This document shows positions 1-64,000 of a stretch of 64,000 nt of DNA, in pieces (within the stretch, counting starts at the first letter, position 1; the number at the start of each line of letters is the position of its first letter). Under the pieces are notes generated by a model, which had not been told where the DNA came from, ran no database searches, and saw only the letters and a program-made list of their open reading frames with translations. The position numbers and the translations under genes were made by a program. The DNA is from Duganella sp. BuS-21 (GTDB lineage Bacteria; Pseudomonadota; Gammaproteobacteria; Burkholderiales; Burkholderiaceae_D), in assembly GCA_041874725.1 (NCBI GenBank), contig CP097466.1:992001-1056000 (forward strand), read 5' to 3'.

Positions 1-135
1 CGCGGCCGCCACGCGTCCCGGCTCGGTGAAGTAGCGCGACACCGTGATCGATCCGACCTCCGCCAGGCGGGCCACGTCGTGGATGGTGGCGCGGCCCGAT
101 CCACGTCGTTTTCTTGGTGCTGTTGGTTCGCTCAT
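1..135 (-). CDS. LacI-family transcriptional regulator, N-terminal part (cut by window edge)
   Basis: The reverse strand from the ATG at 135 reads MSEPTAPRKRRGSGR and then ATIHDVARLAEVGSITVSR, followed by YFTEPGRVA. This is the LacI-type helix-turn-helix at the N-terminus; the VGSITVSR form resembles GntR (gluconate-type) members. Only 45 residues are in the window, so the sugar-binding domain is not visible. The gene is divergent from the TonB receptor at 338, and a perfect 12-bp palindrome (217-228) with a central CG, typical of LacI-family operators, lies between them. I infer that it controls the receptor operon and perhaps itself. The ribosome site is weak (GGAAT). Confidence 0.85.
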   Translation of the reverse strand, partial: MSEPTAPRKRRGSGRATIHDVARLAEVGSITVSRYFTEPGRVAAA

Positions 136-216
136 TTGCGCTTATTCCGAAATAACATATCGATGATTTTTTTAATTCTTTGACTTCGATCCAGCCCGCC
201 GCGACACTAAAAAAAG

Positions 217-228
217 GGTACCGGTACC
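217..228. promoter_or_regulatory. Palindromic LacI-type operator
   Basis: GGTACCGGTACC is a perfect 12-bp palindrome, and flanking A/T bases extend the symmetry to 24 bp with two mismatched pairs. The central CG and overall form match operators of LacI/GntR-type repressors (known: E. coli GntR sites are built around ACCGGT). It lies between the divergent LacI-family gene and the TonB receptor gene, about 110 bp upstream of the latter. Binding is inferred, not shown. Confidence 0.6.
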
Positions 229-337
229 ACTTTTATTGTAGCGAACCACTTCTCGCACACTAAGCTGGTTCTTCGCCGATCAAAGCAGGTTTTCCGTATA
301 TGGCGCAAAGGGCGCTTTCAAATCAAGGGATCACAGC

Positions 338-2572
338 ATGAAGAGCAATAAGAAAATTTTTGGCGCGCTGACCATCGGCGCTTTGCTGGTGTCGACGGCA
401 TATGCGGGCGCGGAGGAGAGCGATGCTAGGCCCATCAAGGACCGCGACGACAGCGCCTCCGTGCCCAGCGTGACGGTCAGCGCCACGCGTCGCAACGCTT
501 CGCTGCAGTCCGTGCCGGTGGCGGTATCGGTGCTGGATGGCGATACGCTGAACCAGGCCAACCGCAGCAGCATCGACACCATCGTGCAGGAAGTGCCGAG
601 CGTGACCTTCCGCCAGCAGGGCGGCAACAAGGATACGACCATCTTCGTGCGCGGTATCGGTACCATTTCCACCTCGCCGGGCGTGGAGCCGACCGTATCG
701 ACTGTGATCGACGGTGTGGTGTATGCGCGTCCGGGCCAGGCCACGCTGGACCTGCTGGACATCGAGCACATTGAAATCCTGCGCGGTCCGCAGGGCACGC
801 TGTTCGGCAAGAACGCATCGTCCGGCGTGCTGAATGTGATCGGCCGAAAATCGTCCGAACAGACCACGGGCTTCGTCGATGCGTCCTGGTACGAGGGCAA
901 TGAGAAGCGCGTGCGCGCCGGTGTGTCCGGTACGATTCAGCCTGGCGTAGTAAGCGCCTCCGTCACCGGCCTGTATGCGGACTTCAACGGCAACATCGAT
1001 AACGTGCACGCCGGCGGCGTCAAGCTGAATGGCTACGACCGCAAAGGCGTGCGCACCCGCGTCGACATCACGCCGAACAAGGATCTGGATATCGCGCTGA
1101 TCGCCGACTACGTGCGCTCGAAGGCATCGCCGAGCTTCACTGCCTACAAATCGACCGCTCCCGCCTTCAACGCCGGCATCGCGCCGGTGGTCGCCGGCCC
1201 GGAGAACCGCCAGGTCAACGCCGACATTCCTAGCGATATCCGCGACAAGAACAAGGGCCTGTCGGCGCAGGTGGACTACCGTTTCAACGGCTACACGCTG
1301 ACCTCCATCACGGCCGTGCGCGACTGGGACAACACCCAGTACACCAGCACCTCGGCCATCGGCAACGCGGCGGAAGTGTCGCGCATCACGGCGGCTTTCC
1401 CGGCCACGCGCGACATCGGCACGGTGGAATTCAGCCAGGCCTCGCAGGAGTTGCGCCTGGCTTCGCCGAAGGGCGAGTTTGCCGAGTACGTGGCCGGCGC
1501 CTTCTACCTGCACGGCAAGGACCGCGAGACCTACCAGCGCATCGTCAACAACGGCGCGGCCATCAATTCCGGCCGCGCGGACTATGGCGTGAAGAGCGAT
1601 AGCTACTCGCTGTTCGGCGAGAGCACGCTGAACTTCTCGCCGGTATGGCGCGCCATCGCCGGCGCGCGCTGGACCAAGGACGAGCTGTCCTACGACCACG
1701 CGCGCACCTCGACCCAGACCGTAGCCTTCCCTGGCGTGCAGCCTGCGGTGCAAAATGCCGGCTCCACCAGCGAGGACGGTTTCTCCGGCCGCGTGGGACT
1801 GCAATACGACATCTCGCGCGACGTGAATACCTACGCCACTTACTCGCGCGGCTACAAGGGACCGGCCTACAACGTGTTCTTCAACATGCTGAACCGCGAT
1901 ACGCTGGCGCTGAAACCGGAAACCTCGGATGCGTTTGAACTGGGCCTGAAAGCCAGCGCCTTCGACCGCAAGCTGACCGCCAACCTGGCCGTGTTCAACA
2001 CCAAGTACGCCAACTACCAGGCCAATTTCTACGACACCGTGGCCGGCGCCGTGGTGACGCGCCTGATCAACGCCGGCGATGTGTCGACCAAGGGCGTGGA
2101 GCTGGACCTGAACGCCCGTCCAACGCGCGCGCTGACCTTGAGCGCATCGCTGGCCTACACCGACGCCACCATCGACAGCTTCAACTGCCCGCCGGCCGCC
2201 GCCGCGTCGTGCAACCTGAATGGCAAGCCATTGCCGTTCTCGCCGAAGTGGAAGTCCTTCACCCGCGCCAATTACGCGCTGCCGCTGGAGAGTGGCTTGA
2301 TCGTCGACCTGTCGGCCGATTACAGCTGGCAGGCCAAGACCCAGTACGACCTGTTCCAGTCGGTCGATGCGATCCAGGGCGCGTATGGCGTGATCAATGC
2401 CGGCGTAGCGCTGTCGTCGCCGCTAGGCGGCTGGCGCGTGGCGCTGGTGGGCAAGAACCTGGCGAACAAGTCTTACGCCACCAACCTGGTCACGTCGACC
2501 GGCTACGTCACCCGTGGCGTGCCGCGTGACGATGAGCGTTACTTCGGCATCACCGCGCGCAAGGAGTTCTGA
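338..2572 (+). CDS. TonB-dependent outer-membrane receptor
   Basis: The 744-residue protein has a Sec signal peptide (MKSNKKIFGALTIGALLVST, then AYAGAEE), a plug domain at about residues 55-170 (SVPVAVSVLDGD, then IEHIEILRGPQGTLFGKNAS) and a 22-strand-type beta barrel ending in the terminal aromatic motif ITARKEF. It should import a ligand across the outer membrane using TonB energy. The plug and barrel resemble FecA/FyuA-like receptors, but the substrate cannot be read from sequence. Its stop overlaps the start of the next gene (TGATG at 2570-2574), so it is the first gene of an operon with a flavin monooxygenase and a hydrolase. The LacI-type neighbour and operator favour an organic or sugar-like substrate over iron. 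Confidence 0.9.
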   Translation: MKSNKKIFGALTIGALLVSTAYAGAEESDARPIKDRDDSASVPSVTVSATRRNASLQSVPVAVSVLDGDTLNQANRSSIDTIVQEVPSVTFRQQGGNKDTTIFVRGIGTISTSPGVEPTVSTVIDGVVYARPGQATLDLLDIEHIEILRGPQGTLFGKNASSGVLNVIGRKSSEQTTGFVDASWYEGNEKRVRAGVSGTIQPGVVSASVTGLYADFNGNIDNVHAGGVKLNGYDRKGVRTRVDITPNKDLDIALIADYVRSKASPSFTAYKSTAPAFNAGIAPVVAGPENRQVNADIPSDIRDKNKGLSAQVDYRFNGYTLTSITAVRDWDNTQYTSTSAIGNAAEVSRITAAFPATRDIGTVEFSQASQELRLASPKGEFAEYVAGAFYLHGKDRETYQRIVNNGAAINSGRADYGVKSDSYSLFGESTLNFSPVWRAIAGARWTKDELSYDHARTSTQTVAFPGVQPAVQNAGSTSEDGFSGRVGLQYDISRDVNTYATYSRGYKGPAYNVFFNMLNRDTLALKPETSDAFELGLKASAFDRKLTANLAVFNTKYANYQANFYDTVAGAVVTRLINAGDVSTKGVELDLNARPTRALTLSASLAYTDATIDSFNCPPAAAASCNLNGKPLPFSPKWKSFTRANYALPLESGLIVDLSADYSWQAKTQYDLFQSVDAIQGAYGVINAGVALSSPLGGWRVALVGKNLANKSYATNLVTSTGYVTRGVPRDDERYFGITARKEF

Positions 2573-3837
2573 TGTCGCGCAAGTTGAGTATCGCCGCATT
2601 CATGATGCGTTACGGCCACCACGTTGCGGCGTGGCGGCATCCGGAGACGGACCTGCTGTCGAATCCTTTCAAGGTATTCCGCGAGCAGGTGCGCGCGGCG
2701 GAGCGTTCCTGCCTGGATGCGGTGTTTTTTGCCGACAGCTTGGCGCTGACCGGTGCGCCGTCGCTGGAGCCCTTGACGCTGCTGTCGGCGCTGGCCGCAT
2801 CGACCGAGCATATCGGCTTGATCGGCACCGCCACCACCACCTACAACGAGCCGTACACGGTGGCGCGGCAGTTCGCGTCGCTGGACCTGTTGTCGGATGG
2901 GCGGGCAGGGTGGAACCTGGTCACCTCCGACAACGCGGCGGAAGCGGCCAATTTCGGCCGCCAGCAGCACGTGGCGCACGCCGACCGCTATGCGCGGGCG
3001 CGGGAATTTCATCAAGTTGTCACAGGACTGTGGAATAGTTGGGACCCCGATGCGCTGCTGGGCGACAAAGGCGGTTCGCTGCCATACGATCCGGCCAAGC
3101 TGCACAAGCTGAATCATCGCGGCGAGCATTTCGGCGTGGCGGGGCCGTTGAACGTGGTGCGCAGTCCGCAGGGGCGGCCGGTGGTGGTGCAGGCCGGCGG
3201 CTCCGAGACCGGCCGCGATCTGGCGGCGGGAACTGCGGAGGTGGTGTTCACTGCCCAGCCCACGCTGGCCAAGGCGCAGGCCTTCTACCGCGATATCAAG
3301 GATCGCGTGGCGGCGAAAGGCCGCAGCCGGGATTCCGTGAAGATCATGCCGGGATTGTTCGCAGTGGTCGGACGCACGCAGGCGGAAGCCGATGCGAAGT
3401 TCGCCGAGTTGCAGGCGCTGATCGAGCCGAAGGCCGGCCTGGCGCTGCTGGGCCGCATGATCGGCAACTTCGATCTGTCGGCCTATCCGCTCGATGGTCC
3501 GCTGCCGGAGTTGCCGCAGACCGAGGACGGCCAGCGCAGCCGCCAGCAGTTGCTGACCGATCTGGCGCAGGGCGAGAATTTGACGATACGCCAGCTGTAC
3601 GAACGCATCGCCGGCGGGCGCGGTCACTTTACGGTGGTCGGCACGGCGGAGGTGGTGGCGGATCAAATGCAGCAATGGTTTGAACAGGGCGCGGCGGACG
3701 GCTTCAACTTCATGGCGCCGGCGCTGCCGGGCGGATTGGATGATTTCCTCACGCTGGTGATACCCGAACTACAGCGGCGCGGCTTGTTCCGCACCGCCTA
3801 CGAGGGCGGCACCTTGCGTGGGCATTTGGGTTTATAG
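2572..3837 (+). CDS. LLM-class flavin-dependent monooxygenase, NtaA/SnaA/DszA family
   Basis: 421 residues. The sequence follows the NtaA/DszA-type luciferase-like monooxygenases throughout: AFMMRYGHHVAAWRHPE near the N-terminus, ADSLAL at about residue 60, TATTTYNEPYTVARQFASLD at about 85-104, GWNLVTSDN at about 115, and VVVQAGGSETGRDLAA at about 205. Known members use reduced FMN supplied by a separate reductase to oxidise organic substrates such as nitrilotriacetate or sulfones. No flavin reductase is adjacent. Translation is coupled to the receptor by a one-base stop/start overlap. The substrate is unknown; location next to a receptor and a secreted hydrolase suggests catabolism of an imported organic compound. 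Confidence 0.88.
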   Translation: MSRKLSIAAFMMRYGHHVAAWRHPETDLLSNPFKVFREQVRAAERSCLDAVFFADSLALTGAPSLEPLTLLSALAASTEHIGLIGTATTTYNEPYTVARQFASLDLLSDGRAGWNLVTSDNAAEAANFGRQQHVAHADRYARAREFHQVVTGLWNSWDPDALLGDKGGSLPYDPAKLHKLNHRGEHFGVAGPLNVVRSPQGRPVVVQAGGSETGRDLAAGTAEVVFTAQPTLAKAQAFYRDIKDRVAAKGRSRDSVKIMPGLFAVVGRTQAEADAKFAELQALIEPKAGLALLGRMIGNFDLSAYPLDGPLPELPQTEDGQRSRQQLLTDLAQGENLTIRQLYERIAGGRGHFTVVGTAEVVADQMQQWFEQGAADGFNFMAPALPGGLDDFLTLVIPELQRRGLFRTAYEGGTLRGHLGL

Positions 3838-3845
3838 GAGAAAGC

Positions 3846-5120
3846 ATGTTCGGCAGGATGTTGGTACTGGTTGCGGCGCTGTCCGCAGCGCCGCTGGGTG
3901 GCGCGCAGGAATACTTTGGCGATGCGCGTCCGGATGCGCCGGAGCTGGCGGCGCGCGGTCCGCTGCAAGTGGGCGTGCGCACGCTGGTCGCCGAGCACAA
4001 GGACCAACTCGATATCCTGAAGGCCAGCGCAGGCACGCCCGATCCACGCTACACGCGCAAGCTGACGCTGGAGGTGTGGTATCCGGCGCGGCTGGCGGCG
4101 GGACAAAAGGAACATACGGTTTATACCGATGTTCTGGGCTCCGGCCCGAATGATCCCAAGCGCCCGAATACGCCGTTCCAGTTCAACGGCCGCGCCGCGC
4201 GCGATGCTGCGCCGGTTGGCGTGCGCTATCCGCTGGTGATCGTCTCGCACGGCTATCCCGGCTCGCGGCTGCAAATGAGTTATCTGACCGAGAACCTCGC
4301 GTCCAAAGGCTACGTGGTGGTCGCCATCGACCACCCCGAGTCCACGCGCGCCGACAAGGCGGGCTTTCCCAGCACGCTGCTGAACCGCCGCCTGGACGAC
4401 CTGTTCGTGCTGGATACCGTGACGGCATGGGCTAAGCCGCGCAGCGGCCACTTTCTGGCCGGGGTGGTGGATGCGAACAATGTCGCGCTGGTCGGTTATT
4501 CGATGGGCGGCTACGGTGCGCTGAACACGGTCGGCGCCGGCATCAGCGCTTCGGCGGCGGCGTTTGTCCCCGGCGGCAAGCTGGCGATCAACCAGCAGGG
4601 CAACCAGCAATACGAATCGGCGCGCGATCCGCGCATCAAGGCCGTGGTGGCCTTCGCGCCGTGGGGCGGTGAGCAAAAAGTGTGGGATGCCGCCGGACTG
4701 GCCGGCGTGCGCACCCCAACCCTGTTCATCACCGGCGACCAGGACGACGTGGCCGGTTACCAGGACGGCGTGCTCAAACTGTTCGAAGGCGCCGTCAACG
4801 CCGACCGCCAACTGCTGACCTACGTCGGCGGCCGCCACAACTCGGCGCCGAATCCGCCATCGCCGGCACACTGGAGCAATCCCGACGATTTCCAATCCTA
4901 TTCCGAGCCGGTGTGGGACAGCCGCCGCATCAACAACATCAACCAGCACTTCGTGACCGCCTTCCTCGGCGTGCACCTGAAGCAGCAGCCGTTGCAGTCC
5001 TACCTGGAACTACCACAGTTACCAGCTGACGGCACGGCTAAACTCAATCTGGGAGTGTGGAAGGGCTTCGCTAAGCGCGCTATGCTTGGATTGGAATGGA
5101 GGCATCTGCCGTCGCAGTGA
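3846..5120 (+). CDS. Secreted alpha/beta hydrolase (dienelactone hydrolase/PAF-acetylhydrolase-like)
   Basis: 424 residues with a cleavable signal peptide (MFGRMLVLVAALSAAPLGGA). The nucleophile elbow is GYSMGGYGALN at about residues 217-227, and an acid and a histidine candidate follow in TPTLFITGDQDDVAGY (about 295) and VGGRHNSAP (about 330). The pattern LEVWYPARLAAG then PLVIVSHGYPGSR matches predicted dienelactone hydrolase-like proteins related to plasma PAF acetylhydrolase. It is 8 bp behind the monooxygenase with an AGGAG ribosome site, so it is likely the third gene of the receptor operon. A periplasmic or secreted esterase that releases or trims the transported substrate is a reasonable inference. 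Confidence 0.85.
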   Translation: MFGRMLVLVAALSAAPLGGAQEYFGDARPDAPELAARGPLQVGVRTLVAEHKDQLDILKASAGTPDPRYTRKLTLEVWYPARLAAGQKEHTVYTDVLGSGPNDPKRPNTPFQFNGRAARDAAPVGVRYPLVIVSHGYPGSRLQMSYLTENLASKGYVVVAIDHPESTRADKAGFPSTLLNRRLDDLFVLDTVTAWAKPRSGHFLAGVVDANNVALVGYSMGGYGALNTVGAGISASAAAFVPGGKLAINQQGNQQYESARDPRIKAVVAFAPWGGEQKVWDAAGLAGVRTPTLFITGDQDDVAGYQDGVLKLFEGAVNADRQLLTYVGGRHNSAPNPPSPAHWSNPDDFQSYSEPVWDSRRINNINQHFVTAFLGVHLKQQPLQSYLELPQLPADGTAKLNLGVWKGFAKRAMLGLEWRHLPSQ

Positions 5121-5206
5121 CCAGTTCAGCTCGCTGCTCTGTCAACCAACTGCTGCATTAAGGCACGTGGTACTTCAGCAGTAACTGCGTTCATTGCTAA
5201 GTGTGA

Positions 5207-5270
5207 AAGAGCGGAAAGCGTAAAACCGAGGGTGTTTTGCGGACATAGAAAAATTAGGGTTTCCGCTCTT
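5207..5270. repeat. 11-bp inverted repeat with structured loop
   Basis: AAGAGCGGAAA at 5207-5217 is the exact inverse complement of TTTCCGCTCTT at 5260-5270. The loop contains a second, shorter pairing (GTAAAAC with GTTTTGC around 5220-5240). It could be an RNA structure downstream of the hydrolase gene or a remnant of a mobile element. There is no T-tract, so it is not a standard intrinsic terminator. Confidence 0.5.
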
Positions 5271-5458
5271 ATCATATAGCCACTTGCCGAATTGTAATTT
5301 CAACTATAGCCGTGCGTCTTTGCTCTCTAATAGACCTTGATGCGCGCCCCCTTCATTCTCAGCGGCCAGAAATTCGACTTAACTCACATGAACGACTTCG
5401 AAGGGAAGGCTGAGGCGAACTTGCGTGCCGGTAGCGTCAAAAAAGCCTTGGTTAAGGT

Positions 5459-5591
5459 AAAGCCGTTAAGTTAAGCGATGTCGTCCCGGCGAAAGCCGGG
5501 ATCCATGCTGAGTTAGCCGGGCATGCGCCTCATGGATTCCCGCATTCGCGGGAATGACGAAGCCTATTTTCAGCTTAACTTAACGGCATTA
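5459..5591. mobile_element. MITE-like element, copy 1
   Basis: The element has terminal inverted repeats GCCGTTAAGTTAAGC (5462-5476) and GCTTAACTTAACGGC (5573-5587), a perfect 15-bp match. The same 12-bp sequence CTTGGTTAAGGT lies directly on both sides (5447-5458 and 5592-5603), as expected for a target-site duplication. The interior has two GC-rich hairpins, one fitting the pattern ATTCCC-N8-GGGAAT known from Neisseria dRS3 repeats. It has no coding capacity. A second copy, in opposite orientation, is at 24656-24789. It would need a transposase in trans; the long duplication resembles that of some IS4-family elements, but the family is not established. Confidence 0.75.
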
Positions 5592-5819
5592 CTTGGTTAA
5601 GGTGGAATTTTCTTGTCACTGTTGGTCGCGCAAGCCCGTCGCTGCGAAGATATTCCGACATCGCATCTAGTGCCTGACGGGTCTAGCTAGTCATGGACGG
5701 TGTGGTAACGGTCAAAAGAGATAAAGGCGCTGCAACATTTTTCAAGTCGGAAACTCCCATGCCCGACTTGGTTGTCAAATTTGCCATGTCTCTCAGAGGC
5801 CTGCAAGGCTGTCAGCTTG

Positions 5820-5825
5820 TATAAT
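5820..5825 (+). promoter_or_regulatory. Putative sigma-70 -10 box for ubiE
   Basis: A perfect TATAAT lies 28 bp before the chosen ubiE start at 5854. No good -35 hexamer is seen 16-18 bp upstream, so the promoter may be weak or activator-dependent. Confidence 0.45.
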
Positions 5826-5853
5826 GCTGGCAAACTTAACAGGCCTGCATACC

Positions 5854-6588
5854 ATGACCAATACCACTCACTTCGGTTACAAGACCGTCGCGGAAGAAGA
5901 TAAAGTTCGCGAAGTTGCCAAGGTTTTCCATTCCGTCGCCGCCAAGTACGACATCATGAATGACGTCATGTCGGCCGGCCTGCACCGCCTGTGGAAGACC
6001 TTCACCATCGCCAACGCGGCCGTGCGCCCGGGTTTCAAGTGCCTCGATATCGCCGGCGGCACGGGCGATCTGGCCAAGGTGTTCGCCAAGCAGGCCGGCC
6101 CCACCGGCGAGGTCTGGCTCACCGACATCAATGAATCGATGCTGCGCGTGGGCCGCGATCGCCTCTTGAATCGCGGCCTGTTGACCCCCACATTATTGTG
6201 CGATGCCGAAAAGCTGCCGTTCCCTGACAATTATTTCGACCGCGTCAGCGTGGCCTTCGGCTTGCGCAACATGACGCACAAGGACCAGGCGCTGAAGGAA
6301 ATGCACCGCGTGCTCAAGCCCGGCGGCAAGCTGCTGGTGCTGGAGTTCTCCAAAGTGGCGGCGCCGTTGCAGAAACCGTATGATGTGTATTCGTTCAAGA
6401 TTTTGCCCTGGATGGGCGAGAAGATCGCCAACGACGCCGAGAGTTACCGCTATCTGGCCGAATCGATCCGCATGCATCCGGACCAGGACACGCTGAAGGC
6501 GATGATGGAAGAGGCGGGGCTGGAACGCGTAACGTATTACAACCTGACGGCAGGTGTGGCCGCTTTACACACCGGTATCAAAATGTAA
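5854..6588 (+). CDS. ubiE: Ubiquinone/menaquinone C-methyltransferase UbiE
   Basis: 244 residues starting [12 protein letters not shown], the usual UbiE beginning. An upstream in-frame ATG at 5824 overlaps the -10 box and is unlikely. Family motifs are present: [20 protein letters not shown] (about 25-44), the SAM-binding motif [16 protein letters not shown] (about 63-78), [14 protein letters not shown] (about 137-150), and the C-terminal [17 protein letters not shown]. It adds the C-methyl group to the benzoquinol ring in ubiquinone synthesis (and to demethylmenaquinone where present), at the cytoplasmic face of the membrane. ubiJ and ubiB follow after one intervening gene, which supports the assignment. 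Confidence 0.97.
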
Positions 6589-6602
6589 TGACTGGAGTAA
6601 CC

Positions 6603-7514
6603 ATGAACATGAAAAAAATCCTGATCGGCGCGGTAATCGCCATCTCCGCCATGTCGATGCTGGCCGAAGCGACCGCGCGTCCTGCCGGCGGCGGCCGCTC
6701 GATCGGCCGTCAGTCGCAGAACGTCAACCGCATGCCCGCCCAGCAAGCGCCGCAAGCCGCGCCGCGTCAGGCTGCGCCTGCGCAGGCGCCGAATGCGCCG
6801 CAAGCACCGGCTCCTAAGCCGAGCATGTGGAAGGGTATCCTCGGCGGCGCGCTGCTGGGCCTGGGCCTGGGCGCCTTGTTCTCGCACTTCGGCCTCGGCG
6901 GTGCATTGGGCGGCGCGATCGGTTCGATCATCATGTTGGCCCTGCTGGCCGGCGTGGTGTTCTTCATCTTCCGCCTGATCCGCAGCAAGTCACAGCCAGC
7001 GGCTGCGCCGGCTGCGTTCGGCGGTAATCAGAATGTGTATTCGATGCCGCCGCAAGCTGGTGCGGCCACGCCGGAAATCGGTTCGCGCCTGCAATCGGCG
7101 CCGGTGCAGCAAGCTGCGCCGGTCGCCCACACCCCTTGGGGCGTGCCGGCCGATTTCGACGCGGTGAGCTTCCTGCGTGTGGCGAAGAGCAATTTCATTC
7201 GCCTGCAAGCGGCGTGGGATAAAGGCGATGTGGCCGATATCCGCGAATTCACCACGCCGGAAGTGTTTGCCGAGATGAAGCTGCAGATCAGCGAGCGTAC
7301 CCAGGCCGATTTCACCGATGTGGTCAGCATTGATGCCGAGCTGCTGGGCATCGAAACCAGCGACACCGAGTACCTGGCGAGCGTCAAGTTCACCGGCATG
7401 ATCAAGCCTGCACCGGATGCCTTGGCCGAGCCGTATCACGAGGTGTGGAACTTGGTGAAACCGATTAACGGTGCGAGCGGTTGGCTGCTGGGTGGTATTC
7501 AGCAGTTGGCGTGA
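6603..7514 (+). CDS. Tim44-like domain membrane protein
   Basis: 303 residues, starting at the ATG at 6603 behind a GGAG site. A signal peptide (MKKILIGAVIAISAMSMLAE) is followed by a low-complexity Ala/Pro/Gln linker, then a glycine-rich hydrophobic stretch (about 78-120: GALLGLGLGALFSHFGLGGA, then IIMLALLAGVVFFIFRLI). The C-terminal half (about 180-300: DAVSFLRVAKSNFIRLQAAW, then VWNLVKPINGASGWLLGGIQ) is the Tim44-like fold, as in bacterial homologues of the mitochondrial Tim44 C-domain. The bacterial role is not settled; membrane attachment and ligand binding are likely. It lies 14 bp after ubiE and is probably cotranscribed with it. Confidence 0.85.
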   Translation: MNMKKILIGAVIAISAMSMLAEATARPAGGGRSIGRQSQNVNRMPAQQAPQAAPRQAAPAQAPNAPQAPAPKPSMWKGILGGALLGLGLGALFSHFGLGGALGGAIGSIIMLALLAGVVFFIFRLIRSKSQPAAAPAAFGGNQNVYSMPPQAGAATPEIGSRLQSAPVQQAAPVAHTPWGVPADFDAVSFLRVAKSNFIRLQAAWDKGDVADIREFTTPEVFAEMKLQISERTQADFTDVVSIDAELLGIETSDTEYLASVKFTGMIKPAPDALAEPYHEVWNLVKPINGASGWLLGGIQQLA

Positions 7515-7640
7515 CCCCGCAGGGCCACACAGGGGTCTGACCCAAGGACCGGGCAGGGGCTAAGCCCCGCCGGCCTATAGGCCGGCCCCCGGCAGCGGCG
7601 CACCGGTTCGGGGTGCAAGCCGGCTTAACTGGTAAGATCG
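7515..7640 (+). other. Hairpin-rich 3' region of the Tim44-like gene
   Basis: This non-coding stretch holds several inverted repeats in a row: GGGTCTGACCC (7533-7543, a motif seen again near 24905), GGGGC/GCCCC (7556-7568), a perfect 18-bp palindrome GCCGGCCTATAGGCCGGC (7569-7586), and a GCACC/GGTGC hairpin near 7600-7616. It ends in an intrinsic terminator. The first motif looks like a dispersed repeat. Confidence 0.6.
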
Positions 7641-7674
7641 AAACCGCCCGTATTCCCGGGCGGTTTTGTTTTGA
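7641..7674 (+). terminator. Intrinsic terminator after ubiE/Tim44 genes
   Basis: A ten-base stem AAACCGCCCG (7641-7650) pairs with CGGGCGGTTT (7657-7666) around a 6-nt loop and is followed by a T-rich run. It ends 12 bp before ubiJ, so ubiJ-ubiB may have their own promoter or depend on readthrough. Confidence 0.8.
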
Positions 7675-7685
7675 ACGGCTAGAAC

Positions 7686-8306
7686 ATGATTTCATTGAAT
7701 CCCGGTAGTTTCTCCGCGGCGCCGGTTAGTGCCGCCATTAACCATTTGCTGGCGCAGGAGCCGTGGGCGCGTCAGGAGTTGCAACGCCATGCCGGCAAGA
7801 TCGCCTGCATCGACGCCGGCTCGGTCGCGCTGCGCCTGCGCGTGACGGCTGACGGCTATCTGGAAGCGGCGCCGGCCGAGGACGCCGCCCGCGTTACTAT
7901 CCGCGTCAAGCTGTCGGACCTGCCGCTGATCGCGCAACACCGTGAGCGCGCCTTTTCCTATGTGCAGATCGAGGGCGACGCCGAATTCGCCAACGCCATC
8001 TCCAACCTCAGCAAATCGCTGCGCTGGGAAGCCGAGCATGACCTGGAAAAATTGATCGGCCCGATCGCCGCCGTGCGCACCGTCTCCGGCGCCAAGGCCG
8101 CGTTTGCCGCTATCCGAAACGGCCACCAGAAGCTGGCCGAAAACCTCGCCGAGTTCCTGCTCGACGAAAAACAGGTGCTGGTACGCCCTCACACCGTGGA
8201 AACCTACTCGGCCGACGTGACGCGCCTGCGCGACGACGTCGAGCGCGCCGCCAAGCGCCTGGCGAAATTGGAACAAAAGCTGGAACAGAAACTGGGATCC
8301 CAATAA
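7686..8306 (+). CDS. ubiJ: Ubiquinone biosynthesis accessory factor UbiJ (SCP2 domain)
   Basis: 206 residues. The N-terminal 120 residues form an SCP2-like lipid-binding domain (INHLLAQEPWARQELQRHAG, then DAGSVALRLRVTADGYLE, then VTIRVKLSDLPLI), and the C-terminus is a charged coiled coil (RLRDDVERAAKRLAKLEQKL). UbiJ is known to help assemble the soluble Ubi complex that carries hydrophobic quinone intermediates. It lies directly before ubiB with no gap, the usual gene order ubiE-ubiJ-ubiB, apart from the inserted Tim44-like gene. Confidence 0.9.
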   Translation: MISLNPGSFSAAPVSAAINHLLAQEPWARQELQRHAGKIACIDAGSVALRLRVTADGYLEAAPAEDAARVTIRVKLSDLPLIAQHRERAFSYVQIEGDAEFANAISNLSKSLRWEAEHDLEKLIGPIAAVRTVSGAKAAFAAIRNGHQKLAENLAEFLLDEKQVLVRPHTVETYSADVTRLRDDVERAAKRLAKLEQKLEQKLGSQ

Positions 8307-9875
8307 ATGATGCTGAAATTCTTGCGCCTGCTGAAAATCCTGCGGGTATCGGTGCGTTACGGCCTCGACGAAATTGCCATCTCCGGTTTGAAAAAACCGC
8401 GCATTACCAAGCTGATCGATACGGTGTTTTTCTGGCGCGACCTGTCGGCCCCGCGCGGGGTACGCCTGCGCATGGCGCTGGAGGAGCTGGGACCGATCTT
8501 CGTCAAGTTCGGCCAGGTGCTGTCGACCCGTAGCGACTTGATTCCCGCCGACCTGGTGGTCGAGCTGGCGCGCCTGCAGGACCGCGTACCGCCGTTCGAT
8601 TCCGACCTGGCCATCGCGCAGATCCGCAAGTCGCTGGGCGCCCATCCGGACCAGCTGTTTGCCGCCTTCGAGCGCACGCCGGTGGCCTCGGCCTCGATCG
8701 CGCAGGTACACTTCGCGACGTTGAAGGACGGCCGCCAGGTGGCGGTCAAGGTGCTGCGTCCGGGCATGAAGAAGTCGATCGACGACGACGTCGCGCTGAT
8801 GCACATCGCCGCCGACTGGATCAGCAACCTGTGGGCCGACAGCAAGCGCCTCAAGCCGCGCGAGGTGGTGGCCGAGTTCGACAAATACCTGCACGACGAG
8901 CTGGACCTGATGCGCGAAGCGGCCAACGCCAGCCAGCTGCGCCGCAACTTCGCCGATTCCAAGCTGCTGCTGGTGCCGGAGATGCATTGGGACTTTTGCT
9001 CGTCCAGCGTGATCGTCATGGAGCGCATGAACGGCATTCCGGTGTCGCAGATCGACCGCCTGGAAGCGGCCGGCGTGGACTTGAAAAAACTGTCCAGCGA
9101 TGGTGTGGAGATCTTCTTCACCCAGGTGTTCCGCGACGGTTTCTTCCACGCTGATATGCACCCGGGGAACATCCTGGTGTCGGTGGAGCCGGAAACGTTC
9201 GGCCGCTACATCGCACTCGACTTCGGCATCGTCGGCACGCTCAACGATTTCGACAAGGATTACCTGTCGCAGAACTTCCTGGCCTTCTTCCGCCGCGACT
9301 ACAAGCGTGTGGCCGAGGCCCATATCGAGTCCGGCTGGGCGCCGAAAGAGACCCGCGTGGACGAGCTGGAATCGGCCGTGCGCGCCTGCTGCGAACCGAT
9401 CTTCGACCGGCCGCTGAAAGACATCTCCTTCGGCCAGATTCTGCTGCGCCTGTTCCAGACCTCGCGCCGTTTCAACGTGGAAGTGCAGCCGCAGCTGGTG
9501 CTGCTGCAAAAGACCCTGCTGAATATCGAAGGCCTGGGCCGCCAGCTCGACCCCGACCTGGACCTGTGGAAGACCGCCAAGCCGTATCTGGAAAACTGGA
9601 TGGCCGAGCAGGTCGGCGTGACCGGCTTCATGCAGCGCCTGAAGGCGGAAGCGCCGCGCTATGCGCACATCTTCCCGCAACTGCCGCGCCTGGTCCATCA
9701 GGCGCTGGAGCGCCATGCGGAACGGCCGTCCGACAACAGCGAGTTACTCAAGGTCTTGATCAGCGAACAGCAGCGCACCAATCGCCTGCTGGCCTTGGTG
9801 ATCTACGTCGCCAGCGCGGTCGGGCTGGGCGTGGCGGCGTTCCAGCTGTATCTGCGCTACCACCACCTGCTGTAA
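8307..9875 (+). CDS. ubiB: Ubiquinone biosynthesis kinase-like protein UbiB
   Basis: 522 residues, the usual UbiB length. The atypical-kinase signatures are present: the KxGQ motif [16 protein letters not shown] (about 64-80), the alanine-rich nucleotide loop ASASIAQVH (about 130-138), the catalytic lysine in VAVKVLRPG (about 145), [11 protein letters not shown] (about 280) and the DFG segment ALDFGIVG (about 303). Two hydrophobic segments at the C-terminus (about 490-520) anchor it in the inner membrane. UbiB is an ATPase needed for ubiquinone synthesis, probably extracting lipid intermediates. It follows ubiJ immediately. Confidence 0.96.
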
Positions 9876-9880
9876 CAGCC

Positions 9881-10474
9881 ATGGCGGATTTCCAGCAGCG
9901 CGATCCATTGTCGCCGGCGTTCTGGGATGAGCGCTTCCAGCGCCACTTCACGCCTTGGGACCAAGGCGGCGTGCCACAAGCGCTGCGCGACTTCGCCGCC
10001 GCCAGCGGTCCGCTGACCACACTGATTCCGGGCTGCGGCGCGGCCTACGAGCTGGCCTGGCTGGCCGGATTGGGTTGGGATGCGAGCGCCATCGATTTCT
10101 CGCCGGCCGCAGTGGCGCAGGCCAGGGCGGCGGCGGGTGCGCACGCGGCGCGCGTGGTCGAGGCGGATTTCTTTGCGTGGCAGCCGGCGGCGCCGCTGCA
10201 ATTGATCTACGAGCGGGCTTTTCTGTGCGCCATGCCGCGCGCCATGTGGCCGCAAGTGGCGGCGCGCTGGGCGCAGTTGTTGGCGCCCGGCGCGCTGCTG
10301 GCAGGTTATTTTTTCTTTGACGACGCATCCAAGGGGCCGCCGTTCGGCATCGCCCGCGTGCAGCTCGACGCGCTGCTGCAGGCCGACTTCGAGTGTATCG
10401 TCGACCAGGCGCCCAGCGACTCGATCCCGATTTTTGCGGGCAAGGAGCGCTGGATGATCTGGCGGCGGCGCTAG
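9881..10474 (+). CDS. SAM-dependent methyltransferase, thiopurine methyltransferase-like
   Basis: 197 residues beginning MADFQQRDPLSPAFWDERFQ, 5 bp after ubiB. Features of the TPMT-like family are visible: FWDERF and TPWDQGGVPQAL near the N-terminus, the SAM motif TLIPGCGAAYELAWLAGLGW (about 48-67), AIDFSPAAV (about 71), and YERAFLCAMPRAMW (about 110). The in-frame upstream extension lies inside ubiB and is rejected. A role in small-molecule S- or O-methylation is likely; the substrate is unknown. It is probably cotranscribed with ubiJ-ubiB by spacing only; no function in quinone synthesis is implied. Confidence 0.85.
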   Translation: MADFQQRDPLSPAFWDERFQRHFTPWDQGGVPQALRDFAAASGPLTTLIPGCGAAYELAWLAGLGWDASAIDFSPAAVAQARAAAGAHAARVVEADFFAWQPAAPLQLIYERAFLCAMPRAMWPQVAARWAQLLAPGALLAGYFFFDDASKGPPFGIARVQLDALLQADFECIVDQAPSDSIPIFAGKERWMIWRRR

Positions 10475-10477
10475 AAT

Positions 10478-10609
10478 TTAATCGCGGCGCCGATTGTTGG
10501 GATGGTCGTCGCGGCGGTTCGGCGCCACGATCACGGCAGCCGAGGCAGGGACGGTCACCATACCGGCGGACGCCGCCAGGGCTGCGCCAAACAGAATTTT
10601 CCTGATCAT
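10478..10609 (-). CDS. Small secreted peptide, unknown
   Basis: 43 residues from the ATG at 10609, which has a near-perfect ribosome site (AGGAGGT, 5 bp before). The first 22 residues form a signal peptide (MIRKILFGAALAASAGMVTV, cleavage after ASA). The mature part is a short basic tail of about 20 residues (VIVAPNRRDDHPNN). I do not recognise a family. Short Massilia/Duganella-type secreted peptides of this form are often annotated as hypothetical. It is convergent with the methyltransferase, with 3 bp between the stops. Confidence 0.65.
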   Translation of the reverse strand: MIRKILFGAALAASAGMVTVPASAAVIVAPNRRDDHPNNRRRD

Positions 10610-10683
10610 GTTGACCTCCTCTTTGTAGGGTCGTACGACGTTATACGGAGCTTGGCCGCGCTGATCTGTGCGGCCGCACAAAC

Positions 10684-10890
10684 TTAGATATGTTTCGACA
10701 TGTCGCGCGTGCCGTTACGGGGCCGCGGCCGGCGCCGGCAGGCGTGCAGACCCACCACCACGGCCACGCACAGCACGATGGCGCGGCGGTGCAGCGGTTC
10801 TTCCGGCGTTTGCGCGGCGAATTTGTTGGCGGCCATGGTGGGCGCGGCGAGGGTGGCGCTCAGGAGCGCGGCGTACACGTATTTTTTCAT
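10684..10890 (-). CDS. Small secreted protein, unknown
   Basis: 68 residues from the ATG at 10890. The first 19 residues (MKKYVYAALLSATLAAPTM) are a clear signal peptide with an AA site. The rest includes a second hydrophobic stretch (RRAIVLCVAVVVGLHAC, about 36-52), so the product may be membrane-anchored. No family is recognised. It lies upstream of the other small secreted gene on the same strand, and the two may share a promoter. The basic C-terminal end could be non-functional sequence if the true stop were altered. Confidence is limited by size. Confidence 0.5.
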   Translation of the reverse strand: MKKYVYAALLSATLAAPTMAANKFAAQTPEEPLHRRAIVLCVAVVVGLHACRRRPRPRNGTRDMSKHI

Positions 10891-11094
10891 GATATTTCCC
10901 AAAGAATCAAAGAGTTGGCGCGTCGTCGGTCGAGGACAGCAAAACCAGGCGCGATTCAGGGGTTGGGAAATCTACGCATTACAGGCAGCATTAAATCATG
11001 CGCTACAACAATATGCGAATAGATTTTTGCTATGAAATCGATTACTCCAAGGCTGTGGGTTTCGGGAAACAGGCAGGGTGCCGGCAAAAGGCTT

Positions 11095-11100
11095 TATAAT
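11095..11100 (+). promoter_or_regulatory. Putative -10 box for the fmdB-DUF502-aspS operon
   Basis: A perfect TATAAT lies 32 bp before the FmdB-family start. No clear -35 is seen. The region just upstream (10891-11094) shows no gene. Confidence 0.45.
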
Positions 11101-11132
11101 TCAGGGTTTTGATGATTTTTGCGGAGTAATTG

Positions 11133-11417
11133 ATGCCGATCTATGCGTACCGCTGCGAGGCATGTGGTTTTGCCAAGGATGTTTTGCAGAAGATGTCCGA
11201 CCCGCAGCTGACTGTTTGCCCCGAGTGCGGCAAGGAGTCGTTTAAAAAGCAAGTAACCGCCGCCGGCTTCCAGCTCAAGGGCTCGGGTTGGTATGTGACC
11301 GATTTCCGTGGCGGCACGCCGCCGGCGACCGGCACCACGACCGCTCCGGCCAAGAGCGACGCCGCGCCTTCGGCCGCCCCCAAGCCCACGCCATCGGGCG
11401 GTTCCAGCGACAACTGA
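11133..11417 (+). CDS. FmdB-family zinc-ribbon protein
   Basis: 94 residues starting MPIYAYRCEACGFAKDVLQK. Two CxxC pairs, CEAC (about 8-11) and CPEC (about 29-32), form the zinc ribbon; SGWYVTDFRG at about 53 is the usual second conserved block. The tail is rich in Ala, Pro, Ser and Thr and is likely disordered. FmdB-family proteins are small putative regulators of unknown action. The gene order fmdB-DUF502-aspS is typical of betaproteobacteria and supports cotranscription with aspS. The start is set by a GGAG site 7 bp upstream. Confidence 0.93.
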   Translation: MPIYAYRCEACGFAKDVLQKMSDPQLTVCPECGKESFKKQVTAAGFQLKGSGWYVTDFRGGTPPATGTTTAPAKSDAAPSAAPKPTPSGGSSDN

Positions 11418-11447
11418 AAGCGACCCATCCACCACCCTAGGAATTCG

Positions 11448-12074
11448 ATGCGTAAATACTTCATTACCGGCCTGCTGATTCTGGTGCCCCTGGCGATTAC
11501 CGCCTGGGTGCTGAATCTGGTCATCAGCACCATGGACCAGTCGCTGCTGTTCGTGCCGGAGCGCTGGCAGCCGCGCACCCTGGTGGGCTTCGATATCCCG
11601 GGCCTGGGCACGTTGCTGACCATCCTCATCGTGTTCCTGACCGGCCTGCTGACCAACAACCTGGTCGGCAACTACGTGGTCAAGCTGTGGGAAAAACTGC
11701 TGACCCGCATTCCGGTGGTCAGCTCGCTGTATTCGAGTGTCAAGCAGGTGTCGGACACGCTGTTCTCGTCGTCCGGCAATGCCTTCCGCAAGGCGGTGCT
11801 GATTCCCTACCCGCACCAGAATTCGTGGACCATCGCCTTCCTGACCGGCGCCCCGGGCGGCGACGTGAAGAACCACCTGGTCGGCGAGTTCGTCAGCGTG
11901 TACGTGCCGACCACGCCGAATCCGACCTCGGGCTTTTTCCTGATGCTGGCCAAGAAGGATGTGGTCGAACTCGACATGAGTGTCGACGCGGCCCTGAAGT
12001 ACATTGTTTCGATGGGGGTGGTGGCGCCTGAAGATGCGCCCAAAGTCATCCTCCAAGAAACCAAGATTAACTGA
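11448..12074 (+). CDS. DUF502-family membrane protein
   Basis: 208 residues with two N-terminal membrane segments ([20 protein letters not shown] and about 55-75, [19 protein letters not shown]). The conserved soluble part contains [19 protein letters not shown] (about 85-103) and [20 protein letters not shown] (about 155-174), which are characteristic of DUF502. The function is unknown; the family is widespread in proteobacteria and is normally next to aspS in this group. It lies 30 bp after the FmdB-family gene and 29 bp before aspS. Confidence 0.93.
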
Positions 12075-12103
12075 GTAACACTAACCTGAACCGAGAAATA
12101 AAC

Positions 12104-13912
12104 ATGTCCTCAATGCGTACTCATTACTGCGGCCTCACCACTGAAGCGCTGCTTGGCCAAACCGTCAGCCTGTGCGGCTGGGTACATCGTCGCCGCGATC
12201 ACGGCGGTGTGATCTTCATCGACCTGCGCGACCGCGAAGGCCTGGTGCAAGTGGTATGCAATCCGGAACAGGCAGAAGTGTTCAAAGCCGCCGAAGCCGT
12301 GCGCAACGAGTTCTGCCTGCGCGTGACCGGTGTGGTCAAGGATCGCCTGGCCGGCACCGTCAACAACAACCTGAAATCGGGCAAGATCGAAGTGGTGTGC
12401 TCGCAACTGGAAGTGTTGAACGCCTCCGTGGCCGTGCCGTTCCAGCTGGACGACGACAATCTGTCGGAAACCACCCGCCTGACGCACCGCGTGCTGGACC
12501 TGCGTCGCCCGCAGATGCAGAACAACCTGCGCCTGCGCTACAAGGTCACCATGGAAGTGCGCAAGTACCTCGACGACCTGGGTTTCATCGACATCGAAAC
12601 CCCGATGCTGACCAAGTCGACCCCGGAAGGCGCGCGCGACTACCTGGTGCCGTCGCGCGTCAACGCCGGCAGCTTCTTCGCGCTGCCGCAGTCGCCGCAG
12701 CTGTTCAAGCAGCTGCTGATGGTGGCCAACTTCGACCGCTACTACCAGATCACCAAGTGCTTCCGCGACGAAGACCTGCGCGCCGACCGCCAGCCGGAAT
12801 TCACCCAGATCGACTGCGAAACCTCGTTCCTGACCGAACAGGAAATCCGCGACCTGTTCGAAGACATGATCCGCAAAACGTTCAAGAACACCATGGACGT
12901 CGACCTGCCTAACCCATTCCCGGTGATGAACTTCTCGGAAGCCATGGGCAGCTACGGTTCGGACAAGCCGGACATGCGCGTCAAGCTGCAGTTCACCGAA
13001 CTGACCGAAGTGGTCAAGAACGTCGAGTTCAAGATCTTCAACAGCGCCGCCAACCTGCCGAACGGCCGCGTGGTCGGCCTGCGCGTACCGAAAGGCGGTT
13101 CGATGCCGCGTTCGGAAATCGATGCCTACACCCAGTTCGTCGCCATCTACGGCGCACGCGGCCTGGCTTACATCAAGGTCAACGAGAAGGCCAAAGGCCG
13201 CGACGGCCTGCAATCGCCGATCGTCAAATCGATCGACGACGCCACCCTGGCCACCATCCTGGAACTGACCGGCGCCGAAGACGGCGACCTGATCTTCTTC
13301 GGTGCGGACAAGGCCAAGGTCGTCAACGACGCCATCGGCGCGCTGCGCGTGAAGATCGGCCACTCGGAATTCGGCAAGGCCGCCGGCCTGTTCGACGACG
13401 TCTGGGCGCCGCTGTGGGTGATCGACTTCCCGATGTTCGAATACGACGAAGAGGCGGATCGCTGGACCGCGACCCACCACCCGTTCACCGCGCCGAAAGA
13501 CGGTCATGAAGACTGGCTGGAAACCAATCCGGGCGCCTGCATCGCCAAGGCCTACGACATGGTGCTGAACGGCTGGGAACTGGGCGGCGGTTCGATCCGT
13601 ATCCACCGCGAAGACGTGCAGTCGAAAGTGTTCCGCGCGCTGAAGATCGACGCCGACGAAGCCCGCCTGAAGTTCGGCTTCCTGCTCGACGCGCTGCAAT
13701 ACGGCGCGCCGCCGCATGGCGGCCTGGCATTCGGCCTGGACCGTATCGTGACCCTGATGACCAAGTCCGATTCGATCCGCGACGTGATCGCCTTCCCGAA
13801 AACCCAGCGCGCGCAGGATCTGCTGACCCACGCGCCGTCGGAAGTGGACGAGAAGCAGCTCAAAGAGCTGCACATCCGCCTGCGTACCGCCGAGCCTAAA
13901 GTGGCCGGCTAA
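12104..13912 (+). CDS. aspS: Aspartate-tRNA ligase
   Basis: 602 residues, the size of bacterial AspRS with the GAD insertion domain. The N-terminal OB fold has [20 protein letters not shown] and [18 protein letters not shown]. Class II motif 2 is [20 protein letters not shown] (about 215-234), and motif 3 is [14 protein letters not shown] near 540. The enzyme charges tRNA-Asp; many betaproteobacteria lack AsnRS and use a non-discriminating form with GatCAB, but that cannot be judged here. The more usual start MRTHYCG is 9 bp downstream, at 12113, and is equally possible. Confidence 0.98.
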
Positions 13913-13923
13913 TGTAGCAATGG

Positions 13924-13950
13924 AAAAGGCGCCTCGGCGCCTTTTCTTTT
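13924..13950 (+). terminator. Intrinsic terminator after aspS
   Basis: AAAAGGCGC and GCGCCTTTT form a stem around CTCG, followed by CTTTT. It lies between aspS and nudB, so nudB may be expressed partly by readthrough. Confidence 0.85.
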
Positions 13951-13959
13951 ATCGGACCT

Positions 13960-14412
13960 ATGAAGCCCTACAAGATTCCTGAATCGGTGCTGGTGGTGAT
14001 CCACACGGCCGACCTGCAAGTGCTGCTGATCGAGCGCGCCGACAAGCCGGGCTTCTGGCAGTCGGTGACCGGCTCGCTGGACGCGGTCGACGAGCCGCTG
14101 CTGGTGACGGCCGCGCGCGAGCTGTTCGAAGAAACCGGCATTGTCGCCGACGGTGAGCGCATCGCCCTGCGCGACTGGCGGCTGGCCAACGTCTACACCA
14201 TCTACCCGGTCTGGCGCCACCGCTACGCGCCGGGCGTGACGGAAAACACCGAGCACGTCTTCAGCGTCGAAGTGCCGCGCGACATCGCCATCACGCTCAG
14301 CCCGCGCGAACACCTGCATTACGTCTGGCTGCCCTACCTGGAGGCCGCCGACCGATGCTTCTCCTCCTCCAACGCCGAAGCCATCCTGCAGCTCCCCCGG
14401 CAGCTGCGCTAG
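13960..14412 (+). CDS. nudB: Dihydroneopterin triphosphate diphosphatase NudB
   Basis: 150 residues. The Nudix box spans about residues 38-60 (GSLDAVDEPLLVTAARELFE, then ETGI), which fits GX5EX7REUXEEXGU. The start MKPYKIPESVLVVIHTADLQ and the segments FWQSVTGSLD and LSPREHLHYVWLP are typical of NudB. It removes pyrophosphate from dihydroneopterin triphosphate in folate synthesis. The position after aspS is the usual one in betaproteobacteria. The terminator between aspS and this gene suggests reduced or separate expression. Confidence 0.93.
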   Translation: MKPYKIPESVLVVIHTADLQVLLIERADKPGFWQSVTGSLDAVDEPLLVTAARELFEETGIVADGERIALRDWRLANVYTIYPVWRHRYAPGVTENTEHVFSVEVPRDIAITLSPREHLHYVWLPYLEAADRCFSSSNAEAILQLPRQLR

Positions 14413-14488
14413 TTTGATCCGGCTCCATCGGCAGCTGGCAAATGCGGCCTAGCATCGGAGTTGATTTCAACTCTGTACGCCGCTTGCC

Positions 14489-14734
14489 ATGCCTGTCATC
14501 TTGCGCTACAAAGGTTATGCGCTGTTCTTCTTTTCGAGCGAGGGCGAGCCGCGCGAGCCCATGCATGTCCATGTGCGCGGACAGGGCGGTGAGGCCAAAA
14601 TCTGGCTGGAACCGGAGGTAAAGGTGGCGAGGTCGCGGGACATTCCTGCGCAAACCTTGCGTGAGCTTGTCCGGCTGGTGCGCCAACAGCGCGGGCTATT
14701 TGTGTACAGTTGGAAGGACTACTTCAATGAATAA
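14489..14734 (+). CDS. DUF4160 domain protein
   Basis: 81 residues: MPVILRYKGYALFFFSSEGE, then REPMHVHVRGQGGEAKIWLE, then ending in YSWKDYFNE. The HVHV segment and the FFSSEG motif are typical of DUF4160. The function is not established; the family is often found as a two-gene cassette with DUF2442, as here, and such pairs resemble toxin-antitoxin modules in layout. The stop overlaps the start of the next gene by 8 bp. No clear promoter is seen in the 76-bp gap after nudB. Confidence 0.85.
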   Translation: MPVILRYKGYALFFFSSEGEPREPMHVHVRGQGGEAKIWLEPEVKVARSRDIPAQTLRELVRLVRQQRGLFVYSWKDYFNE

Positions 14735-14990
14735 CGCATTTGCTTCGAAACTGTCTTTCGATGACGATTACATGTGGGTACATCTCATTGATGGCCGCAG
14801 GTTGGGCGTGCCGCTGAACTTCTTCCCGCGTTTGCAGAACGCCACACCCGAGCAGCGTTTGCATTATATTTTCAGCGGCAACGGACAAGGTCTTCATTGG
14901 GATGAGCTCAATGAAGACATTAGTGTTGAGCATCTCTTGATGGGACATGCTGATACGACGAATAAGCGTACCATCAAGCGACTGGCCTGA
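14727..14990 (+). CDS. DUF2442 domain protein
   Basis: 87 residues from the ATG at 14727 (MNNAFASKLSFDDDYMWVHL). IDGRRLGVPLNFFPRLQNAT (about 21-40) and GLHWDELNEDISVEHLLMG (about 54-72) match DUF2442 proteins, which are small and often paired with DUF4160. Upstream in-frame extensions lie inside the DUF4160 gene and are rejected. The 8-bp overlap implies coupled translation. The role is unknown; a nucleic-acid or partner-binding regulator of the first protein is only an inference. Confidence 0.85.
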   Translation: MNNAFASKLSFDDDYMWVHLIDGRRLGVPLNFFPRLQNATPEQRLHYIFSGNGQGLHWDELNEDISVEHLLMGHADTTNKRTIKRLA

Positions 14991-15068
14991 GCATCGATAG
15001 ATGGCGGCATCCAGCGACTCACGCTATGTGCGCAGCCGTACATCGGGATGGGCGATCTCGGGAGTAAA

Positions 15069-15893
15069 ATGGTCGGCATGAAAATTCGAGTCGCTACCTA
15101 CAATATCCACAAGGGCGTGTCCGCCATCCGCGCCGAACCGCGCGTGCTGGCGCTGAAACAGGCGATCGGCATGTTCGACGCCGATGTGGTTTTTTTGCAA
15201 GAGGTACAGGGCAAACACGACCTGAAAGCCGCCAAATACGGGGCTGAGCACCTCGGCCACCGGCATTGGCCCGCTGCAGCGCAGCATGAATATTTCGCCG
15301 GCGAGTCGCGCCATCTGCATGCCGCCTACGGCATGAACGCGGTGTACGACCACGGCCACCACGGCAACGCGCTGCTCAGTGCTTTCCCGATCGCCAGCCA
15401 GGTCAACCGCGACGTGTCCGACCACGCCTACGAGCAGCGCGGCATCCTGCACTGCGTGTTGCACACGCCGCACGGGCCGGTGCATTGCTACGTGGTGCAC
15501 CTCGGCCTGTTCGAGAGCGGCCGCCGGCGCCAGACGCAGGCGCTGATCTCGGCGGTGCAGGAAACCGCACCCAACGGCGAGCCGGTGGTGATCGCCGGCG
15601 ATTTCAACGACTGGCGCAACACCTTGAGCGCGGAACTGCGCAACGCCCTCGGCGTGCGCGAGGCATTCGATGAAATCGAGGGCAACTCGGCGCTTGACGA
15701 GATCCTGCGCAAGCTGCGCCGCAAGGCCAGCGTGGCGCCGGCCCGCACCTTCCCTGCCGGCCTGCCGTTCTTCCGCCTGGACCGCATTTATGTGCGCGGC
15801 TTCAAGGTGGAGACGGCGCAGGTCATGCATGGTAGCCTGTGGGCCAAGCTCTCGGACCACGCTCCCATCGTCGCCTCGCTGACGCTGTCATGA
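15069..15893 (+). CDS. Endonuclease/exonuclease/phosphatase-family protein
   Basis: About 274 residues; the start at 15069 has a GGAG site 4 bp upstream, but 15078 (MKIRVATYN) is also possible. EEP-fold motifs are present: RVATYNIHKG at the N-terminus, VVFLQEVQG (about 45), IAGDFNDWRN (about 180), LDRIYVRG (about 240) and the final SDHAPIVA. These are the metal-binding and catalytic elements of the DNase I-like superfamily. In several betaproteobacteria this gene precedes clsB, as here, 10 bp away, which suggests a role in phospholipid or membrane metabolism, but the substrate is unknown. Confidence 0.88.
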   Translation: MVGMKIRVATYNIHKGVSAIRAEPRVLALKQAIGMFDADVVFLQEVQGKHDLKAAKYGAEHLGHRHWPAAAQHEYFAGESRHLHAAYGMNAVYDHGHHGNALLSAFPIASQVNRDVSDHAYEQRGILHCVLHTPHGPVHCYVVHLGLFESGRRRQTQALISAVQETAPNGEPVVIAGDFNDWRNTLSAELRNALGVREAFDEIEGNSALDEILRKLRRKASVAPARTFPAGLPFFRLDRIYVRGFKVETAQVMHGSLWAKLSDHAPIVASLTLS

Positions 15894-15903
15894 AGCACTT
15901 ACT

Positions 15904-17066
15904 ATGCGCACCTCTGTCAATTTCTTAGCCGATAACGAAGTCAAGCTGCTTCACACCGGCACCGATTATTTCCCTGCGCTGATCGAGGCGATCGAGAGCG
16001 CGCAGTACGAAGTCTATTTCGAGACCTATATCTTCGCCGGCGACGACACCGGCCGGAAAGTGCTGGCCGCGCTGATGGGCGCCGCCCAGCGCGGCGTGCA
16101 GGTGCGCGCGATCACCGATTGGTGGGGCACCGGCCGCCGCCAGGTCAACAGCATGCACGCGCAGCTGGCCGCCGCCGGCGTCGAGCACCGTATGTTCAAT
16201 CCGTGGTTCCGGCGCGGCGTCACGCGCACGCACCGCAAGATCTGCGTGGTGGACCGCCAGCTGGCCTTTGTCGGCGGCATCAACATCAACGATGACATGT
16301 TCTGCGACTACGATCACAGCAAGGCGCTGTCGGCGCCGCGCTGGGATTTCGCGGTGCAGGTGCGCGGCCCGCTGGTGGCCGATATCCAGACCGAGGCGGT
16401 GACGCAATGGCGCCGCCTCGGCAAGCTCAGCATCATGAAGCGCATCGGCTTGTACCGCGACATGCGCAAGGTGGAGAAGATCGCCGCCAGCCACGCCGTG
16501 CAGGCCGGCTTCGTGGTGCGCGACAACCTGCGCAACCGCAGGACCATCCAGCGCGCCTACCTGCAGGCGCTGGGCCGCGCGCGCAAGACCGTGTTGCTGG
16601 CCAATCCCTACTTCGCGCCGGGCCGCAAGTTCCGCCAGGCGCTGGCGTCGGCCGCCGAGCGCGGCGTCGAGGTGGTGCTCTTGATCGGCGTCGGCGAAAT
16701 CTGGCTGCAGGATGCGGTGGCGCACTCGTTCTACCCGAAGCTGCTTGCGGCCGGCGTCAAAGTGGTGGAATATCACAAGACGCAGCTGCACGCCAAGGTG
16801 GCGGTGATCGACGATGACTGGGCCACGGTCGGCTCCAGCAATGTGGACGGCCTGAGCCTGTTCTTGAACCAGGAAGCCAACGTGGTCATCAAGGATGCGG
16901 CGTTTGCGCAAAGCCTGCGCCGGCATATCGAACAGGCGGTTGCCGACGGCAAGGTCATCACTTATGATGACTTCGAACACGTCGGTCATGTGCGCCGCAT
17001 CGGCTACGAGATCGCGTTTGTGTTTTACAAGTTAATCATGCGGGTGTTCGCTGTGGGGAAATACGC

Positions 17067-17070
<4 letters not shown>
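15904..17070 (+). CDS. clsB: Cardiolipin synthase B
   Basis: 388 residues with two phospholipase D HKD motifs: HRKICVVDRQLAFVGGININ at about 110-130 and HAKVAVIDDDWATVGSSN at about 297-314. The N-terminal block LLHTGTDYFPALIEAIESAQ is typical of ClsB, as is the length. It has no N-terminal transmembrane pair, which distinguishes it from ClsA. It makes cardiolipin at the inner membrane from phosphatidylglycerol (and possibly from phosphatidylethanolamine, as in ClsC-type enzymes). It is downstream of an EEP-family gene and overlaps the following S4 gene by 4 bp (GTGA). Confidence 0.93.
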
Positions 17071-17438
<368 letters not shown>

Positions 17439-17510
17439 AGAAGTTTCCGACCTGCATTAACGCATCGATGCTGCGACGCAGCAATAGAACGCCACCTCTA
17501 ACGGTACTGT

Positions 17511-17538
17511 TTGACATTCACCCTCAAGTGGATAATAG
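17511..17538 (+). promoter_or_regulatory. Putative sigma-70 promoter for the TetR regulator
   Basis: A perfect TTGACA (17511-17516) is separated by 16 bp from TAATAG (17533-17538). The start codon is about 118 bp downstream, leaving a long AT-rich leader. The region 17439-17655 contains no gene. Confidence 0.5.
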
Positions 17539-17655
17539 TACGAGCGTTCGCAATTCTTTTCACACAGAGTAAATTTAAGTGGAGCAGAATATTCCTTTCT
17601 CTCCAATGATCCATTTACTTTGGGATGCAATCTTATTAATACCTCAACTAAATTT

Positions 17656-18279
17656 ATGCGCAAAGGCGAGCTAACCCGCGCTGCAATCCTCGACATGGCC
17701 CTTGATCTGGCCAGTCGCGACGGTCTGGAAGGCCTGACCATCGGATTGCTCGCAGATAAGATGAACATGAGCAAATCCGGCGTGTTCGCGCATTTCGGGT
17801 CGCGGGAAGATTTGCAGTTGGAAGTGCTGAAGCTGTATCACCATCGTTTCGAGCAGGAAGTGTTCTTCCCCAGCGTCAAAGAGCCGCGCGGCATCGCCCG
17901 CCTCAAGGCCATGTTTGCGCGCTGGGTCAAACGCGTCAGCGTGGAGGTGGCCTCGGGCTGCATCTACATCAGCGGCGCGGTCGAATACGACGACCGTCCA
18001 GGTCCGATCCGCGAAGAGCTGATGGCGATGGTCGGCGCCTGGCAGGGCGCGCTGCTGCGCTGCGTGAAGCAGTCGGTCGAATGTGGCGATCTGAAAGCCG
18101 ACACCGACCCGCAGCAGCTGGTCTACGAGATGTACGGCCTGATCCTGGCCCTGCACCACGATGCGCGCTTCCTGCGCATTCCGGGCAGCCTGGAGCGGGC
18201 GGGCAAGGGCTTCGAGCGCCTGGTCGAAACGTATCGCAATCCGCAGTCGCCGGCAGCGGTGCTGGCGCAGCTAAATTAA
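17656..18279 (+). CDS. TetR-family regulator of the beta-oxidation operon
   Basis: 207 residues from the ATG at 17656 (MRKGELTRAAILDMALDLAS). The N-terminal helix-turn-helix reads GLTIGLLADKMNMSKSGVFA then HFGSREDLQLEV. The C-terminal half resembles TetR_C-type ligand domains, with VASGCIYISGAVEYDDRPGP typical of regulators next to acyl-CoA dehydrogenase genes. Its ligand is probably an acyl-CoA, by analogy with PsrA/FadR-like regulators; this is an inference. It lies 45 bp upstream of the acyl-CoA dehydrogenase on the same strand, so it may control its own operon. An earlier TTG start (17620) has no ribosome site. Confidence 0.88.
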   Translation: MRKGELTRAAILDMALDLASRDGLEGLTIGLLADKMNMSKSGVFAHFGSREDLQLEVLKLYHHRFEQEVFFPSVKEPRGIARLKAMFARWVKRVSVEVASGCIYISGAVEYDDRPGPIREELMAMVGAWQGALLRCVKQSVECGDLKADTDPQQLVYEMYGLILALHHDARFLRIPGSLERAGKGFERLVETYRNPQSPAAVLAQLN

Positions 18280-18324
18280 CAAACGAATTCATTCAAACAC
18301 AAAAGTAGTCATCAGGAGAAAACC

Positions 18325-20115
18325 ATGGGTCAATACGTCGCGCCAATCCGGGATATGCAATTCGTTCTGCACGAGCTGCTGAAAGTGGAAGATGAGCTGA
18401 AAACGCTGCCGGACTATAGCGAAATCGATGCCGACATCATCAACCAGGTGCTGGAAGAGGGCGGCAAGTTCACCTCGGAAGTGCTGTTCCCGCTGAACCA
18501 CTCGGGCGACCGCGAAGGCTGCAAGCACGACGCCGCGACCCATACCGTGACCACGCCTAAAGGCTTCAAGGAAGCGTACAAGCAGTACGTTGAAGGCGGC
18601 TGGGCAGCGCTGGCTTGCGATCCTGAATACGGCGGCCAGGGCCTGCCGGTCGTCATGAACAACTCGTTCTACGAGATGCTGAACTCGGCCAACCAGGCCT
18701 GGACCATGTACCCTGGCCTGTCGCACGGCGCCTACGAGTGCCTGAAAGAACACGGCACGCCGCACCAGAAAGAAGTCTACCTGCCGAAACTGGTGTCCGG
18801 CGAATGGACCGGCACCATGTGCCTGACCGAACCGCACTGCGGCACCGATCTGGGCATGCTGCGCTCGAAAGCGCTGCCACAGGACGACGGCTCGTGGCTG
18901 ATCACCGGTAACAAGATCTTCATCTCGGCCGGCGAACACGACATGGCAGAAAACATTCTGCACCTGGTGCTGGCACGCGTACCTGACGCACCGGAAGGCT
19001 CGAAAGGCATTTCGCTGTTCCTGGTACCGAAGTACCTGCCGAAGGCAGACGGTTCGGTCGGCGAACGCAACCCGATCACCTGCGGCGCCATTGAAGAAAA
19101 AATGGGCATCCACGGCAACTCGACCTGCCAGATGAATCTGGACGGCGCCCGTGGCTGGATCATCGGCCAGCCGAACAAAGGCCTGAACGCCATGTTCGTG
19201 TTCATGAACGCGGCCCGCCTGGGCGTGGGCATGCAGTCGCTGGGCCTGACCGAAGTCGCTTACCAGAACGCGCTGATCTACGCCAAGGACCGCATCCAGA
19301 TGCGCTCGCTGACCGGCCCGAAAAATCCTGAAAAGCCAGCCGACCCGATCATCGTGCACCCGGACGTGCGCCGCATGCTGCTGACCGGCAAAGCCTACGC
19401 TGAAGGCGCGCGCGCTTTCACCTCGTACGTGGCGCTGCAGATCGACCGCGAACTGCACCACCCGGACGAAGATGTACGCAAGGAAGCCGCCGACGAAGTC
19501 GCGCTGCTGACCCCGATCGTCAAGGCCTTCATCACCGACAACGCCTGGATCGCCACCTCGGAAGCCATGCAAGTGTTCGGCGGCCACGGCTACATCGCGG
19601 AATGGGGCATGGAGCAGTACGTGCGCGACGCCCGTATCAACCTGATCTACGAAGGCACCAACACCATCCAGTCGCTGGACCTGCTGGGTCGCAAGATCCT
19701 GGGCGACAACGGCGCCAAGCTGCGCAAGTTCGGTGAGAAGATCAAATCGTTCGTGGAAGAAAACGGTCTGGACGAAAACCTGAGCGAATTCATCACCCCA
19801 CTGGGCGAGCTGGGCGACAAAGTCACCAAGCTGACCATGGAAATCGGCATGAAGGCCTTCCAGAACGCCGACGAAGTGGGCGCCGCCGCCGTGCCTTACC
19901 TGCGCGTGGTCGGTCACCTGGTGTACAGCTACTTCTTCGCGCAAATGGCGAAGATCGCGCTGGAAAAACAAGACAGCACCGATACCTTCTACAAGTCCAA
20001 GCTGGCGACTGCGCGTTTCTACTTCGCCCGCCTGCAGCCGGAAACCGCCACCCTGATCCGTCAGGCGCGCTCGGGCTCCGCCAACCTGATGGCGCTCGAC
20101 GCCGACCTGTTCTAA
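18325..20115 (+). CDS. Acyl-CoA dehydrogenase (long form with C-terminal extension)
   Basis: 596 residues, like the DmdC/FadE-related dehydrogenases that carry an extra N-terminal and a C-terminal domain. Motifs include EVLFPLNHSGDREG (about 50), MCLTEPHCGTDLGML (about 165), KIFISAGEHDM (about 194), and near the FAD site QVFGGHGYIAEWGMEQYVRD (about 415) and INLIYEGTNTIQSLDLLGRK (about 438). It catalyses the first dehydrogenation of acyl-CoA in beta-oxidation. An AGGAG ribosome site lies just before the start. First structural gene of an operon with the multifunctional enzyme and thiolase. Confidence 0.95.
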   Translation: MGQYVAPIRDMQFVLHELLKVEDELKTLPDYSEIDADIINQVLEEGGKFTSEVLFPLNHSGDREGCKHDAATHTVTTPKGFKEAYKQYVEGGWAALACDPEYGGQGLPVVMNNSFYEMLNSANQAWTMYPGLSHGAYECLKEHGTPHQKEVYLPKLVSGEWTGTMCLTEPHCGTDLGMLRSKALPQDDGSWLITGNKIFISAGEHDMAENILHLVLARVPDAPEGSKGISLFLVPKYLPKADGSVGERNPITCGAIEEKMGIHGNSTCQMNLDGARGWIIGQPNKGLNAMFVFMNAARLGVGMQSLGLTEVAYQNALIYAKDRIQMRSLTGPKNPEKPADPIIVHPDVRRMLLTGKAYAEGARAFTSYVALQIDRELHHPDEDVRKEAADEVALLTPIVKAFITDNAWIATSEAMQVFGGHGYIAEWGMEQYVRDARINLIYEGTNTIQSLDLLGRKILGDNGAKLRKFGEKIKSFVEENGLDENLSEFITPLGELGDKVTKLTMEIGMKAFQNADEVGAAAVPYLRVVGHLVYSYFFAQMAKIALEKQDSTDTFYKSKLATARFYFARLQPETATLIRQARSGSANLMALDADLF

Positions 20116-20145
20116 GTGCTTTTTACCAGGATATAGAGGAAACCC

Positions 20146-22563
20146 ATGACCAACTTCATCGTTAAAAAAGTAGCCGTGCTGGGCGCCGGCGTAATGGGCG
20201 CGCAAATCGCCGCCCATTGCATCAACGCCAAAGTGCCAGTCGTCCTGTTCGACTTGCCAGGCAAGCCGGAGCAAGGCTCCGGCGGTAGCGCGAAAAATGC
20301 TATCGTCCTGAAAGCCATCGAAGGCCTGAAAAAACTGTCGCCGGCACCGCTGGGCAACAAGGACCACGCGGCCCTGATCGAAGTGGCCAACTACGAAGAC
20401 GACCTGGCCAAACTGGCCGAGTGCGACCTGATCATCGAAGCCATCGCCGAGCGCATGGACTGGAAACACGACCTGTACAAAAAGGTCGCGCCGCACATTG
20501 CGCCTAACGCCATCTTCGCCTCGAACACCTCGGGCCTGTCGATCACCAAGCTGTCGGAAGGCTTCGACGCGGATCTGAAATCGCGCTACTGCGGCGTACA
20601 CTTCTTCAACCCGCCGCGCTATATGCACCTGGTTGAAATCATCCCGACCGAGTTCACCAAGCCGGAAATCAGCGATCAGCTGGAAGGCTTCCTGACCTCG
20701 ACCCTGGGCAAGGGCGTGGTCCGCGCCAAAGACACCCCGAACTTCATCGCCAACCGCGTGGGTGTGTTCGGCATCCTGGCCATCGTGCACGAAGCCGAGA
20801 AATTCGGCCTGTCGGTGGACGTGGTCGATGACCTGACCGGCGCCAAGCTGGGCCGCGCCAAGTCGGGCACCTTCCGCACTGCGGACGTGGTCGGCCTGGA
20901 CACCATGGGCCATGTGATCAAAACCATGCAGGACTACCTGCCGAACGATCCGTTCGCAGCCGTCTACAAAACCCCGGCGGTACTGGCCAAGCTGGTAGAG
21001 AAGGGCGCGCTGGGCCAGAAGACCGGCGCCGGCTTCTACAAAAAAGTAGGCAAGGAAATCCAACGCCTGGACTTCGCCACCGGTGAATACGTCGCCGGCG
21101 GCGCCAAGGCAGCCGACATCGTCGCCCGCATCCTGAAAGAAAAGGATCCGGTCAAGAAGATGAAGGCCATGCGCGAATCGACCAACCCACAAGCGCAATT
21201 CCTGTGGGCGATCTTCCGCGACGCTTTCCACTACATCGCCGTACACCTCGACACCGTGGCCGACAACGCCCGCGACATCGATTTCGCCATGCGTTGGGGC
21301 TTCGGCTGGACCACCGGTCCGTTCGAAACCTGGCAAGCCTCCGGCTGGACCCAGGTGGCCCAGTGGGTCAAGGAAGACATCGACGCCGGCCACGCACTGT
21401 GCAACGCACCGCTGCCGGCCTGGGTGTTCGAAGGTCCGGTCGCTGAAAAAGGCGGCGTCCACACCCCTGAGGGTTCGTGGTCGGCGGTATCGCAATCGTT
21501 CGTGCCACGTTCGGAACTGGCCGTGTACCAGCGCCAGGAATTCCGCGCCCCGGTACTGGGTTCGGGTGAACTGGATGGCCGCAAAGCCGGCACCACCGTG
21601 CATGAAGACGACGACGTGCGCCTGTGGCACTCGGGCGACGACGTGCTGGTCATCTCGCTGAAGACCAAGCTGCACGTGATCAGCCCGGGCGTGATCGCCG
21701 GCTTCCGTAAAGCACTGGCCGAAGCGGAGAAGAATTTCAAGGGCCTGGTGATCTGGAGCGCGGACGCGGCCGACGGCGGCGCCTTCTCGGCCGGCGCCGA
21801 CCTGCAATCGGCACTGCCAGCCTTCATGAGCGGCGGCGCCAAAGCAGTCGACCCGATCATCAAGGAACTGCAAGACACCTTCATGGCGATGAAATACTCG
21901 AACGTGCCGGTGGTGGCTGCGGTTGCTGGCCTGGCGCTGGGCGGCGGCTGCGAAATGGCCCTGCACGCATCGAAGCGCGTCGCGTCGATCGAGTCGTACA
22001 TCGGTCTGGTGGAAGTGGGCGTGGGCCTGATTCCTGCCGGCGGCGGCCTGAAAGAAGCGGCGGCGCGCGCCGCCAAGGAAGCCAAGGGCACCGACATCCT
22101 GCAATTCCTGAAAACCGGCTTCACCAACGCGGCCACCGCCAACGTCTCGAAATCGGCGCTGGAAGCACAGGCCATGGGTTACCTGAAAGAAGACGACGTG
22201 ATCGTGTTCAACCCGTACGAACTGCTGCACGTGGCGAAGACCGAAGCACGCGCCATGTTCGACAAGGGCTACCGCGCGCCGCTGAAGGCGCCGATCCAGG
22301 TGACCGGCCGTTACGGCTGGGGCACCATCAAAGCGCAACTGGTCAATATGCGCGACGGCGGCTTCATCTCGGCGCACGATTTCAAACTGGGCGACATGAT
22401 CGCGCAGATCGTCAGCGGTGGCGACATCGACCAAGGCTCCTTCGTGAGCGAGCAGTGGCTGCTGGATATGGAACGCAAGGCTTTCCTGGAGCTGCTGAAC
22501 CATCCGAAGACCCAGGAACGCATCATGGGCATGCTGCAAACCGGTAAGCCAGTCCGCAACTAA
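20146..22563 (+). CDS. 3-hydroxyacyl-CoA dehydrogenase/enoyl-CoA hydratase fusion
   Basis: 805 residues. The dehydrogenase half comes first (Rossmann motif VLGAGVMGAQIAAHCINAKV at about 10-29; YCGVHFFNPPRYMHLVEIIP at about 150; NFIANRVGVFG at about 200) and the enoyl-CoA hydratase half is C-terminal (AFSAGADLQSALP at about 545; GLALGGGCEMALHASKR; GLVEVGVGLIPAGGGLKEAA). This order matches FadN-like proteins and is opposite to E. coli FadB. It performs hydration and NAD-dependent oxidation in beta-oxidation. It is 30 bp after the dehydrogenase and 10 bp before the thiolase. Confidence 0.95.
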   Translation: MTNFIVKKVAVLGAGVMGAQIAAHCINAKVPVVLFDLPGKPEQGSGGSAKNAIVLKAIEGLKKLSPAPLGNKDHAALIEVANYEDDLAKLAECDLIIEAIAERMDWKHDLYKKVAPHIAPNAIFASNTSGLSITKLSEGFDADLKSRYCGVHFFNPPRYMHLVEIIPTEFTKPEISDQLEGFLTSTLGKGVVRAKDTPNFIANRVGVFGILAIVHEAEKFGLSVDVVDDLTGAKLGRAKSGTFRTADVVGLDTMGHVIKTMQDYLPNDPFAAVYKTPAVLAKLVEKGALGQKTGAGFYKKVGKEIQRLDFATGEYVAGGAKAADIVARILKEKDPVKKMKAMRESTNPQAQFLWAIFRDAFHYIAVHLDTVADNARDIDFAMRWGFGWTTGPFETWQASGWTQVAQWVKEDIDAGHALCNAPLPAWVFEGPVAEKGGVHTPEGSWSAVSQSFVPRSELAVYQRQEFRAPVLGSGELDGRKAGTTVHEDDDVRLWHSGDDVLVISLKTKLHVISPGVIAGFRKALAEAEKNFKGLVIWSADAADGGAFSAGADLQSALPAFMSGGAKAVDPIIKELQDTFMAMKYSNVPVVAAVAGLALGGGCEMALHASKRVASIESYIGLVEVGVGLIPAGGGLKEAAARAAKEAKGTDILQFLKTGFTNAATANVSKSALEAQAMGYLKEDDVIVFNPYELLHVAKTEARAMFDKGYRAPLKAPIQVTGRYGWGTIKAQLVNMRDGGFISAHDFKLGDMIAQIVSGGDIDQGSFVSEQWLLDMERKAFLELLNHPKTQERIMGMLQTGKPVRN

Positions 22564-22573
22564 GGAAAAGACA

Positions 22574-23770
22574 ATGAGCAAACAAGTTCAAGACGCATAC
22601 ATCGTCGCCGCTACCCGTACCCCTATCGGCAAAGCGCCGCGCGGCATGTTCAATAAAACCCGCCCGGACGATCTGCTGGTGCGCGTGATCCAATCGGCCC
22701 TGGCGCAAGCGCCCGGCCTGGATCCGGCCCTGATCACCGACGCCATCATCGGCTGCTCGTTCCCGGAAGCGGAACAGGGCTTCAACATCGCCCGTCAAGC
22801 GGTGCTGTTGGCCGGCCTGCCGAAGACCGTTGGCGGCGTGACCATCAACCGTTACTGCGCTTCGGGCATCACCGCCTTGGCCATGGCGGCTGACCGTATC
22901 CGCGTTGGCGAATGCGATGCCATGCTGGCAGGCGGCGTGGAGTCGATGTCGATGGTTCCAATGATGGGCCACCACCCATCGATGAACCTGAATATGTTCA
23001 CCGACGAAAACGTCGGCATGGCATACGGCATGGGCCTGACCGCCGAGAAAGTGGCGGAACAGTGGAAAGTCTCGCGTGAAGCGCAGGACGCGTTCTCGGT
23101 GGAGTCGCACCGCCGCGCCATCGCCGCGCAGCAAGCCGGTTTCTTCAAGGACGAGACCACGCCGGTCGAGATCATCACCCGCACGCCAGACCTGGCGACC
23201 GGCGAGATCAAGGTCAAGCATCGCACCGTCGATACCGACGAAGGCGCGCGTCCGGAGACCAGCATGGAAACCCTGGGCAAGCTGAAGCCGGTGTTCGCGG
23301 CCAAAGGTTCGGTCACCGCCGGCAACAGCTCGCAGATGTCCGACGGCGCCGGCGCGCTGCTGGTGGTCTCCGAAAAGTTCCTGCGCGAGCACAACCTGAC
23401 GCCGTTGGCCAAGTTCTCGTCGTTCGCGGTTAAAGGCGTGCCACCGGAAATCATGGGCATCGGTCCGAAGTTCGCGATTCCAGAGGCGTGCAAAGCCGCC
23501 GGCATCACCCAGGACCAACTGGACTGGATCGAGCTGAACGAAGCGTTTGCAGCACAGGCGTTGGCCGTCATCGGCGACCTGGGCCTGGACCCAGCGAAAG
23601 TGAACCCGATGGGCGGCGCAATCGCCCTGGGCCACCCGCTGGGCGCAACCGGCGCAATCCGTGCCGCCACCGTGGTGCACGCACTGCGTCGCAACAACCT
23701 GAAATACGGCATGGTCACCATGTGCGTAGGCGCGGGCATGGGCGCAGCAGGCATCATCGAACGCGTGTAA
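22574..23770 (+). CDS. Acetyl-CoA C-acyltransferase (thiolase)
   Basis: 398 residues. The acylated cysteine lies in VTINRYCASGITALAMAADR (Cys at about 95), with GHPLGATGAIRAATVVHALR (His at about 357) and MCVGAGMGAAGIIERV at the C-terminus supplying the other active-site residues. The sequence IVAATRTPIGKAPRGMFNKT at the N-terminus and the length fit FadA-type degradative thiolases. It cleaves 3-ketoacyl-CoA to acetyl-CoA and a shortened acyl-CoA. Last gene before a terminator. Confidence 0.95.
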   Translation: MSKQVQDAYIVAATRTPIGKAPRGMFNKTRPDDLLVRVIQSALAQAPGLDPALITDAIIGCSFPEAEQGFNIARQAVLLAGLPKTVGGVTINRYCASGITALAMAADRIRVGECDAMLAGGVESMSMVPMMGHHPSMNLNMFTDENVGMAYGMGLTAEKVAEQWKVSREAQDAFSVESHRRAIAAQQAGFFKDETTPVEIITRTPDLATGEIKVKHRTVDTDEGARPETSMETLGKLKPVFAAKGSVTAGNSSQMSDGAGALLVVSEKFLREHNLTPLAKFSSFAVKGVPPEIMGIGPKFAIPEACKAAGITQDQLDWIELNEAFAAQALAVIGDLGLDPAKVNPMGGAIALGHPLGATGAIRAATVVHALRRNNLKYGMVTMCVGAGMGAAGIIERV

Positions 23771-23788
23771 TTACGACATTGCAATAAA

Positions 23789-23825
23789 AAAGGGCGCTGA
23801 GGTTGTTACCCAGCGCCCTTTCAAT
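23789..23825 (+). terminator. Intrinsic terminator after the thiolase gene
   Basis: AAAGGGCGCTG (23789-23799) and CAGCGCCCTTT (23811-23821) form a perfect 11-bp stem with an 11-nt loop. The T-tract is short (TTTCAATTT), so termination may be partial and allow readthrough into the enoyl-CoA hydratase gene. Confidence 0.8.
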
Positions 23826-23837
23826 TTGGAGACAAGC

Positions 23838-24611
23838 ATGGAAATTTTGAGCAGCATTACGGACGGCATCCTGACCCTGGAATTCAACCGCCCGGAACGC
23901 AAGAACGCGATCACCGCCGCCATGTACCAGACCATGGCCGACGCCCTGACCGACGCCGAAGGCGAGGCCGCAGTGCGCGCCATCCTGATCGTCGGCAAGC
24001 CGGAGATCTTCACGGCCGGCAACGACCTGGAAGACTTCATGAAAACCGCGCCAGCCGGCGGCGCCATCGAAGACCGTTCCGTGTACAAATTCATGATGGC
24101 GCTGAGCGGCTCGACCAAGCCGGTGGTAGCCGCCGTGTCCGGCAACGCGGTCGGCATCGGCACCACGCTGCTGATGCACTGCGACCTGGTCTACGCCGCC
24201 GACAACGCCAAGTTCTCGATGCCGTTCGTGCAGCTGGGCCTGTGCCCTGAATTCGGTTCCAGCCTGCTGCTGACGCAAATCGCCGGCTACCCGCGCGCGG
24301 CTGAAAAGCTGATGCTGGGCGAAGCCTTCGGCGCGCAGGAAGCGCTGGAGATGGGCCTGATTTCGAAAGTGCTGCCGGTGGAAGAGCTGCGCGCGTTTGC
24401 CGAAGGCCAGGCCGCCAAGCTGGTCGCTTTGCCGGCGAGCTCGATCCGCACCACCAAGCAACTGATGAAAGCCGCCCGCACCGCGCCAGTGGCCGACGCC
24501 ATCGCCGCCGAAAACACCCACTTCGGCAACATGCTGACCGCCCCGGAAGCCAAAGAAGCCTTCATGGCCTTCTTCCAGAAACGCAAACCGGACTTCAAGC
24601 AGTTCGCCTGA
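23838..24611 (+). CDS. Enoyl-CoA hydratase/isomerase-family protein
   Basis: 257 residues from the ATG at 23838, set by GGAG 7 bp upstream (MEILSSITDGILTLEFNRPE). Crotonase-fold elements are present: FTAGNDLEDFMK (about 60, oxyanion-hole region), AVSGNAVGIGTTLLMHCDLV (about 99-118), and FSMPFVQLGLCPEFGSSLLL (about 128). The aspartate-rich AGNDLEDF form with PEFGSS is more like delta-3,delta-2-enoyl-CoA isomerase/PaaG-like members than classical hydratases, but this is uncertain. It extends the beta-oxidation cluster. Its own terminator was originally at 24639-24810. Confidence 0.92.
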   Translation: MEILSSITDGILTLEFNRPERKNAITAAMYQTMADALTDAEGEAAVRAILIVGKPEIFTAGNDLEDFMKTAPAGGAIEDRSVYKFMMALSGSTKPVVAAVSGNAVGIGTTLLMHCDLVYAADNAKFSMPFVQLGLCPEFGSSLLLTQIAGYPRAAEKLMLGEAFGAQEALEMGLISKVLPVEELRAFAEGQAAKLVALPASSIRTTKQLMKAARTAPVADAIAAENTHFGNMLTAPEAKEAFMAFFQKRKPDFKQFA

Positions 24612-24638
24612 GTCGTTGAGTAGGTAAATAGTTAGTGC

Positions 24639-24810
24639 AAGCCCGCCTTAGGCGGTAATGCCGTTACGTTAAGCTGAAAATAGGCTTCGTCATTCCCGCG
24701 AATGCGGGAATCCATGAGGCGCTTGTCCGGCTAACTCAGCATGGGTCCCGGCTTTCGCCGGGAGGACATCGCTTAACTTAACGGCATTACGCCTTAGGCG
24801 GGCTTTTTTT
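24639..24810 (+). terminator. Intrinsic terminator split by a MITE-like insertion
   Basis: The left arm AAGCCCGCC is at 24639-24647 and the right arm GGCGGGCTT at 24797-24805, followed by T through 24810. If the element (24656-24789) and one copy of the duplicated 12 bp are removed, the arms give a perfect 9-bp stem with a TTA loop and a 7-T tract, a strong terminator for the enoyl-CoA hydratase gene. In the present form the arms are about 150 nt apart, joined by an element that can itself fold. Confidence 0.7.
24656..24789. mobile_element. MITE-like element, copy 2
   Basis: Terminal repeats TAATGCCGTTACGTTAAGC (left) and GCTTAACTTAACGGCATTA (right) are inverse complements with one mismatch over 19 bp. 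CGCCTTAGGCGG is repeated directly on both sides (24644-24655 and 24790-24801). The interior is the inverse complement of copy 1 with few differences and includes ATTCCC-N8-GGGAAT and a CCCGGCtttcGCCGGG hairpin. It contains no ORF of note. Insertion is exactly in the loop region of a transcription terminator. Confidence 0.8.
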
Positions 24811-24904
24811 GTTTCATCACGGTTAGCGGAGGAAGGCGGGCTTGACGTTGCTTGTCGCTTTAAAAGCACGCGGTACCAACCCAAACCCGCACACCGCTGC
24901 GGCC

Positions 24905-24932
24905 AGGGTCAGACCCTGCAGGGTCTGACCCT
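24905..24932. repeat. 28-bp perfect palindrome
   Basis: The sequence from 24905 to 24932 is its own inverse complement over all 28 bases, centred on CTGCAG. It consists of GGGTCAGACCC (24906-24916) and GGGTCTGACCC (24921-24931), the same 11-bp unit as at 7533-7543. It could be a dispersed repeat, a bidirectional hairpin or a protein-binding site. It is located between the enoyl-CoA hydratase gene and the 3' end of the GntR gene, which are convergent. Confidence 0.7.
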
Positions 24933-25043
24933 TTCGTTAGGGGTGCTTTTCAGGACGACTGTCGAGTCGCCAACGAGTATTCATCGTGAGCACCGCGGAA
25001 GATCCAAGCCGCGTTCAGCCAAGCCCCGCTGGGATCGACAAAA

Positions 25044-25721
25044 CTATAGTGAAGCGCGTCGCTGGGACAGGATGAATTGTTCGAGGTCTTTGCTGGCATG
25101 CTCGATGTGGCGCTTGAGCAGCGCTGCAGCACCGCGCACGTCGCCGCTGCGGCATAGCTGAACCAGCATTTCGTGTTCCTGCTGCGCCTGGCGGATGCTG
25201 TCGGCGCTTAACGATAGTTGCATGCGGGTGTAGCGGTCGGTTTGCTGCAGTAGCGTGGCGACGATCGCGGCAGTGCGCGGTTGCTCTGCGCGCGACAGCA
25301 GCAGCTCGTGCAGGCGCGTGTTCAGCTCGCCCCAGCGGGTGGTATGCTGGGCGTGCAATTCCACCTTGTATTCGGCCAGGATGGCGTCCAGTTCCGCGTA
25401 GTCTTGCGGCGTTAGCTTGGGCGCGGATTTTTTCAGCAGCAGCGGCTCCAGCAGGCTGCGCAGCATGAACAGTTCGCTGATTTCGTCGATCGACAGCCCG
25501 GATACGACCGCGCCCTTGTGCGCGATAATCTTCACCAGTCCTTCACCCTCGAGCTGCACCAGCGCCTCGCGCACCGGAATCCGGCTGATGCCGAACTCGG
25601 CTGCGAGGGCGTCCTGCCGTAGCGAAAAGCCTTCCGGCAGTTCGCCCGACATGATCTGGCGGCGCAGGGCGTCCGCCGCCTGCTCGGCGACGGTGGTCAC
25701 TGCAAAGCCCATACTTTTCAC
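25044..25721 (-). CDS. GntR-family regulator (FadR/FCD subfamily)
   Basis: 225 residues. The start GTG at 25721 overlaps the stop of the upstream DapA-like gene (GTGA), so the two are translationally coupled. The winged helix is at about 10-75 (EQAADALRRQIMSGELPEGF, then DALAAEFGISRIPVREALVQ, then LEGEGLVKIIAHKGAVVSGL), followed by an all-helical FCD effector domain (ELFMLRSLLEPLLL, then the metal-site histidines in NTRLHELLL and HIEHASKD). Such regulators respond to carboxylic-acid metabolites. It probably controls the operon with the DapA-family enzyme. Confidence 0.93.
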   Translation of the reverse strand: MKSMGFAVTTVAEQAADALRRQIMSGELPEGFSLRQDALAAEFGISRIPVREALVQLEGEGLVKIIAHKGAVVSGLSIDEISELFMLRSLLEPLLLKKSAPKLTPQDYAELDAILAEYKVELHAQHTTRWGELNTRLHELLLSRAEQPRTAAIVATLLQQTDRYTRMQLSLSADSIRQAQQEHEMLVQLCRSGDVRGAAALLKRHIEHASKDLEQFILSQRRASL

Positions 25722-26662
25722 GCGTTCACTTCTTTCGACCAGTTGGCGTACCAGCTGCGGAACAATGCGTACTGGGTTTCCGCATAGACGCGCTGGCTGG
25801 CGCTGAGCGCGTCGGCGGCGTTGAAGTGCAGCGTGTATTCCGTGTCGCCATTCAGCACCATCAGGTATTTGTAGAACAGCACCAGGTCTGTGCCTTCGTC
25901 GAACGAGGACAGCACCAGCAGTGCCGCTTCCAGCTCACGCGCCTGACGGCGGGCCAGGGCATCACCGGCGGCGGCCTTGCGCGACAGGGCAACCAGCTGC
26001 AGCACTTCGCGCGGCAGGGCGTTGCCGATACCGGTGATGGCGCCGGTTGCGCCGCAGTTGACGAAGCCATGGAACACCTGCGTGTCCACACCGACCATCA
26101 GCGTGACCTGGTCGTCCTGGCTGGTAATGTGCTCGGCCGCGTAACGCAGGTCGGCCGCGCCGCCGAATTCCTTGAAACCGATCAGGTTGGGATGCTGGGC
26201 ACGCAGTTCGAAGAACAGGTCGGCGCGCGTGGCGAAGCCGTAATAGGGGCTGTTGTAGATCACCGCCGGCAAGCCGGGCGCCGCATCCAGGATGGCCGAG
26301 AAATGCGCCTTTTGCGCCGCCGGCGACGAGCCGCGCGACAGCAGGCGTGGAATCACCATCAGACCCTGGGCGCCGATCGTGGCGGCATGCGCGGCGTGCG
26401 ATACCGCTTCCTTCGAGTTGACCGCGCCGGTGCCGACGATGGTCGGTACGCCGGCGGCCACCAGGCGGGCAACGCCTTCCTGGCGCTGCGCTTCGGTCAG
26501 CAGCGGCCAGTCGCCCATCGAACCGCAATACACCACGGCGCTCATGCCGGCATCAATCAGTTCACGGCCTTTTTTGACCAGGGCGTCGAAATCGGGCGTG
26601 CGCTCTGCGGTGCAGGGCGTCATCAGGGCTGGAATGGTGCCGGTGAAAATGTTGTCGCTCAT
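25718..26662 (-). CDS. DapA-family aldolase/deaminase (possible hydroxyproline pathway)
   Basis: 314 residues from the ATG at 26662 (MSDNIFTGTIPALMTPCTAE), with an AAGGA site upstream. It is a Class I aldolase-type TIM barrel of the dihydrodipicolinate synthase family: YCGSMGDWPLLTEAQR (about 47), PAVIYNSPYYGFATR (about 140, tyrosine), LIGFKEFGG (about 170, Schiff-base lysine) and GVDTQVFHGFVNCGATGAIT (about 203). GSMGDW and NSPYYGF resemble enzymes annotated as pyrroline-4-hydroxy-2-carboxylate deaminase, which act in trans-4-hydroxyproline catabolism. No proline racemase or dehydrogenase partner is in the window, so this specificity remains an inference. A true lysine-pathway dapA is less likely. 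Confidence 0.85.
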   Translation of the reverse strand: MSDNIFTGTIPALMTPCTAERTPDFDALVKKGRELIDAGMSAVVYCGSMGDWPLLTEAQRQEGVARLVAAGVPTIVGTGAVNSKEAVSHAAHAATIGAQGLMVIPRLLSRGSSPAAQKAHFSAILDAAPGLPAVIYNSPYYGFATRADLFFELRAQHPNLIGFKEFGGAADLRYAAEHITSQDDQVTLMVGVDTQVFHGFVNCGATGAITGIGNALPREVLQLVALSRKAAAGDALARRQARELEAALLVLSSFDEGTDLVLFYKYLMVLNGDTEYTLHFNAADALSASQRVYAETQYALFRSWYANWSKEVNA

Positions 26663-26804
26663 GGTGTTTCCTTCGGGCTGCGTTGGATGGAGGGTCAGTG
26701 CAGCGATCATACCTATTTTGGATATTTTATACAATCTGAAAATTTCGCAGGGCTTGAGCTGTTGTGTGGTATCGTTAACTTAATCTCTATGATGGGTCGA
26801 TGCC

Positions 26805-28454
26805 ATGAGCAAATTGCGCTGCGTAGTTTTGATCGCTGCATTCAAATTCGGCGCTGCCAGCGCTGCCGAACCACCTGTGGTGCAGGTCGATTGTTCCGGC
26901 GCCAGTGCCGCACCGGTGGTGGGCGGCCTTGCGCAATTGAACGCCATGCGCTTTGCGCCGGGCACGCGAATTTTGTTCAGGCGCGGCGTGACCTGCCACG
27001 GCAGTTTTGTGCCGCAGGCCGGCAGTTCCGGCGTGGCGGGCCGCCCGATTGTGGTGGGCAGCTTTGGCGACCATGCGGCGGGCAGGGCGGTGATAGCCGC
27101 CGGCTGCCGCGAGGCGGTGTCCGATCCCGATCAAGCCATCACGCGGGCGGCGCGCACGGCGCACGGCATCAGTCCCTACCGTTCGCTATGCCGCAGCGAT
27201 GGCGATGGCGGTAAAGTGGCACGGGCGGCGATTCATTTGCGTAACCTTCAGCATTGGGAGATCGAAGGGCTGGAGCTGACCAACGACGGTCTCACCGAAG
27301 GTGCGCGTGTTGGCCTGCTGGTCCAGCTGGAGGACTTTGGCGTCGGCAGCCACTATCGCGTGCGCGATGTCTATGTGCACCATGTGCGCGGTTACCTGAA
27401 AGATGCGCCGGGCAGCGAGCATGTCTACAAGGAGACCGGCGGCATCCTGTTCAATATCACGCGTCACGGTGTCAATCAGCGCAAGACGCGCTTTGACGAT
27501 GTGCTGGTGGAGAACAGCGAGATTTTCCACGTGGACGCCATCGGCCTGTCGACGCGCTCTGCGTGGATGTGCCGCGTCGGCGGTGCGCCGTGTGGCGATT
27601 ATGCGCCGTACAAGAACAAGGAAGTGGCGCTGAGCGCGGCGGCGGCCGACGATTACACACCGTCCACCAACATCGTGTTCCGCAACAACCACATCCACGA
27701 CATCGGCGGCGACGGCATAGTGGTGCGCACGGCGAGCAAGCCGCTGGTCGAGGCGAATCTGATGCACGATATCTGGCTGCGCGCCGCCGGCAACAGCGCC
27801 GGCGCCTGGGCCATCAACACCGACGGTGCGCGCTTCCAGTACAACGAAATCCACCATGTGCGCTACCAGCAGCCGTGGGAGCCGGGTGACGGCATGGCCT
27901 TCGACGCCGACCTCGGCACCCGCGACACACAAGTCGTCGCCAACTACAGCCACGACAACGAAGGCGGCTTCATGCTGTTCTGCGGTTGCGGCGACGATGG
28001 CCTCGGCCATCCGGCGCAATCATCCGGCTCGGTGGTGGAGAATAACCTGAGCATCAACGATGGCCGGCGCGTGATTGTGTTTGCCGGCTCGCAAAGCGCC
28101 ATCGTGCGCGGCAACCTGCTGCTGAACACACAGCCGGGACTGGTATCGCCGGCGGCCGAAAACACTGGCATGGGCAGCATGAACGCCGGCGATATCCGCA
28201 ACAATGTGTTTTATCACGGCGGCAACGCCGGCACCTTGTTCCGCGTGATGAACCCGGCGTTGCGCCACGACGATATCCGCTGGAGCGGCAACCGCTTCTT
28301 CGGCTACCAGGCCAGCGCCGAATTCAAGGCCGCGCAGTTTGTCGAAGGCGATGCCGTCAATGTCAGCGCGCCCGCAGCCAGCTTCGATCCCGAAGCCGCC
28401 GCCCGCAACTGGTTTGCAACGACGGGCTACACGGAGCGCAGTTACCGGCGCTGA
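26805..28454 (+). CDS. Secreted right-handed beta-helix protein
   Basis: 549 residues with a Sec signal peptide (MSKLRCVVLIAAFKFGAASA, then AEPP). The body has a series of parallel beta-helix repeats typical of PbH1 proteins: FDDVLVENSEIFHVDAIGLS, NIVFRNNHIHDIGGDGIVVR, PLVEANLMHDIWLR, GARFQYNEIHHVRYQ, TQVVANYSHDNEGGFML, SAIVRGNLLLNT and GDIRNNVFYHGG. Such folds occur in polysaccharide lyases, epimerases and surface adhesins; no catalytic triad is evident by eye. It has six or more cysteines, two being in FCGCGDDG. It stands alone, divergent from the DapA/GntR operon with about 140 bp between. Confidence 0.85.
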   Translation: MSKLRCVVLIAAFKFGAASAAEPPVVQVDCSGASAAPVVGGLAQLNAMRFAPGTRILFRRGVTCHGSFVPQAGSSGVAGRPIVVGSFGDHAAGRAVIAAGCREAVSDPDQAITRAARTAHGISPYRSLCRSDGDGGKVARAAIHLRNLQHWEIEGLELTNDGLTEGARVGLLVQLEDFGVGSHYRVRDVYVHHVRGYLKDAPGSEHVYKETGGILFNITRHGVNQRKTRFDDVLVENSEIFHVDAIGLSTRSAWMCRVGGAPCGDYAPYKNKEVALSAAAADDYTPSTNIVFRNNHIHDIGGDGIVVRTASKPLVEANLMHDIWLRAAGNSAGAWAINTDGARFQYNEIHHVRYQQPWEPGDGMAFDADLGTRDTQVVANYSHDNEGGFMLFCGCGDDGLGHPAQSSGSVVENNLSINDGRRVIVFAGSQSAIVRGNLLLNTQPGLVSPAAENTGMGSMNAGDIRNNVFYHGGNAGTLFRVMNPALRHDDIRWSGNRFFGYQASAEFKAAQFVEGDAVNVSAPAASFDPEAAARNWFATTGYTERSYRR

Positions 28455-28630
28455 TTCCGGTCAGGCAGCCGTGCAGGTCGCCGCCCACCACCGGCGGGAT
28501 GGTCATCGAGGAAAATTCACCGGTACGCAGCTTGTTAAAGGACGTAAATCTGGGCAAAACGGCAACGCCGGGTGGGTTTTTCCCTTGTGGCTTGGCTACA
28601 GTTCGCTTTCCTCACATTTGGAGAAAGCGC

Positions 28631-30739
28631 ATGACGCACATCTCGAACCGGGCGCTTGCCGTCTACGCCACTTCCCTGTCGCTGCTGCTGTTCGGCTGCA
28701 GCGGCAGTTCCGATTCCACCACCTCGACCACGTCCGCCAGCAGCGCCAGCGGCCTTGCCATCAGCCTGCAGCCGGCTTCCGCGTCCATTGGCGCCGGTTC
28801 CAACAGCGTGCTGTCGGTGGTGGCCGACGGCAGCGGCCTGAGCTATCAGTGGTATCTGGGCGGCACCGCCATTGCCGGCGCCACCGCCGCCAACTACACC
28901 GCCACCGAAGCAGGCACCTATTATGCGGTGCTGACCTCCTCGGCCGGCGCCGTTACCAGCGCGAATGCCGTGATCACGGTCATCAGCGCGCCGGTGATCA
29001 CGGCCCAGCCTTCCGGCGCAACCATACTCACCGGCACCAGCCAGACCCTGTCGGTGACGGCGGACGGCCTGGAAATGGGCTATCAGTGGTACAAGGACGG
29101 CAGCGCCATCGACGGTGCTACCCGTCCAAGTTACGCGGCATCGGCGGCGGGCAGCTATACCGTGGCGGTCACCAACACTGCCGGCGCCACTACCAGCTCG
29201 GCGGCCGTGATTGCGGTGTCGTCGTCGGTATCGGCGCCGGCCATCAATGTGCAGCCGGTGGCGCAGGCCGTCAACGCCGGCGCCGGCGCCACTTTGTGGG
29301 TGGCGGTGAATGGCGTCAGTCTCTCGTATCAGTGGTATCGCAATGACGTGGCGCTTGCCGGCGCGACCGAGCGCATCTACAAAATCAACACCGCCAACGC
29401 CAGCAGCGCGGGCACTTACAAGGTGGTGGTCAGCAACACCGCCGGCACGGCCACCAGCTCCAGCGTGGCGCTGACGGTCAATATGGTCAGCGCCGGCGCC
29501 AATACGCCGGCCGTGGTGAACGCGGCCAACGCCTTCCTGGCGACGTTGGCGGCGGATCAGAAGACGGTGGCGACTTCCGCCACGTCGTCGACCACCGTGC
29601 TGTTCGATTATGCGCTGGCGAATGCCAACCAGTGGACCAACCTGCCGGGTTCGCGCCATGGCCTGCGGTTGAATGCCACTAGCTTGAGCGCGGTCCAGCT
29701 GGCGGCGGCCAACACCGTCATCGCCAAGGCGCTCAGCGCCAATGGCATCACGCTGTTGAACGAGCTGCGCGCGGCGGACCAGGTGCTGGCGGGCGGCATG
29801 GCGAGCGGCGGCGGTGCAGGTGGCGGAGCAGGTGGTGGCGTAGGCGGTGGGGGCGCGCCGCCGGCTGACGGCGCGTTGACGCCGCCAACGGACGCTATCT
29901 TCACGCCGCCGACCGATGGCGCCGGTGCCGCGCCGGGCGGCGGTGCGGGGGCTGGCGGCACCGGCTTTGCGCTGGACTACGGCACCGACCTGTATTCGAT
30001 CGCCTTCGTCGGCACGCCTTCTTCCACCTCGCCGTGGATCTTGCAGATCGCCGGCCACCATCTGGCGTATAACATCACCTACAACACCGGCAAGGTCAGC
30101 GCGACGCCGAACTTCGTCGGCGTCGAGCCGCCCAACTGGACGGTGGGCGCCGACGGCACGCTGAGCGTCAAGGCCAACGCCGGCAGCGCCGGCAAGCAGC
30201 ACGCGCCGATGGAAAAGCAGCGCGCCGCCGTCTACAACCTGGCCGAAGCGATCTACGCCGACAGCGCCAGTGCGGCAGCGGCCAAATTGGCCGGCACCTT
30301 TACCGATGTGATCATGGGCGCTTCCGGCAACAGCGATGGCAACTTCAAATCGCTGGTGTATCCGGCCAGCGGCCGTGGCCTGCCATATTCGGCCATGAAC
30401 GCGAAGCAACAGACCTATGTGCGGACGGCGATTGAAGCGTGGGTCAACACGCAAGCCTCCGATGTCGCCGCCACCTTGCTGGGCGCCTATCTGGCGGACG
30501 ATGCGCTGGCCGCCACCTATGTCGGCTATGGCGTGGGGCAGAACGGCGTGAAGGCCGACTTCAGCGCCTATCCGAATGCGCTGGCGTCGCCGCTGGAAGC
30601 ACAGCGCTCCTATATCCGCATCGACGGTCCGCGCGTGTGGATCGAGTTCGTGGTGCAGCAGGGTGTCGTGTACGGCACCGACGTCCACTACCACGCTATC
30701 TGGCGCGACAAGACCAACGACTATGGCGGCAGTTTCTAA
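28631..30739 (+). CDS. Lipoprotein with three Ig-like domains and a DUF3500 domain
   Basis: 702 residues from the ATG at 28631. The signal ends in a lipobox-like LLLFGC, so it is probably lipid-anchored. Three Ig-like repeats of about 80-85 residues follow, each with a YQWY core (GLSYQWYLGG, MGYQWYKDG, SLSYQWYRND). The remaining 400 residues form the DUF3500 domain (QWTNLPGSRHGLRLNATSLS, then HHLAYNITYNTG, then YIRIDGPRVWIEFVVQQG), interrupted by a long Gly/Ala/Pro-rich low-complexity insert at about 395-445. DUF3500 function is unknown. The 3' end overlaps the following HupE/UreJ-like gene by 17 bp. Confidence 0.88.
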   Translation: MTHISNRALAVYATSLSLLLFGCSGSSDSTTSTTSASSASGLAISLQPASASIGAGSNSVLSVVADGSGLSYQWYLGGTAIAGATAANYTATEAGTYYAVLTSSAGAVTSANAVITVISAPVITAQPSGATILTGTSQTLSVTADGLEMGYQWYKDGSAIDGATRPSYAASAAGSYTVAVTNTAGATTSSAAVIAVSSSVSAPAINVQPVAQAVNAGAGATLWVAVNGVSLSYQWYRNDVALAGATERIYKINTANASSAGTYKVVVSNTAGTATSSSVALTVNMVSAGANTPAVVNAANAFLATLAADQKTVATSATSSTTVLFDYALANANQWTNLPGSRHGLRLNATSLSAVQLAAANTVIAKALSANGITLLNELRAADQVLAGGMASGGGAGGGAGGGVGGGGAPPADGALTPPTDAIFTPPTDGAGAAPGGGAGAGGTGFALDYGTDLYSIAFVGTPSSTSPWILQIAGHHLAYNITYNTGKVSATPNFVGVEPPNWTVGADGTLSVKANAGSAGKQHAPMEKQRAAVYNLAEAIYADSASAAAAKLAGTFTDVIMGASGNSDGNFKSLVYPASGRGLPYSAMNAKQQTYVRTAIEAWVNTQASDVAATLLGAYLADDALAATYVGYGVGQNGVKADFSAYPNALASPLEAQRSYIRIDGPRVWIEFVVQQGVVYGTDVHYHAIWRDKTNDYGGSF

Positions 30740-31835
30740 GCGCCTGATCGCGGCCGGCGTCCTGCTGTGGGCAGGCGTGTGGACTGCGGCGTGGGCGCAC
30801 CCCTCGCCGCAGTCGGAAGTCCTGCTGGACAGCGGGCAGGACTTCATCCGCGCCGAGCTGGTGCTGCCGCTGGATGAGCTGAAGCTGGCGCTGCCCGGCG
30901 GCTTGCCGAAGAGCGGTGCGCAGGGCGATGCCGACATGGCCGCCTATCTCGCCGCCCACATCCGCCCGGTGGCGCCGGACGGGCGCGCCTGGATAGTCAA
31001 GGTGGAGCGCCTGCGCTGGATGTGGTCGCAACAACCGGCCGATCTGCTGGCGACCATGACGCTGCGGCCGCCAGCCGGCGCGCCGCTGGACCGCTTCACT
31101 TTTGGCGACGACGCCATCGCCCACCAGGTGCCCAGCCATCTGACCGTGGTGGCCCTGCGCAGCGCGCCGGATGCGCCATCGCGCGTGCTGGGCACGCTGC
31201 ACTACGGCCAGCGCAGCCTGGAGGTGAGCGGCGCCGATCCACGCTGGTGGAGCGGTGTTGGCGACGTGTTCCGACTGGGCATGGACCATATCGCCGAAGG
31301 CGCCGATCATCTGTTGTTTCTGCTGACGCTGTTGCTGCCGGCCGCTTTGCTGGTCAAGGATGGCAAGTGGGCCGGCTACGGCGGCGCGCGCCACCTGCTG
31401 GTCTACCTGCTGAAAGTGGTCACCGCCTTCACGCTGGGCCACTCGGTGACCTTGATGCTGGGCGCGCTGGGCACCATCCAGCTGCCGGAACAGCCGGTGG
31501 AATGTGCGATTGCGCTGTCGATCCTGTTTTCGGCAGTACATGCCTGGCGGCCGATCTTCCCGCGTCGCGAAGTCTGGATCGCTTTCGGCTTCGGCCTGGT
31601 GCACGGGCTGGCGTTCGCCTCGGCCATCCGCGCGCTGCAACTGAATGGCGGGCGGCTGGTGGCCAGCGTGCTGGCGTTCAACCTCGGCATCGAAACGATG
31701 CAGAGCTTGATCATGCTACTGGCCGCGCCCTTGCTGATGCTGCTGGCCCGCCGGCCATCCTACCGGCGCGTGCGGCAAACGGCCGCGCTGCTGTCGGCGG
31801 CAATGGCGGTGATCTGGATGGCGCAGCGCGTGTGA
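30723..31835 (+). CDS. HupE/UreJ-family membrane protein
   Basis: 370 residues. The start MAAVSKRLIAAGVLLWAGVW lies within the DUF3500 gene, overlapping it by 17 bp. A signal peptide ending near TAAWAHP is followed by a soluble region of about 150 residues and six or so membrane segments. Family motifs include FRLGMDHIAEGADHLLFLLT (about 181-200), FTLGHSVTLMLGALG, and WIAFGFGLVHGLAFASAIR near 290. The short HupE/UreJ proteins are nickel/cobalt permeases, and this longer form with a periplasmic N-domain is common but not characterised. Adjacent DUF3500 and HupE/UreJ genes suggest a joint envelope role. Confidence 0.88.
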   Translation: MAAVSKRLIAAGVLLWAGVWTAAWAHPSPQSEVLLDSGQDFIRAELVLPLDELKLALPGGLPKSGAQGDADMAAYLAAHIRPVAPDGRAWIVKVERLRWMWSQQPADLLATMTLRPPAGAPLDRFTFGDDAIAHQVPSHLTVVALRSAPDAPSRVLGTLHYGQRSLEVSGADPRWWSGVGDVFRLGMDHIAEGADHLLFLLTLLLPAALLVKDGKWAGYGGARHLLVYLLKVVTAFTLGHSVTLMLGALGTIQLPEQPVECAIALSILFSAVHAWRPIFPRREVWIAFGFGLVHGLAFASAIRALQLNGGRLVASVLAFNLGIETMQSLIMLLAAPLLMLLARRPSYRRVRQTAALLSAAMAVIWMAQRV

Positions 31836-31905
31836 GTGCGTCACACCACAGACGCGCGGAGTGGGCCGGGGGATGATGGGGCGAGCCACCCAACAAGGAC
31901 GCCCC

Positions 31906-33015
31906 ATGGATTTCCCTACCCGCCATTTGCACCAACCCCTGCCTTACGAGCCGTCGTATGAAGTCCCGGAAGAAGACGAGGCCGAAACGGTCGCCGGCCT
32001 GATCGAGGCCATGCAGCACATCGCCGCCACCGTCGACGACGACACCGGCCACGCCCATCGCGGCGTGCACGCCAAGAGCCACGGCATCCTGCGCGGCCAG
32101 TTGCGCGTGCTCGACAACCTGCCGCCCGACTACGCGCAAGGGCTGTTCAGCCATGCCGGCGCCGCCTGGCCGGTGGTGATGCGGCTCTCGACGACGCCCG
32201 GCGACATGCTGGACGATAAAGTCTCGACCCCGCGCGGCATGGCGATCAAGCTGGTCGGCGTGCCCGGCGAACGCCTGGAGGACGGCGAGGGCGATGTCAC
32301 GCAGGACTTCGTGATGGTCAACGGCCCCACCTTCCAGGCGCCCACGGCCAAGAAATTCCTCGGCAGCGTCAAGCTGCTCGCCGCCACCACCGACAAGGCG
32401 CCTGGCCTGAAGAAGGCGCTATCGGCCGCCTTGCGCGGCGTGGAAAAGGTGGTGGAAGCGGTCGGCGGCGAGAGCGCCACGCTGAAAGGCCTGGGCGGCC
32501 ACGCCGAAACCAATATCCTCGGCGAGACGTTCTTTACCGTGGTGCCGATCCTGTATGGCCGCCACATGGCCAAGCTGTCGCTGGTGCCGGCATCGCCGGC
32601 GCTGCGCGCGCTCAAGGACCGGCCGGTCGACCTGGAACACAAGCCCAACGGCGTGCGCGGCGCCGTGGTCGATTTCATGACCGAGCACAGCGCCGAGTGG
32701 GAGTTGCGCGTGCAGCTGTGCACCGACCTGTCCGCCATGCCGGTCGAAGACCCTACAGTGGAATGGACCAGCGATTGGGTGACGGTGGCGCGCCTGAGCG
32801 CTCCCGCGCAAGCCGGCTGGACGCACGGCCTGTCGGTGCTGGTCGACGATGGCATGCAGTTCAATCCCTGGCACTGCATTGCCGCGCATCGGCCGCTCGG
32901 CGCCATCATGCGGGTGCGGCGCGCGGTGTATGCCGCCTCGGCCCGCTTCCGCGCCGAACGCAATCGCACCCCGGTGGCCGAGCCGCACAATCTCGACCAG
33001 TGGCGCGAACATTGA
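31906..33015 (+). CDS. Catalase-fold heme protein
   Basis: 369 residues from the ATG at 31906, with an AAGGA site 6 bp before. It has a catalase-like core: HAHRGVHAKSHGILRGQL (the active-site histidine in the GVHAKSHG segment at about 50), VVMRLSTTPGDMLDDKVSTP (about 87-106), RGMAIKLVGVPG (about 107) and TQDFVMVNGPTFQ (about 130). It is shorter than typical catalases (about 480 or more) and resembles the catalase-related proteins of about 350 residues known in proteobacteria. These may be peroxidases or act on fatty-acid hydroperoxides; catalytic activity is not certain. It appears to be monocistronic. Confidence 0.85.
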   Translation: MDFPTRHLHQPLPYEPSYEVPEEDEAETVAGLIEAMQHIAATVDDDTGHAHRGVHAKSHGILRGQLRVLDNLPPDYAQGLFSHAGAAWPVVMRLSTTPGDMLDDKVSTPRGMAIKLVGVPGERLEDGEGDVTQDFVMVNGPTFQAPTAKKFLGSVKLLAATTDKAPGLKKALSAALRGVEKVVEAVGGESATLKGLGGHAETNILGETFFTVVPILYGRHMAKLSLVPASPALRALKDRPVDLEHKPNGVRGAVVDFMTEHSAEWELRVQLCTDLSAMPVEDPTVEWTSDWVTVARLSAPAQAGWTHGLSVLVDDGMQFNPWHCIAAHRPLGAIMRVRRAVYAASARFRAERNRTPVAEPHNLDQWREH

Positions 33016-33023
33016 GCCGCTGG

Positions 33024-33785
33024 CTACGGCTCGCCGTAGCGGCTGCGGATCGCGCCCAGCACGCCCTGGTGTTCGAGGCGGGTGATGGCGGCGTTGATGC
33101 GGTCGAGTTCGGCCTGGGTGGTGCTGGTTTTGTTCAGCATCAGGTGTACCGGCGCGCGCAGCGCCACCAGCGGCAGCGCACTGATCGCGATGCCTTGCAC
33201 CTTGGCCTCGTGGCGCAGGGCGCCGCTGTCGCCGAGGATCAGGTCTGCCCGGCCGGCGTCCAGCATGCGCAATCCCTGCTGAAAATTGGTAAAGGTGCTG
33301 AGCTTGCCTTGCGCGGCCAGCCCCGGCTGTGCGCGCGCATAGCCGGCGCCGTACCAGCCCACTTTGGGTGCGAGCAGCGACAGCTGATCCTTGATCAGCA
33401 CGTCGAAGCTGTTCACGTTCTGGTAGCGACGCTGCGCGCTGCTGCGCGAGAAGACGCCGACGATCTCATGCCGGTAGGCGATGCTGAAACGCGCATAGCG
33501 GCGCCGTTCGGCGGTGTGCGAGGCGGACAGCATCAGGTCCAGCTTGCCTTGCTCGAAGATGCGCTGGCGGCGCGCGGTCGGGAGTTCCGGCCGCACATCC
33601 AGCGTGCAGCCCGCTTCCTTGAAAATGGCCTGGGCCAGTTCCCAATCGAGCCCCGCCGGCGCGGCGTTGGGCTGGCTGTACAGGTAGGGCGGCCACTGCT
33701 CCAGCGCCATGCTGAGCTGACATGCCTGGGAATGCGCGGCCACGCCCAACATGGCGATGGCGGATAACATGTGACGCGCATGCAT
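33024..33785 (-). CDS. Periplasmic amino-acid-type substrate-binding protein
   Basis: 253 residues with a signal peptide (MHARHMLSAIAMLGVAAHSQ). The type-2 periplasmic binding fold is indicated by MALEQWPPYLY, GLDWELAQAIFKEAGCTLDV (about 45-64), GKLDLMLSASHTAERRRYAR (about 80-99) and GRADLILGDSGALRHEA (about 175). It resembles SBP_bac_3 family proteins that bind amino acids or serve as sensor input. No ABC permease or ATPase is next to it, so it may function with a distant transporter or as a sensing protein. It is divergent from the histidine kinase at 33935. Confidence 0.85.
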   Translation of the reverse strand: MHARHMLSAIAMLGVAAHSQACQLSMALEQWPPYLYSQPNAAPAGLDWELAQAIFKEAGCTLDVRPELPTARRQRIFEQGKLDLMLSASHTAERRRYARFSIAYRHEIVGVFSRSSAQRRYQNVNSFDVLIKDQLSLLAPKVGWYGAGYARAQPGLAAQGKLSTFTNFQQGLRMLDAGRADLILGDSGALRHEAKVQGIAISALPLVALRAPVHLMLNKTSTTQAELDRINAAITRLEHQGVLGAIRSRYGEP

Positions 33786-33934
33786 GGCGCAACCCTTTCT
33801 TGATCTATGGCGACAATTTGCCAGATGTGCGCGGAATGTCAAGCGTACAGAGATTTCCTGCGGGACAGTCACCTATTGTGCGCCGCCGTACGGTACAGTT
33901 GATAGTATCTGACTTTCAATTTTGGAAAATCGCT

Positions 33935-35923
<1,989 letters not shown>

Positions 35924-35990
35924 AGAATTGTATCTCTCGTAAGTTGACTGCCGGCGCAGTGCCGGCGCGACCTCAACCAAGCTCGCCCCA

Positions 35991-36779
35991 CTAGGCTTTC
36001 TTGTGGATGGCGTGGCGGTAGGCGGTGGGCGTCACGCCCATGCGTTCGCGGAAGGCGGTGGCGAAATTGCCGGCGTTGTTGAAACCGATCAGCAGCGCGA
36101 TGTCCTGCACGTCGATATCGGTCTCCTTCAATAATTCCTCGCCGCGACGGATGCGCTCCTCGCGGATGAAGCCGAACACCGTCGTACCGGTCTGTTCGCG
36201 GAACACCTGCGACAATTTTTCCCGGTAGGTGCCGACGTTGCGGGCGATTTCCGCCAGCCCCGGCAGCGCCGCCAGGTTGTCGGCGATCAGGCGCTTGACG
36301 GCGTTGACCAGCACCGCGTCCGGATCGCTTTCGGCTTCCAGCTGTTGCTCATCGTCGGCCCCGGTGGTCGGCGCCTGTTGCTGGCGCCTGGCCAGGTTCA
36401 GGTGTACCTGGATGCGCGCCGCCAGTTCGCCGGGCGAAAAGGGTTTGGAGACGTAGTCGACGCCACCGATCGACAGGCCGAGGATGCGGTCGTCGTCGGC
36501 GTCGGCGCCGCTGAGAAAGATCACCGGGATGTCCTGGGTGACCGGATTGGCCTTGAGCAGGCGGCAGGCCGTGTAACCGTCCATATTCGGCATGCGCACG
36601 TCGAGCAGGATCAGGTCCGGCCGGTTGGCCACGGCCAACTGGTAGCCCTGCAGTCCGTTGAAGGCGACCGACACCTTGTACGGCTGCTCGCTGAGCAGGT
36701 CGACCAGCATGCGTTGCTCAAACGCGGAGTCATCCACGATGAGAATTTTGGCACGGTTGTGTTCTAGGGTAGTCGGCAT
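35991..36779 (-). CDS. Response regulator with AraC-type DNA-binding domain
   Basis: 262 residues. The receiver domain at about 10-130 has VDDSAFEQRML, the phospho-acceptor Asp in LILLDVRMPNMDGYTA (about 60) and KPFSPGEL. A Gln-rich linker is followed by an AraC/XylS helix-turn-helix at about 160-262 (LPGLAEIARNVGTYREKLSQ, then DVQDIALLIGFNNAGNFATA, then FRERMGVTPTAYRHA). It faces the hybrid kinase, with convergent 3' ends 67 bp apart, and could receive its phosphate, but pairing is unproven. It is divergent from the chaperone-usher locus and is a candidate regulator of it. Confidence 0.92.
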   Translation of the reverse strand: MPTTLEHNRAKILIVDDSAFEQRMLVDLLSEQPYKVSVAFNGLQGYQLAVANRPDLILLDVRMPNMDGYTACRLLKANPVTQDIPVIFLSGADADDDRILGLSIGGVDYVSKPFSPGELAARIQVHLNLARRQQQAPTTGADDEQQLEAESDPDAVLVNAVKRLIADNLAALPGLAEIARNVGTYREKLSQVFREQTGTTVFGFIREERIRRGEELLKETDIDVQDIALLIGFNNAGNFATAFRERMGVTPTAYRHAIHKKA

Positions 36780-36963
36780 GGCGTCCCCGGCGGCTGGTCA
36801 ATAAAATTTTATCACTTCCTGTTGTTGTTTATTACTCCTATCCTGTAAATATTTTTGATAGTTTTCTACGCTTGCAAAATAGTTGTCTCTTCCACCAAAA
36901 GCATGATTTTTTCAGATCACTAATAATGGAATCGAGTTGAGCGAGGGCAACGTTGGAGGCTGG

Positions 36964-37692
36964 ATGACTGGTGCACGCGCACGAATCGCAGGACTGATGA
37001 TCGCACAAGTGCTGGCGTGGCCGGCGCTTGCTGCAAATCTGCAGATTTCGCCGGTGATGATCAACCTGCGCGCCGGACAGGGCGCGGCCGGCATCCAGAT
37101 GCAAAACCTGGGCGAGACGCCGGTGTATGGGCAGGTGCGGGTCTACCAGTGGGAGCAGAAGGACGGCGACGACGTGCTGACGCCGACCCAGGACGTGGTG
37201 GCCAGCCCGCCGATCATCCAGATCGCGCCGAAGACCAGTCAGGTGATACGGCTGGTGCGGCGCAGCGACCAGCTGCCGGTCGGCGAGTTGTGCTACCGCA
37301 TCCTGATCGATGAAATTCCCAAGGAAGAGAACACGCCGGGCAGCGGCGTCGACATCCGTTTGCGCTATTCGGTGCCGATGTTCGTGCTGCCGGCGGACGA
37401 GCGCGCGGCGCCGGCGCTGGCCTGGGCGGTGTACCGCAAGGAAGGTGGTTGGATATTGCGGGTCCGTAATAGCGGCACCCAGCGCGCACAGATCGGCGCG
37501 CTGGAACTGAGCAACGCCGCCGGGCAGCAGTTTGTGATTGCGCCGGGCTTGTTCGGGTATGTGCTGGCGGGAAAGGTGCGCGAATGGCGCTTGCCCACGT
37601 CTGGCGATGCCGATCTGAACGGGACATTGGCGGTGAAAGCCAACATCAATGCCCGGCCGTCGAGCGCCAGTACCGTGTCCAGGGTGGACTAA
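36964..37692 (+). CDS. Pilus assembly chaperone (Csu-type, PapD-like)
   Basis: 242 residues from the ATG at 36964 with GGAGG 4 bp before it. A signal peptide ends near WPALA. The PapD-type N-terminal fold is visible: ISPVMINLRAGQGAAGIQMQ, VRVYQWEQKDGDDVLTPTQD, ASPPIIQIAPKTSQVIRLVR (about 80-99, the subunit-binding strand) and CYRILIDEIPKEE (about 112). These features match chaperones of the archaic sigma-class chaperone-usher pathway. It begins a three-gene operon with usher and tip protein. Confidence 0.9.
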   Translation: MTGARARIAGLMIAQVLAWPALAANLQISPVMINLRAGQGAAGIQMQNLGETPVYGQVRVYQWEQKDGDDVLTPTQDVVASPPIIQIAPKTSQVIRLVRRSDQLPVGELCYRILIDEIPKEENTPGSGVDIRLRYSVPMFVLPADERAAPALAWAVYRKEGGWILRVRNSGTQRAQIGALELSNAAGQQFVIAPGLFGYVLAGKVREWRLPTSGDADLNGTLAVKANINARPSSASTVSRVD

Positions 37693-37698
37693 GCCGGG

Positions 37699-40023
37699 AT
37701 GGCGCGGCGCTGGTTCTGCCTATGGTGTTGGACATGGTTATTCATGAGTGGCGTGCTGGCGCAGACGCCGCCGGCGCCGCCACCGCCACCGCAAGAGGAA
37801 GAGCTTTTTCTGGAGGTAGTCTTGAACGGCGAATCGACCGGCCTGATACTGCGTTTTACCCGGGGCAAGAGCTCGGGGCTGCGCAGTTCCGTGCAGAACC
37901 TGCGCGATCTTGAGCTCGAGCCCAAGCTGTTCGGCGTGGCGCAGCTGGAGCAGTTCGACCTCGACGGCATCAAGGGCCTGAGCTACGCCTACGACGCGGC
38001 GCGCCAGAGCATTGCGCTGCGCATCGACGACGCCCTGCGCGCACCGCTGGCCTTGTCCGGGCGCAGCGTGCGCAAGCCCGACACCGCCACGGTGACGCCG
38101 GGCGCGGTGCTCAACTACGACGCCTTCAGCGTGCTGGGCCGCAACCGCAGCAGCGTCATCAGCCACGAGCTGCGCTACTTCAACGCCAACGGCGTGCTGA
38201 CCAGCACCGGCACCGTCAACCTCAGCCGCCAGCTGCGCCAGTATGTGCGCTTCGATACGGCCTGGGTCCACGCCGATCCCGACACGCTGGAAACCTGGAC
38301 CGTGGGCGACCTGATTTCCGCCTCGCTCCCTTGGTCGCGCTCGCTGCGCATGGGCGGCGTGCAGTGGAAGCGCAGCTTCGACCTGCGGCCCGATCTGCTG
38401 ACCTTCCCGGCCGCCGCGCTGTCCGGCTCGGCCGTGGTGCCGAGCGCGGTCACGCTCTACATCAACGGCGTGCGCCAGGTGGAGACGGCGGTGCCGTCCG
38501 GCCCCTTCATCATCAACCAGGTGGCCGGCATCAACGGCGCCGGCCTGGCCACGCTGGTCACGCGCGATCCGGCCGGGCGCGCCATCAGCACCACCTTGCC
38601 GCTGTACGTCGACACCCGCATGCTGGCCGAAGGCCTGAGCGATTATTCGTTCGAGCTGGGCGTGCTGCGGCGGCGCTACACCACCGATTCCTTCGGCTAT
38701 GCGCGCACGCCGGTGGCCAGCGGCTCGCTGCGCCACGGTCTCGGCGACAGCCTGACAGTGGAGGCGCACGGCGAGAGCGGCAACGGCCTGATCAACGGTG
38801 GCGGCGGCCTGCTGTGGCGGCTGGGCCAGGCCGGCGTGGTCAGCGCTTCGCTGGCCGGCAGCGGCGGCGACGGCAACGGCGCCAGCCGGCGCGGCGGCCA
38901 GGCCACGCTCGGCTACCAGTACCTGAGCCCGCGCTTCAGCGTCGACCTGCAGTCGCTGCGCGCCAGCGCCGGCTACAGCGACCTCGGCACGCTGGACGGC
39001 GCCGCCGGCGTGCGCGCCAGCGACCGCGTGACGCTGAACCTGTCGCTGTTCGCCGGGCACGGCCTGGGCCTGAGCATGATCAACCTGCGTTCGCCGCTGG
39101 TGCCGCCGGCGCGTGTGCGCGCGCTGTCGTATTCGGCCAGCCTGGGCTGGGGCTTGTTCTTCAGCGTGAGCGCTTTCCGCGACGCCCGCGACGACAAGGC
39201 GCGCGGCGTGTTCTTCAGCGTCAGCGGCAGCTTCGGCGACCGCATTTCCGCCAGCGTCAGCCGCAGCCGTCAGAACGACGCGCGCAGCACCACCAGCACG
39301 ATCGGGCGCTCGGCCGGCTATGGCGGCGGCTTCGGCTGGGGCCTGCAGGCGCTTAACAACAACGGCGCCACCTTGCGCGCGGCGCAGGCCACGTATCTGG
39401 GCAACTACGGCCAGGTCAGCGCGCTGATGCAGGAGACCGGCGGCCAGCGCAACACCTCGCTCGATGTCATCGGCGCGCTGGTGATGATGGACGGCAGCGT
39501 GCACGCGGCGCGCCAGGTCGGCGGCGGCTTCGCGCTGGTCTCGACCGACGGCGTCGGCGGCGTCCCGGTGCTGCAGGAAAACCAGGTGATCGGCAAGACC
39601 AGCAGCGCCGGCTATCTGCTGGTGCCCAACCTCAATCCCTACCTGAGCAACCAGGTCGGCATCGATCCCAGCAAGCTGCCGCTCGATGCGCGCATCGCCA
39701 GCACCGGCCGCAGCGTGGTGCCGGCGCGCGGCTCGGGCGTGCTGGTGCGCTTCCCGGTGGAGACCTACGCCGCCGCCAGCGTGATCCTGCATGACGGCGC
39801 CGGCAAGCCGCTGGCGGCCGGCGTCTCCGTGCTGCACGTGGAAAGCGGCGCCAGCACCGTGGTCGGCTACGACGGCGTGGCCTTTATCGACCATCTGCAG
39901 CCGCTCAACCATCTGCGGCTGGAGCTGGACGGCAAGCCGTGCGTGATCGAGTTTCCCTATGACGCGCTGAAGGGCGAGGCGATGCCGACGCTGGGCCCGT
40001 ACAGCTGCCGGAGCGTGCAATGA
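37699..40023 (+). CDS. Outer-membrane usher (Csu-type)
   Basis: 774 residues, with a signal peptide ending near MSGVLAQ and a proline-rich stretch (PPAPPPPPQ). The PapC-type usher is recognised by ELFLEVVLNGESTGLILRF at the N-terminus, then YNAFS-like plug and barrel segments (NYDAFSVLGRNRSSVISHEL; FIINQVAGINGAGLATLVTR; LYINGVRQVETAVPSGPF) and the C-terminal GYDGVAFIDHLQPLNHLRLE and GLPYDA-like ends. It secretes and assembles pilus subunits across the outer membrane. It lies 6 bp behind the chaperone and overlaps the tip gene by 4 bp (ATGA). Confidence 0.93.
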   Translation: MARRWFCLWCWTWLFMSGVLAQTPPAPPPPPQEEELFLEVVLNGESTGLILRFTRGKSSGLRSSVQNLRDLELEPKLFGVAQLEQFDLDGIKGLSYAYDAARQSIALRIDDALRAPLALSGRSVRKPDTATVTPGAVLNYDAFSVLGRNRSSVISHELRYFNANGVLTSTGTVNLSRQLRQYVRFDTAWVHADPDTLETWTVGDLISASLPWSRSLRMGGVQWKRSFDLRPDLLTFPAAALSGSAVVPSAVTLYINGVRQVETAVPSGPFIINQVAGINGAGLATLVTRDPAGRAISTTLPLYVDTRMLAEGLSDYSFELGVLRRRYTTDSFGYARTPVASGSLRHGLGDSLTVEAHGESGNGLINGGGGLLWRLGQAGVVSASLAGSGGDGNGASRRGGQATLGYQYLSPRFSVDLQSLRASAGYSDLGTLDGAAGVRASDRVTLNLSLFAGHGLGLSMINLRSPLVPPARVRALSYSASLGWGLFFSVSAFRDARDDKARGVFFSVSGSFGDRISASVSRSRQNDARSTTSTIGRSAGYGGGFGWGLQALNNNGATLRAAQATYLGNYGQVSALMQETGGQRNTSLDVIGALVMMDGSVHAARQVGGGFALVSTDGVGGVPVLQENQVIGKTSSAGYLLVPNLNPYLSNQVGIDPSKLPLDARIASTGRSVVPARGSGVLVRFPVETYAAASVILHDGAGKPLAAGVSVLHVESGASTVVGYDGVAFIDHLQPLNHLRLELDGKPCVIEFPYDALKGEAMPTLGPYSCRSVQ

Positions 40024-41030
40024 TGGCGCGCCGCTGGACCATGTTGCTGGGTTTGCTGCTGGCGCTGCTGGCCGGCCAGGCGCGCGCCGACAACTGCACC
40101 ATCACCCCCAGCGATATCGTGTTCCCCAGCGTGAGCTCGATTTCCGCCAGCGACGTCTTCGCCAGTTCGGTCAACATGACCGTTACCTGCACCTGGACCA
40201 ACTTCCTCACCAATCTGCTGACGCCCAACGTGACGGTGTGCCTGTACCTGGGCGCCGGCAGCAATTCCTCCGCCACGGTGACGGCGCCGCGGCAGATCGG
40301 CAACGGCGCGCTCAAGGCCAACTACAACATCTATACCGACGGCAGCTATGCGGCGTCCAAGATCTGGGGCGGCTGGGTCGGCACCAGCACGGCGTCCACG
40401 CCGATCACCTTTTCCATGACCAAGACCGGCGGCACCGGTGCGCTGTCGCAGGTGATTCCGCTGTACGGCAAACTGACCGCCGACGCCACCCTGGCGGCCA
40501 ACGTGGTGGGCGCGGACGACCTGACGCTGACCTCGAATTTCGGCAGCGGCAGCGCGCTGATGCAGTACATCTTCTTTATCGGCCCGACGCAGGCTTGCGC
40601 GCTGGGGCCGACGGCGGCGATTCCGTTCCAGGTGCGCGGCCGGGTGATCAACGATTGCAACATCGGCGTCGGCGCGCTGACCTTCCCGGACGCCAGCCTG
40701 TTGACCAGCGCCTTGCGCTCGACCGCGAACATAAGCATCCGCTGCAGCAACAGCACGGCCTACCGGATTTTGCTGTCGTATGGCGACAATGCCGGCTCGA
40801 CGACGGCGCGCAAGATGAAAAAGCTGAGCAATGCGGAAACCGTGTCCTATCAGCTCTCCAACACGCTCGATGGGACGAACTGGGGCGATGGCAACAGCGG
40901 TACGGTGGTGGTAACGGGGACCGGAGACGGCAACAGCGCGACGGTGAAGGTGTTCGGCAGGGTGCCGTCGCAAACCACGCCGTCGCCGGGGGACTACAAG
41001 GACACGATTACGGCGACCGTACAGTTTTGA
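40020..41030 (+). CDS. Two-domain spore coat U (SCPU) pilus tip protein
   Basis: 336 residues with a signal peptide ending near GQARA. The protein has two SCPU-like domains of about 150 residues each: the first starting NCTITPSDIVFPSV and the second starting DCNIGVGALTFPDASLLTS, each with conserved cysteines and a beta-rich C-terminal strand (YKDTITATVQF). The two-domain plan is that of CsuE-type tip adhesins. It follows the usher with a 4-bp overlap. No separate single-domain major subunit gene is in this operon. REP-like sequence follows directly. Confidence 0.9.
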   Translation: MMARRWTMLLGLLLALLAGQARADNCTITPSDIVFPSVSSISASDVFASSVNMTVTCTWTNFLTNLLTPNVTVCLYLGAGSNSSATVTAPRQIGNGALKANYNIYTDGSYAASKIWGGWVGTSTASTPITFSMTKTGGTGALSQVIPLYGKLTADATLAANVVGADDLTLTSNFGSGSALMQYIFFIGPTQACALGPTAAIPFQVRGRVINDCNIGVGALTFPDASLLTSALRSTANISIRCSNSTAYRILLSYGDNAGSTTARKMKKLSNAETVSYQLSNTLDGTNWGDGNSGTVVVTGTGDGNSATVKVFGRVPSQTTPSPGDYKDTITATVQF

Positions 41031-41037
41031 ATACCGC

Positions 41038-41117
41038 CGTCATTCCCGCGAAAGCGGGAATCCATGCGGCAGTTGCGGGACAAGCTCAATATGGGTTCCC
41101 GCCTGCGCGGGAACGAC
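41038..41117. repeat. REP-like hairpin doublet
   Basis: Two GC-rich hairpins in series: ATTCCCGCGAAAGCGGGAAT (41042-41061) and GTTCCCGC/GCGGGAAC (41095-41114), joined by a CCATGCGGC... spacer. The first has the dRS3-like pattern ATTCCC-N8-GGGAAT. The arrangement matches the interior of the two MITE-like elements, but this copy lacks the TTAAGTTAA-type ends. It lies between convergent genes and could also act as a terminator. Confidence 0.7.
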
Positions 41118-41142
41118 AGCGCTGACTTGAGCGGGACTTGGA

Positions 41143-41433
41143 TCAGAAATACAGAGTCCACTCGCCGGGAGCGGCTTCCTGGCGGATGGCGCCGGCTTTT
41201 GTGTCGGTGACGGCGGCGGCGGGCGCGGTGGCGCGCTGCAGCTGGTAAGGAGTCTTGAGCTGGCAGGCGACCGCTGGAGCGGCTTTGGCGGCTTTGTCGG
41301 CGGTCTGGACGGTGCAGGATTCCTTGACCTCAAAGCTCACCTGCATGGCGGCGCTGGCGGACTTGCCGGCGGCATTGGCCAGCAGTGGCAGGCTGCACAG
41401 CGTGATAGCGATGATTTGAGTGAAAGTTTTCAT
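41143..41433 (-). CDS. Small secreted protein, possible pilin-related subunit
   Basis: 96 residues with a signal peptide (MKTFTQIIAITLCSLPLLAN, cleavage near ANAAG). The mature part (about 75 residues) contains MQVSFEVKESCTVQTADKA and VACQLKTPYQL, reminiscent of the N-terminal beta strand and cysteine pair of SCPU subunits, but is much shorter than the about 150-residue pilins. It is convergent to the pilus operon. It has no convincing ribosome site. It could be a truncated pilin, an accessory factor or unrelated; the similarity is only by eye. Confidence 0.6.
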   Translation of the reverse strand: MKTFTQIIAITLCSLPLLANAAGKSASAAMQVSFEVKESCTVQTADKAAKAAPAVACQLKTPYQLQRATAPAAAVTDTKAGAIRQEAAPGEWTLYF

Positions 41434-41833
41434 ATTTACACACGTTTTTGAGGTGCGCGGCAATCTGGTTAGGTGGTTACGTCGTTGAGGTGACCACCAG
41501 CCGCGAAAGTTAATCTACAGGAAGAATTTTATCCTGAAAGAACACTCTCGCGAATGTTCACATTCTACACGGAAATTTACGTGTGGAAACAAAGTGATGA
41601 TTGGAGAGATTTCGGGGCCGTTTAGCGCCGCAGTGAAGCCAGTCTGAAAAGCGCGAAAAACCGCGAGCTTTCATAGGAGAAATATGTCAAACCGCAGGAC
41701 AAAAGAGGAGACCAAATTGACGCTCAAATATACACACATTGTCACGCAGCTTGCATCACATAAAAAAGTCACACTTTATTGCATCTAACTTGCAAGTAAC
41801 CCCCCCCCCGAGCACCCTTTAAGGAGTAGAAAA
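41434..41833. other. AT-richer intergenic region
   Basis: About 400 bp without a gene, noticeably more AT-rich than the surroundings, between the 96-residue secreted protein and the HxlR gene (divergent). It contains a 10-C homopolymer run at its right end (41800-41809) and an AAGGAG ribosome site for the HxlR gene (41820-41825). Promoters for both divergent genes presumably lie here, but no strong -10/-35 pair stands out. Confidence 0.6.
41800..41809. repeat. 10-base poly-C tract upstream of the HxlR-type gene
   Basis: Ten consecutive C residues end 24 bp before the HxlR-type start codon, between the AT-rich intergenic region and the AAGGAG site. Homopolymer runs of this length are prone to slippage and could change promoter spacing or leader structure. 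No phase variation has been shown. Confidence 0.6.
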
Positions 41834-42331
41834 ATGAAACATACCGACTTTGGCAGCATGCCGTGTCCGATCGCTCGCAGCCTGGGTAAAGTAGGCGAGT
41901 GGTGGAGCATCCTGATCCTGCGCGACGCCTTGTATGGACTGACGCGCTTCGACGAGTTCGAAAAAAGCCTGAAGATCGCCCCGAATATGCTGACGCGGCG
42001 CCTGGCCGGACTGGTCGAGGGCGGTCTGATGGAGCGCCGCCAGTACAGCGCGCGGCCGCCGCGCTATGAATACTTGCTGACCAAGGCCGGGCGCGACTTC
42101 AAGCCGGTGCTGCTGGCCTTCGTCGCCTGGGGCAACGACCACCTGGCGCCGGAAGGGGCCAGCCTGCTGGTGGTGAGCCGCGAGACCGGCAAGCCGGCCG
42201 ACCAGGTGCTGGTGGACGCCAACAGCGGCCTGGCCATCAACGACGAGGACTATATGTTCGCGCCGGGTCCGGCCGCCACCGAGGGAATGCGGACCCGCCT
42301 GGTGCAGATCAACCGGCCGGCCGGCACCTGA
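41834..42331 (+). CDS. HxlR-family transcriptional regulator
   Basis: 165 residues starting MKHTDFGSMPCPIARSLGKV. The HxlR winged helix is plain: CPIARSLGKVGEWWSILILR (with the family cysteine), RFDEFEKSLKIAPNMLTRRL, GLVEGGLMERRQYSARPPRY and EYLLTKAGRDFKPVLLAF. HxlR regulators respond to redox state or small molecules and usually repress an adjacent gene; no obvious partner lies next to it on either strand. The AAGGAG site is 9 bp upstream. A poly-C tract precedes it. Confidence 0.9.
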   Translation: MKHTDFGSMPCPIARSLGKVGEWWSILILRDALYGLTRFDEFEKSLKIAPNMLTRRLAGLVEGGLMERRQYSARPPRYEYLLTKAGRDFKPVLLAFVAWGNDHLAPEGASLLVVSRETGKPADQVLVDANSGLAINDEDYMFAPGPAATEGMRTRLVQINRPAGT

Positions 42332-42543
42332 TCCCGTCTGTGACGCCGTCGCCGGCATTGCCAGAACAGCCATTGGCAATGCGGCGGTGGGTGTTGCTTC
42401 CATTAAACAAGTTTCTACTGGGAACTTAAAATACTTTGATATCAGGCACTTAGAGGGGGCTGCCGGCCCGATCTGCAAACTGTGGAATAATGCGGTAGCG
42501 GCGCGTGGCGCGCTGCTGCAACACAGTAGAGGAAAGTCACTTG

Positions 42544-45390
42544 GTGGACATGTTCGCGCTCGACGACGAGTTGGCGCAATGGAATGCAATATTGCTTGAA
42601 GTGCAAGGCCCGGAACGGCCCCGGCTGCTGACAGCGCTGGCCTGGCATTTGCGCCAGCGCGACCCTGCGCGCGCCGCGCAATTGTCCGCCGAGGTGGTCG
42701 CGCTGCTGGCACTGTTGCCCACCGCCGAGATGGCGCTGCAACGCGCCCGCCTGCGCCTGATCGGCGCCGAGCAGGAGTGGCTGCGCGGCGAACTCGACAC
42801 CGCCCAATACCATCTTGAACAGGCGCTGCAGCTGTGCGAGCAGGCCGCGCCGGTGGCGTCCGCCGTGGCGGTGGCCGCCTGCCGCGCCGACGCTTGCTGG
42901 ACCCTGGCCTGGGTGGCCAACGACCGTGGCGACAGCGCCGCCGGCGACAGCTGGCTGCGCCAGGCCGCCGCCGCCGCCCGCACGGCGCAGGACCCGCTGC
43001 GCATCGACGTCATCGACGCCGCCTCCGGCATTTGCGATGCCTTCGGCGACTGGCAGGCCGCGCAGCAGCGCTGGCAGGGCCGCTTCGGCGCCGACCTGAG
43101 TCATACCCCGGCGATCGCGGCCGGCTGGATCAGCGATTTCTTCGGCACCTGCGCGTTCCAGCGCAGCGAATACGGCCGCGCCATCGGCCACCTGATGCTG
43201 AGCTTTGAAACGGCGCTGGCCACCGGCCAGATCCGCCGCGCCATCATCGTCGCCACCAACATCGGCAACGGCTTCACCAGCCTGAACGCGCACGAAGCGG
43301 CGCTGGACTGGATGCAGCGCGGGCTGGACCTGGCGCGTCCGACCGGCTGGCCGCTGAGCATCGGCATGTGCCTGATGCAGACCGCCGAAACGCTGCGCCA
43401 GCTGGGCCAGCGCGACGCCGCGCAAAGCCTGCTGCGCGAGGCGCTCAACACGCTGGCGCCGCTGTCCGGATCACGCGCCTACGCGGTGGCGCTGGAGTAC
43501 CAGGGCGACCTGGCGCTGGACCTGGGCAACCACGTGGCGGCGCTGGACAGCTTCACGCGCCTGGCCGCGCGCGGCGACGCCTTGTGTCAGAGCGATTTCC
43601 AGAGCAGCGCACGGCGCGGGCAGGCGCACGCGCTGTCGCACCTGGCGCGTCCTGACGAGGCGCTGGCGGCCGCCCAGGGCGCGCTGGCGCTGGCGCGCGA
43701 CCACGGCGACGCCTCGAGCCAGATCGCCGCGCTTAACGTGCTGGCCGACATCCACGCGCGCCACGACTTGCCGGCGCCGACGCCGCTGATGGCGCCCAAC
43801 GCCGTGCTGCATTACCTGCAGCTGGCGCTGGAGATCGCCGCCACCATCGAAGGCTACACCGTGCCGGGCGCGCTGCTCGACGCGGCGGCGCGCGAGTATG
43901 CCGCCATCGGCGACTATCAACGGGCCTATACCATCGCGCTGCGCGCCAACGCCGCGCGCGACCAGACCCACAGCAAGGAAGCCACCAACCGCGCCATCGC
44001 CATGCAGGTGCAGTACCAGACCGAGCGCGCGCAGACCGAGGGCGAACATCATCGTCAACTGGCGGCGGCCGAGGCGCAGCGCGCCGAAGTGCTGCAACAG
44101 ACCAGCGCCACGCTGGAGCACTTGAGCGCCATCGGCCAGGAGATCACCGCGCACCTGGATGCGGCGGCGGTGTTCCGCGCGCTGGACCGCCACGTGCACG
44201 GCCTGCTGGACGCCACCCACTTCTCGATCTTCCTGCTGGAGCCGGACGGCGAAACGCTGGTGTGCGCCTTCGGCGTGGAGGCGGGCAAGGCGCTGCTGCC
44301 GATCCGCATTCCGCTGGCCACCTCCGGCGCCAACTCGGCGCGCTGCGTGCGCGAACAGCGCGAAATCCTGATCGAGCTCGATGAGCAGGGCATCACGCCC
44401 AACCTGATCCCCGGCACCTTGCCGACACTAAGCCTGTTGTTTGCGCCGCTGCGCGTCGGCACGCGGGTGCTGGGCGCGATGACGGTGCAGTCGCTGCAGG
44501 CGCGTTCCTACGGCGAGCGCGAACGCCTGATTTTCCGCACCCTGTGCGCCTACGGCGCCATCGCGCTCGACAACGCGCGCGCCTACCAGCAGGTGGCGGC
44601 GACCCAGGCGCAACTGCTGGAAAAGAATGTGGAACTGGAGCAGGCCTACAAGGCGCTGGAGGAAGTCAGCCTGACCGACCAGCTGACCGGCTTGCGCAAC
44701 CGCCGCTTCTTCCTGCAGAACGTCGACGCCGACGTGGCCATGAGCTTGCGCGGCTACGAGGCCGGCCAGCACCGCGAGCTGACCGAATGCGATATGCAGA
44801 CCCCGAAGGATCTGGTGTTCTTCATGGTCGACCTGGATCACTTCAAGGAAGTGAACGACCGCTATGGCCACGCCGCCGGCGATTCGATCCTGGTGCAAAT
44901 GCAGGAACGCCTGCGCGAAGTGTTCCGCGAATCGGATTATGTGATTCGCTGGGGCGGCGAGGAATTCCTGGTGCTGGCGCGCGCCACCCATCGCGACGAG
45001 GCGGCCGGCGTGGCCGAGCGCATGCGCCGCGCGGTGGCCGAGCGTGACTTCGAACTGCCGGACGGCGGCCGGTTGTCCAAGACCTGTTCGATCGGCTTCG
45101 CGTGCTTCCCCTTCCTGCCGGAGCAACCGCGCCTGTTGTCCTGGTCGCAGGTGGTGGAGCTGGCCGACCAGGGCCTGTATATCGCCAAGCGTTCCGGCCG
45201 CGATGCGTGGGCGGCGCTGTATAGCACTGCGGCCACGCGCGCCGATGGTGTGTTCCCGCGCTTGATGCAGCGGCTCGACCAGGCCGTAGTCGATGGCGAA
45301 GTGCGCGTGGTGAGTAATTTGAGCGGCCCGCTGGTGCTGGGCGGCGAGCGTCGCCGCATCGGTTTGTCCAGCGACCTGGAACTGGGTTAA
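42544..45390 (+). CDS. Diguanylate cyclase with TPR-like and GAF domains
   Basis: About 948 residues. The start is uncertain: GAGG at 42529-42532 best suits TTG 42541 or GTG 42544; ATG 42550 is also possible. The first 480 or so residues are helical TPR-like repeats (for example DRGDSAAGDSWLRQAAAAAR, LGQRDAAQSLLREALNTL). A coiled coil leads to a GAF domain (about 540-690), then the GGDEF domain: SLTDQLTGLRNRRFF, FFMVDLDHFKEVNDRYGHAA, and RWGGEEFLVLA. The allosteric I-site RxxD is present as RESD, five residues before GGEEF, so product inhibition by c-di-GMP is expected. No EAL domain. Cytoplasmic. Confidence 0.9.
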   Translation: MDMFALDDELAQWNAILLEVQGPERPRLLTALAWHLRQRDPARAAQLSAEVVALLALLPTAEMALQRARLRLIGAEQEWLRGELDTAQYHLEQALQLCEQAAPVASAVAVAACRADACWTLAWVANDRGDSAAGDSWLRQAAAAARTAQDPLRIDVIDAASGICDAFGDWQAAQQRWQGRFGADLSHTPAIAAGWISDFFGTCAFQRSEYGRAIGHLMLSFETALATGQIRRAIIVATNIGNGFTSLNAHEAALDWMQRGLDLARPTGWPLSIGMCLMQTAETLRQLGQRDAAQSLLREALNTLAPLSGSRAYAVALEYQGDLALDLGNHVAALDSFTRLAARGDALCQSDFQSSARRGQAHALSHLARPDEALAAAQGALALARDHGDASSQIAALNVLADIHARHDLPAPTPLMAPNAVLHYLQLALEIAATIEGYTVPGALLDAAAREYAAIGDYQRAYTIALRANAARDQTHSKEATNRAIAMQVQYQTERAQTEGEHHRQLAAAEAQRAEVLQQTSATLEHLSAIGQEITAHLDAAAVFRALDRHVHGLLDATHFSIFLLEPDGETLVCAFGVEAGKALLPIRIPLATSGANSARCVREQREILIELDEQGITPNLIPGTLPTLSLLFAPLRVGTRVLGAMTVQSLQARSYGERERLIFRTLCAYGAIALDNARAYQQVAATQAQLLEKNVELEQAYKALEEVSLTDQLTGLRNRRFFLQNVDADVAMSLRGYEAGQHRELTECDMQTPKDLVFFMVDLDHFKEVNDRYGHAAGDSILVQMQERLREVFRESDYVIRWGGEEFLVLARATHRDEAAGVAERMRRAVAERDFELPDGGRLSKTCSIGFACFPFLPEQPRLLSWSQVVELADQGLYIAKRSGRDAWAALYSTAATRADGVFPRLMQRLDQAVVDGEVRVVSNLSGPLVLGGERRRIGLSSDLELG

Positions 45391-45394
45391 GCCG

Positions 45395-45955
45395 ATGGAA
45401 AAGACACGCTGCAGCTGGGCCAATCCGGCCAACCCCCTGTATCTGGACTATCACGACACCGAGTGGGGCGTGCCGTGCCACGACGAGCGCCGCTTGTTCG
45501 AGATGCTCAATCTCGAAGGCGCGCAGGCCGGCTTGAGTTGGGAGACCATCCTCAACAAGCGTGAGAACTACCGCGCGGCATTCGACCAGTGGGATGCGAA
45601 GAAGATCGCGGCGTATGGGCCGGAGAAGGTGGCGGAGTTGCTGGCCAATGCCGGCATCGTGCGCAATCGCTTGAAGGTGGCGGCGGCGATCAGCAATGCG
45701 CAGGCTTATCTGCGCCTGGTGGAGGGCGGCGGCGGCCTGGATCAGCTGCTTTGGTCGTATGTCGGCGGCAAGCCGCTGGTGCGCGGCAAGGAGCCGCGTC
45801 CGGCCAAGACGGAGCTGTCGGACCGGATCTCCAAGGATCTGGCCAAGCTGGGCTTCAAGTTTGTCGGCTCGACGATTATTTACGCGTATATGCAGGGTAT
45901 CGGCATGGTGGATGATCATGCTCCCGATTGTTTTTGCAGGAAGAAGCGCAAGTGA
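45395..45955 (+). CDS. tag: DNA-3-methyladenine glycosylase I
   Basis: 186 residues, the usual Tag length. The N-terminus reads CSWANPANPLYLDYHDTEWG, followed by EMLNLEGAQAGLSWETILNK (about 36-55) and the C-terminal zinc-binding part VDDHAPDCFCRKK. The enzyme excises 3-methyladenine from alkylated DNA. It starts 4 bp after the cyclase stop and overlaps the next gene by 4 bp (GTGA), so all three may be cotranscribed. Confidence 0.95.
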   Translation: MEKTRCSWANPANPLYLDYHDTEWGVPCHDERRLFEMLNLEGAQAGLSWETILNKRENYRAAFDQWDAKKIAAYGPEKVAELLANAGIVRNRLKVAAAISNAQAYLRLVEGGGGLDQLLWSYVGGKPLVRGKEPRPAKTELSDRISKDLAKLGFKFVGSTIIYAYMQGIGMVDDHAPDCFCRKKRK

Positions 45956-47664
45956 ATACGCGCGTGGTGCTCGACACGGCGTTCAGTGAAGAGCGCTTTG
46001 CGGCGGCGCGCGCACAGGGCGGACGTTTGCACTACATCGCCATGGCGGCGTCCTTGCCGCCGGCCGAGGCGATTGCCGACGCCGGGCTGCGCGCCGCGTG
46101 GCCGCTGAATGTGCCCGGCTTCCATCGCGTGATCCTCAATGAAGACATCACACTCGACCTGCTAATCGGCGCCGTCGATGCCACGCTAATGCAGATTACG
46201 GCGCTCGTAGACCAATTCCACATCGCAGCCGACGCCACGCCGGCGTTGGCGCGCACGTTCGCAAGGCTTGCAGTACAAGGCGCCGTACTGCGCGCGCGCG
46301 CGGCCGACGAAGCGCTGGTGTGGGCGTTGACGGCGGCAGGATTCGCCTGCCGGCTCGCGGACGACGCGGCGGGCGGCGCGACAGGCGGTGCGGTGACGCG
46401 CGCGCCGGACATTGCAGCGGTCTATCGCGGCCGCAGGCAGCAGCCGGCGATGGCGAGAGCGATGGCGTCGCAGCCGGATCGGCGCGCGGTGGTGATCGGT
46501 GCGGGGCTGGCCGGCGCTTCGGCAGCACATCGTTTGTGCGCGCGCGGCTGGCAGGTGACGCTGATCGAGCGCCATGCGCAGCCGGCGCAAGAGGCGTCGG
46601 GCAACCTGGCGGGCATCTTCATGCCTTTGCTGTCCAAGGACGACAACATTCCCACGCGCCTGAGCCGCGCGGCTTATCTGTTCGCGCTGCGCGAGTGGCA
46701 TCGCCTTGGCGGCGTTGGAAGCGCGTTTGAAGGTCAGGCGTGCGGCGTGCTGCAACTGGCGCGCGACGAACGCCATGCGATCGTGCAGCAGGAAGCGCTG
46801 GCGACATGGAACTACCCGACCGAGTTTGCCCGCTGGGCCAACGCGCAGGAAGCCAGCACCTTGATCGGCGCGGCCACGCCGCATGGCGGCTGGCTGTTCG
46901 AGCAGGGCGGTTGGGTGCGGCCGTCCTCGCTGTGTGAAGCGATGCTGGCTGCATGCGGTGACCGCTTGCAGCGTGTGTTCAATACCGAAGCACTGAGCTT
47001 GCAGCGCATTGACGGCGAGTGGCACGTGCATGGCGCGGCCGGCGCATCCATCGCTGCAGCGCCGACCGTCATCGTCGCTTGCGGCGCCAGCGCCGGTGGG
47101 CTTGCGCAAGCGGCGGCGTTGCCGCTGTCCTCCCTGCGCGGCCAGGTCACGCACCTGTCGCTGGACGCCGCGCAGCCGCCGCCCTTGCTGCCGCTGGTGC
47201 TCTGCCGCGAAGCCTATGTCACGCCGCCGTCGCACGGCATCGTCTGCGCCGGCGCCACCTACGACAACCACAGCGATCCCTCCCTGCGCGCCGAGAGCCA
47301 GCTGGAAAACCTCACGCGCCTGGCCGAGATCATCCCCGGCGACGCCGTTGCCGCGCTGGCCCACAGCGCGCCGCTGGCGGGCCGCGTCGGCTTCCGCTGC
47401 GCTGCGCCGGACCGCCTGCCGCTGGCCGGCGCACTGCCCGACTACGAGCATAGCGGCCGCATCGAATTCCTCAATGAAGTGCCGCGCCATCCTGGCCTGC
47501 ACTGCCTGCTGGGCTACGCCTCCCGAGGCCTGATCTGGGCGCCGCTGATGGCCGAACTGCTGGTGTCCCGACTCGAAAGCACGCCGCCACCGCTGGAAGC
47601 AACGCTGGTCGACGCCCTCGACCCCGGCCGCTTCCTGCTCAAACAACGTCGCCGCAGCCAATAA
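45952..47664 (+). CDS. mnmC: tRNA modification FAD-oxidoreductase MnmC, with decayed methyltransferase half
   Basis: 570 residues from GTG 45952 (AGGAAG 9 bp upstream). The C-terminal about 400 residues are the FAD-dependent oxidoreductase: VVIGAGLAGASAAHRLCARG (about 183), EASGNLAGIFMPLLSKDDN, GWVRPSSLCEAMLAAC, GVCxxR-like GFRCAAPDRLPLAGALPD and GLHCLLGYASRGLIWAP at the end. The N-terminal region aligns by eye only with the later part of the MnmC methyltransferase (RLHYIAMAA, AWPLNVPGFHRVIL, FARLAVQGAVLRA) and lacks the SAM-binding glycine motif and the DGFAP segment. The oxidoreductase turns cmnm5(s2)U34 into nm5(s2)U34; the following methylation may be missing. Confidence 0.85.
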   Translation: MNTRVVLDTAFSEERFAAARAQGGRLHYIAMAASLPPAEAIADAGLRAAWPLNVPGFHRVILNEDITLDLLIGAVDATLMQITALVDQFHIAADATPALARTFARLAVQGAVLRARAADEALVWALTAAGFACRLADDAAGGATGGAVTRAPDIAAVYRGRRQQPAMARAMASQPDRRAVVIGAGLAGASAAHRLCARGWQVTLIERHAQPAQEASGNLAGIFMPLLSKDDNIPTRLSRAAYLFALREWHRLGGVGSAFEGQACGVLQLARDERHAIVQQEALATWNYPTEFARWANAQEASTLIGAATPHGGWLFEQGGWVRPSSLCEAMLAACGDRLQRVFNTEALSLQRIDGEWHVHGAAGASIAAAPTVIVACGASAGGLAQAAALPLSSLRGQVTHLSLDAAQPPPLLPLVLCREAYVTPPSHGIVCAGATYDNHSDPSLRAESQLENLTRLAEIIPGDAVAALAHSAPLAGRVGFRCAAPDRLPLAGALPDYEHSGRIEFLNEVPRHPGLHCLLGYASRGLIWAPLMAELLVSRLESTPPPLEATLVDALDPGRFLLKQRRRSQ

Positions 47665-47694
47665 GCCTGTTGCGTTCACGCACACGCCCCGCAT

Positions 47695-47723
47695 TGGCGG
47701 CCCACGGGCCTACAGGCTATAAT
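47695..47723 (+). promoter_or_regulatory. Sigma-70-like promoter for the histidine kinase/REC-TPR pair
   Basis: TTGGCG (47695-47700), a 17-bp spacer and TATAAT (47718-47723). The kinase start is 27 bp downstream of the -10 box. Confidence 0.6.
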
Positions 47724-47749
47724 CGATCCGTCGATGGAGAAGCCCCGCA

Positions 47750-48472
47750 ATGGATGAACAAGAAGCGCCCCAGCACGAAGGCTCGCCGGAACTGTTCATG
47801 TTCCTGGCATCGACCGTGCATGATATGAAGAATTCCATCAGCGTCCTCAGTGGCACGCTGGAGAACCTGCTTTCCAGCCATTCCTCCAGCAGCGATCCGC
47901 AGTACGGCCAGATGTCGCACATGCTGTACCAGACCAAACGCCTCAACGACAACCTGATCCAGCTGCTGGCGCTCTACAAGGACGTCGGCAAGCCCGGCTA
48001 CCCGTTCGACCCCGCTCCGCGCAGCGTGCGCGAACTGGTGGAGCAGGTCTCAGGCCAGGCCCGCATGCTGCTGCAATCGCGCGGCATCACCCTGGATGTC
48101 GAATATCCGCAGCACGCCATCTGGACGCTGGACGAAGACCTGGTCATCGGTGTACTGGTGCACGCCATCAACAACGCCATCCGCTATACGCGCGACCGCG
48201 TGCGCCTGGCCATCAGCATCGACGGCGACTACCTGGAACTGCGGGTCGAGGACAACGGCAGCGGCTTCCCGGCCGCGCTGCTCGAGGCGGGCATCAGCGC
48301 CATGGACCCGCAACGCGCGCGCATCGACTTCCTCAGCAACAGCAGCGGCTTGGGCCTGTACTTCTCCAGCGAAGTGGCGAAGATGCACAAGCATCGCCAG
48401 CGCCGGGGCGGCATCGTGCTGGAAAACGGCGGCGCGCTGGGCGGCGGCTGCTTCGTATTGCGCCTGCCATGA
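47750..48472 (+). CDS. Soluble sensor histidine kinase
   Basis: 240 residues. The acceptor-like segment FLASTVHDMKNSISVLSGTL has His at about 25. The HATPase part includes the N box VLVHAINNAIRYTRDRVRLA (about 143-162), the G1 box VEDNGSGFPAALL (about 170) and NSSGLGLYFSSEVAKMHKHR (about 197). There is no sensor domain and no membrane segment, so it is a small cytoplasmic kinase. Its stop overlaps the next start by 4 bp (ATGA), which strongly couples it to the REC-TPR protein. HDMKN is a form used by some HisKA-related families. Confidence 0.88.
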   Translation: MDEQEAPQHEGSPELFMFLASTVHDMKNSISVLSGTLENLLSSHSSSSDPQYGQMSHMLYQTKRLNDNLIQLLALYKDVGKPGYPFDPAPRSVRELVEQVSGQARMLLQSRGITLDVEYPQHAIWTLDEDLVIGVLVHAINNAIRYTRDRVRLAISIDGDYLELRVEDNGSGFPAALLEAGISAMDPQRARIDFLSNSSGLGLYFSSEVAKMHKHRQRRGGIVLENGGALGGGCFVLRLP

Positions 48473-50214
48473 CCATGAGCGGAGCCCTGGACATCGTGAG
48501 CACGTCCGCCAATCCCGCCGCCAGCGGCATCGACTGGGCGGAAAAGCGCTACCTGATCATCGACGACTTCGTCGGCATCCGCCAGCTGCTGCGCGAATCG
48601 CTGCGCAACCTCGGCGCCAAGCATATCGACCAGGCCTCCAGCGGCGGCGAAGCCATGGTGCTGTTGTCGAAAACCCGCTACGACGTGGTGCTGTGCGACT
48701 ACAACCTCGGCGACGGCAAGAACGGCCAGCAGGTGCTGGAGGAAGCGCGCATCCGCAACCTGATGCTGCCTTCCAGCGTGTGGCTGATGGTGTCCGCCGA
48801 AAAGAGCGTGGAGTCGGTGATGGGTGCGGCCGAGCACCAGCCGGACGCCTACATCATCAAGCCGATCACCGAAGGCGTGTTGCTCACGCGCCTGAACCGC
48901 GTGTGGGTGCGCAAGCAGGTCTTTCGCGAAATCGACCAGGCCTTCGCCGACAAGGATTACCTGCGCGCGGCCAAGCTGTGTGAAGAGCAGATCGCCCATC
49001 ACCCGCTGCACGCCATCGACCTGCAGCGCATGCGCGCCACGCTGCTGCTCAAGAGCGGCGATCCCGATCGCGCCGGCGTGGTCTACGAGGATGTGCTGCA
49101 GGAGCGCGAGTACAACTGGGCGCGCTGCGGCCTCGGTAAAATCCGCATGACCAACGGCGACCTCGATGCGGCGCGCCTGATGTTCCAGGCCGTGATCGCC
49201 GACAACCGTTTCTACATCGACGCCTTCGACCAATTGGCCGAATCGTTCCAGCTGCAAGGCAAGACCGAGGAAGCCTTCGACGTGCTGCAAAAAGCCGCCA
49301 AGCTGTCGCCCAACTCGGTGCCGCGCCAGCGCGCGCTGGGCCAGGCCGCGCTCAAGCTGGAAAACATCCCGGTGGCGGAAAAGGCCTTCCGCAAGTGCAT
49401 CGAGATCGGCGAATTCTCGGTGCGTAAAACCGTGGACGCCTACCTCGGCCTGGCGCGCGTGTGCGGCCAGAAGAACGATACCAAGGAAGCCATCCGCCTG
49501 CTCAACGCGGCGGTCCACCAGTTCGGCGGCGACCAGGTGACGCTGCGCGCCAAGATCACCGAAGGCCTGGTGTATCACGAGAGCGGCGATTTCCGCCGCG
49601 CGCGCAAGTCCGGCGACGAGCTGGAAGCCATGCTGGCCGACGAAGACCGCCAGCGCCCGGACACCGACACCTGCCTCGACATGGCGACCCTGCTGTTCGC
49701 GGTCGGCGTCAAGGAAGCGCCGGCCAACCTGCTGTGCTACGTCGCCCGCAACAACCACGACAACGTGCCGCTGCTGGAGGACGTGCAGAAGATCTTCGAC
49801 AAGGCGCGCATGACCGAAGAGGGCCAGGAGCTGATCAAGAGTTCGCGCCAGGAAGCGGCTGACCTGATGAATAAGGGCGTGCTGCTGTGGAAGACCGGCA
49901 AACTGCCGGAAGCGGTGGTGTGGATGCGCGACGCGCGCAAGAAGCTGCCGCACAATATGCGCATCCTCTTCAATTCGGCACAGATCCTGATCTCCCATTT
50001 GCAGGAAATGGGCTACGACAAGCCGCTGGCCGACGAGGCCATTACGGTGCTGATGCATGTCGACGCCATCGCGCCCGGACAGCAGCGCTTTGCGCAGCTG
50101 ATGGAGCAGCTGGCGCTTCTGGCGCCGGTGTCCGGCGCGGTGGCCGCCGCTGCCGCCAGCGAGTACGAGGCCGCCAACGGCCCGGTGCCGGAGCCGCGCT
50201 GGAGCGGCGGCTGA
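48469..50214 (+). CDS. Response regulator with TPR repeats
   Basis: 581 residues. The receiver domain is at about 25-150 (RYLIIDDFVGIRQLLRESLR; phospho-acceptor Asp in VVLCDYNLGDGKNGQQVLEE at about 80; YIIKPITEGVLL). The rest, about 160-540, is a TPR-like superhelix (for example YVYEDVLQ-like repeats, GDLDAARLMFQAVIADNRF, QGKTEEAFDVLQKAAKLSP, NIPVAEKAFRKCIEIGE). There is no DNA-binding or enzymatic output domain, so signalling is probably by protein-protein contact. It is cotranslated with the kinase just upstream. Confidence 0.88.
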   Translation: MTMSGALDIVSTSANPAASGIDWAEKRYLIIDDFVGIRQLLRESLRNLGAKHIDQASSGGEAMVLLSKTRYDVVLCDYNLGDGKNGQQVLEEARIRNLMLPSSVWLMVSAEKSVESVMGAAEHQPDAYIIKPITEGVLLTRLNRVWVRKQVFREIDQAFADKDYLRAAKLCEEQIAHHPLHAIDLQRMRATLLLKSGDPDRAGVVYEDVLQEREYNWARCGLGKIRMTNGDLDAARLMFQAVIADNRFYIDAFDQLAESFQLQGKTEEAFDVLQKAAKLSPNSVPRQRALGQAALKLENIPVAEKAFRKCIEIGEFSVRKTVDAYLGLARVCGQKNDTKEAIRLLNAAVHQFGGDQVTLRAKITEGLVYHESGDFRRARKSGDELEAMLADEDRQRPDTDTCLDMATLLFAVGVKEAPANLLCYVARNNHDNVPLLEDVQKIFDKARMTEEGQELIKSSRQEAADLMNKGVLLWKTGKLPEAVVWMRDARKKLPHNMRILFNSAQILISHLQEMGYDKPLADEAITVLMHVDAIAPGQQRFAQLMEQLALLAPVSGAVAAAAASEYEAANGPVPEPRWSGG

Positions 50215-50362
50215 GCAGTACCCCGGCAGATACGAAAATTGACGGCGCCACGCAACAGCGCGCTTGTTTCAACCACGCCAAATGATTACACTGATTTCGG
50301 CGCAGCCCCGTCTGCGCTTGATTCGCTGTCAATATTGAGGGCAAATTAAGGGCACAAAAAAT

Positions 50363-50578
50363 ATGCGCGACATCGCCAGGGAAGTGTATAAAAAAATGAA
50401 GGTGGGCAGCGTGGCCTGGATACGTCCGGTCGCCGCCAAGGGAGATACGATGGACAGTTTCCAGTTCGCGCACGACAGCGCCAGGCAGCTTGAGGACGAG
50501 GGCCTGATCGATATCGAGAAAGTGCAGCGTCAGGCCGACGGCCAGATCGACGCCATCCGCATCCAGCGGCTGGCGTAG
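50363..50578 (+). CDS. Small protein with winged-helix-like pattern, unknown
   Basis: 71 residues: MRDIAREVYKKMKVGSVAWI, then QFAHDSARQLEDEGLIDIEK, then RQADGQIDAIRIQRLA. The pattern of helix followed by a beta-wing (GQIDAIRIQRL) resembles the end of a winged helix, but no family is recognised. It has no good ribosome site, and its 3' end is convergent with phaM, 6 bp away. The start is the ATG at 50363. Confidence 0.5.
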   Translation: MRDIAREVYKKMKVGSVAWIRPVAAKGDTMDSFQFAHDSARQLEDEGLIDIEKVQRQADGQIDAIRIQRLA

Positions 50579-50584
50579 TTTCCG

Positions 50585-51301
50585 TTACGGTTTTTGCGGG
50601 TCCGGCTTGGCTGCGGCTTTTTTCGCGGCCGGCTTTTTGGCGGCCGGCTTCTTGACCGGCGGGGTGTTGGACGCTGCCGGCGATGTCGCCGCCGTTGCCG
50701 CTGGTTTCGCGGCGGTGCCGGCGGCGGCTGCCGCAAACTTGACGGCGGCGTCGGTCATCATGGACTCGGACGCCATGGCGGTCGACACGGCCTGCTTGAA
50801 CTGGTCCTGCAGCATATTCCACCAGGCGTTCGGCTGGGCGGCGGCAGCGCCGGCGGCCGGCTTGGGCGCGTCGGGCTTGGGCTCCGGCTCAGGCGCCGCC
50901 TTGGCTTCCGGCGCAGGCGGCGGCGGTGCGGCCTTGCTCTTGTCGGCCTCGCGGGCGTGGTGGAAGAAGGCCGAGGCGTAGGGATTGGCGTCGAAGATCG
51001 ACTTGTCGTTCACGCCGGTGTTGACGGCCGAGGCCAGGCTGGCGCCCACCGATTTCAACGTGGCGATGGTGCCGCGCTGGACTTCCAGCGCCTGGATGGT
51101 CCCGCGCAGCATGCTCATATTCAGGTTGAGCCAGGATTCGACGGCTTTGAGGTCGTTGATTTTCTTGTCCAGCTCCTCCACCGACAGGGTGGGCGCGGTC
51201 AGACCCGGCACGCTCATGCTGCCCCACAGGTTCTTGACGAAGTCCAGAGTGTCGTTCATCACTCCAGCGCCGGGGATGTTCGGCATTTGTGGTTGCGGCA
51301 T
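50585..51301 (-). CDS. phaM: PHA granule regulatory protein PhaM
   Basis: 238 residues. The N-terminal half (MPQPQMPNIPGAGVMNDTLD, then FVKNLWGSMSVPGLTAPTLS, then ELDKKINDLKAVESWLNLNM) is the conserved PhaM segment. The C-terminal half is Ala/Pro/Lys rich, ending in KKPAAKKPAAKKAAAKPD, a histone H1-like tail that binds DNA. PhaM of Ralstonia/Cupriavidus activates PHA synthase and links granules to the nucleoid. Its presence supports the betaproteobacterial assignment and indicates PHA storage. It is divergent from the DUF3108 genes. Confidence 0.9.
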   Translation of the reverse strand: MPQPQMPNIPGAGVMNDTLDFVKNLWGSMSVPGLTAPTLSVEELDKKINDLKAVESWLNLNMSMLRGTIQALEVQRGTIATLKSVGASLASAVNTGVNDKSIFDANPYASAFFHHAREADKSKAAPPPPAPEAKAAPEPEPKPDAPKPAAGAAAAQPNAWWNMLQDQFKQAVSTAMASESMMTDAAVKFAAAAAGTAAKPAATAATSPAASNTPPVKKPAAKKPAAKKAAAKPDPQKP

Positions 51302-51420
51302 GAGAGTCTCCTGTGGGATGTGGGGTTAGCGTAGCAGATATTCGTTATGCATTCAAAAGGTTTTGACAACATTCCACAGCGGTTGCGCCGATATCGCCGA
51401 TCCCGTTTACACTAGCGGCC

Positions 51421-52593
51421 ATGACGATTGCTTCCTTCCTCGCCCGCCAGCGGCGTGTCCTGGTGTTGTGCGCCGCTACGCTGGCGCTGCACTATGCCGC
51501 CATCGACTGGGTAGGAGGGCGCTTGAGCGCGCAGACGCATCGCGCTTCCGAGCTGCCGCCGTCGCTGATGAGCGCCCAGTTACGGCTGGCGTTGCCCAAG
51601 CGGGTCGAGAGCAAGGCGGTGGAGGAGGTGCAGCCGCTGGCCGCCGCGCCGCGCCGGCCGGCCGCCCGCCGCAAGCCGCAGTCGGTGCTGGAGCCGGTGG
51701 CCGCAAGGCCGGCAGCTATCGTGGCGACGGCGACGGCGGCTGGCGGTGCAGGCGATCCGTCCGTGGTGGACCAGGTGGCGTCGGAAGTCGGCGCAGCGCT
51801 GAACCAGGTGCAGCAGGCCGGGGCCCAGCAGGCGCAAACCGGCACGCCGCCACCGGCGATGGCGCAGGGCGAAACGCCGGCCGTGGCCGCGCCGGAGGCG
51901 GCGCCGCGCCAGGCCGGGCGCCGCTACAAGGTCAGCCTGCCGCCATCGGCCACCTTCGACATGACGGTCGACCGGGTCGACGCCGACGGCACCAAATGGA
52001 CGGGTGCCGCGACCATGACGTGGCATACTGACGGCAGCCGCTACAAGGCTTCGGTGGAAGCAGGCGTGAGTCTGCTGGTCACGCGCATCAACCTGCTGGT
52101 GTTGCGCAGCGAGGGCGAGATCGACGACTACGGCATCGCCCCCGTCACCGTCACCGAAAAGCGTGCGCGCCGCCCGGAAACCGCGACCCATTTCAATCGC
52201 GACGCCGGCACCATCAGCTTCTCGTCGTCGGAGCGCAGCTACCCGTTGCTGATAGGCGCGCAGGACAAGGCCACGGTGCCGTTCCAGCTCGGCGGCATCG
52301 GCCGCGCCGATTTGAATCAGTTCGGCGGCGACATCGACATCCAGGTGGGCGAGGAAAAGGAAGCCACCATGTTCCGCTTCCAGCTGGTGGGCGAAGAAGA
52401 AATCGAGACCAAGACGGGCAAGCTGGTGACGTGGCACCTGAGCCGTCCGCCCAAGCCGGGCAGCTATTCGTCGAAACTGGACATCTGGCTGGCGCCGGGC
52501 ATGAACTGGTACCCGGTCCAGATCCGCAACACGGAGGCCAGCGGTGCGCTGACCACGCAGACTGTCTCCACTATTAAATTGACCGATAAATGA
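51421..52593 (+). CDS. DUF3108-domain envelope protein (long form)
   Basis: 390 residues with an N-terminal membrane segment or signal anchor (RRVLVLCAATLALHYAAIDW). A low-complexity Ala/Gln/Pro linker (about 70-160) leads to the DUF3108 domain (about 165-390): YKVSLPPSATFDMTVDRVDA, YKASVEAGVSLLVTRINLLV, DDYGIAPVTVTEKRARRPET and GMNWYPVQIRNTEASGALTT. The domain is beta-rich and periplasmic; its function is unknown. The next gene encodes a second DUF3108 protein and starts inside this gene's stop (ATGA). Confidence 0.88.
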   Translation: MTIASFLARQRRVLVLCAATLALHYAAIDWVGGRLSAQTHRASELPPSLMSAQLRLALPKRVESKAVEEVQPLAAAPRRPAARRKPQSVLEPVAARPAAIVATATAAGGAGDPSVVDQVASEVGAALNQVQQAGAQQAQTGTPPPAMAQGETPAVAAPEAAPRQAGRRYKVSLPPSATFDMTVDRVDADGTKWTGAATMTWHTDGSRYKASVEAGVSLLVTRINLLVLRSEGEIDDYGIAPVTVTEKRARRPETATHFNRDAGTISFSSSERSYPLLIGAQDKATVPFQLGGIGRADLNQFGGDIDIQVGEEKEATMFRFQLVGEEEIETKTGKLVTWHLSRPPKPGSYSSKLDIWLAPGMNWYPVQIRNTEASGALTTQTVSTIKLTDK

Positions 52594-53330
52594 AGAAGTT
52601 CACCACCCTATGCGCCGCCATGATGCTGGCCGCAACCGTTCAAGCTGCGGAAGCCGAGCATCCGAGCGTCAAGCGCTCGACCAATCCGCCGCCGTCGGCG
52701 GACCTGAGCTACAACCTGAAGGTCAAGCAAAGCGGCCTGGCGCTGAACGGCGTGGCGACCGTGCAGTGGCGTGCCGGCGACGGCAAGTATTCCATCGCCA
52801 CCGAAAGCCGTGCCGCCGTCTTCGGCAAGGTGGTGGAAAATCACAGCGAGGGCGGCGTGGACGAATACGGCCTGGCGCCGGTCACCTTCCACGAGAAGCG
52901 CATCCGCAAGGAACCCTACACCACCAGCTTCAAGCGCGATGCCAAGGCCATTGCGTTCACTGAAAGCGCCACCACTTATCCCATTCTGGGGGGAGAGCAG
53001 GACCGCAGCAGCGCGCAGTGGCAGCTGGCGTCGATGGCGCGCGCCGCGCCGGACAAGTTCAAGCCGGGCAGCGAATGGCAGTTGTTCGTGGCCGGCCGCA
53101 AGGACGCCGAGGTGTGGAGCTTCAAGGTAGTCAAGGGCGAGACGCTGCAGATCGCCGGCGCCGAGGTGAACGCAGTCCATCTGGTGAAGGCGCCGCCGCC
53201 CGATGCGCCGGGCCAGCAGGTCGATCTGTGGCTGGCGCCGTCGATGGACTGGTACCCGGTGCGGGTGCGCTTTAACGACGCCGATGGCGACTTCGTCGAC
53301 CAGACGCTGGAAAAGGTCGTGAAAAAGTAG
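52590..53330 (+). CDS. DUF3108-domain periplasmic protein (short form)
   Basis: 246 residues with a signal peptide (MKKFTTLCAAMMLAATVQA). It has the same domain as the upstream gene: LSYNLKVKQSGLALNGVATV, YSIATESRAAVFGKVVENHS, EYGLAPVTFHEKRIRKEPYT and SMDWYPVRVRFNDADGDFVD. The two are probably tandem paralogues acting in the periplasm. The stop is about 80 bp before the SMC operon. Function unknown. Confidence 0.9.
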   Translation: MKKFTTLCAAMMLAATVQAAEAEHPSVKRSTNPPPSADLSYNLKVKQSGLALNGVATVQWRAGDGKYSIATESRAAVFGKVVENHSEGGVDEYGLAPVTFHEKRIRKEPYTTSFKRDAKAIAFTESATTYPILGGEQDRSSAQWQLASMARAAPDKFKPGSEWQLFVAGRKDAEVWSFKVVKGETLQIAGAEVNAVHLVKAPPPDAPGQQVDLWLAPSMDWYPVRVRFNDADGDFVDQTLEKVVKK

Positions 53331-53403
53331 GCTCCTGCTATACTGACGCCCCCGCGAAAAAATGACGAGTTGTTTCATTTTTACTAATTCAGCGGAGTAC
53401 AGA

Positions 53404-53433
53404 ATGGCAAAGAATGATCGAACCTATAATTAG
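53404..53433 (+). CDS. Possible nine-codon leader ORF
   Basis: The ATG at 53404 is 6 bp after a GGAG site and encodes MAKNDRTYN before a stop that lies inside the kleisin-like gene. The start of the latter (53414) is 16 bp from that ribosome site. The overlap may reflect translational coupling, or simply chance. Confidence 0.3.
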   Translation: MAKNDRTYN

Positions 53434-54772
53434 TGAAGCCGCACCGGACCCGCAGGTACAAGACAGCCTGCAGGCCCACTTCCAGCCGCACATATCCGCC
53501 GATGAAATCGAGCAGGTCTACCACCTGAAGCGCGCGCAGCCGCTGCTGCAGGTGTTTACGGCCCTGTTCCACGGCGGTTTCGACGGCGTGCTGGTCCGCC
53601 TGCTGGTGCTGCGCGAGCTGGCCGCCGATACGGCCGCCACCAGCTTCACCCGTAGCGACATCAACACCCGCCTCGGCTACCTGCTGCCCGAATCGCTGGA
53701 GACGGTGCTGATGCGCCTGCGCTCCAACCAGCTGCTGGCCTGGGACGCGCAGCAAGCCGTGTACCGCGTTACGCCGATGGCGCGCAACGTGCTGTCGGCC
53801 ATCGACGGCCTGCTGGCGCTGGGCAAGGAAGAAGACGGCGCCGACATGGGCTTCCTGCTGTCGCAGGTGGCCGGCGCCCAGGTGATGGGCGGCGTCACGG
53901 TCGACCAGCTGAACCACCTGCTGGGCCGCCTGGTGGAGCTGACCGAGGAATTCTCGGACGCCATCGCCTCCGGTTCCGAATTCCGCCTGCGCGCCTCGCA
54001 GGCCAAGTGGCACATGGCTTGCGACTGGGTCGAGAAGGGCTCGGAGATCCTGCGCGCCATCACCACCGACGAAAACGCCGACAGCGCCACCCACAAGGCG
54101 GCGCAGGCCATCGGCCGCGCGCAGTCGGCGCTGCTGAACATGCAGGGCATGTTCTCGCGCGCGCTCAACCAGATCGAGCGCCAGCGCGTGCACCTTGGCC
54201 AATCCGGCCTGTCCACCACCGACATCAAGCGCTGGCTGCTGGAGCACGACGACCTGGCCTCGCTGGCGGTGGACGCCATCGACCACCCGGTGGTCCCGCT
54301 GTTCATCACCCCCGCAGAAATGATCGACGTAGCAGAAACAGAATTAATGGCCGACCGCGCAAACACCATCGTCTCCAACGGCCTGCCCACCGGCACCGAC
54401 GCCCCGACCACCATCAGCGAAGGCCCCGCCATGCAGCAGGAGCTGGACGAGTGGCTGGCGCGCCTGTCCGACTTCGCCGCGCTGGGGAACTTCCCCAGCA
54501 TCGCCGACGAAGGGCCGAAACAGATCCAGGCGCACGAATCGCTGCTGCCGGCGAGTTTCGCCGTGGCCTCGTACCGCGCCTCGCTGCTGCCGCTGCTGGG
54601 CGACGCCGACGAAGCGCGCCTGCAAGGCGCCACCGCCGAACTGGCGCGCCTGCCGGTGACCTTCTCGCCGCAGGACGAAATGGTGCAGCTGCCCGATCTC
54701 GAAGTAGCCGCCATGTCCCTAGCCTCCCTCTCACTGTCTTTGAATCCGGAAGGCGACAAGTCTGATGAATGA
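53414..54772 (+). CDS. Kleisin-like subunit of an SMC complex (MksF/MukF/JetA type)
   Basis: 452 residues, near the size of MukF. An N-terminal winged-helix region (about 25-130: YHLKRAQPLLQVFTALFHGG, then SFTRSDINTRLGYLLPESLE, then TVLMRLRSNQLLAWDA) is followed by helical bundles (about 140-340), and then by a Ser/Thr- and acidic-rich segment with a short C-terminal part. This plan is that of the MukF/MksF kleisins. It is assigned mainly because the next two genes encode a KITE-like and an SMC-like protein. It should bridge the ATPase heads. The ribosome site is poor (see 53404). Confidence 0.75.
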   Translation: MIEPIISEAAPDPQVQDSLQAHFQPHISADEIEQVYHLKRAQPLLQVFTALFHGGFDGVLVRLLVLRELAADTAATSFTRSDINTRLGYLLPESLETVLMRLRSNQLLAWDAQQAVYRVTPMARNVLSAIDGLLALGKEEDGADMGFLLSQVAGAQVMGGVTVDQLNHLLGRLVELTEEFSDAIASGSEFRLRASQAKWHMACDWVEKGSEILRAITTDENADSATHKAAQAIGRAQSALLNMQGMFSRALNQIERQRVHLGQSGLSTTDIKRWLLEHDDLASLAVDAIDHPVVPLFITPAEMIDVAETELMADRANTIVSNGLPTGTDAPTTISEGPAMQQELDEWLARLSDFAALGNFPSIADEGPKQIQAHESLLPASFAVASYRASLLPLLGDADEARLQGATAELARLPVTFSPQDEMVQLPDLEVAAMSLASLSLSLNPEGDKSDE

Positions 54773-55532
54773 CGATTCCCAAATCCTGATCGCGCGCCTG
54801 CTGTCGCACCAGACCCTGCGCCGCGACGATAAACTGGTCAAGCGCGTGCTGTCGGACGAACAGTTCCGCACCGAAGTCGACGCCCGCCTGCTGGCCGTCG
54901 GCCTCAAGCTGCTCGACAACGTGTATGCCGATCACGTGACGCTGGCCCTGCACCGCGCCATCGAGCCGAAGATCTTCGGCGCCAAGGATATCTGGCAAAA
55001 CAATAACTTCGGCCTGTCGCGCGACGGCGTGGCCCTGCTGGTGGTGCTGTGGGCGCAGATCATCTTGCCCAAGCGCGAGCGCCAGGAGACCCACCAGCAC
55101 GCGGAGGACGACCAGAACGACATGTTCGGCGTCGACAAGCCGCTGCCGCGCGCGGAAGACACCTCGATCGGCATCGCCTACAAGGCGCTGCTGGCGGACT
55201 TCGGCGACAAGCTTGGCAAGAAGACCCGTCTCGACATGAACCTCGGCATCCTGTCCAAGCTGGGCTTCATCGAGCGCCGCGGCGACATCATCGTCGAAGG
55301 CCCGCTGCTGGACCTGCTGATGGATACCGACGTGCTGAAAGAGCGCATCGTCAACGGCGCGCTGGCCGACGTCTTCAAGCGCGCGCCGGCGCAGATCATC
55401 CCGGTGCCGCGCAGCGCGCCGCCGATCGCCGCCAACGACGAGCCGGAGGAAGAAATCCTGCCCGCCTTCGACGCGCCGCCGCCTGCACCGATCGACCTCC
55501 CAGAGGGCGACGAAACTCCAGCCAAGGACTAA
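54765..55532 (+). CDS. KITE-like subunit of an SMC complex (MksE/MukE/JetB type)
   Basis: 255 residues. An 8-bp overlap with the kleisin-like gene couples the two. The N-terminal winged-helix part (LLSHQTLRRDDKLVKRVLSD, then EQFRTEVDARLLAVGLKLLD, then DHVTLALHRAIEP) and the second (GKKTRLDMNLGILSKLGFIE, then RRGDIIVEGPLLDLLMDTD) resemble the tandem winged helices of MukE/MksE. The C-terminal 50 residues are Pro/Glu rich and likely disordered. It should bind the kleisin and modulate the ATPase. The assignment relies on context as well as pattern. Confidence 0.75.
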   Translation: MNDDSQILIARLLSHQTLRRDDKLVKRVLSDEQFRTEVDARLLAVGLKLLDNVYADHVTLALHRAIEPKIFGAKDIWQNNNFGLSRDGVALLVVLWAQIILPKRERQETHQHAEDDQNDMFGVDKPLPRAEDTSIGIAYKALLADFGDKLGKKTRLDMNLGILSKLGFIERRGDIIVEGPLLDLLMDTDVLKERIVNGALADVFKRAPAQIIPVPRSAPPIAANDEPEEEILPAFDAPPPAPIDLPEGDETPAKD

Positions 55533-55535
55533 GCC

Positions 55536-58370
55536 ATGTTTCACATCAAATCGCTAGAACTGGTCCACTGGGATTACTGGCAACGCATCAAGAACATTCC
55601 GCTGGACGCCAAGATCATCACCATCGCGGGCCAGAACGGCTCCGGCAAGACCACCTTGCTGGACGCCTTGCGCACGCTGTTCGGCCTCGATTGCTCGATG
55701 GGCCGCACGTATAAACACTACGCGCGCCACAGCGGCCAGCAAACCGCCTGGCTGCGCGCCGTGGTGGACAACAAGCCGATGGGGCGCCAGTTGTCCAACC
55801 GGCCGTTCCGCAGCTCCGGCTTCTTCAGCGACGACGAAGTCACGTTGTTCTGCCAGATCCAGAAGAACGGCGGCGACTGGAAACGCCAGTACCTTATGCG
55901 TCCCGGTAACGTGCAGATCGAAGACATCGGCGAAGCCGGCAGCGATTGGCTCGGCGTGGAAAACTACCGCAAGCGCCTGGCCAACGCCGGCCTGTCGCCG
56001 GCCATGGCCAAGGTGCTGGCCCTGGAGCAGGGCGAGACCGACAAGCTGTGCGAATACGCGCCGCGCCAGTTGCTGGACCTGGTGTTCCAGGTCTTCGGCG
56101 ACAAGGAAGTGCTGGACGCCTACGACGAAGCCAAGCGCCACCAGCGCGACACCGAAACGGAGCTGAAGCGCTTCGAGACCGAGCTGGAAGCTTCCCGCAC
56201 CAACCTGGAAGGCCTGCGCCTGCGCGTGGCCAACTACCACCAGTGGGAAGACCTGAACAAGGAACGACGCAACCTGCAGGAAGAAGTGCTGCCGTCGCTG
56301 GAGTACCACGAGGCGCGCGAGAAGCACGCCAACCTGAGTCGCCAGCTGCGCGAAGCGCGCAAGCCGCTGATGCAGGCCGACGCCCAACTGGCCGACAAGC
56401 GCAATATGCTGGCGGCGCAGGCCAAGGCGCTGTCGGACGCGCAAAGCCACGAGACGGTGCTGGAGCAGGAATCGACCTCGCTGCAAACCCGCCTGACGCA
56501 CGTCAACGGCAAACTGAAGCCGCTGGAAAGCCTGCTGGAACAGAAAGCGCGCCTGGAAAAGCTGGCCTCGGACTCCGGTTCGGACCTGGCCGAAGTGGCC
56601 AAGACGCTGCAGGAAAAGGAAATCGAACTGGCGCGCCAGCGCACCGCGCGCGATGCGGTGGCGGCCAAGATCGCCGGCGAACTGTCGACCATCTCGGCGC
56701 TGCAGGGCAAGACCGCCATGCCGGAGCCGGAAGTGCAGCGCACCATGCGCCGCGCGCTGAACGACGCCGGCATCAGCCACGCCATGCTGTCCGATATCGT
56801 CGAAGTGACGGACCCGAAATGGCAGGGCGCGATCGAAGGCGTGCTGGGTGGCTATGCCTCCGTGGTGCTGCTGGATAAATCGTCCGACGCCGCAGCGGCC
56901 TACCGCCTGGCGGAGAAGGAACGCTATCGCCACTTCATCGTGCCGGACCTGGTGCATGCGCCGACGGTGCAAGACGACACGCTGATGTCGGTGGTGAAGT
57001 TCTCGGCCAAGGTGCCGGCATGGCTGGTGGAACAGCTGTCGCGCATCACCCGCGTGGACAGCGTCGACCAGGGCGCCAAGATGGGCAGCCACGAAGAGTG
57101 GATCACGCCGGAAGCCTACCACCGCGAACGTCGCGGCGGCCGCTCGCTGTTTGTGGAAGCCTCGCGCTACCGCTTCGGTTCCGCCGGCCGCACCCAGCGC
57201 ATGGAAGCGATCCAGAAATCGCTGCCGGCGCTGGAAGCGCAGGAAGACCAGCTGACGCTGATGGTGTCCAAGCTGGCCACCGAAATCAGTTCGCTGAAAA
57301 CCCGTCTGGCCGGCGTCGACGCCGCCAAGGAACTGGCGGCCCGCGCCGAGGAGTTCGACGAAGCGGCGCGCAACGCCGTGCCGCTGCGCGCCGAGCGCAC
57401 CGAAGTGGGCGCGCGCCTGGGCGAGCTGCAGAACCTGATCAAGACCGCCGTGGTCACGCGCACCCGCGCCGACACCACCTGGCAGAACGCCCGCTTCGCC
57501 CTGTCGGAAGCGGAAGCCGGCATGCGCCTGAACCACAAGCGTCAGCTGGAGCAGCGCAGCGATCACGCCAGGGCCTTGCTGGCCCTGCGCAAGAGCTGGC
57601 GTCACCTGCCGCAAGGCTGGCGTCGTCCCGCGCGCCGCGCCGCGCTGGTCAAGGAACACCAGAACGCGCACCAGGTCACGCTGCGCGTGCACAGCCTGGA
57701 AGCCAGCCTGGCGCGCAGCGACTGGGAACTGGACGCCACCGTGATCGACCAGTATCAGCGCCTGAACGACCAGCTGCACTCGCGCCAGTCGGAAACCGAG
57801 GAGCGCCGCTACCAGAACAACCGCGCCATCGAGGCCACCGGCAATGCGCGCGGCGCCTACATCGAGCGTCTGCGCTACACCATCAAGACCTACGCGGCCA
57901 ACATCAAGGAGCTGGGCCAGCTGGCCGGCATCGAGGTGCATGCCGACCCGGTCAAGCTGGAGAACGACGATGTGCAGCTGTCGCAGGCCGGCCTGCACGT
58001 GCGCTTCAAGTTCGACGGCAAAGGTGTGATCGGCATGAACGACGGCGAAGCGTCTGGCGGCCAGCAGGTGATGAAATCGCTGGTGCTGCTGATTGGCTTG
58101 CTGAAGTCGGAAGACGGTTCCGGCGGCTTCGTGTTCATCGACGAACCGTTTGCCCACCTGGATATCCGCAACATCCAGCTGGTCGGCGAGTTCCTGAAGA
58201 ACACCGACGCCCAGTACCTGATGACGACGCCGCTGACCCACAACACCGATGTCTACGATCCTTCGGAACTGACGCTCATCACGAGTAAAAAGAAGAAGGA
58301 CACTGAATGGGCGGCGCCGATCTTCGTGCTACAGCGGCGCAAGCCGGAAGCCGGGAAGGCCGCCGCTTAG
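55536..58370 (+). CDS. SMC-like ATPase (MksB/MukB/JetC type)
   Basis: 944 residues, similar in size to MksB and shorter than MukB (about 1480). Head halves lie at the two ends: Walker A GQNGSGKTTLLDAL at about 32-45, and C-terminal ABC signature ASGGQQVMKSLVLL at about 838 with Walker B and D-loop FVFIDEPFAHLD at about 866-877. Between them are two coiled-coil arms (about 190-410 and 560-800) and a hinge-like domain (about 415-550: VEVTDPKWQGAIEGVLGGYA). It starts 3 bp after the KITE-like gene. It should load on DNA and organise chromosomes, or defend against plasmids as Wadjet does. No JetD/MksG nuclease gene follows. Confidence 0.85.
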   Translation: MFHIKSLELVHWDYWQRIKNIPLDAKIITIAGQNGSGKTTLLDALRTLFGLDCSMGRTYKHYARHSGQQTAWLRAVVDNKPMGRQLSNRPFRSSGFFSDDEVTLFCQIQKNGGDWKRQYLMRPGNVQIEDIGEAGSDWLGVENYRKRLANAGLSPAMAKVLALEQGETDKLCEYAPRQLLDLVFQVFGDKEVLDAYDEAKRHQRDTETELKRFETELEASRTNLEGLRLRVANYHQWEDLNKERRNLQEEVLPSLEYHEAREKHANLSRQLREARKPLMQADAQLADKRNMLAAQAKALSDAQSHETVLEQESTSLQTRLTHVNGKLKPLESLLEQKARLEKLASDSGSDLAEVAKTLQEKEIELARQRTARDAVAAKIAGELSTISALQGKTAMPEPEVQRTMRRALNDAGISHAMLSDIVEVTDPKWQGAIEGVLGGYASVVLLDKSSDAAAAYRLAEKERYRHFIVPDLVHAPTVQDDTLMSVVKFSAKVPAWLVEQLSRITRVDSVDQGAKMGSHEEWITPEAYHRERRGGRSLFVEASRYRFGSAGRTQRMEAIQKSLPALEAQEDQLTLMVSKLATEISSLKTRLAGVDAAKELAARAEEFDEAARNAVPLRAERTEVGARLGELQNLIKTAVVTRTRADTTWQNARFALSEAEAGMRLNHKRQLEQRSDHARALLALRKSWRHLPQGWRRPARRAALVKEHQNAHQVTLRVHSLEASLARSDWELDATVIDQYQRLNDQLHSRQSETEERRYQNNRAIEATGNARGAYIERLRYTIKTYAANIKELGQLAGIEVHADPVKLENDDVQLSQAGLHVRFKFDGKGVIGMNDGEASGGQQVMKSLVLLIGLLKSEDGSGGFVFIDEPFAHLDIRNIQLVGEFLKNTDAQYLMTTPLTHNTDVYDPSELTLITSKKKKDTEWAAPIFVLQRRKPEAGKAAA

Positions 58371-58870
58371 GTTTGTAGCAGTTGATCCAGTTGTTGGGCA
58401 AGGAGGGTCGCGGTATCGCGGCCCTTTGCTTTTTGCACGGCCTCCACGTAGGGATTGCGCAGCTGGCGCAGCTCGTCCACCGAGGCGGCTTTTTCCACCT
58501 TCATTTGCAGCGGGAAGCCGCGCAGGCCCATGGTGCTTTTGATGGTTTTGTTATAGAAGTCGTACACCGAGCGGAATTGCTGCACCTGGTCCGCCTGCGG
58601 TGTTGGCGCCGGCACGGTGATTTCAGGCCCAGCTTCCTGTTCCGGCAGCGAAGCATAGCTGGCGGCCAGCAGGATATAACCCTGCTCCAGTAGCTCCTGC
58701 AAGGCGCTGGCTGTCAGGCCCAGTCCCGCCACATTGCGCAGCAGTTCCTCCTCGGCCCGATGGCCGTCCACCAACACCAGCAAGGCACGCAGACGCGACG
58801 CAAGCTGGAACTTGCGTGTCGCAATTTCCTCCCTGCCTTTGGCGGTCTTGTCGTAAATTGAGGTGTTCAT
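58367..58870 (-). CDS. Conserved hypothetical protein
   Basis: 167 residues starting MNTSIYDKTAKGREEIATRK, then LASRLRALLVLVDGHRAEEE. The N-terminal 90 residues are helical and look like a winged-helix or small helical domain; the C-terminal half (RSVYDFYNKTIKSTMGLRGF, then LRQLRNPYVEAVQKAKGRDT) is also helical. I do not recognise a named family. It is convergent with the SMC gene, the stops overlapping by 4 bp (TTAG at 58367-58370). It is not a TOPRIM nuclease, so it is not a JetD/MksG counterpart. Confidence 0.75.
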   Translation of the reverse strand: MNTSIYDKTAKGREEIATRKFQLASRLRALLVLVDGHRAEEELLRNVAGLGLTASALQELLEQGYILLAASYASLPEQEAGPEITVPAPTPQADQVQQFRSVYDFYNKTIKSTMGLRGFPLQMKVEKAASVDELRQLRNPYVEAVQKAKGRDTATLLAQQLDQLLQT

Positions 58871-58956
58871 AGCAGCGCAATCTTGTTGCCGTGCGGATAG
58901 ATTTTAGAATACCACCAATCACCTGCACACGGCGTACTTAAGATAGCACTGTCGCT

Positions 58957-59490
58957 TTATTTGATGTCGAAAATATCAACCGGACGCGGCACCGGTTTTT
59001 GCGTGCGGCGCCACGCGATCAGGCGCCAGGCGTACAGGCCGTAGAAGCCGCCCAGCAGGCCAAACAGCCAGGCCGAAATCGGATTGCCCACGTAGTCGGG
59101 ATCGAGCGGCAGGCCGTTGTGCATGTGCAGATAAGCCTCGAACAGGCGGAAGATCAGGCGGCTGATGAACAGCATGATGACCAGCAGGCCGAGCTTGCGG
59201 TTCTGGGTGTAGAAGAAGCCGTCCGGACGGTTCTCCAGGCGCGTCAGCTTGAAACTGCGCTGGCCGAGCAGGGCGCCCACCACGGCGCCGGCCAGCAGCG
59301 CCGCCAGCGCCACCCAGTTGCCGATATTGTGGATGGCCACGCCCAGCACCATCACCGCCATCACCGCCAGCGTGGCGTAGTGGCGCCACGGTTCCGACTT
59401 GGTGCGGCCCAGCAGTATCCGCAGGCGCGAATAGATGCGCCATACGGCCAGCGGCACCAGCAGCAGGAGTACGAGGGTGGTCATTTCCAT
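58957..59490 (-). CDS. Membrane protein, possibly CcdC-like (DUF1453)
   Basis: 177 residues from the ATG at 59490 (MEMTTLVLLLLVPLAVWRIY). Four to five hydrophobic segments are visible, with the pattern FFYTQNRKLGLLVIMLFISR and GLYAWRLIAWRRTQKP near the end. The spacing of arginines and the segment YSRLRILLGRTKSEPWRHYA recall the CcdC/DUF1453 family, but this is uncertain. Earlier in-frame codons have no ribosome site. It lies upstream, on the same strand, of the hypothetical at 58367 with 86 bp between. Confidence 0.65.
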   Translation of the reverse strand: MEMTTLVLLLLVPLAVWRIYSRLRILLGRTKSEPWRHYATLAVMAVMVLGVAIHNIGNWVALAALLAGAVVGALLGQRSFKLTRLENRPDGFFYTQNRKLGLLVIMLFISRLIFRLFEAYLHMHNGLPLDPDYVGNPISAWLFGLLGGFYGLYAWRLIAWRRTQKPVPRPVDIFDIK

Positions 59491-59605
59491 AATCTGTCCA
59501 AAAGCGAAATCTGAAAACGTGATTGTACGGCACCGATTGACAATAGCGGATAGCATAAGCAAACTGAACCGCAGCAGCCCTCGCTTCTGGACCGAAAGGA
59601 CATCC

Positions 59606-62089
59606 ATGAACAAACCGTTACCCGTGCTGCCTCTGAATCTCGGCCTGATGGCTGCCTCGCCGCAAGCCGGCGCCCAGCAAGGCGGTTACCGCCTGCCGCC
59701 GGCCGCGCTGCAAGCCATCGTCGATGCGCCGCGTGCACCGGCGCTGAGCCTGAGCCCCCAACGCAACCTGGTCGCCGTGGTGCAAACGCCGCCGCTGCCC
59801 GGCATCGCCGAAGTGGCGCAGCCGGAATTGAAACTGGCCGGCCTGCGCATCAATCCGCGCACCTGTTCCTCGTCGCGTTTTTCGTTCGGCACTGACCTGT
59901 CGTTGCTGAACGTCGGCACGCGCAAGGAGAGCCGCCTGCGCGGCCTGCCGCGCGACCTGCGGCTGGCGGACCTGAGCTGGTCGCCGGACCAACGCCACCT
60001 CGCCTTCACCCACGTGGCGCTGCAGGGCGAGCAAGTGGGTGAAGGGGGTGAAGGGGGTGAAGGCCGGGTGGAGTTGTGGCTGCTCGATATCGCCGAGCGC
60101 AAGGCGCGCAAGCTGTCGCCGCAGCCTTTGTCGGCGGTGCTCACGCGCGGCTTCAACTGGCTGCCCGACAGCAGCGGGTTGCTGGTGCACTGGCGTCCGG
60201 ACGGCATCGGCAAGGCGCCCGTGTCGGACGGTATTCCCACCGGGCCGATAGAGCAGGACAGCACGGCCGACGGCCATGTGCGCCAGCTGCGCACCTATCA
60301 GGATTTATTGAAGAACGAGGACGACGCGCGCCTGTTCGAATACTACGTCACGGTGCAGATGGCGATCGTCGACCTGCAGGGCAAGACGCGCCTGGTCGGC
60401 GCGCCGGGGCAATACTCGCGCACCTCGATCGCGCCGGGCGGCGAACATCTGCTCACGCAAAGCATCACGCGGCCGTATTCCTACATCGTGCCGGCGTCGA
60501 GTTTCGGCGAGCGGGTGGAAGTGCGCGACCTGCACGGCGAGGTGCTGCACCTGGTGGCCGACCTGCCGCTGGAAGAGGGCCTGCCGCCGGGGAACGACGC
60601 GGTGTCGGCCGGCGTGCGCCATGTGTCGTGGCGCGCCGATGTGCCGGCCAGCCTGGTGTGGACCGAGGCGCAGGACGGCGGCGACCCCGCGCGCGCGGTG
60701 ATCGACGGCATCCGCGACCTGGTGCTGCTGCACGCGGCGCCGTTCCGCGAGCCGCCGCTGGTGCTGGCGCGCCTGACCATGCGCTACGCCGGCATCGCCT
60801 GGGGACGCGACGACGTCGCCCTGATCAATGAACGCTGGCACAAGACGCGCGACTACAAGCAGTGGATGATTGCGCCGGCCCATTTGTCCTCGCCGCCGGA
60901 ACTGATTTACGCCGGCTCTTACGAGGACCGCTACAGCAGCCCCGGTTCGCCGGTGATGCGCGCCGACGTCAACGGCTTCGCGCGCCTGCTGATCGGTCCC
61001 GGCACCACCGTGCTGCTGGACGGCGCCGGCGCCACGCCGGAAGGCGACCGTCCCTTCCTCGACCGCCTGAGCCTGACCACGCGCCAGAAGGAGCGCCTGT
61101 TCCAGAGCGCCGCGCCGTATTTCGAAAATGTGGCGGCGGTGCTCAACGATGACGGCACGCTGCTGCTCACCACGCGCGAGTCGCCGACCGAGCGGCCCAA
61201 TTACTACCTGCGCGACCTGACCCGGCCGGAAGGCGAGCAGTTGACGGCGCTGACCAGCTATCCGCATCCGACGCCGCAGTTGAAGGATGTGATCAAGGAG
61301 CAGATCCGCTACCCGCGCGCGGACGGTGTGGAGATGACCGCCACGCTGATGCTGCCGCCCGCCTACGATGCAGCGCGCGACGGCCCGTTGCCGATGCTGA
61401 TGTGGGCTTATCCGCAGGAGTTCAAGTCGGCCGGTGCGGCCAGCCAGATGACCGGTTCGCCGTACCGCTTCAATGCGGTCAGCTACTGGGGACCGGCGGT
61501 GTTCCTGGCGATGGGCTATGCGGTGCTGGACAATCCATCCTTCCCCATCGTTGGCAGCGGCGAGGATGAACCCAACGATGCCTATCTGCCGCAGCTGGTG
61601 GCGTCGGCCGAGGCAGCGGTGGAGGAGGTGGTGCGGCGCGGCGTGGCCGACCGCCATCGCCTCGCCATCGGCGGGCATTCGTATGGCGCATTCATGACCG
61701 GCAACCTGCTGGCGCATACACGCTTGTTCCGCGCCGGGATCGCGCGCAGCGGCGCCTACAACCGCACCTTGACGCCGTTTGGTTTCCAGTCCGAGGAGCG
61801 GCCGTACTGGCAGGCGCCGCAAGTCTATCAGGCCATGTCGCCGTTCAATAACGCCGACAAGATCAAGGACGCCATGCTGTTGATCCACGGCGCGGAGGAC
61901 AGCAATTCCGGTACCTTCCCGCTGCAAAGCGAGCGCATGTTCCAGGCCATCAAGGGCTTGGGCGGCACGGCGCGGCTGGTGATGCTGCCCAATGAATCGC
62001 ACGCCTACCGCGCGCGCGAATCGATCATGCAGATGCTGTACGAGACCAATGCCTGGCTGGAGAAATACGTGAAAAACGCAACGGCGTAG
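59606..62089 (+). CDS. Prolyl oligopeptidase-family (S9) peptidase
   Basis: 827 residues from the ATG at 59606 (AAAGGA 7 bp upstream). The N-terminal two-thirds is a beta-propeller-like region (LSLSPQRNLVAVVQTPPLPG; LADLSWSPDQRHLAFTHVAL). The catalytic alpha/beta-hydrolase domain has the nucleophile in IGGHSYGAFMTGNLLAHTRL (Ser at about 692), the acid in HGAEDSNSGTFPL (about 756) and the His in LPNESHAYRA (about 796). A weak signal-like N-terminus (LGLMAASPQAGAQQG) suggests export to the periplasm. A GEG tandem repeat from 9-bp units lies at about 145-153. Substrate unknown. Confidence 0.88.
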   Translation: MNKPLPVLPLNLGLMAASPQAGAQQGGYRLPPAALQAIVDAPRAPALSLSPQRNLVAVVQTPPLPGIAEVAQPELKLAGLRINPRTCSSSRFSFGTDLSLLNVGTRKESRLRGLPRDLRLADLSWSPDQRHLAFTHVALQGEQVGEGGEGGEGRVELWLLDIAERKARKLSPQPLSAVLTRGFNWLPDSSGLLVHWRPDGIGKAPVSDGIPTGPIEQDSTADGHVRQLRTYQDLLKNEDDARLFEYYVTVQMAIVDLQGKTRLVGAPGQYSRTSIAPGGEHLLTQSITRPYSYIVPASSFGERVEVRDLHGEVLHLVADLPLEEGLPPGNDAVSAGVRHVSWRADVPASLVWTEAQDGGDPARAVIDGIRDLVLLHAAPFREPPLVLARLTMRYAGIAWGRDDVALINERWHKTRDYKQWMIAPAHLSSPPELIYAGSYEDRYSSPGSPVMRADVNGFARLLIGPGTTVLLDGAGATPEGDRPFLDRLSLTTRQKERLFQSAAPYFENVAAVLNDDGTLLLTTRESPTERPNYYLRDLTRPEGEQLTALTSYPHPTPQLKDVIKEQIRYPRADGVEMTATLMLPPAYDAARDGPLPMLMWAYPQEFKSAGAASQMTGSPYRFNAVSYWGPAVFLAMGYAVLDNPSFPIVGSGEDEPNDAYLPQLVASAEAAVEEVVRRGVADRHRLAIGGHSYGAFMTGNLLAHTRLFRAGIARSGAYNRTLTPFGFQSEERPYWQAPQVYQAMSPFNNADKIKDAMLLIHGAEDSNSGTFPLQSERMFQAIKGLGGTARLVMLPNESHAYRARESIMQMLYETNAWLEKYVKNATA

Positions 62090-62117
62090 AATGGGCTCTT
62101 CGACAGGAGAGCCCACC

Positions 62118-62231
62118 ATGAAACTTTTCCACCGCGCACCCGATCCCGTTGTCCCCGTGGACGATCCCGCACCGCCGAACGTGCCGCATCCGGCGCAGGA
62201 CGATCCGGTGCCGGACCATCATCCGAGTTAG
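62118..62231 (+). CDS. Short Pro/Asp/His-rich ORF
   Basis: 37 codons starting MKLFHRAPDPVVPVDDPAPP and ending in PDHHPS. An AGGAG site is 9 bp upstream, better than that of many genes here. The composition (Pro, Asp, His) suggests a disordered or metal-binding peptide. It has no family. It is 28 bp after the S9 peptidase stop and its stop overlaps that of tamB on the other strand (TTAG, 62228-62231). Confidence 0.5.
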   Translation: MKLFHRAPDPVVPVDDPAPPNVPHPAQDDPVPDHHPS

Positions 62232-64000
62232 TCGAACGCCCAGTTGTAGAGGATGTCGAGCGCGTTGTTGGTGCCGGTCTGGAATTGCAGGGTGATGCGC
62301 GGATTGAGCTTGTATTTGAGCTTGACCAGGCTGGTGGCGGTGCCGGCACCCTGTTCGAAACTCAGGTAGGCGCGCGACGAGATGCGCTTGCCGACCGTGA
62401 CCACGGTGTTCTGCAAGCCGGTGGCCGCACCGGCGGTCGAGCTGCCGGCCGCCTGTCCCACGCCCAATTCATCGACGCCCAGCGCGTTGGCCAGCTTGCC
62501 CTGGCCGGCGCCGCCGAACAGCGCGCCGGCGGCGGTGCCGAGCAAGGCCATGTCGTTGCCGGCCGTGTTCTCGATGCCGTGGCCCAGCACCAGCCAGGCC
62601 AGCTTGTCGCTGTCGGAGACGGCCGGCGTCGACACCAGCTTGGCCTGCGGCGCCAGCGCCGTGCCGCGTACTTCCACGCCTGCTTCCACATTGGTCTCGC
62701 TGAGCGCCTCGCCTTCGGGACGGCGGCGCACGGCCAGGATGTTCAGGCCCGGATTGTCGTAGGCGCCGGTGAAGTTGATGACGCCGCGTTCGATCGCCAG
62801 CTTCTGGCCATAGGCCGCGTAGGTGCCGCTGACCACGCGGATGCTGCCGTTGACGCGCGGCGGTCGGCGGTCGGCGACGCGGATGCGCAGCGTGCCGGCC
62901 AGTTCCGCCTCCAGCCCTTTGCCTTTGAGCGTGAAGTTATCGCCGAGGTCCGCCTCGACGTCGATATTCAGCGGCATGCCTTGCGCCGTCTTGACCGGCG
63001 CCTTGCCCTTGCCGACGATGACCACGTCGTCGCTCAGGGTCGGCGTGTCGGCGCCGGCCAGTTCGATGTTGGCGCGGTCGGCGCGGAATTTGCCGTCCAG
63101 CTGGAAGTGCTTGGCGTCGCGCGTCAGGCTGCTGGTGCCGCTGATGACCAGGATGCGGTCGGGGCGCGACAGCATCTCCAGCTTGTCGGCGCTGAGCTTG
63201 AGCTGCATGGTCGCCTCGTTGGCGGCGTAGCGTATCCAGCCATCGGCCTGGGCGCGGCCCTGGGCGCCGTCGAAGGCCAGTTTTTGCAGTTGCAGCTGGT
63301 CGCCGGTCAGGTGGGCTTGCAGCTGGCCGTTACGCAGCTTGATGCCCTGATCCAGCCAGTTGACGCTCAGCTTGTCGCCGCTGATGTCGCCGTTCAGTTG
63401 CGGCGCGCCGATGGTGCCGGTGCCGCCGACGGCCATCTTCAGCGTGCCGTCGATTTCCAGGCCCGGTTGACCAGCCAGCGGCGCCAGCCAGGCCAGGGAG
63501 CCCATGTTGGCGCTGCCGGTGAAGTGGAAGGCGCTGTCGTCGGCCAGGCGGCCGTCGATCAGTTGCGCGCTGCCGTCTAGTTTGGCCTGGCCGGCGCGGC
63601 TGCCGTCGATGTTGAGCTGAACGCGCAGCGTGCCGTCGGTGACGTCGGCGCGGGCGTCGAGCGTGCGCAGGCCGAGCGCCTGCGGCAGGTCGGCGCCGAT
63701 GATGGTGAGGTCGCCCTGTTCGCGGTAGACGTGGACCATGCCGGCCAGCGTGCGGGTGGCCGCTTGCAGGTTCAGGCCCCATTCGGCGCCGATGGTCATG
63801 TTGCTGCGCACGTTGTCGCGCCAGGCTTCGGAGAGCTGGGCGAGGTAGTTGGCCGGCACGCCGGCGGCTTGGCCTTTGCTGCGCCAGGCGGCGCCGGATT
63901 TTTCCAGGTAGTCGATGCGCACGGAGCCCGATGGCAGCTGGATGGTGGCGGCGCCCAGCGCGATCTGCTCGGGCTTGAGCAGGCCGGCGACGCCGCTGTC
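62228..64000 (-). CDS. tamB: Translocation/assembly protein TamB, C-terminal part (cut by window edge)
   Basis: 591 codons are visible, open through the edge of the window; the true start lies beyond 64000. The beta-taco repeats (LDGSAQLIDGRLADDSAFHF; VEADLGDNFTLKGKGLEAEL; GVINFTGAYDNPGLNILAVR) and the C-terminal DUF490 motif RAYLSFEQGAGTATSLVKLK then YKLNPRITLQFQTGTNNALD are characteristic. TamB is an inner-membrane-anchored periplasmic bridge that works with TamA in outer-membrane protein and lipid transport. The protein seen is the periplasmic C-terminal third to half. Confidence 0.93.
   Translation of the reverse strand, partial: DSGVAGLLKPEQIALGAATIQLPSGSVRIDYLEKSGAAWRSKGQAAGVPANYLAQLSEAWRDNVRSNMTIGAEWGLNLQAATRTLAGMVHVYREQGDLTIIGADLPQALGLRTLDARADVTDGTLRVQLNIDGSRAGQAKLDGSAQLIDGRLADDSAFHFTGSANMGSLAWLAPLAGQPGLEIDGTLKMAVGGTGTIGAPQLNGDISGDKLSVNWLDQGIKLRNGQLQAHLTGDQLQLQKLAFDGAQGRAQADGWIRYAANEATMQLKLSADKLEMLSRPDRILVISGTSSLTRDAKHFQLDGKFRADRANIELAGADTPTLSDDVVIVGKGKAPVKTAQGMPLNIDVEADLGDNFTLKGKGLEAELAGTLRIRVADRRPPRVNGSIRVVSGTYAAYGQKLAIERGVINFTGAYDNPGLNILAVRRRPEGEALSETNVEAGVEVRGTALAPQAKLVSTPAVSDSDKLAWLVLGHGIENTAGNDMALLGTAAGALFGGAGQGKLANALGVDELGVGQAAGSSTAGAATGLQNTVVTVGKRISSRAYLSFEQGAGTATSLVKLKYKLNPRITLQFQTGTNNALDILYNWAFD

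Follow-up and report, generated by a model that had tools for sequence, protein, structure and literature searches.

A compact kleisin-KITE-SMC operon of Duganella sp. BuS-21, probably a Wadjet-group system that has lost its nuclease

Members of the Wadjet group that lack a nuclease are an already published kind of SMC system. For the nuclease-less MksBEF of Pseudomonas aeruginosa, a role in chromosome organization is described in PMC7485682. The review PMC10586767 proposes that this complex, perhaps along with MukBEF, descends from Wadjet complexes for plasmid defence that lost JetD; the relationships are said there to be unsettled. A further precedent appears in PMC7617805, and short coiled coils are said, in PMC4255302, to be usual for MksB. 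The clade described below, with its repeated nuclease losses, was not found in our literature search. It is represented by an operon in a 64,000-nucleotide stretch of the Duganella sp. BuS-21 genome (the window). We interpret this operon, with a probability of about 0.6, as a former plasmid-cutting SMC complex that has lost its nuclease and probably now serves the chromosome.

Operon organization and the SMC subunit

The operon consists of three open reading frames on the forward strand: K (53414–54772, 452 aa), a kleisin-like subunit in the position of MukF/JetA; E (54765–55532, 255 aa), a KITE-like subunit in the position of MukE/JetB; and S (55536–58370, 944 aa), a short SMC ATPase (Pfam SMC_N, E = 4.5e-13). 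K and E overlap by 8 bp and E and S are separated by 3 bp. These frames agree in position, strand and length with the first-pass annotation, which had likened the layout to MksBEF, MukBEF and JetABC; the gene order does match, with the roles of K and E taken from predicted folds. The next gene (58367–58870, reverse strand, 167 aa) is convergent with S, sharing 4 bp with its 3' end, and occupies the position of the nuclease gene of some relatives. It had been described as something other than a TOPRIM nuclease, which is borne out: it shows no nuclease sign and reaches the cut-off of no family in Pfam, NCBIfam or PADLOC. Over the 4 kb that follow S, nothing significantly resembles the nuclease of the relatives (D; best E = 5.3). 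K-E-S is tightly packed as an operon, and no nuclease gene adjoins it.

A gene-neighbourhood comparison, proposed with the first annotation, showed the arrangement to be strictly kept. K and E are present in 48 of 51 S loci (the window's own included), in the order K-E-S and on the same strand in every testable case (48/48); at the remaining three, just 56–408 bp of sequence is available upstream of S. The 51 loci combine the 39 full-length matches of a search of the order, five from class and family searches and seven from a scan of genome contigs.

The ATPase motifs of S are intact and conserved in 51/51 sequences, all on the forward strand in the window: Walker A (GQNGSGKTTLLD, residues 32–43; 55629–55664), the ABC signature (ASGGQQV, residues 839–845; 58050–58070), and Walker B with the D-loop (GFVFIDEPFAHLD, residues 864–876; 58125–58163). 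Between them lies the SMC hinge region (residues 415–514; 56778–57077, forward strand), whose match to PF06470 falls slightly below the cut-off (E = 3.3e-4; 21.5 bits against 22.5). Among family members, SMC_N matches 20/20 and SMC_hinge 4/20. The initial reading of S as an SMC-like ATPase with a hinge is therefore supported, on a marginal hinge match.

Searched against the PDB, the S profile (A3) had JetC as its top match (E = 1.7e-9). The two halves of the head were also scored separately, in a comparison that is biased toward JetC because JetC was represented by a 15-row profile and the other yardsticks by single sequences. JetC scored highest for the N-terminal half; for the C-terminal half MukB came first and JetC second. 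RecN was lowest for both halves, and SbcC scored below JetC. The PADLOC JetC models match S weakly and chiefly in the coiled coil (best E = 1.4e-21). A Rad50- or RecN-type identity was considered and rejected in view of the marginal hinge match, the strict linkage to K and E and the head scores, of which RecN's was the weakest. The coiled-coil arms had been described as short, and this holds, since S is shorter than both the JetC (1127 aa) and the canonical Smc (1185 aa, open frame) of its own genome.

Pairwise dN/dS was below 0.45 wherever computable, which points to purifying selection on the motor. The values are simple Nei-Gojobori estimates on GC-rich genes for 15 pairs, two of them involving a D-bearing locus, with four saturated values that give no ratio.

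Predicted folds of the kleisin-like and KITE-like subunits

Profile searches, recommended earlier with MukF/MksF, MukE/MksE and MukB/MksB/JetC in mind, succeeded in part: S received a family, SMC_N, and K and E received none at the sequence level. Single-sequence searches with K and E gave no useful match in Pfam, NCBIfam, PADLOC or the PDB, and PDB searches with the profiles A1 and A2 returned chance-like matches or a winged-helix regulator and nothing else. Aligned by hhalign with JetA, MukF, ScpA, JetB and MukE, neither protein matched significantly (probability ≤3%). Since no profile-profile match is significant, the identity of K and E rests on folds predicted from only 19 sequences. PADLOC JukB, matched weakly by K of two relatives (7.7e-5 and 0.0023), was set aside as a chance similarity among helical proteins.

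The AlphaFold2 model of K (pLDDT 73.8) has MukF as its top Foldseek match in the PDB (9gm7_C, E = 3.4e-3; none at E ≤0.001), and MarR-like winged helices score near it. For the E model the top match is JetB (8as8_C, E = 5e-4). Foldseek TM-scores are low for both (0.18 for K and 0.26 for E). The K model contains an N-terminal winged-helix domain (residues 39–141; 53528–53836), which aligns structurally with MukF and with winged helices of the MarR type, a helical middle region resembling the middle domain of MukF (residues 143–264; 53840–54205) and, from its secondary structure, a C-terminal helix-strand region (residues 337–442; 54422–54739), all encoded on the forward strand. An alignment of the model to 7nz2_C1 covers residues 49–442, and residues 337–442 are a candidate for the winged helix that binds the SMC cap. 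The N-terminal winged helix of E (residues 1–72; 54765–54980, forward strand) is the sole well-modelled part, the model being poor past residue 70. DUF4194 is matched weakly by five of the 19 E family members (best E = 5.1e-4).

The fold similarity on which the kleisin and KITE readings had been staked is indicated by the predicted models, with MukF and JetB at the top. K has no sequence-level match of any kind, as would be expected if the two proteins were neither kleisin nor KITE and the resemblance superficial. We consider this extremely improbable, because both top matches were obtained without using operon order, the linkage of K, E and S is strict and DUF4194 recurs in the E family. The predicted folds point to a winged-helix kleisin-like K and, together with the weak DUF4194 matches, a KITE-like E.

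Nuclease loss and retention of the motor

In 11 of the 51 loci (Polaromonas, Nitrosospira and others), S is directly followed by D, a TOPRIM nuclease gene of the JetD type. The JetD residues E-N, D..G and E-Q-E are kept in 13/13 aligned D proteins, and PADLOC JetD1 matches all five tested. Against a 15-row JetD profile, some rows of which are over-long ORFs, D aligns weakly (probability 2.7%); against a single JetD (L158) the probability is 96.6%. D and S distances are correlated (Mantel r = 0.90, p = 1e-4, 10 loci, with the divergent copy of genome G192 left out; r = 0.82 over all 11). Because D adjoins S in these loci and has been inherited with it, we regard K-E-S as a compact, divergent Wadjet-group system.

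D is scattered on the S tree: at least six changes are needed, four of them forced by well-supported branches, and a single clade of D-bearing rows is rejected (p-AU = 9.9e-5). The ancestor was most likely a four-gene K-E-S-D system, with D a JetD/MksG-type TOPRIM nuclease; D would then have disappeared from the window's clade and, independently, from other relatives, while the three-subunit motor was kept. The opposite history, in which the system began with three genes and acquired JetD-type nucleases beside S on several occasions, appears improbable. It draws on the D of G192, which is very divergent (branch 1.67) and sits within an otherwise nuclease-less clade, and which for this reason makes at least one later gain plausible. 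Against repeated gain, D distances track S distances in the other 10 loci, and D occupies the same place after S on either side of the midpoint root. Repeated gain also accords poorly with genome G178, a congener of the D-bearing G689, where S is followed by a 47-residue D-like stretch (detected by tblastn only, with no match by blastn) and then by some 1 kb in which no ORF exceeds 74 aa. We infer that the direction of change was loss, a parsimony argument insofar as the S tree is a quick, midpoint-rooted one with long branches that meet.

A D-type nuclease was absent from all 31 window-clade genomes searched, out of 46; since D evolves fast and scoring was limited in many genomes to the top 26 candidates, this search may have overlooked a divergent nuclease at another locus. 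The notion that the nuclease is merely encoded elsewhere is thus unsupported for the D type. Of the systems earlier suggested for a whole-genome search, JetD, Smc and ScpA were found in the window's own genome and MukF (PF03882) was not; a MukF search for yardstick loci also gave none in 143 genomes. The JetD (G000:C1:30329–31492) belongs to a separate, complete Wadjet JetABCD operon, which served as a control and is strongly matched by PADLOC. K-E-S could in principle borrow this nuclease in trans. We give this idea very little credence: the JetD on which it relies has its own complete operon, JetD_C occurs in just 10 of 40 K-E-S genomes (one match in G192 being the adjacent D itself), and the clade genomes searched lack the D type. 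ScpA is present in 39 of the 40.

Within the window's genus, S occurs in 73 of 74 genomes (its own counted). Across the order, 41 of 250 genomes matched at E = 0.001, 39 of them over all or nearly all of the length (G204 and G128 were dropped); S is therefore core in some clades only. The family search matched 51 of 116 genomes, 50 at full length (G627 was dropped), and the contig scan yielded at least seven S loci. In the class, 104 of 369 genomes matched the S profile, two at full length (the window's own and G613), the other matches being short P-loop or coiled-coil/hinge similarities. In another, mostly nuclease-less clade, obgE lies upstream in 25 of 27 loci. Searches for K-E-S gave no match among 50,697 phage records and two among plasmid records, both from Variovorax, so the idea of a mobile element is unsupported.

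The absence of the nuclease, together with a motor in nearly all members of the genus, suggests a defence machine turned housekeeping. Smc5/6 restricts viral DNA, and the nuclease-less complex might likewise still defend the cell, restricting small circular DNA by compacting or silencing it or by passing it on to a general nuclease. Kinship with the nuclease-bearing relatives is clear, and the complete Wadjet elsewhere in the genome may reflect plasmid pressure. We nevertheless hold continued defence to be unlikely, because near-universal presence in one genus and linkage to obgE in another clade are unlike the patchy pattern of defence genes, exemplified by DUF3375-type JetA (the only JetA type counted), above cut-off in 17 of 120 genomes of the order. 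The near-absence from phage and plasmid records also argues against it.

As a former plasmid-cutting complex now serving the chromosome, K-E-S would most likely still be an ATP-driven dimeric loop extruder, with the S heads bridged by K and E bound on K. Without the nuclease it may fold the chromosome or help to segregate it beside Smc-ScpAB, as P. aeruginosa MksBEF does. The first-pass annotation had offered a condensin or a defence core lacking JetD/MksG; we favour both, in succession, the defence core losing its nuclease and then becoming a core gene. Further, and more tentatively, at slightly worse than even odds in our estimation, a plasmid-cutting SMC system may have become a housekeeping condensin several times within one bacterial group through repeated nuclease loss. 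The S tree would then record about five losses of D and one regain, at least four changes being required by well-supported branches; the motor, without its nuclease, would have ended up as a core gene of the window's genus and, in the other clade, as a gene linked to obgE. If so, nuclease-plus and nuclease-minus pairs matched within genera, such as G689 and G178, become available for a direct test of how defence gives way to chromosome care. The family provides a tree whose close relatives differ in having the nuclease, and a motor that is under purifying selection and nearly universal in one genus; this would make the conversion of a defence machine into a condensin testable.

Comparison with known systems

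K-E-S resembles Wadjet type I (JetABCD, or MksBEFG) in its gene order, kleisin-KITE-SMC-(nuclease), in having JetC closest to S by the PDB profile search and the N-terminal head, in the fold of E, nearest JetB, and in the match of the relatives' D to PADLOC JetD1. It differs in lacking a nuclease in the window and the 31 searched clade genomes, and in the length of S (∼940 aa, against ∼1120–1170 aa for JetC). The PADLOC JetA and JetB models miss K and E of the window and of five nuclease-bearing relatives, and the lineage would thus be a compact Wadjet-like one whose kleisin and KITE escape these models.

With MukBEF the operon shares a K fold nearest MukF, the lack of a nuclease and a C-terminal head of S that scores highest with MukB. 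However, MukB has 1486 residues against 944 in S, and the genome has no PF03882 MukF. Smc-ScpAB is likewise built of SMC, kleisin and KITE subunits; unlike K-E-S, it is represented separately in the same genome by the canonical Smc and ScpA. The MksBEF of P. aeruginosa is, by its published description, alike in having three genes without MksG, alongside Smc-ScpAB.

Subunits of the operon

The first-pass annotation placed the kleisin-like gene K (window:53414–54772, +; 452 aa), the KITE-like gene E (window:54765–55532, +; 255 aa) and the SMC-like ATPase gene S (window:55536–58370, +; 944 aa) exactly where open reading frames were found. Its assignment of S to the SMC proteins was borne out by profile searches, which gave an SMC N-terminal domain (Pfam, 4.5e-13) and a marginal SMC hinge at residues 415–514 (3.3e-4, slightly under the cut-off). 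The Walker A, signature and Walker B motifs of S are all complete. The kleisin and KITE assignments did not gain a family match: K and E have none in NCBIfam or PADLOC, whose JetA and JetB models do not recognize them, and none over the cut-off in Pfam. DUF4194, the JetB/MksE family, is weakly matched by 5 of 19 members of the E family (best 5.1e-4).

Antisense to S runs an 895-aa open frame (window:55554–58241, −), which has BLAST counterparts in most loci compared and probably arises from GC-rich codon use. Two neighbouring DUF3108 proteins are encoded upstream of K (window:51421–53330); this pair and the preceding phasin-sized ORF are kept near the operon in three other loci (G713, BJB404 and Massilia).

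Distribution and gene neighborhood

Full-length S is encoded in 73 of 74 genomes of the genus, 50 of 116 of the family and 39 of 250 of the order; class-wide (369 genomes) and phylum-wide (249 genomes) draws each contained it in the source genome and one other (G613) only. Massilia, Polaromonas, Acidovorax, Azoarcus and Nitrosospira are among the named relatives in the matches listed. Among the best 120 protein matches for each subunit, S, where named, is mostly an ATP-binding protein, AAA family ATPase or chromosome segregation protein, K is a hypothetical protein apart from single DUF3375 and DUF1631 names, and E is a hypothetical protein or, in several cases, DUF4194. No S match was found in 50,697 phage records, and plasmid records yielded two, both on Variovorax megaplasmids (L187, L188), where the alignment to S is partial and next to the break is an IS1071 transposase gene. 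On the Variovorax RA8 megaplasmid, the partly aligned S is followed by an open JetD-type gene. Two irregular copies were seen elsewhere. The S match at G238:C1:759871–762498 ends at residue 881 and continues into a 2572-aa open frame, probably reflecting a frameshift or assembly error, and a genome of the window's genus carries a second, partial C-terminal copy (G953:C329:24656–25147; 88% identity) ~3 kb from the full one.

We compared 51 S loci, comprising all 39 full-length ones from the order search, 5 from the class and family searches and 7 from named relatives. The three-gene layout described in the first-pass annotation is common to 48 of them, with K and E upstream of S on the same strand and in the same order; the other three have merely 56–408 bp of sequence upstream of S. 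In one large clade of 27 loci, 25 have a co-oriented ObgE gene upstream, at a distance of at most 80 bp in 12 (L037, L038, L047, L164–L166, L169, L171–L173, L175 and L176) and at most 3.8 kb in the other 13. ObgE is nearby in none of the 24 other loci, some of which have little upstream sequence. In addition, proB follows the operon in three loci (L041, L169, L170), and proA precedes it in four that carry a nuclease gene (L036, L040, L083, L161).

A predicted JetD-type nuclease gene in relatives and its history

A fourth gene, D, of about 390–425 aa follows S in 11 of the 51 loci, starting at most 73 bp past it; in G131 the contig ends within D. Pfam assigns DUF2399 (3.8e-10) and JetD_C (over the cut-off) to D of G192 and DUF2399 to D of G095, and finds no family over the cut-off for three of the five D proteins tested. 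All five match PADLOC JetD1 models (best E values 7.6e-8 to 2.3e-22). The JetD residues E-N, D..G and E-Q-E are kept in 13 of 13 D proteins, and the middle DxD in 12, with DxH in the remaining one. Given these matches and residues, D appears to be a JetD/MksG-type TOPRIM nuclease that retains its active-site residues, and K-E-S-D a Wadjet-group system of compact form.

When 70 genomes with the operon were searched with a D profile, D was found in 10, always at S (split over two contigs in G131); one further, weak match is part of a normal Jet operon in G046. The window clade is defined as the 46 family genomes whose S is at least 68% identical to that of the window; none of the 31 searched has D anywhere in the genome by this profile search, in which the best 26 candidates were scored in many. 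The ObgE-linked clade lacks D in 26 of 27 loci.

Genus g6 of the same family has D in two of four genomes (G667 and G689, not G178 and G708). At the expected place after S, G178 (L031) contains a stretch of 47 residues similar to the start of D (47% identity; E value 5.5e-9 against the stretch alone, 9.3e-7 among all), followed by ~1 kb without an ORF longer than 74 aa; D is open in its congener G689. This stretch is likely a decayed nuclease gene, judging from one short protein-level match.

On a quickly built S tree, which gave long-branch warnings, D occurs on either side of the midpoint root. Its distribution requires at least six changes, of which well-supported branches force four, and a constraint grouping the D-bearing rows was rejected (p-AU 9.9e-5; with G192 left free, 2.2e-5). 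S and D distances are correlated (Mantel r 0.82 for 11 loci; 0.90, p 1e-4, for 10 with G192 omitted). The simplest history is an ancestral K-E-S-D that repeatedly lost D. The D of G192 (L157:6675–7904), adjoining S, is a very divergent JetD-like gene in the otherwise nuclease-less ObgE-linked clade, which makes a later gain, possibly a regained nuclease, plausible there.

Predicted role and relation to known SMC systems

Where D is missing, all three genes remain intact. ATPase motifs are preserved at every one of the 51 loci, of which 40 lack D, and dN/dS ranges from 0.01 to 0.43 in computable pairs (15 tried, 13 with both members lacking D). Of 120 genomes of the order, 17 have a DUF3375-type JetA over the cut-off. 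The first-pass annotation had allowed for either a chromosome-organizing condensin or a defence core without its effector. The intact operons without D, the ObgE linkage, the near-universal presence of S in the genus, as opposed to patchy JetA, and the few mobile-element matches are more in keeping with a housekeeping role than with defence. P. aeruginosa MksBEF is reported (PMC7485682) to fold the chromosome beside Smc-ScpAB; by analogy, we infer that K-E-S would form a loop-extruding complex folding the chromosome beside Smc-ScpAB.

The source genome also encodes canonical Smc and ScpA. Elsewhere it carries a complete type I Wadjet operon, JetABCD (L049, G000:C1:24811–31492), each subunit of which PADLOC recognizes (E value 3e-95 or better); a PF03882-family MukF was not found in it. 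The window operon thus brings the cell's SMC systems to three or more and is not its sole Wadjet-like one. In G046, K-E-S-D coexists with a second Wadjet operon of the ordinary kind (L158:5256–12053), whose JetA is of the DUF5716 type.

A review (PMC10586767) proposes that MksBEF of P. aeruginosa, and perhaps also MukBEF, derives from plasmid-defence Wadjet complexes that lost JetD, although it regards their relationships as not settled. In the papers listed by the literature searches, titles and abstract openings contain no description of this clade or its nuclease losses. PMC7617805 describes a Wadjet-group tree built from operons with MksB longer than 890 aa and several members without MksG/JetD; its operon list (Data S1) may include the clade. 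Nuclease-less members of the Wadjet group are thus already published. K-E-S differs from Wadjet type I in that PADLOC JetA and JetB models miss K and E both in the window and in five nuclease-bearing relatives. K-E-S is best described as a nuclease-less Wadjet-group member whose nuclease-bearing relatives are now identified.
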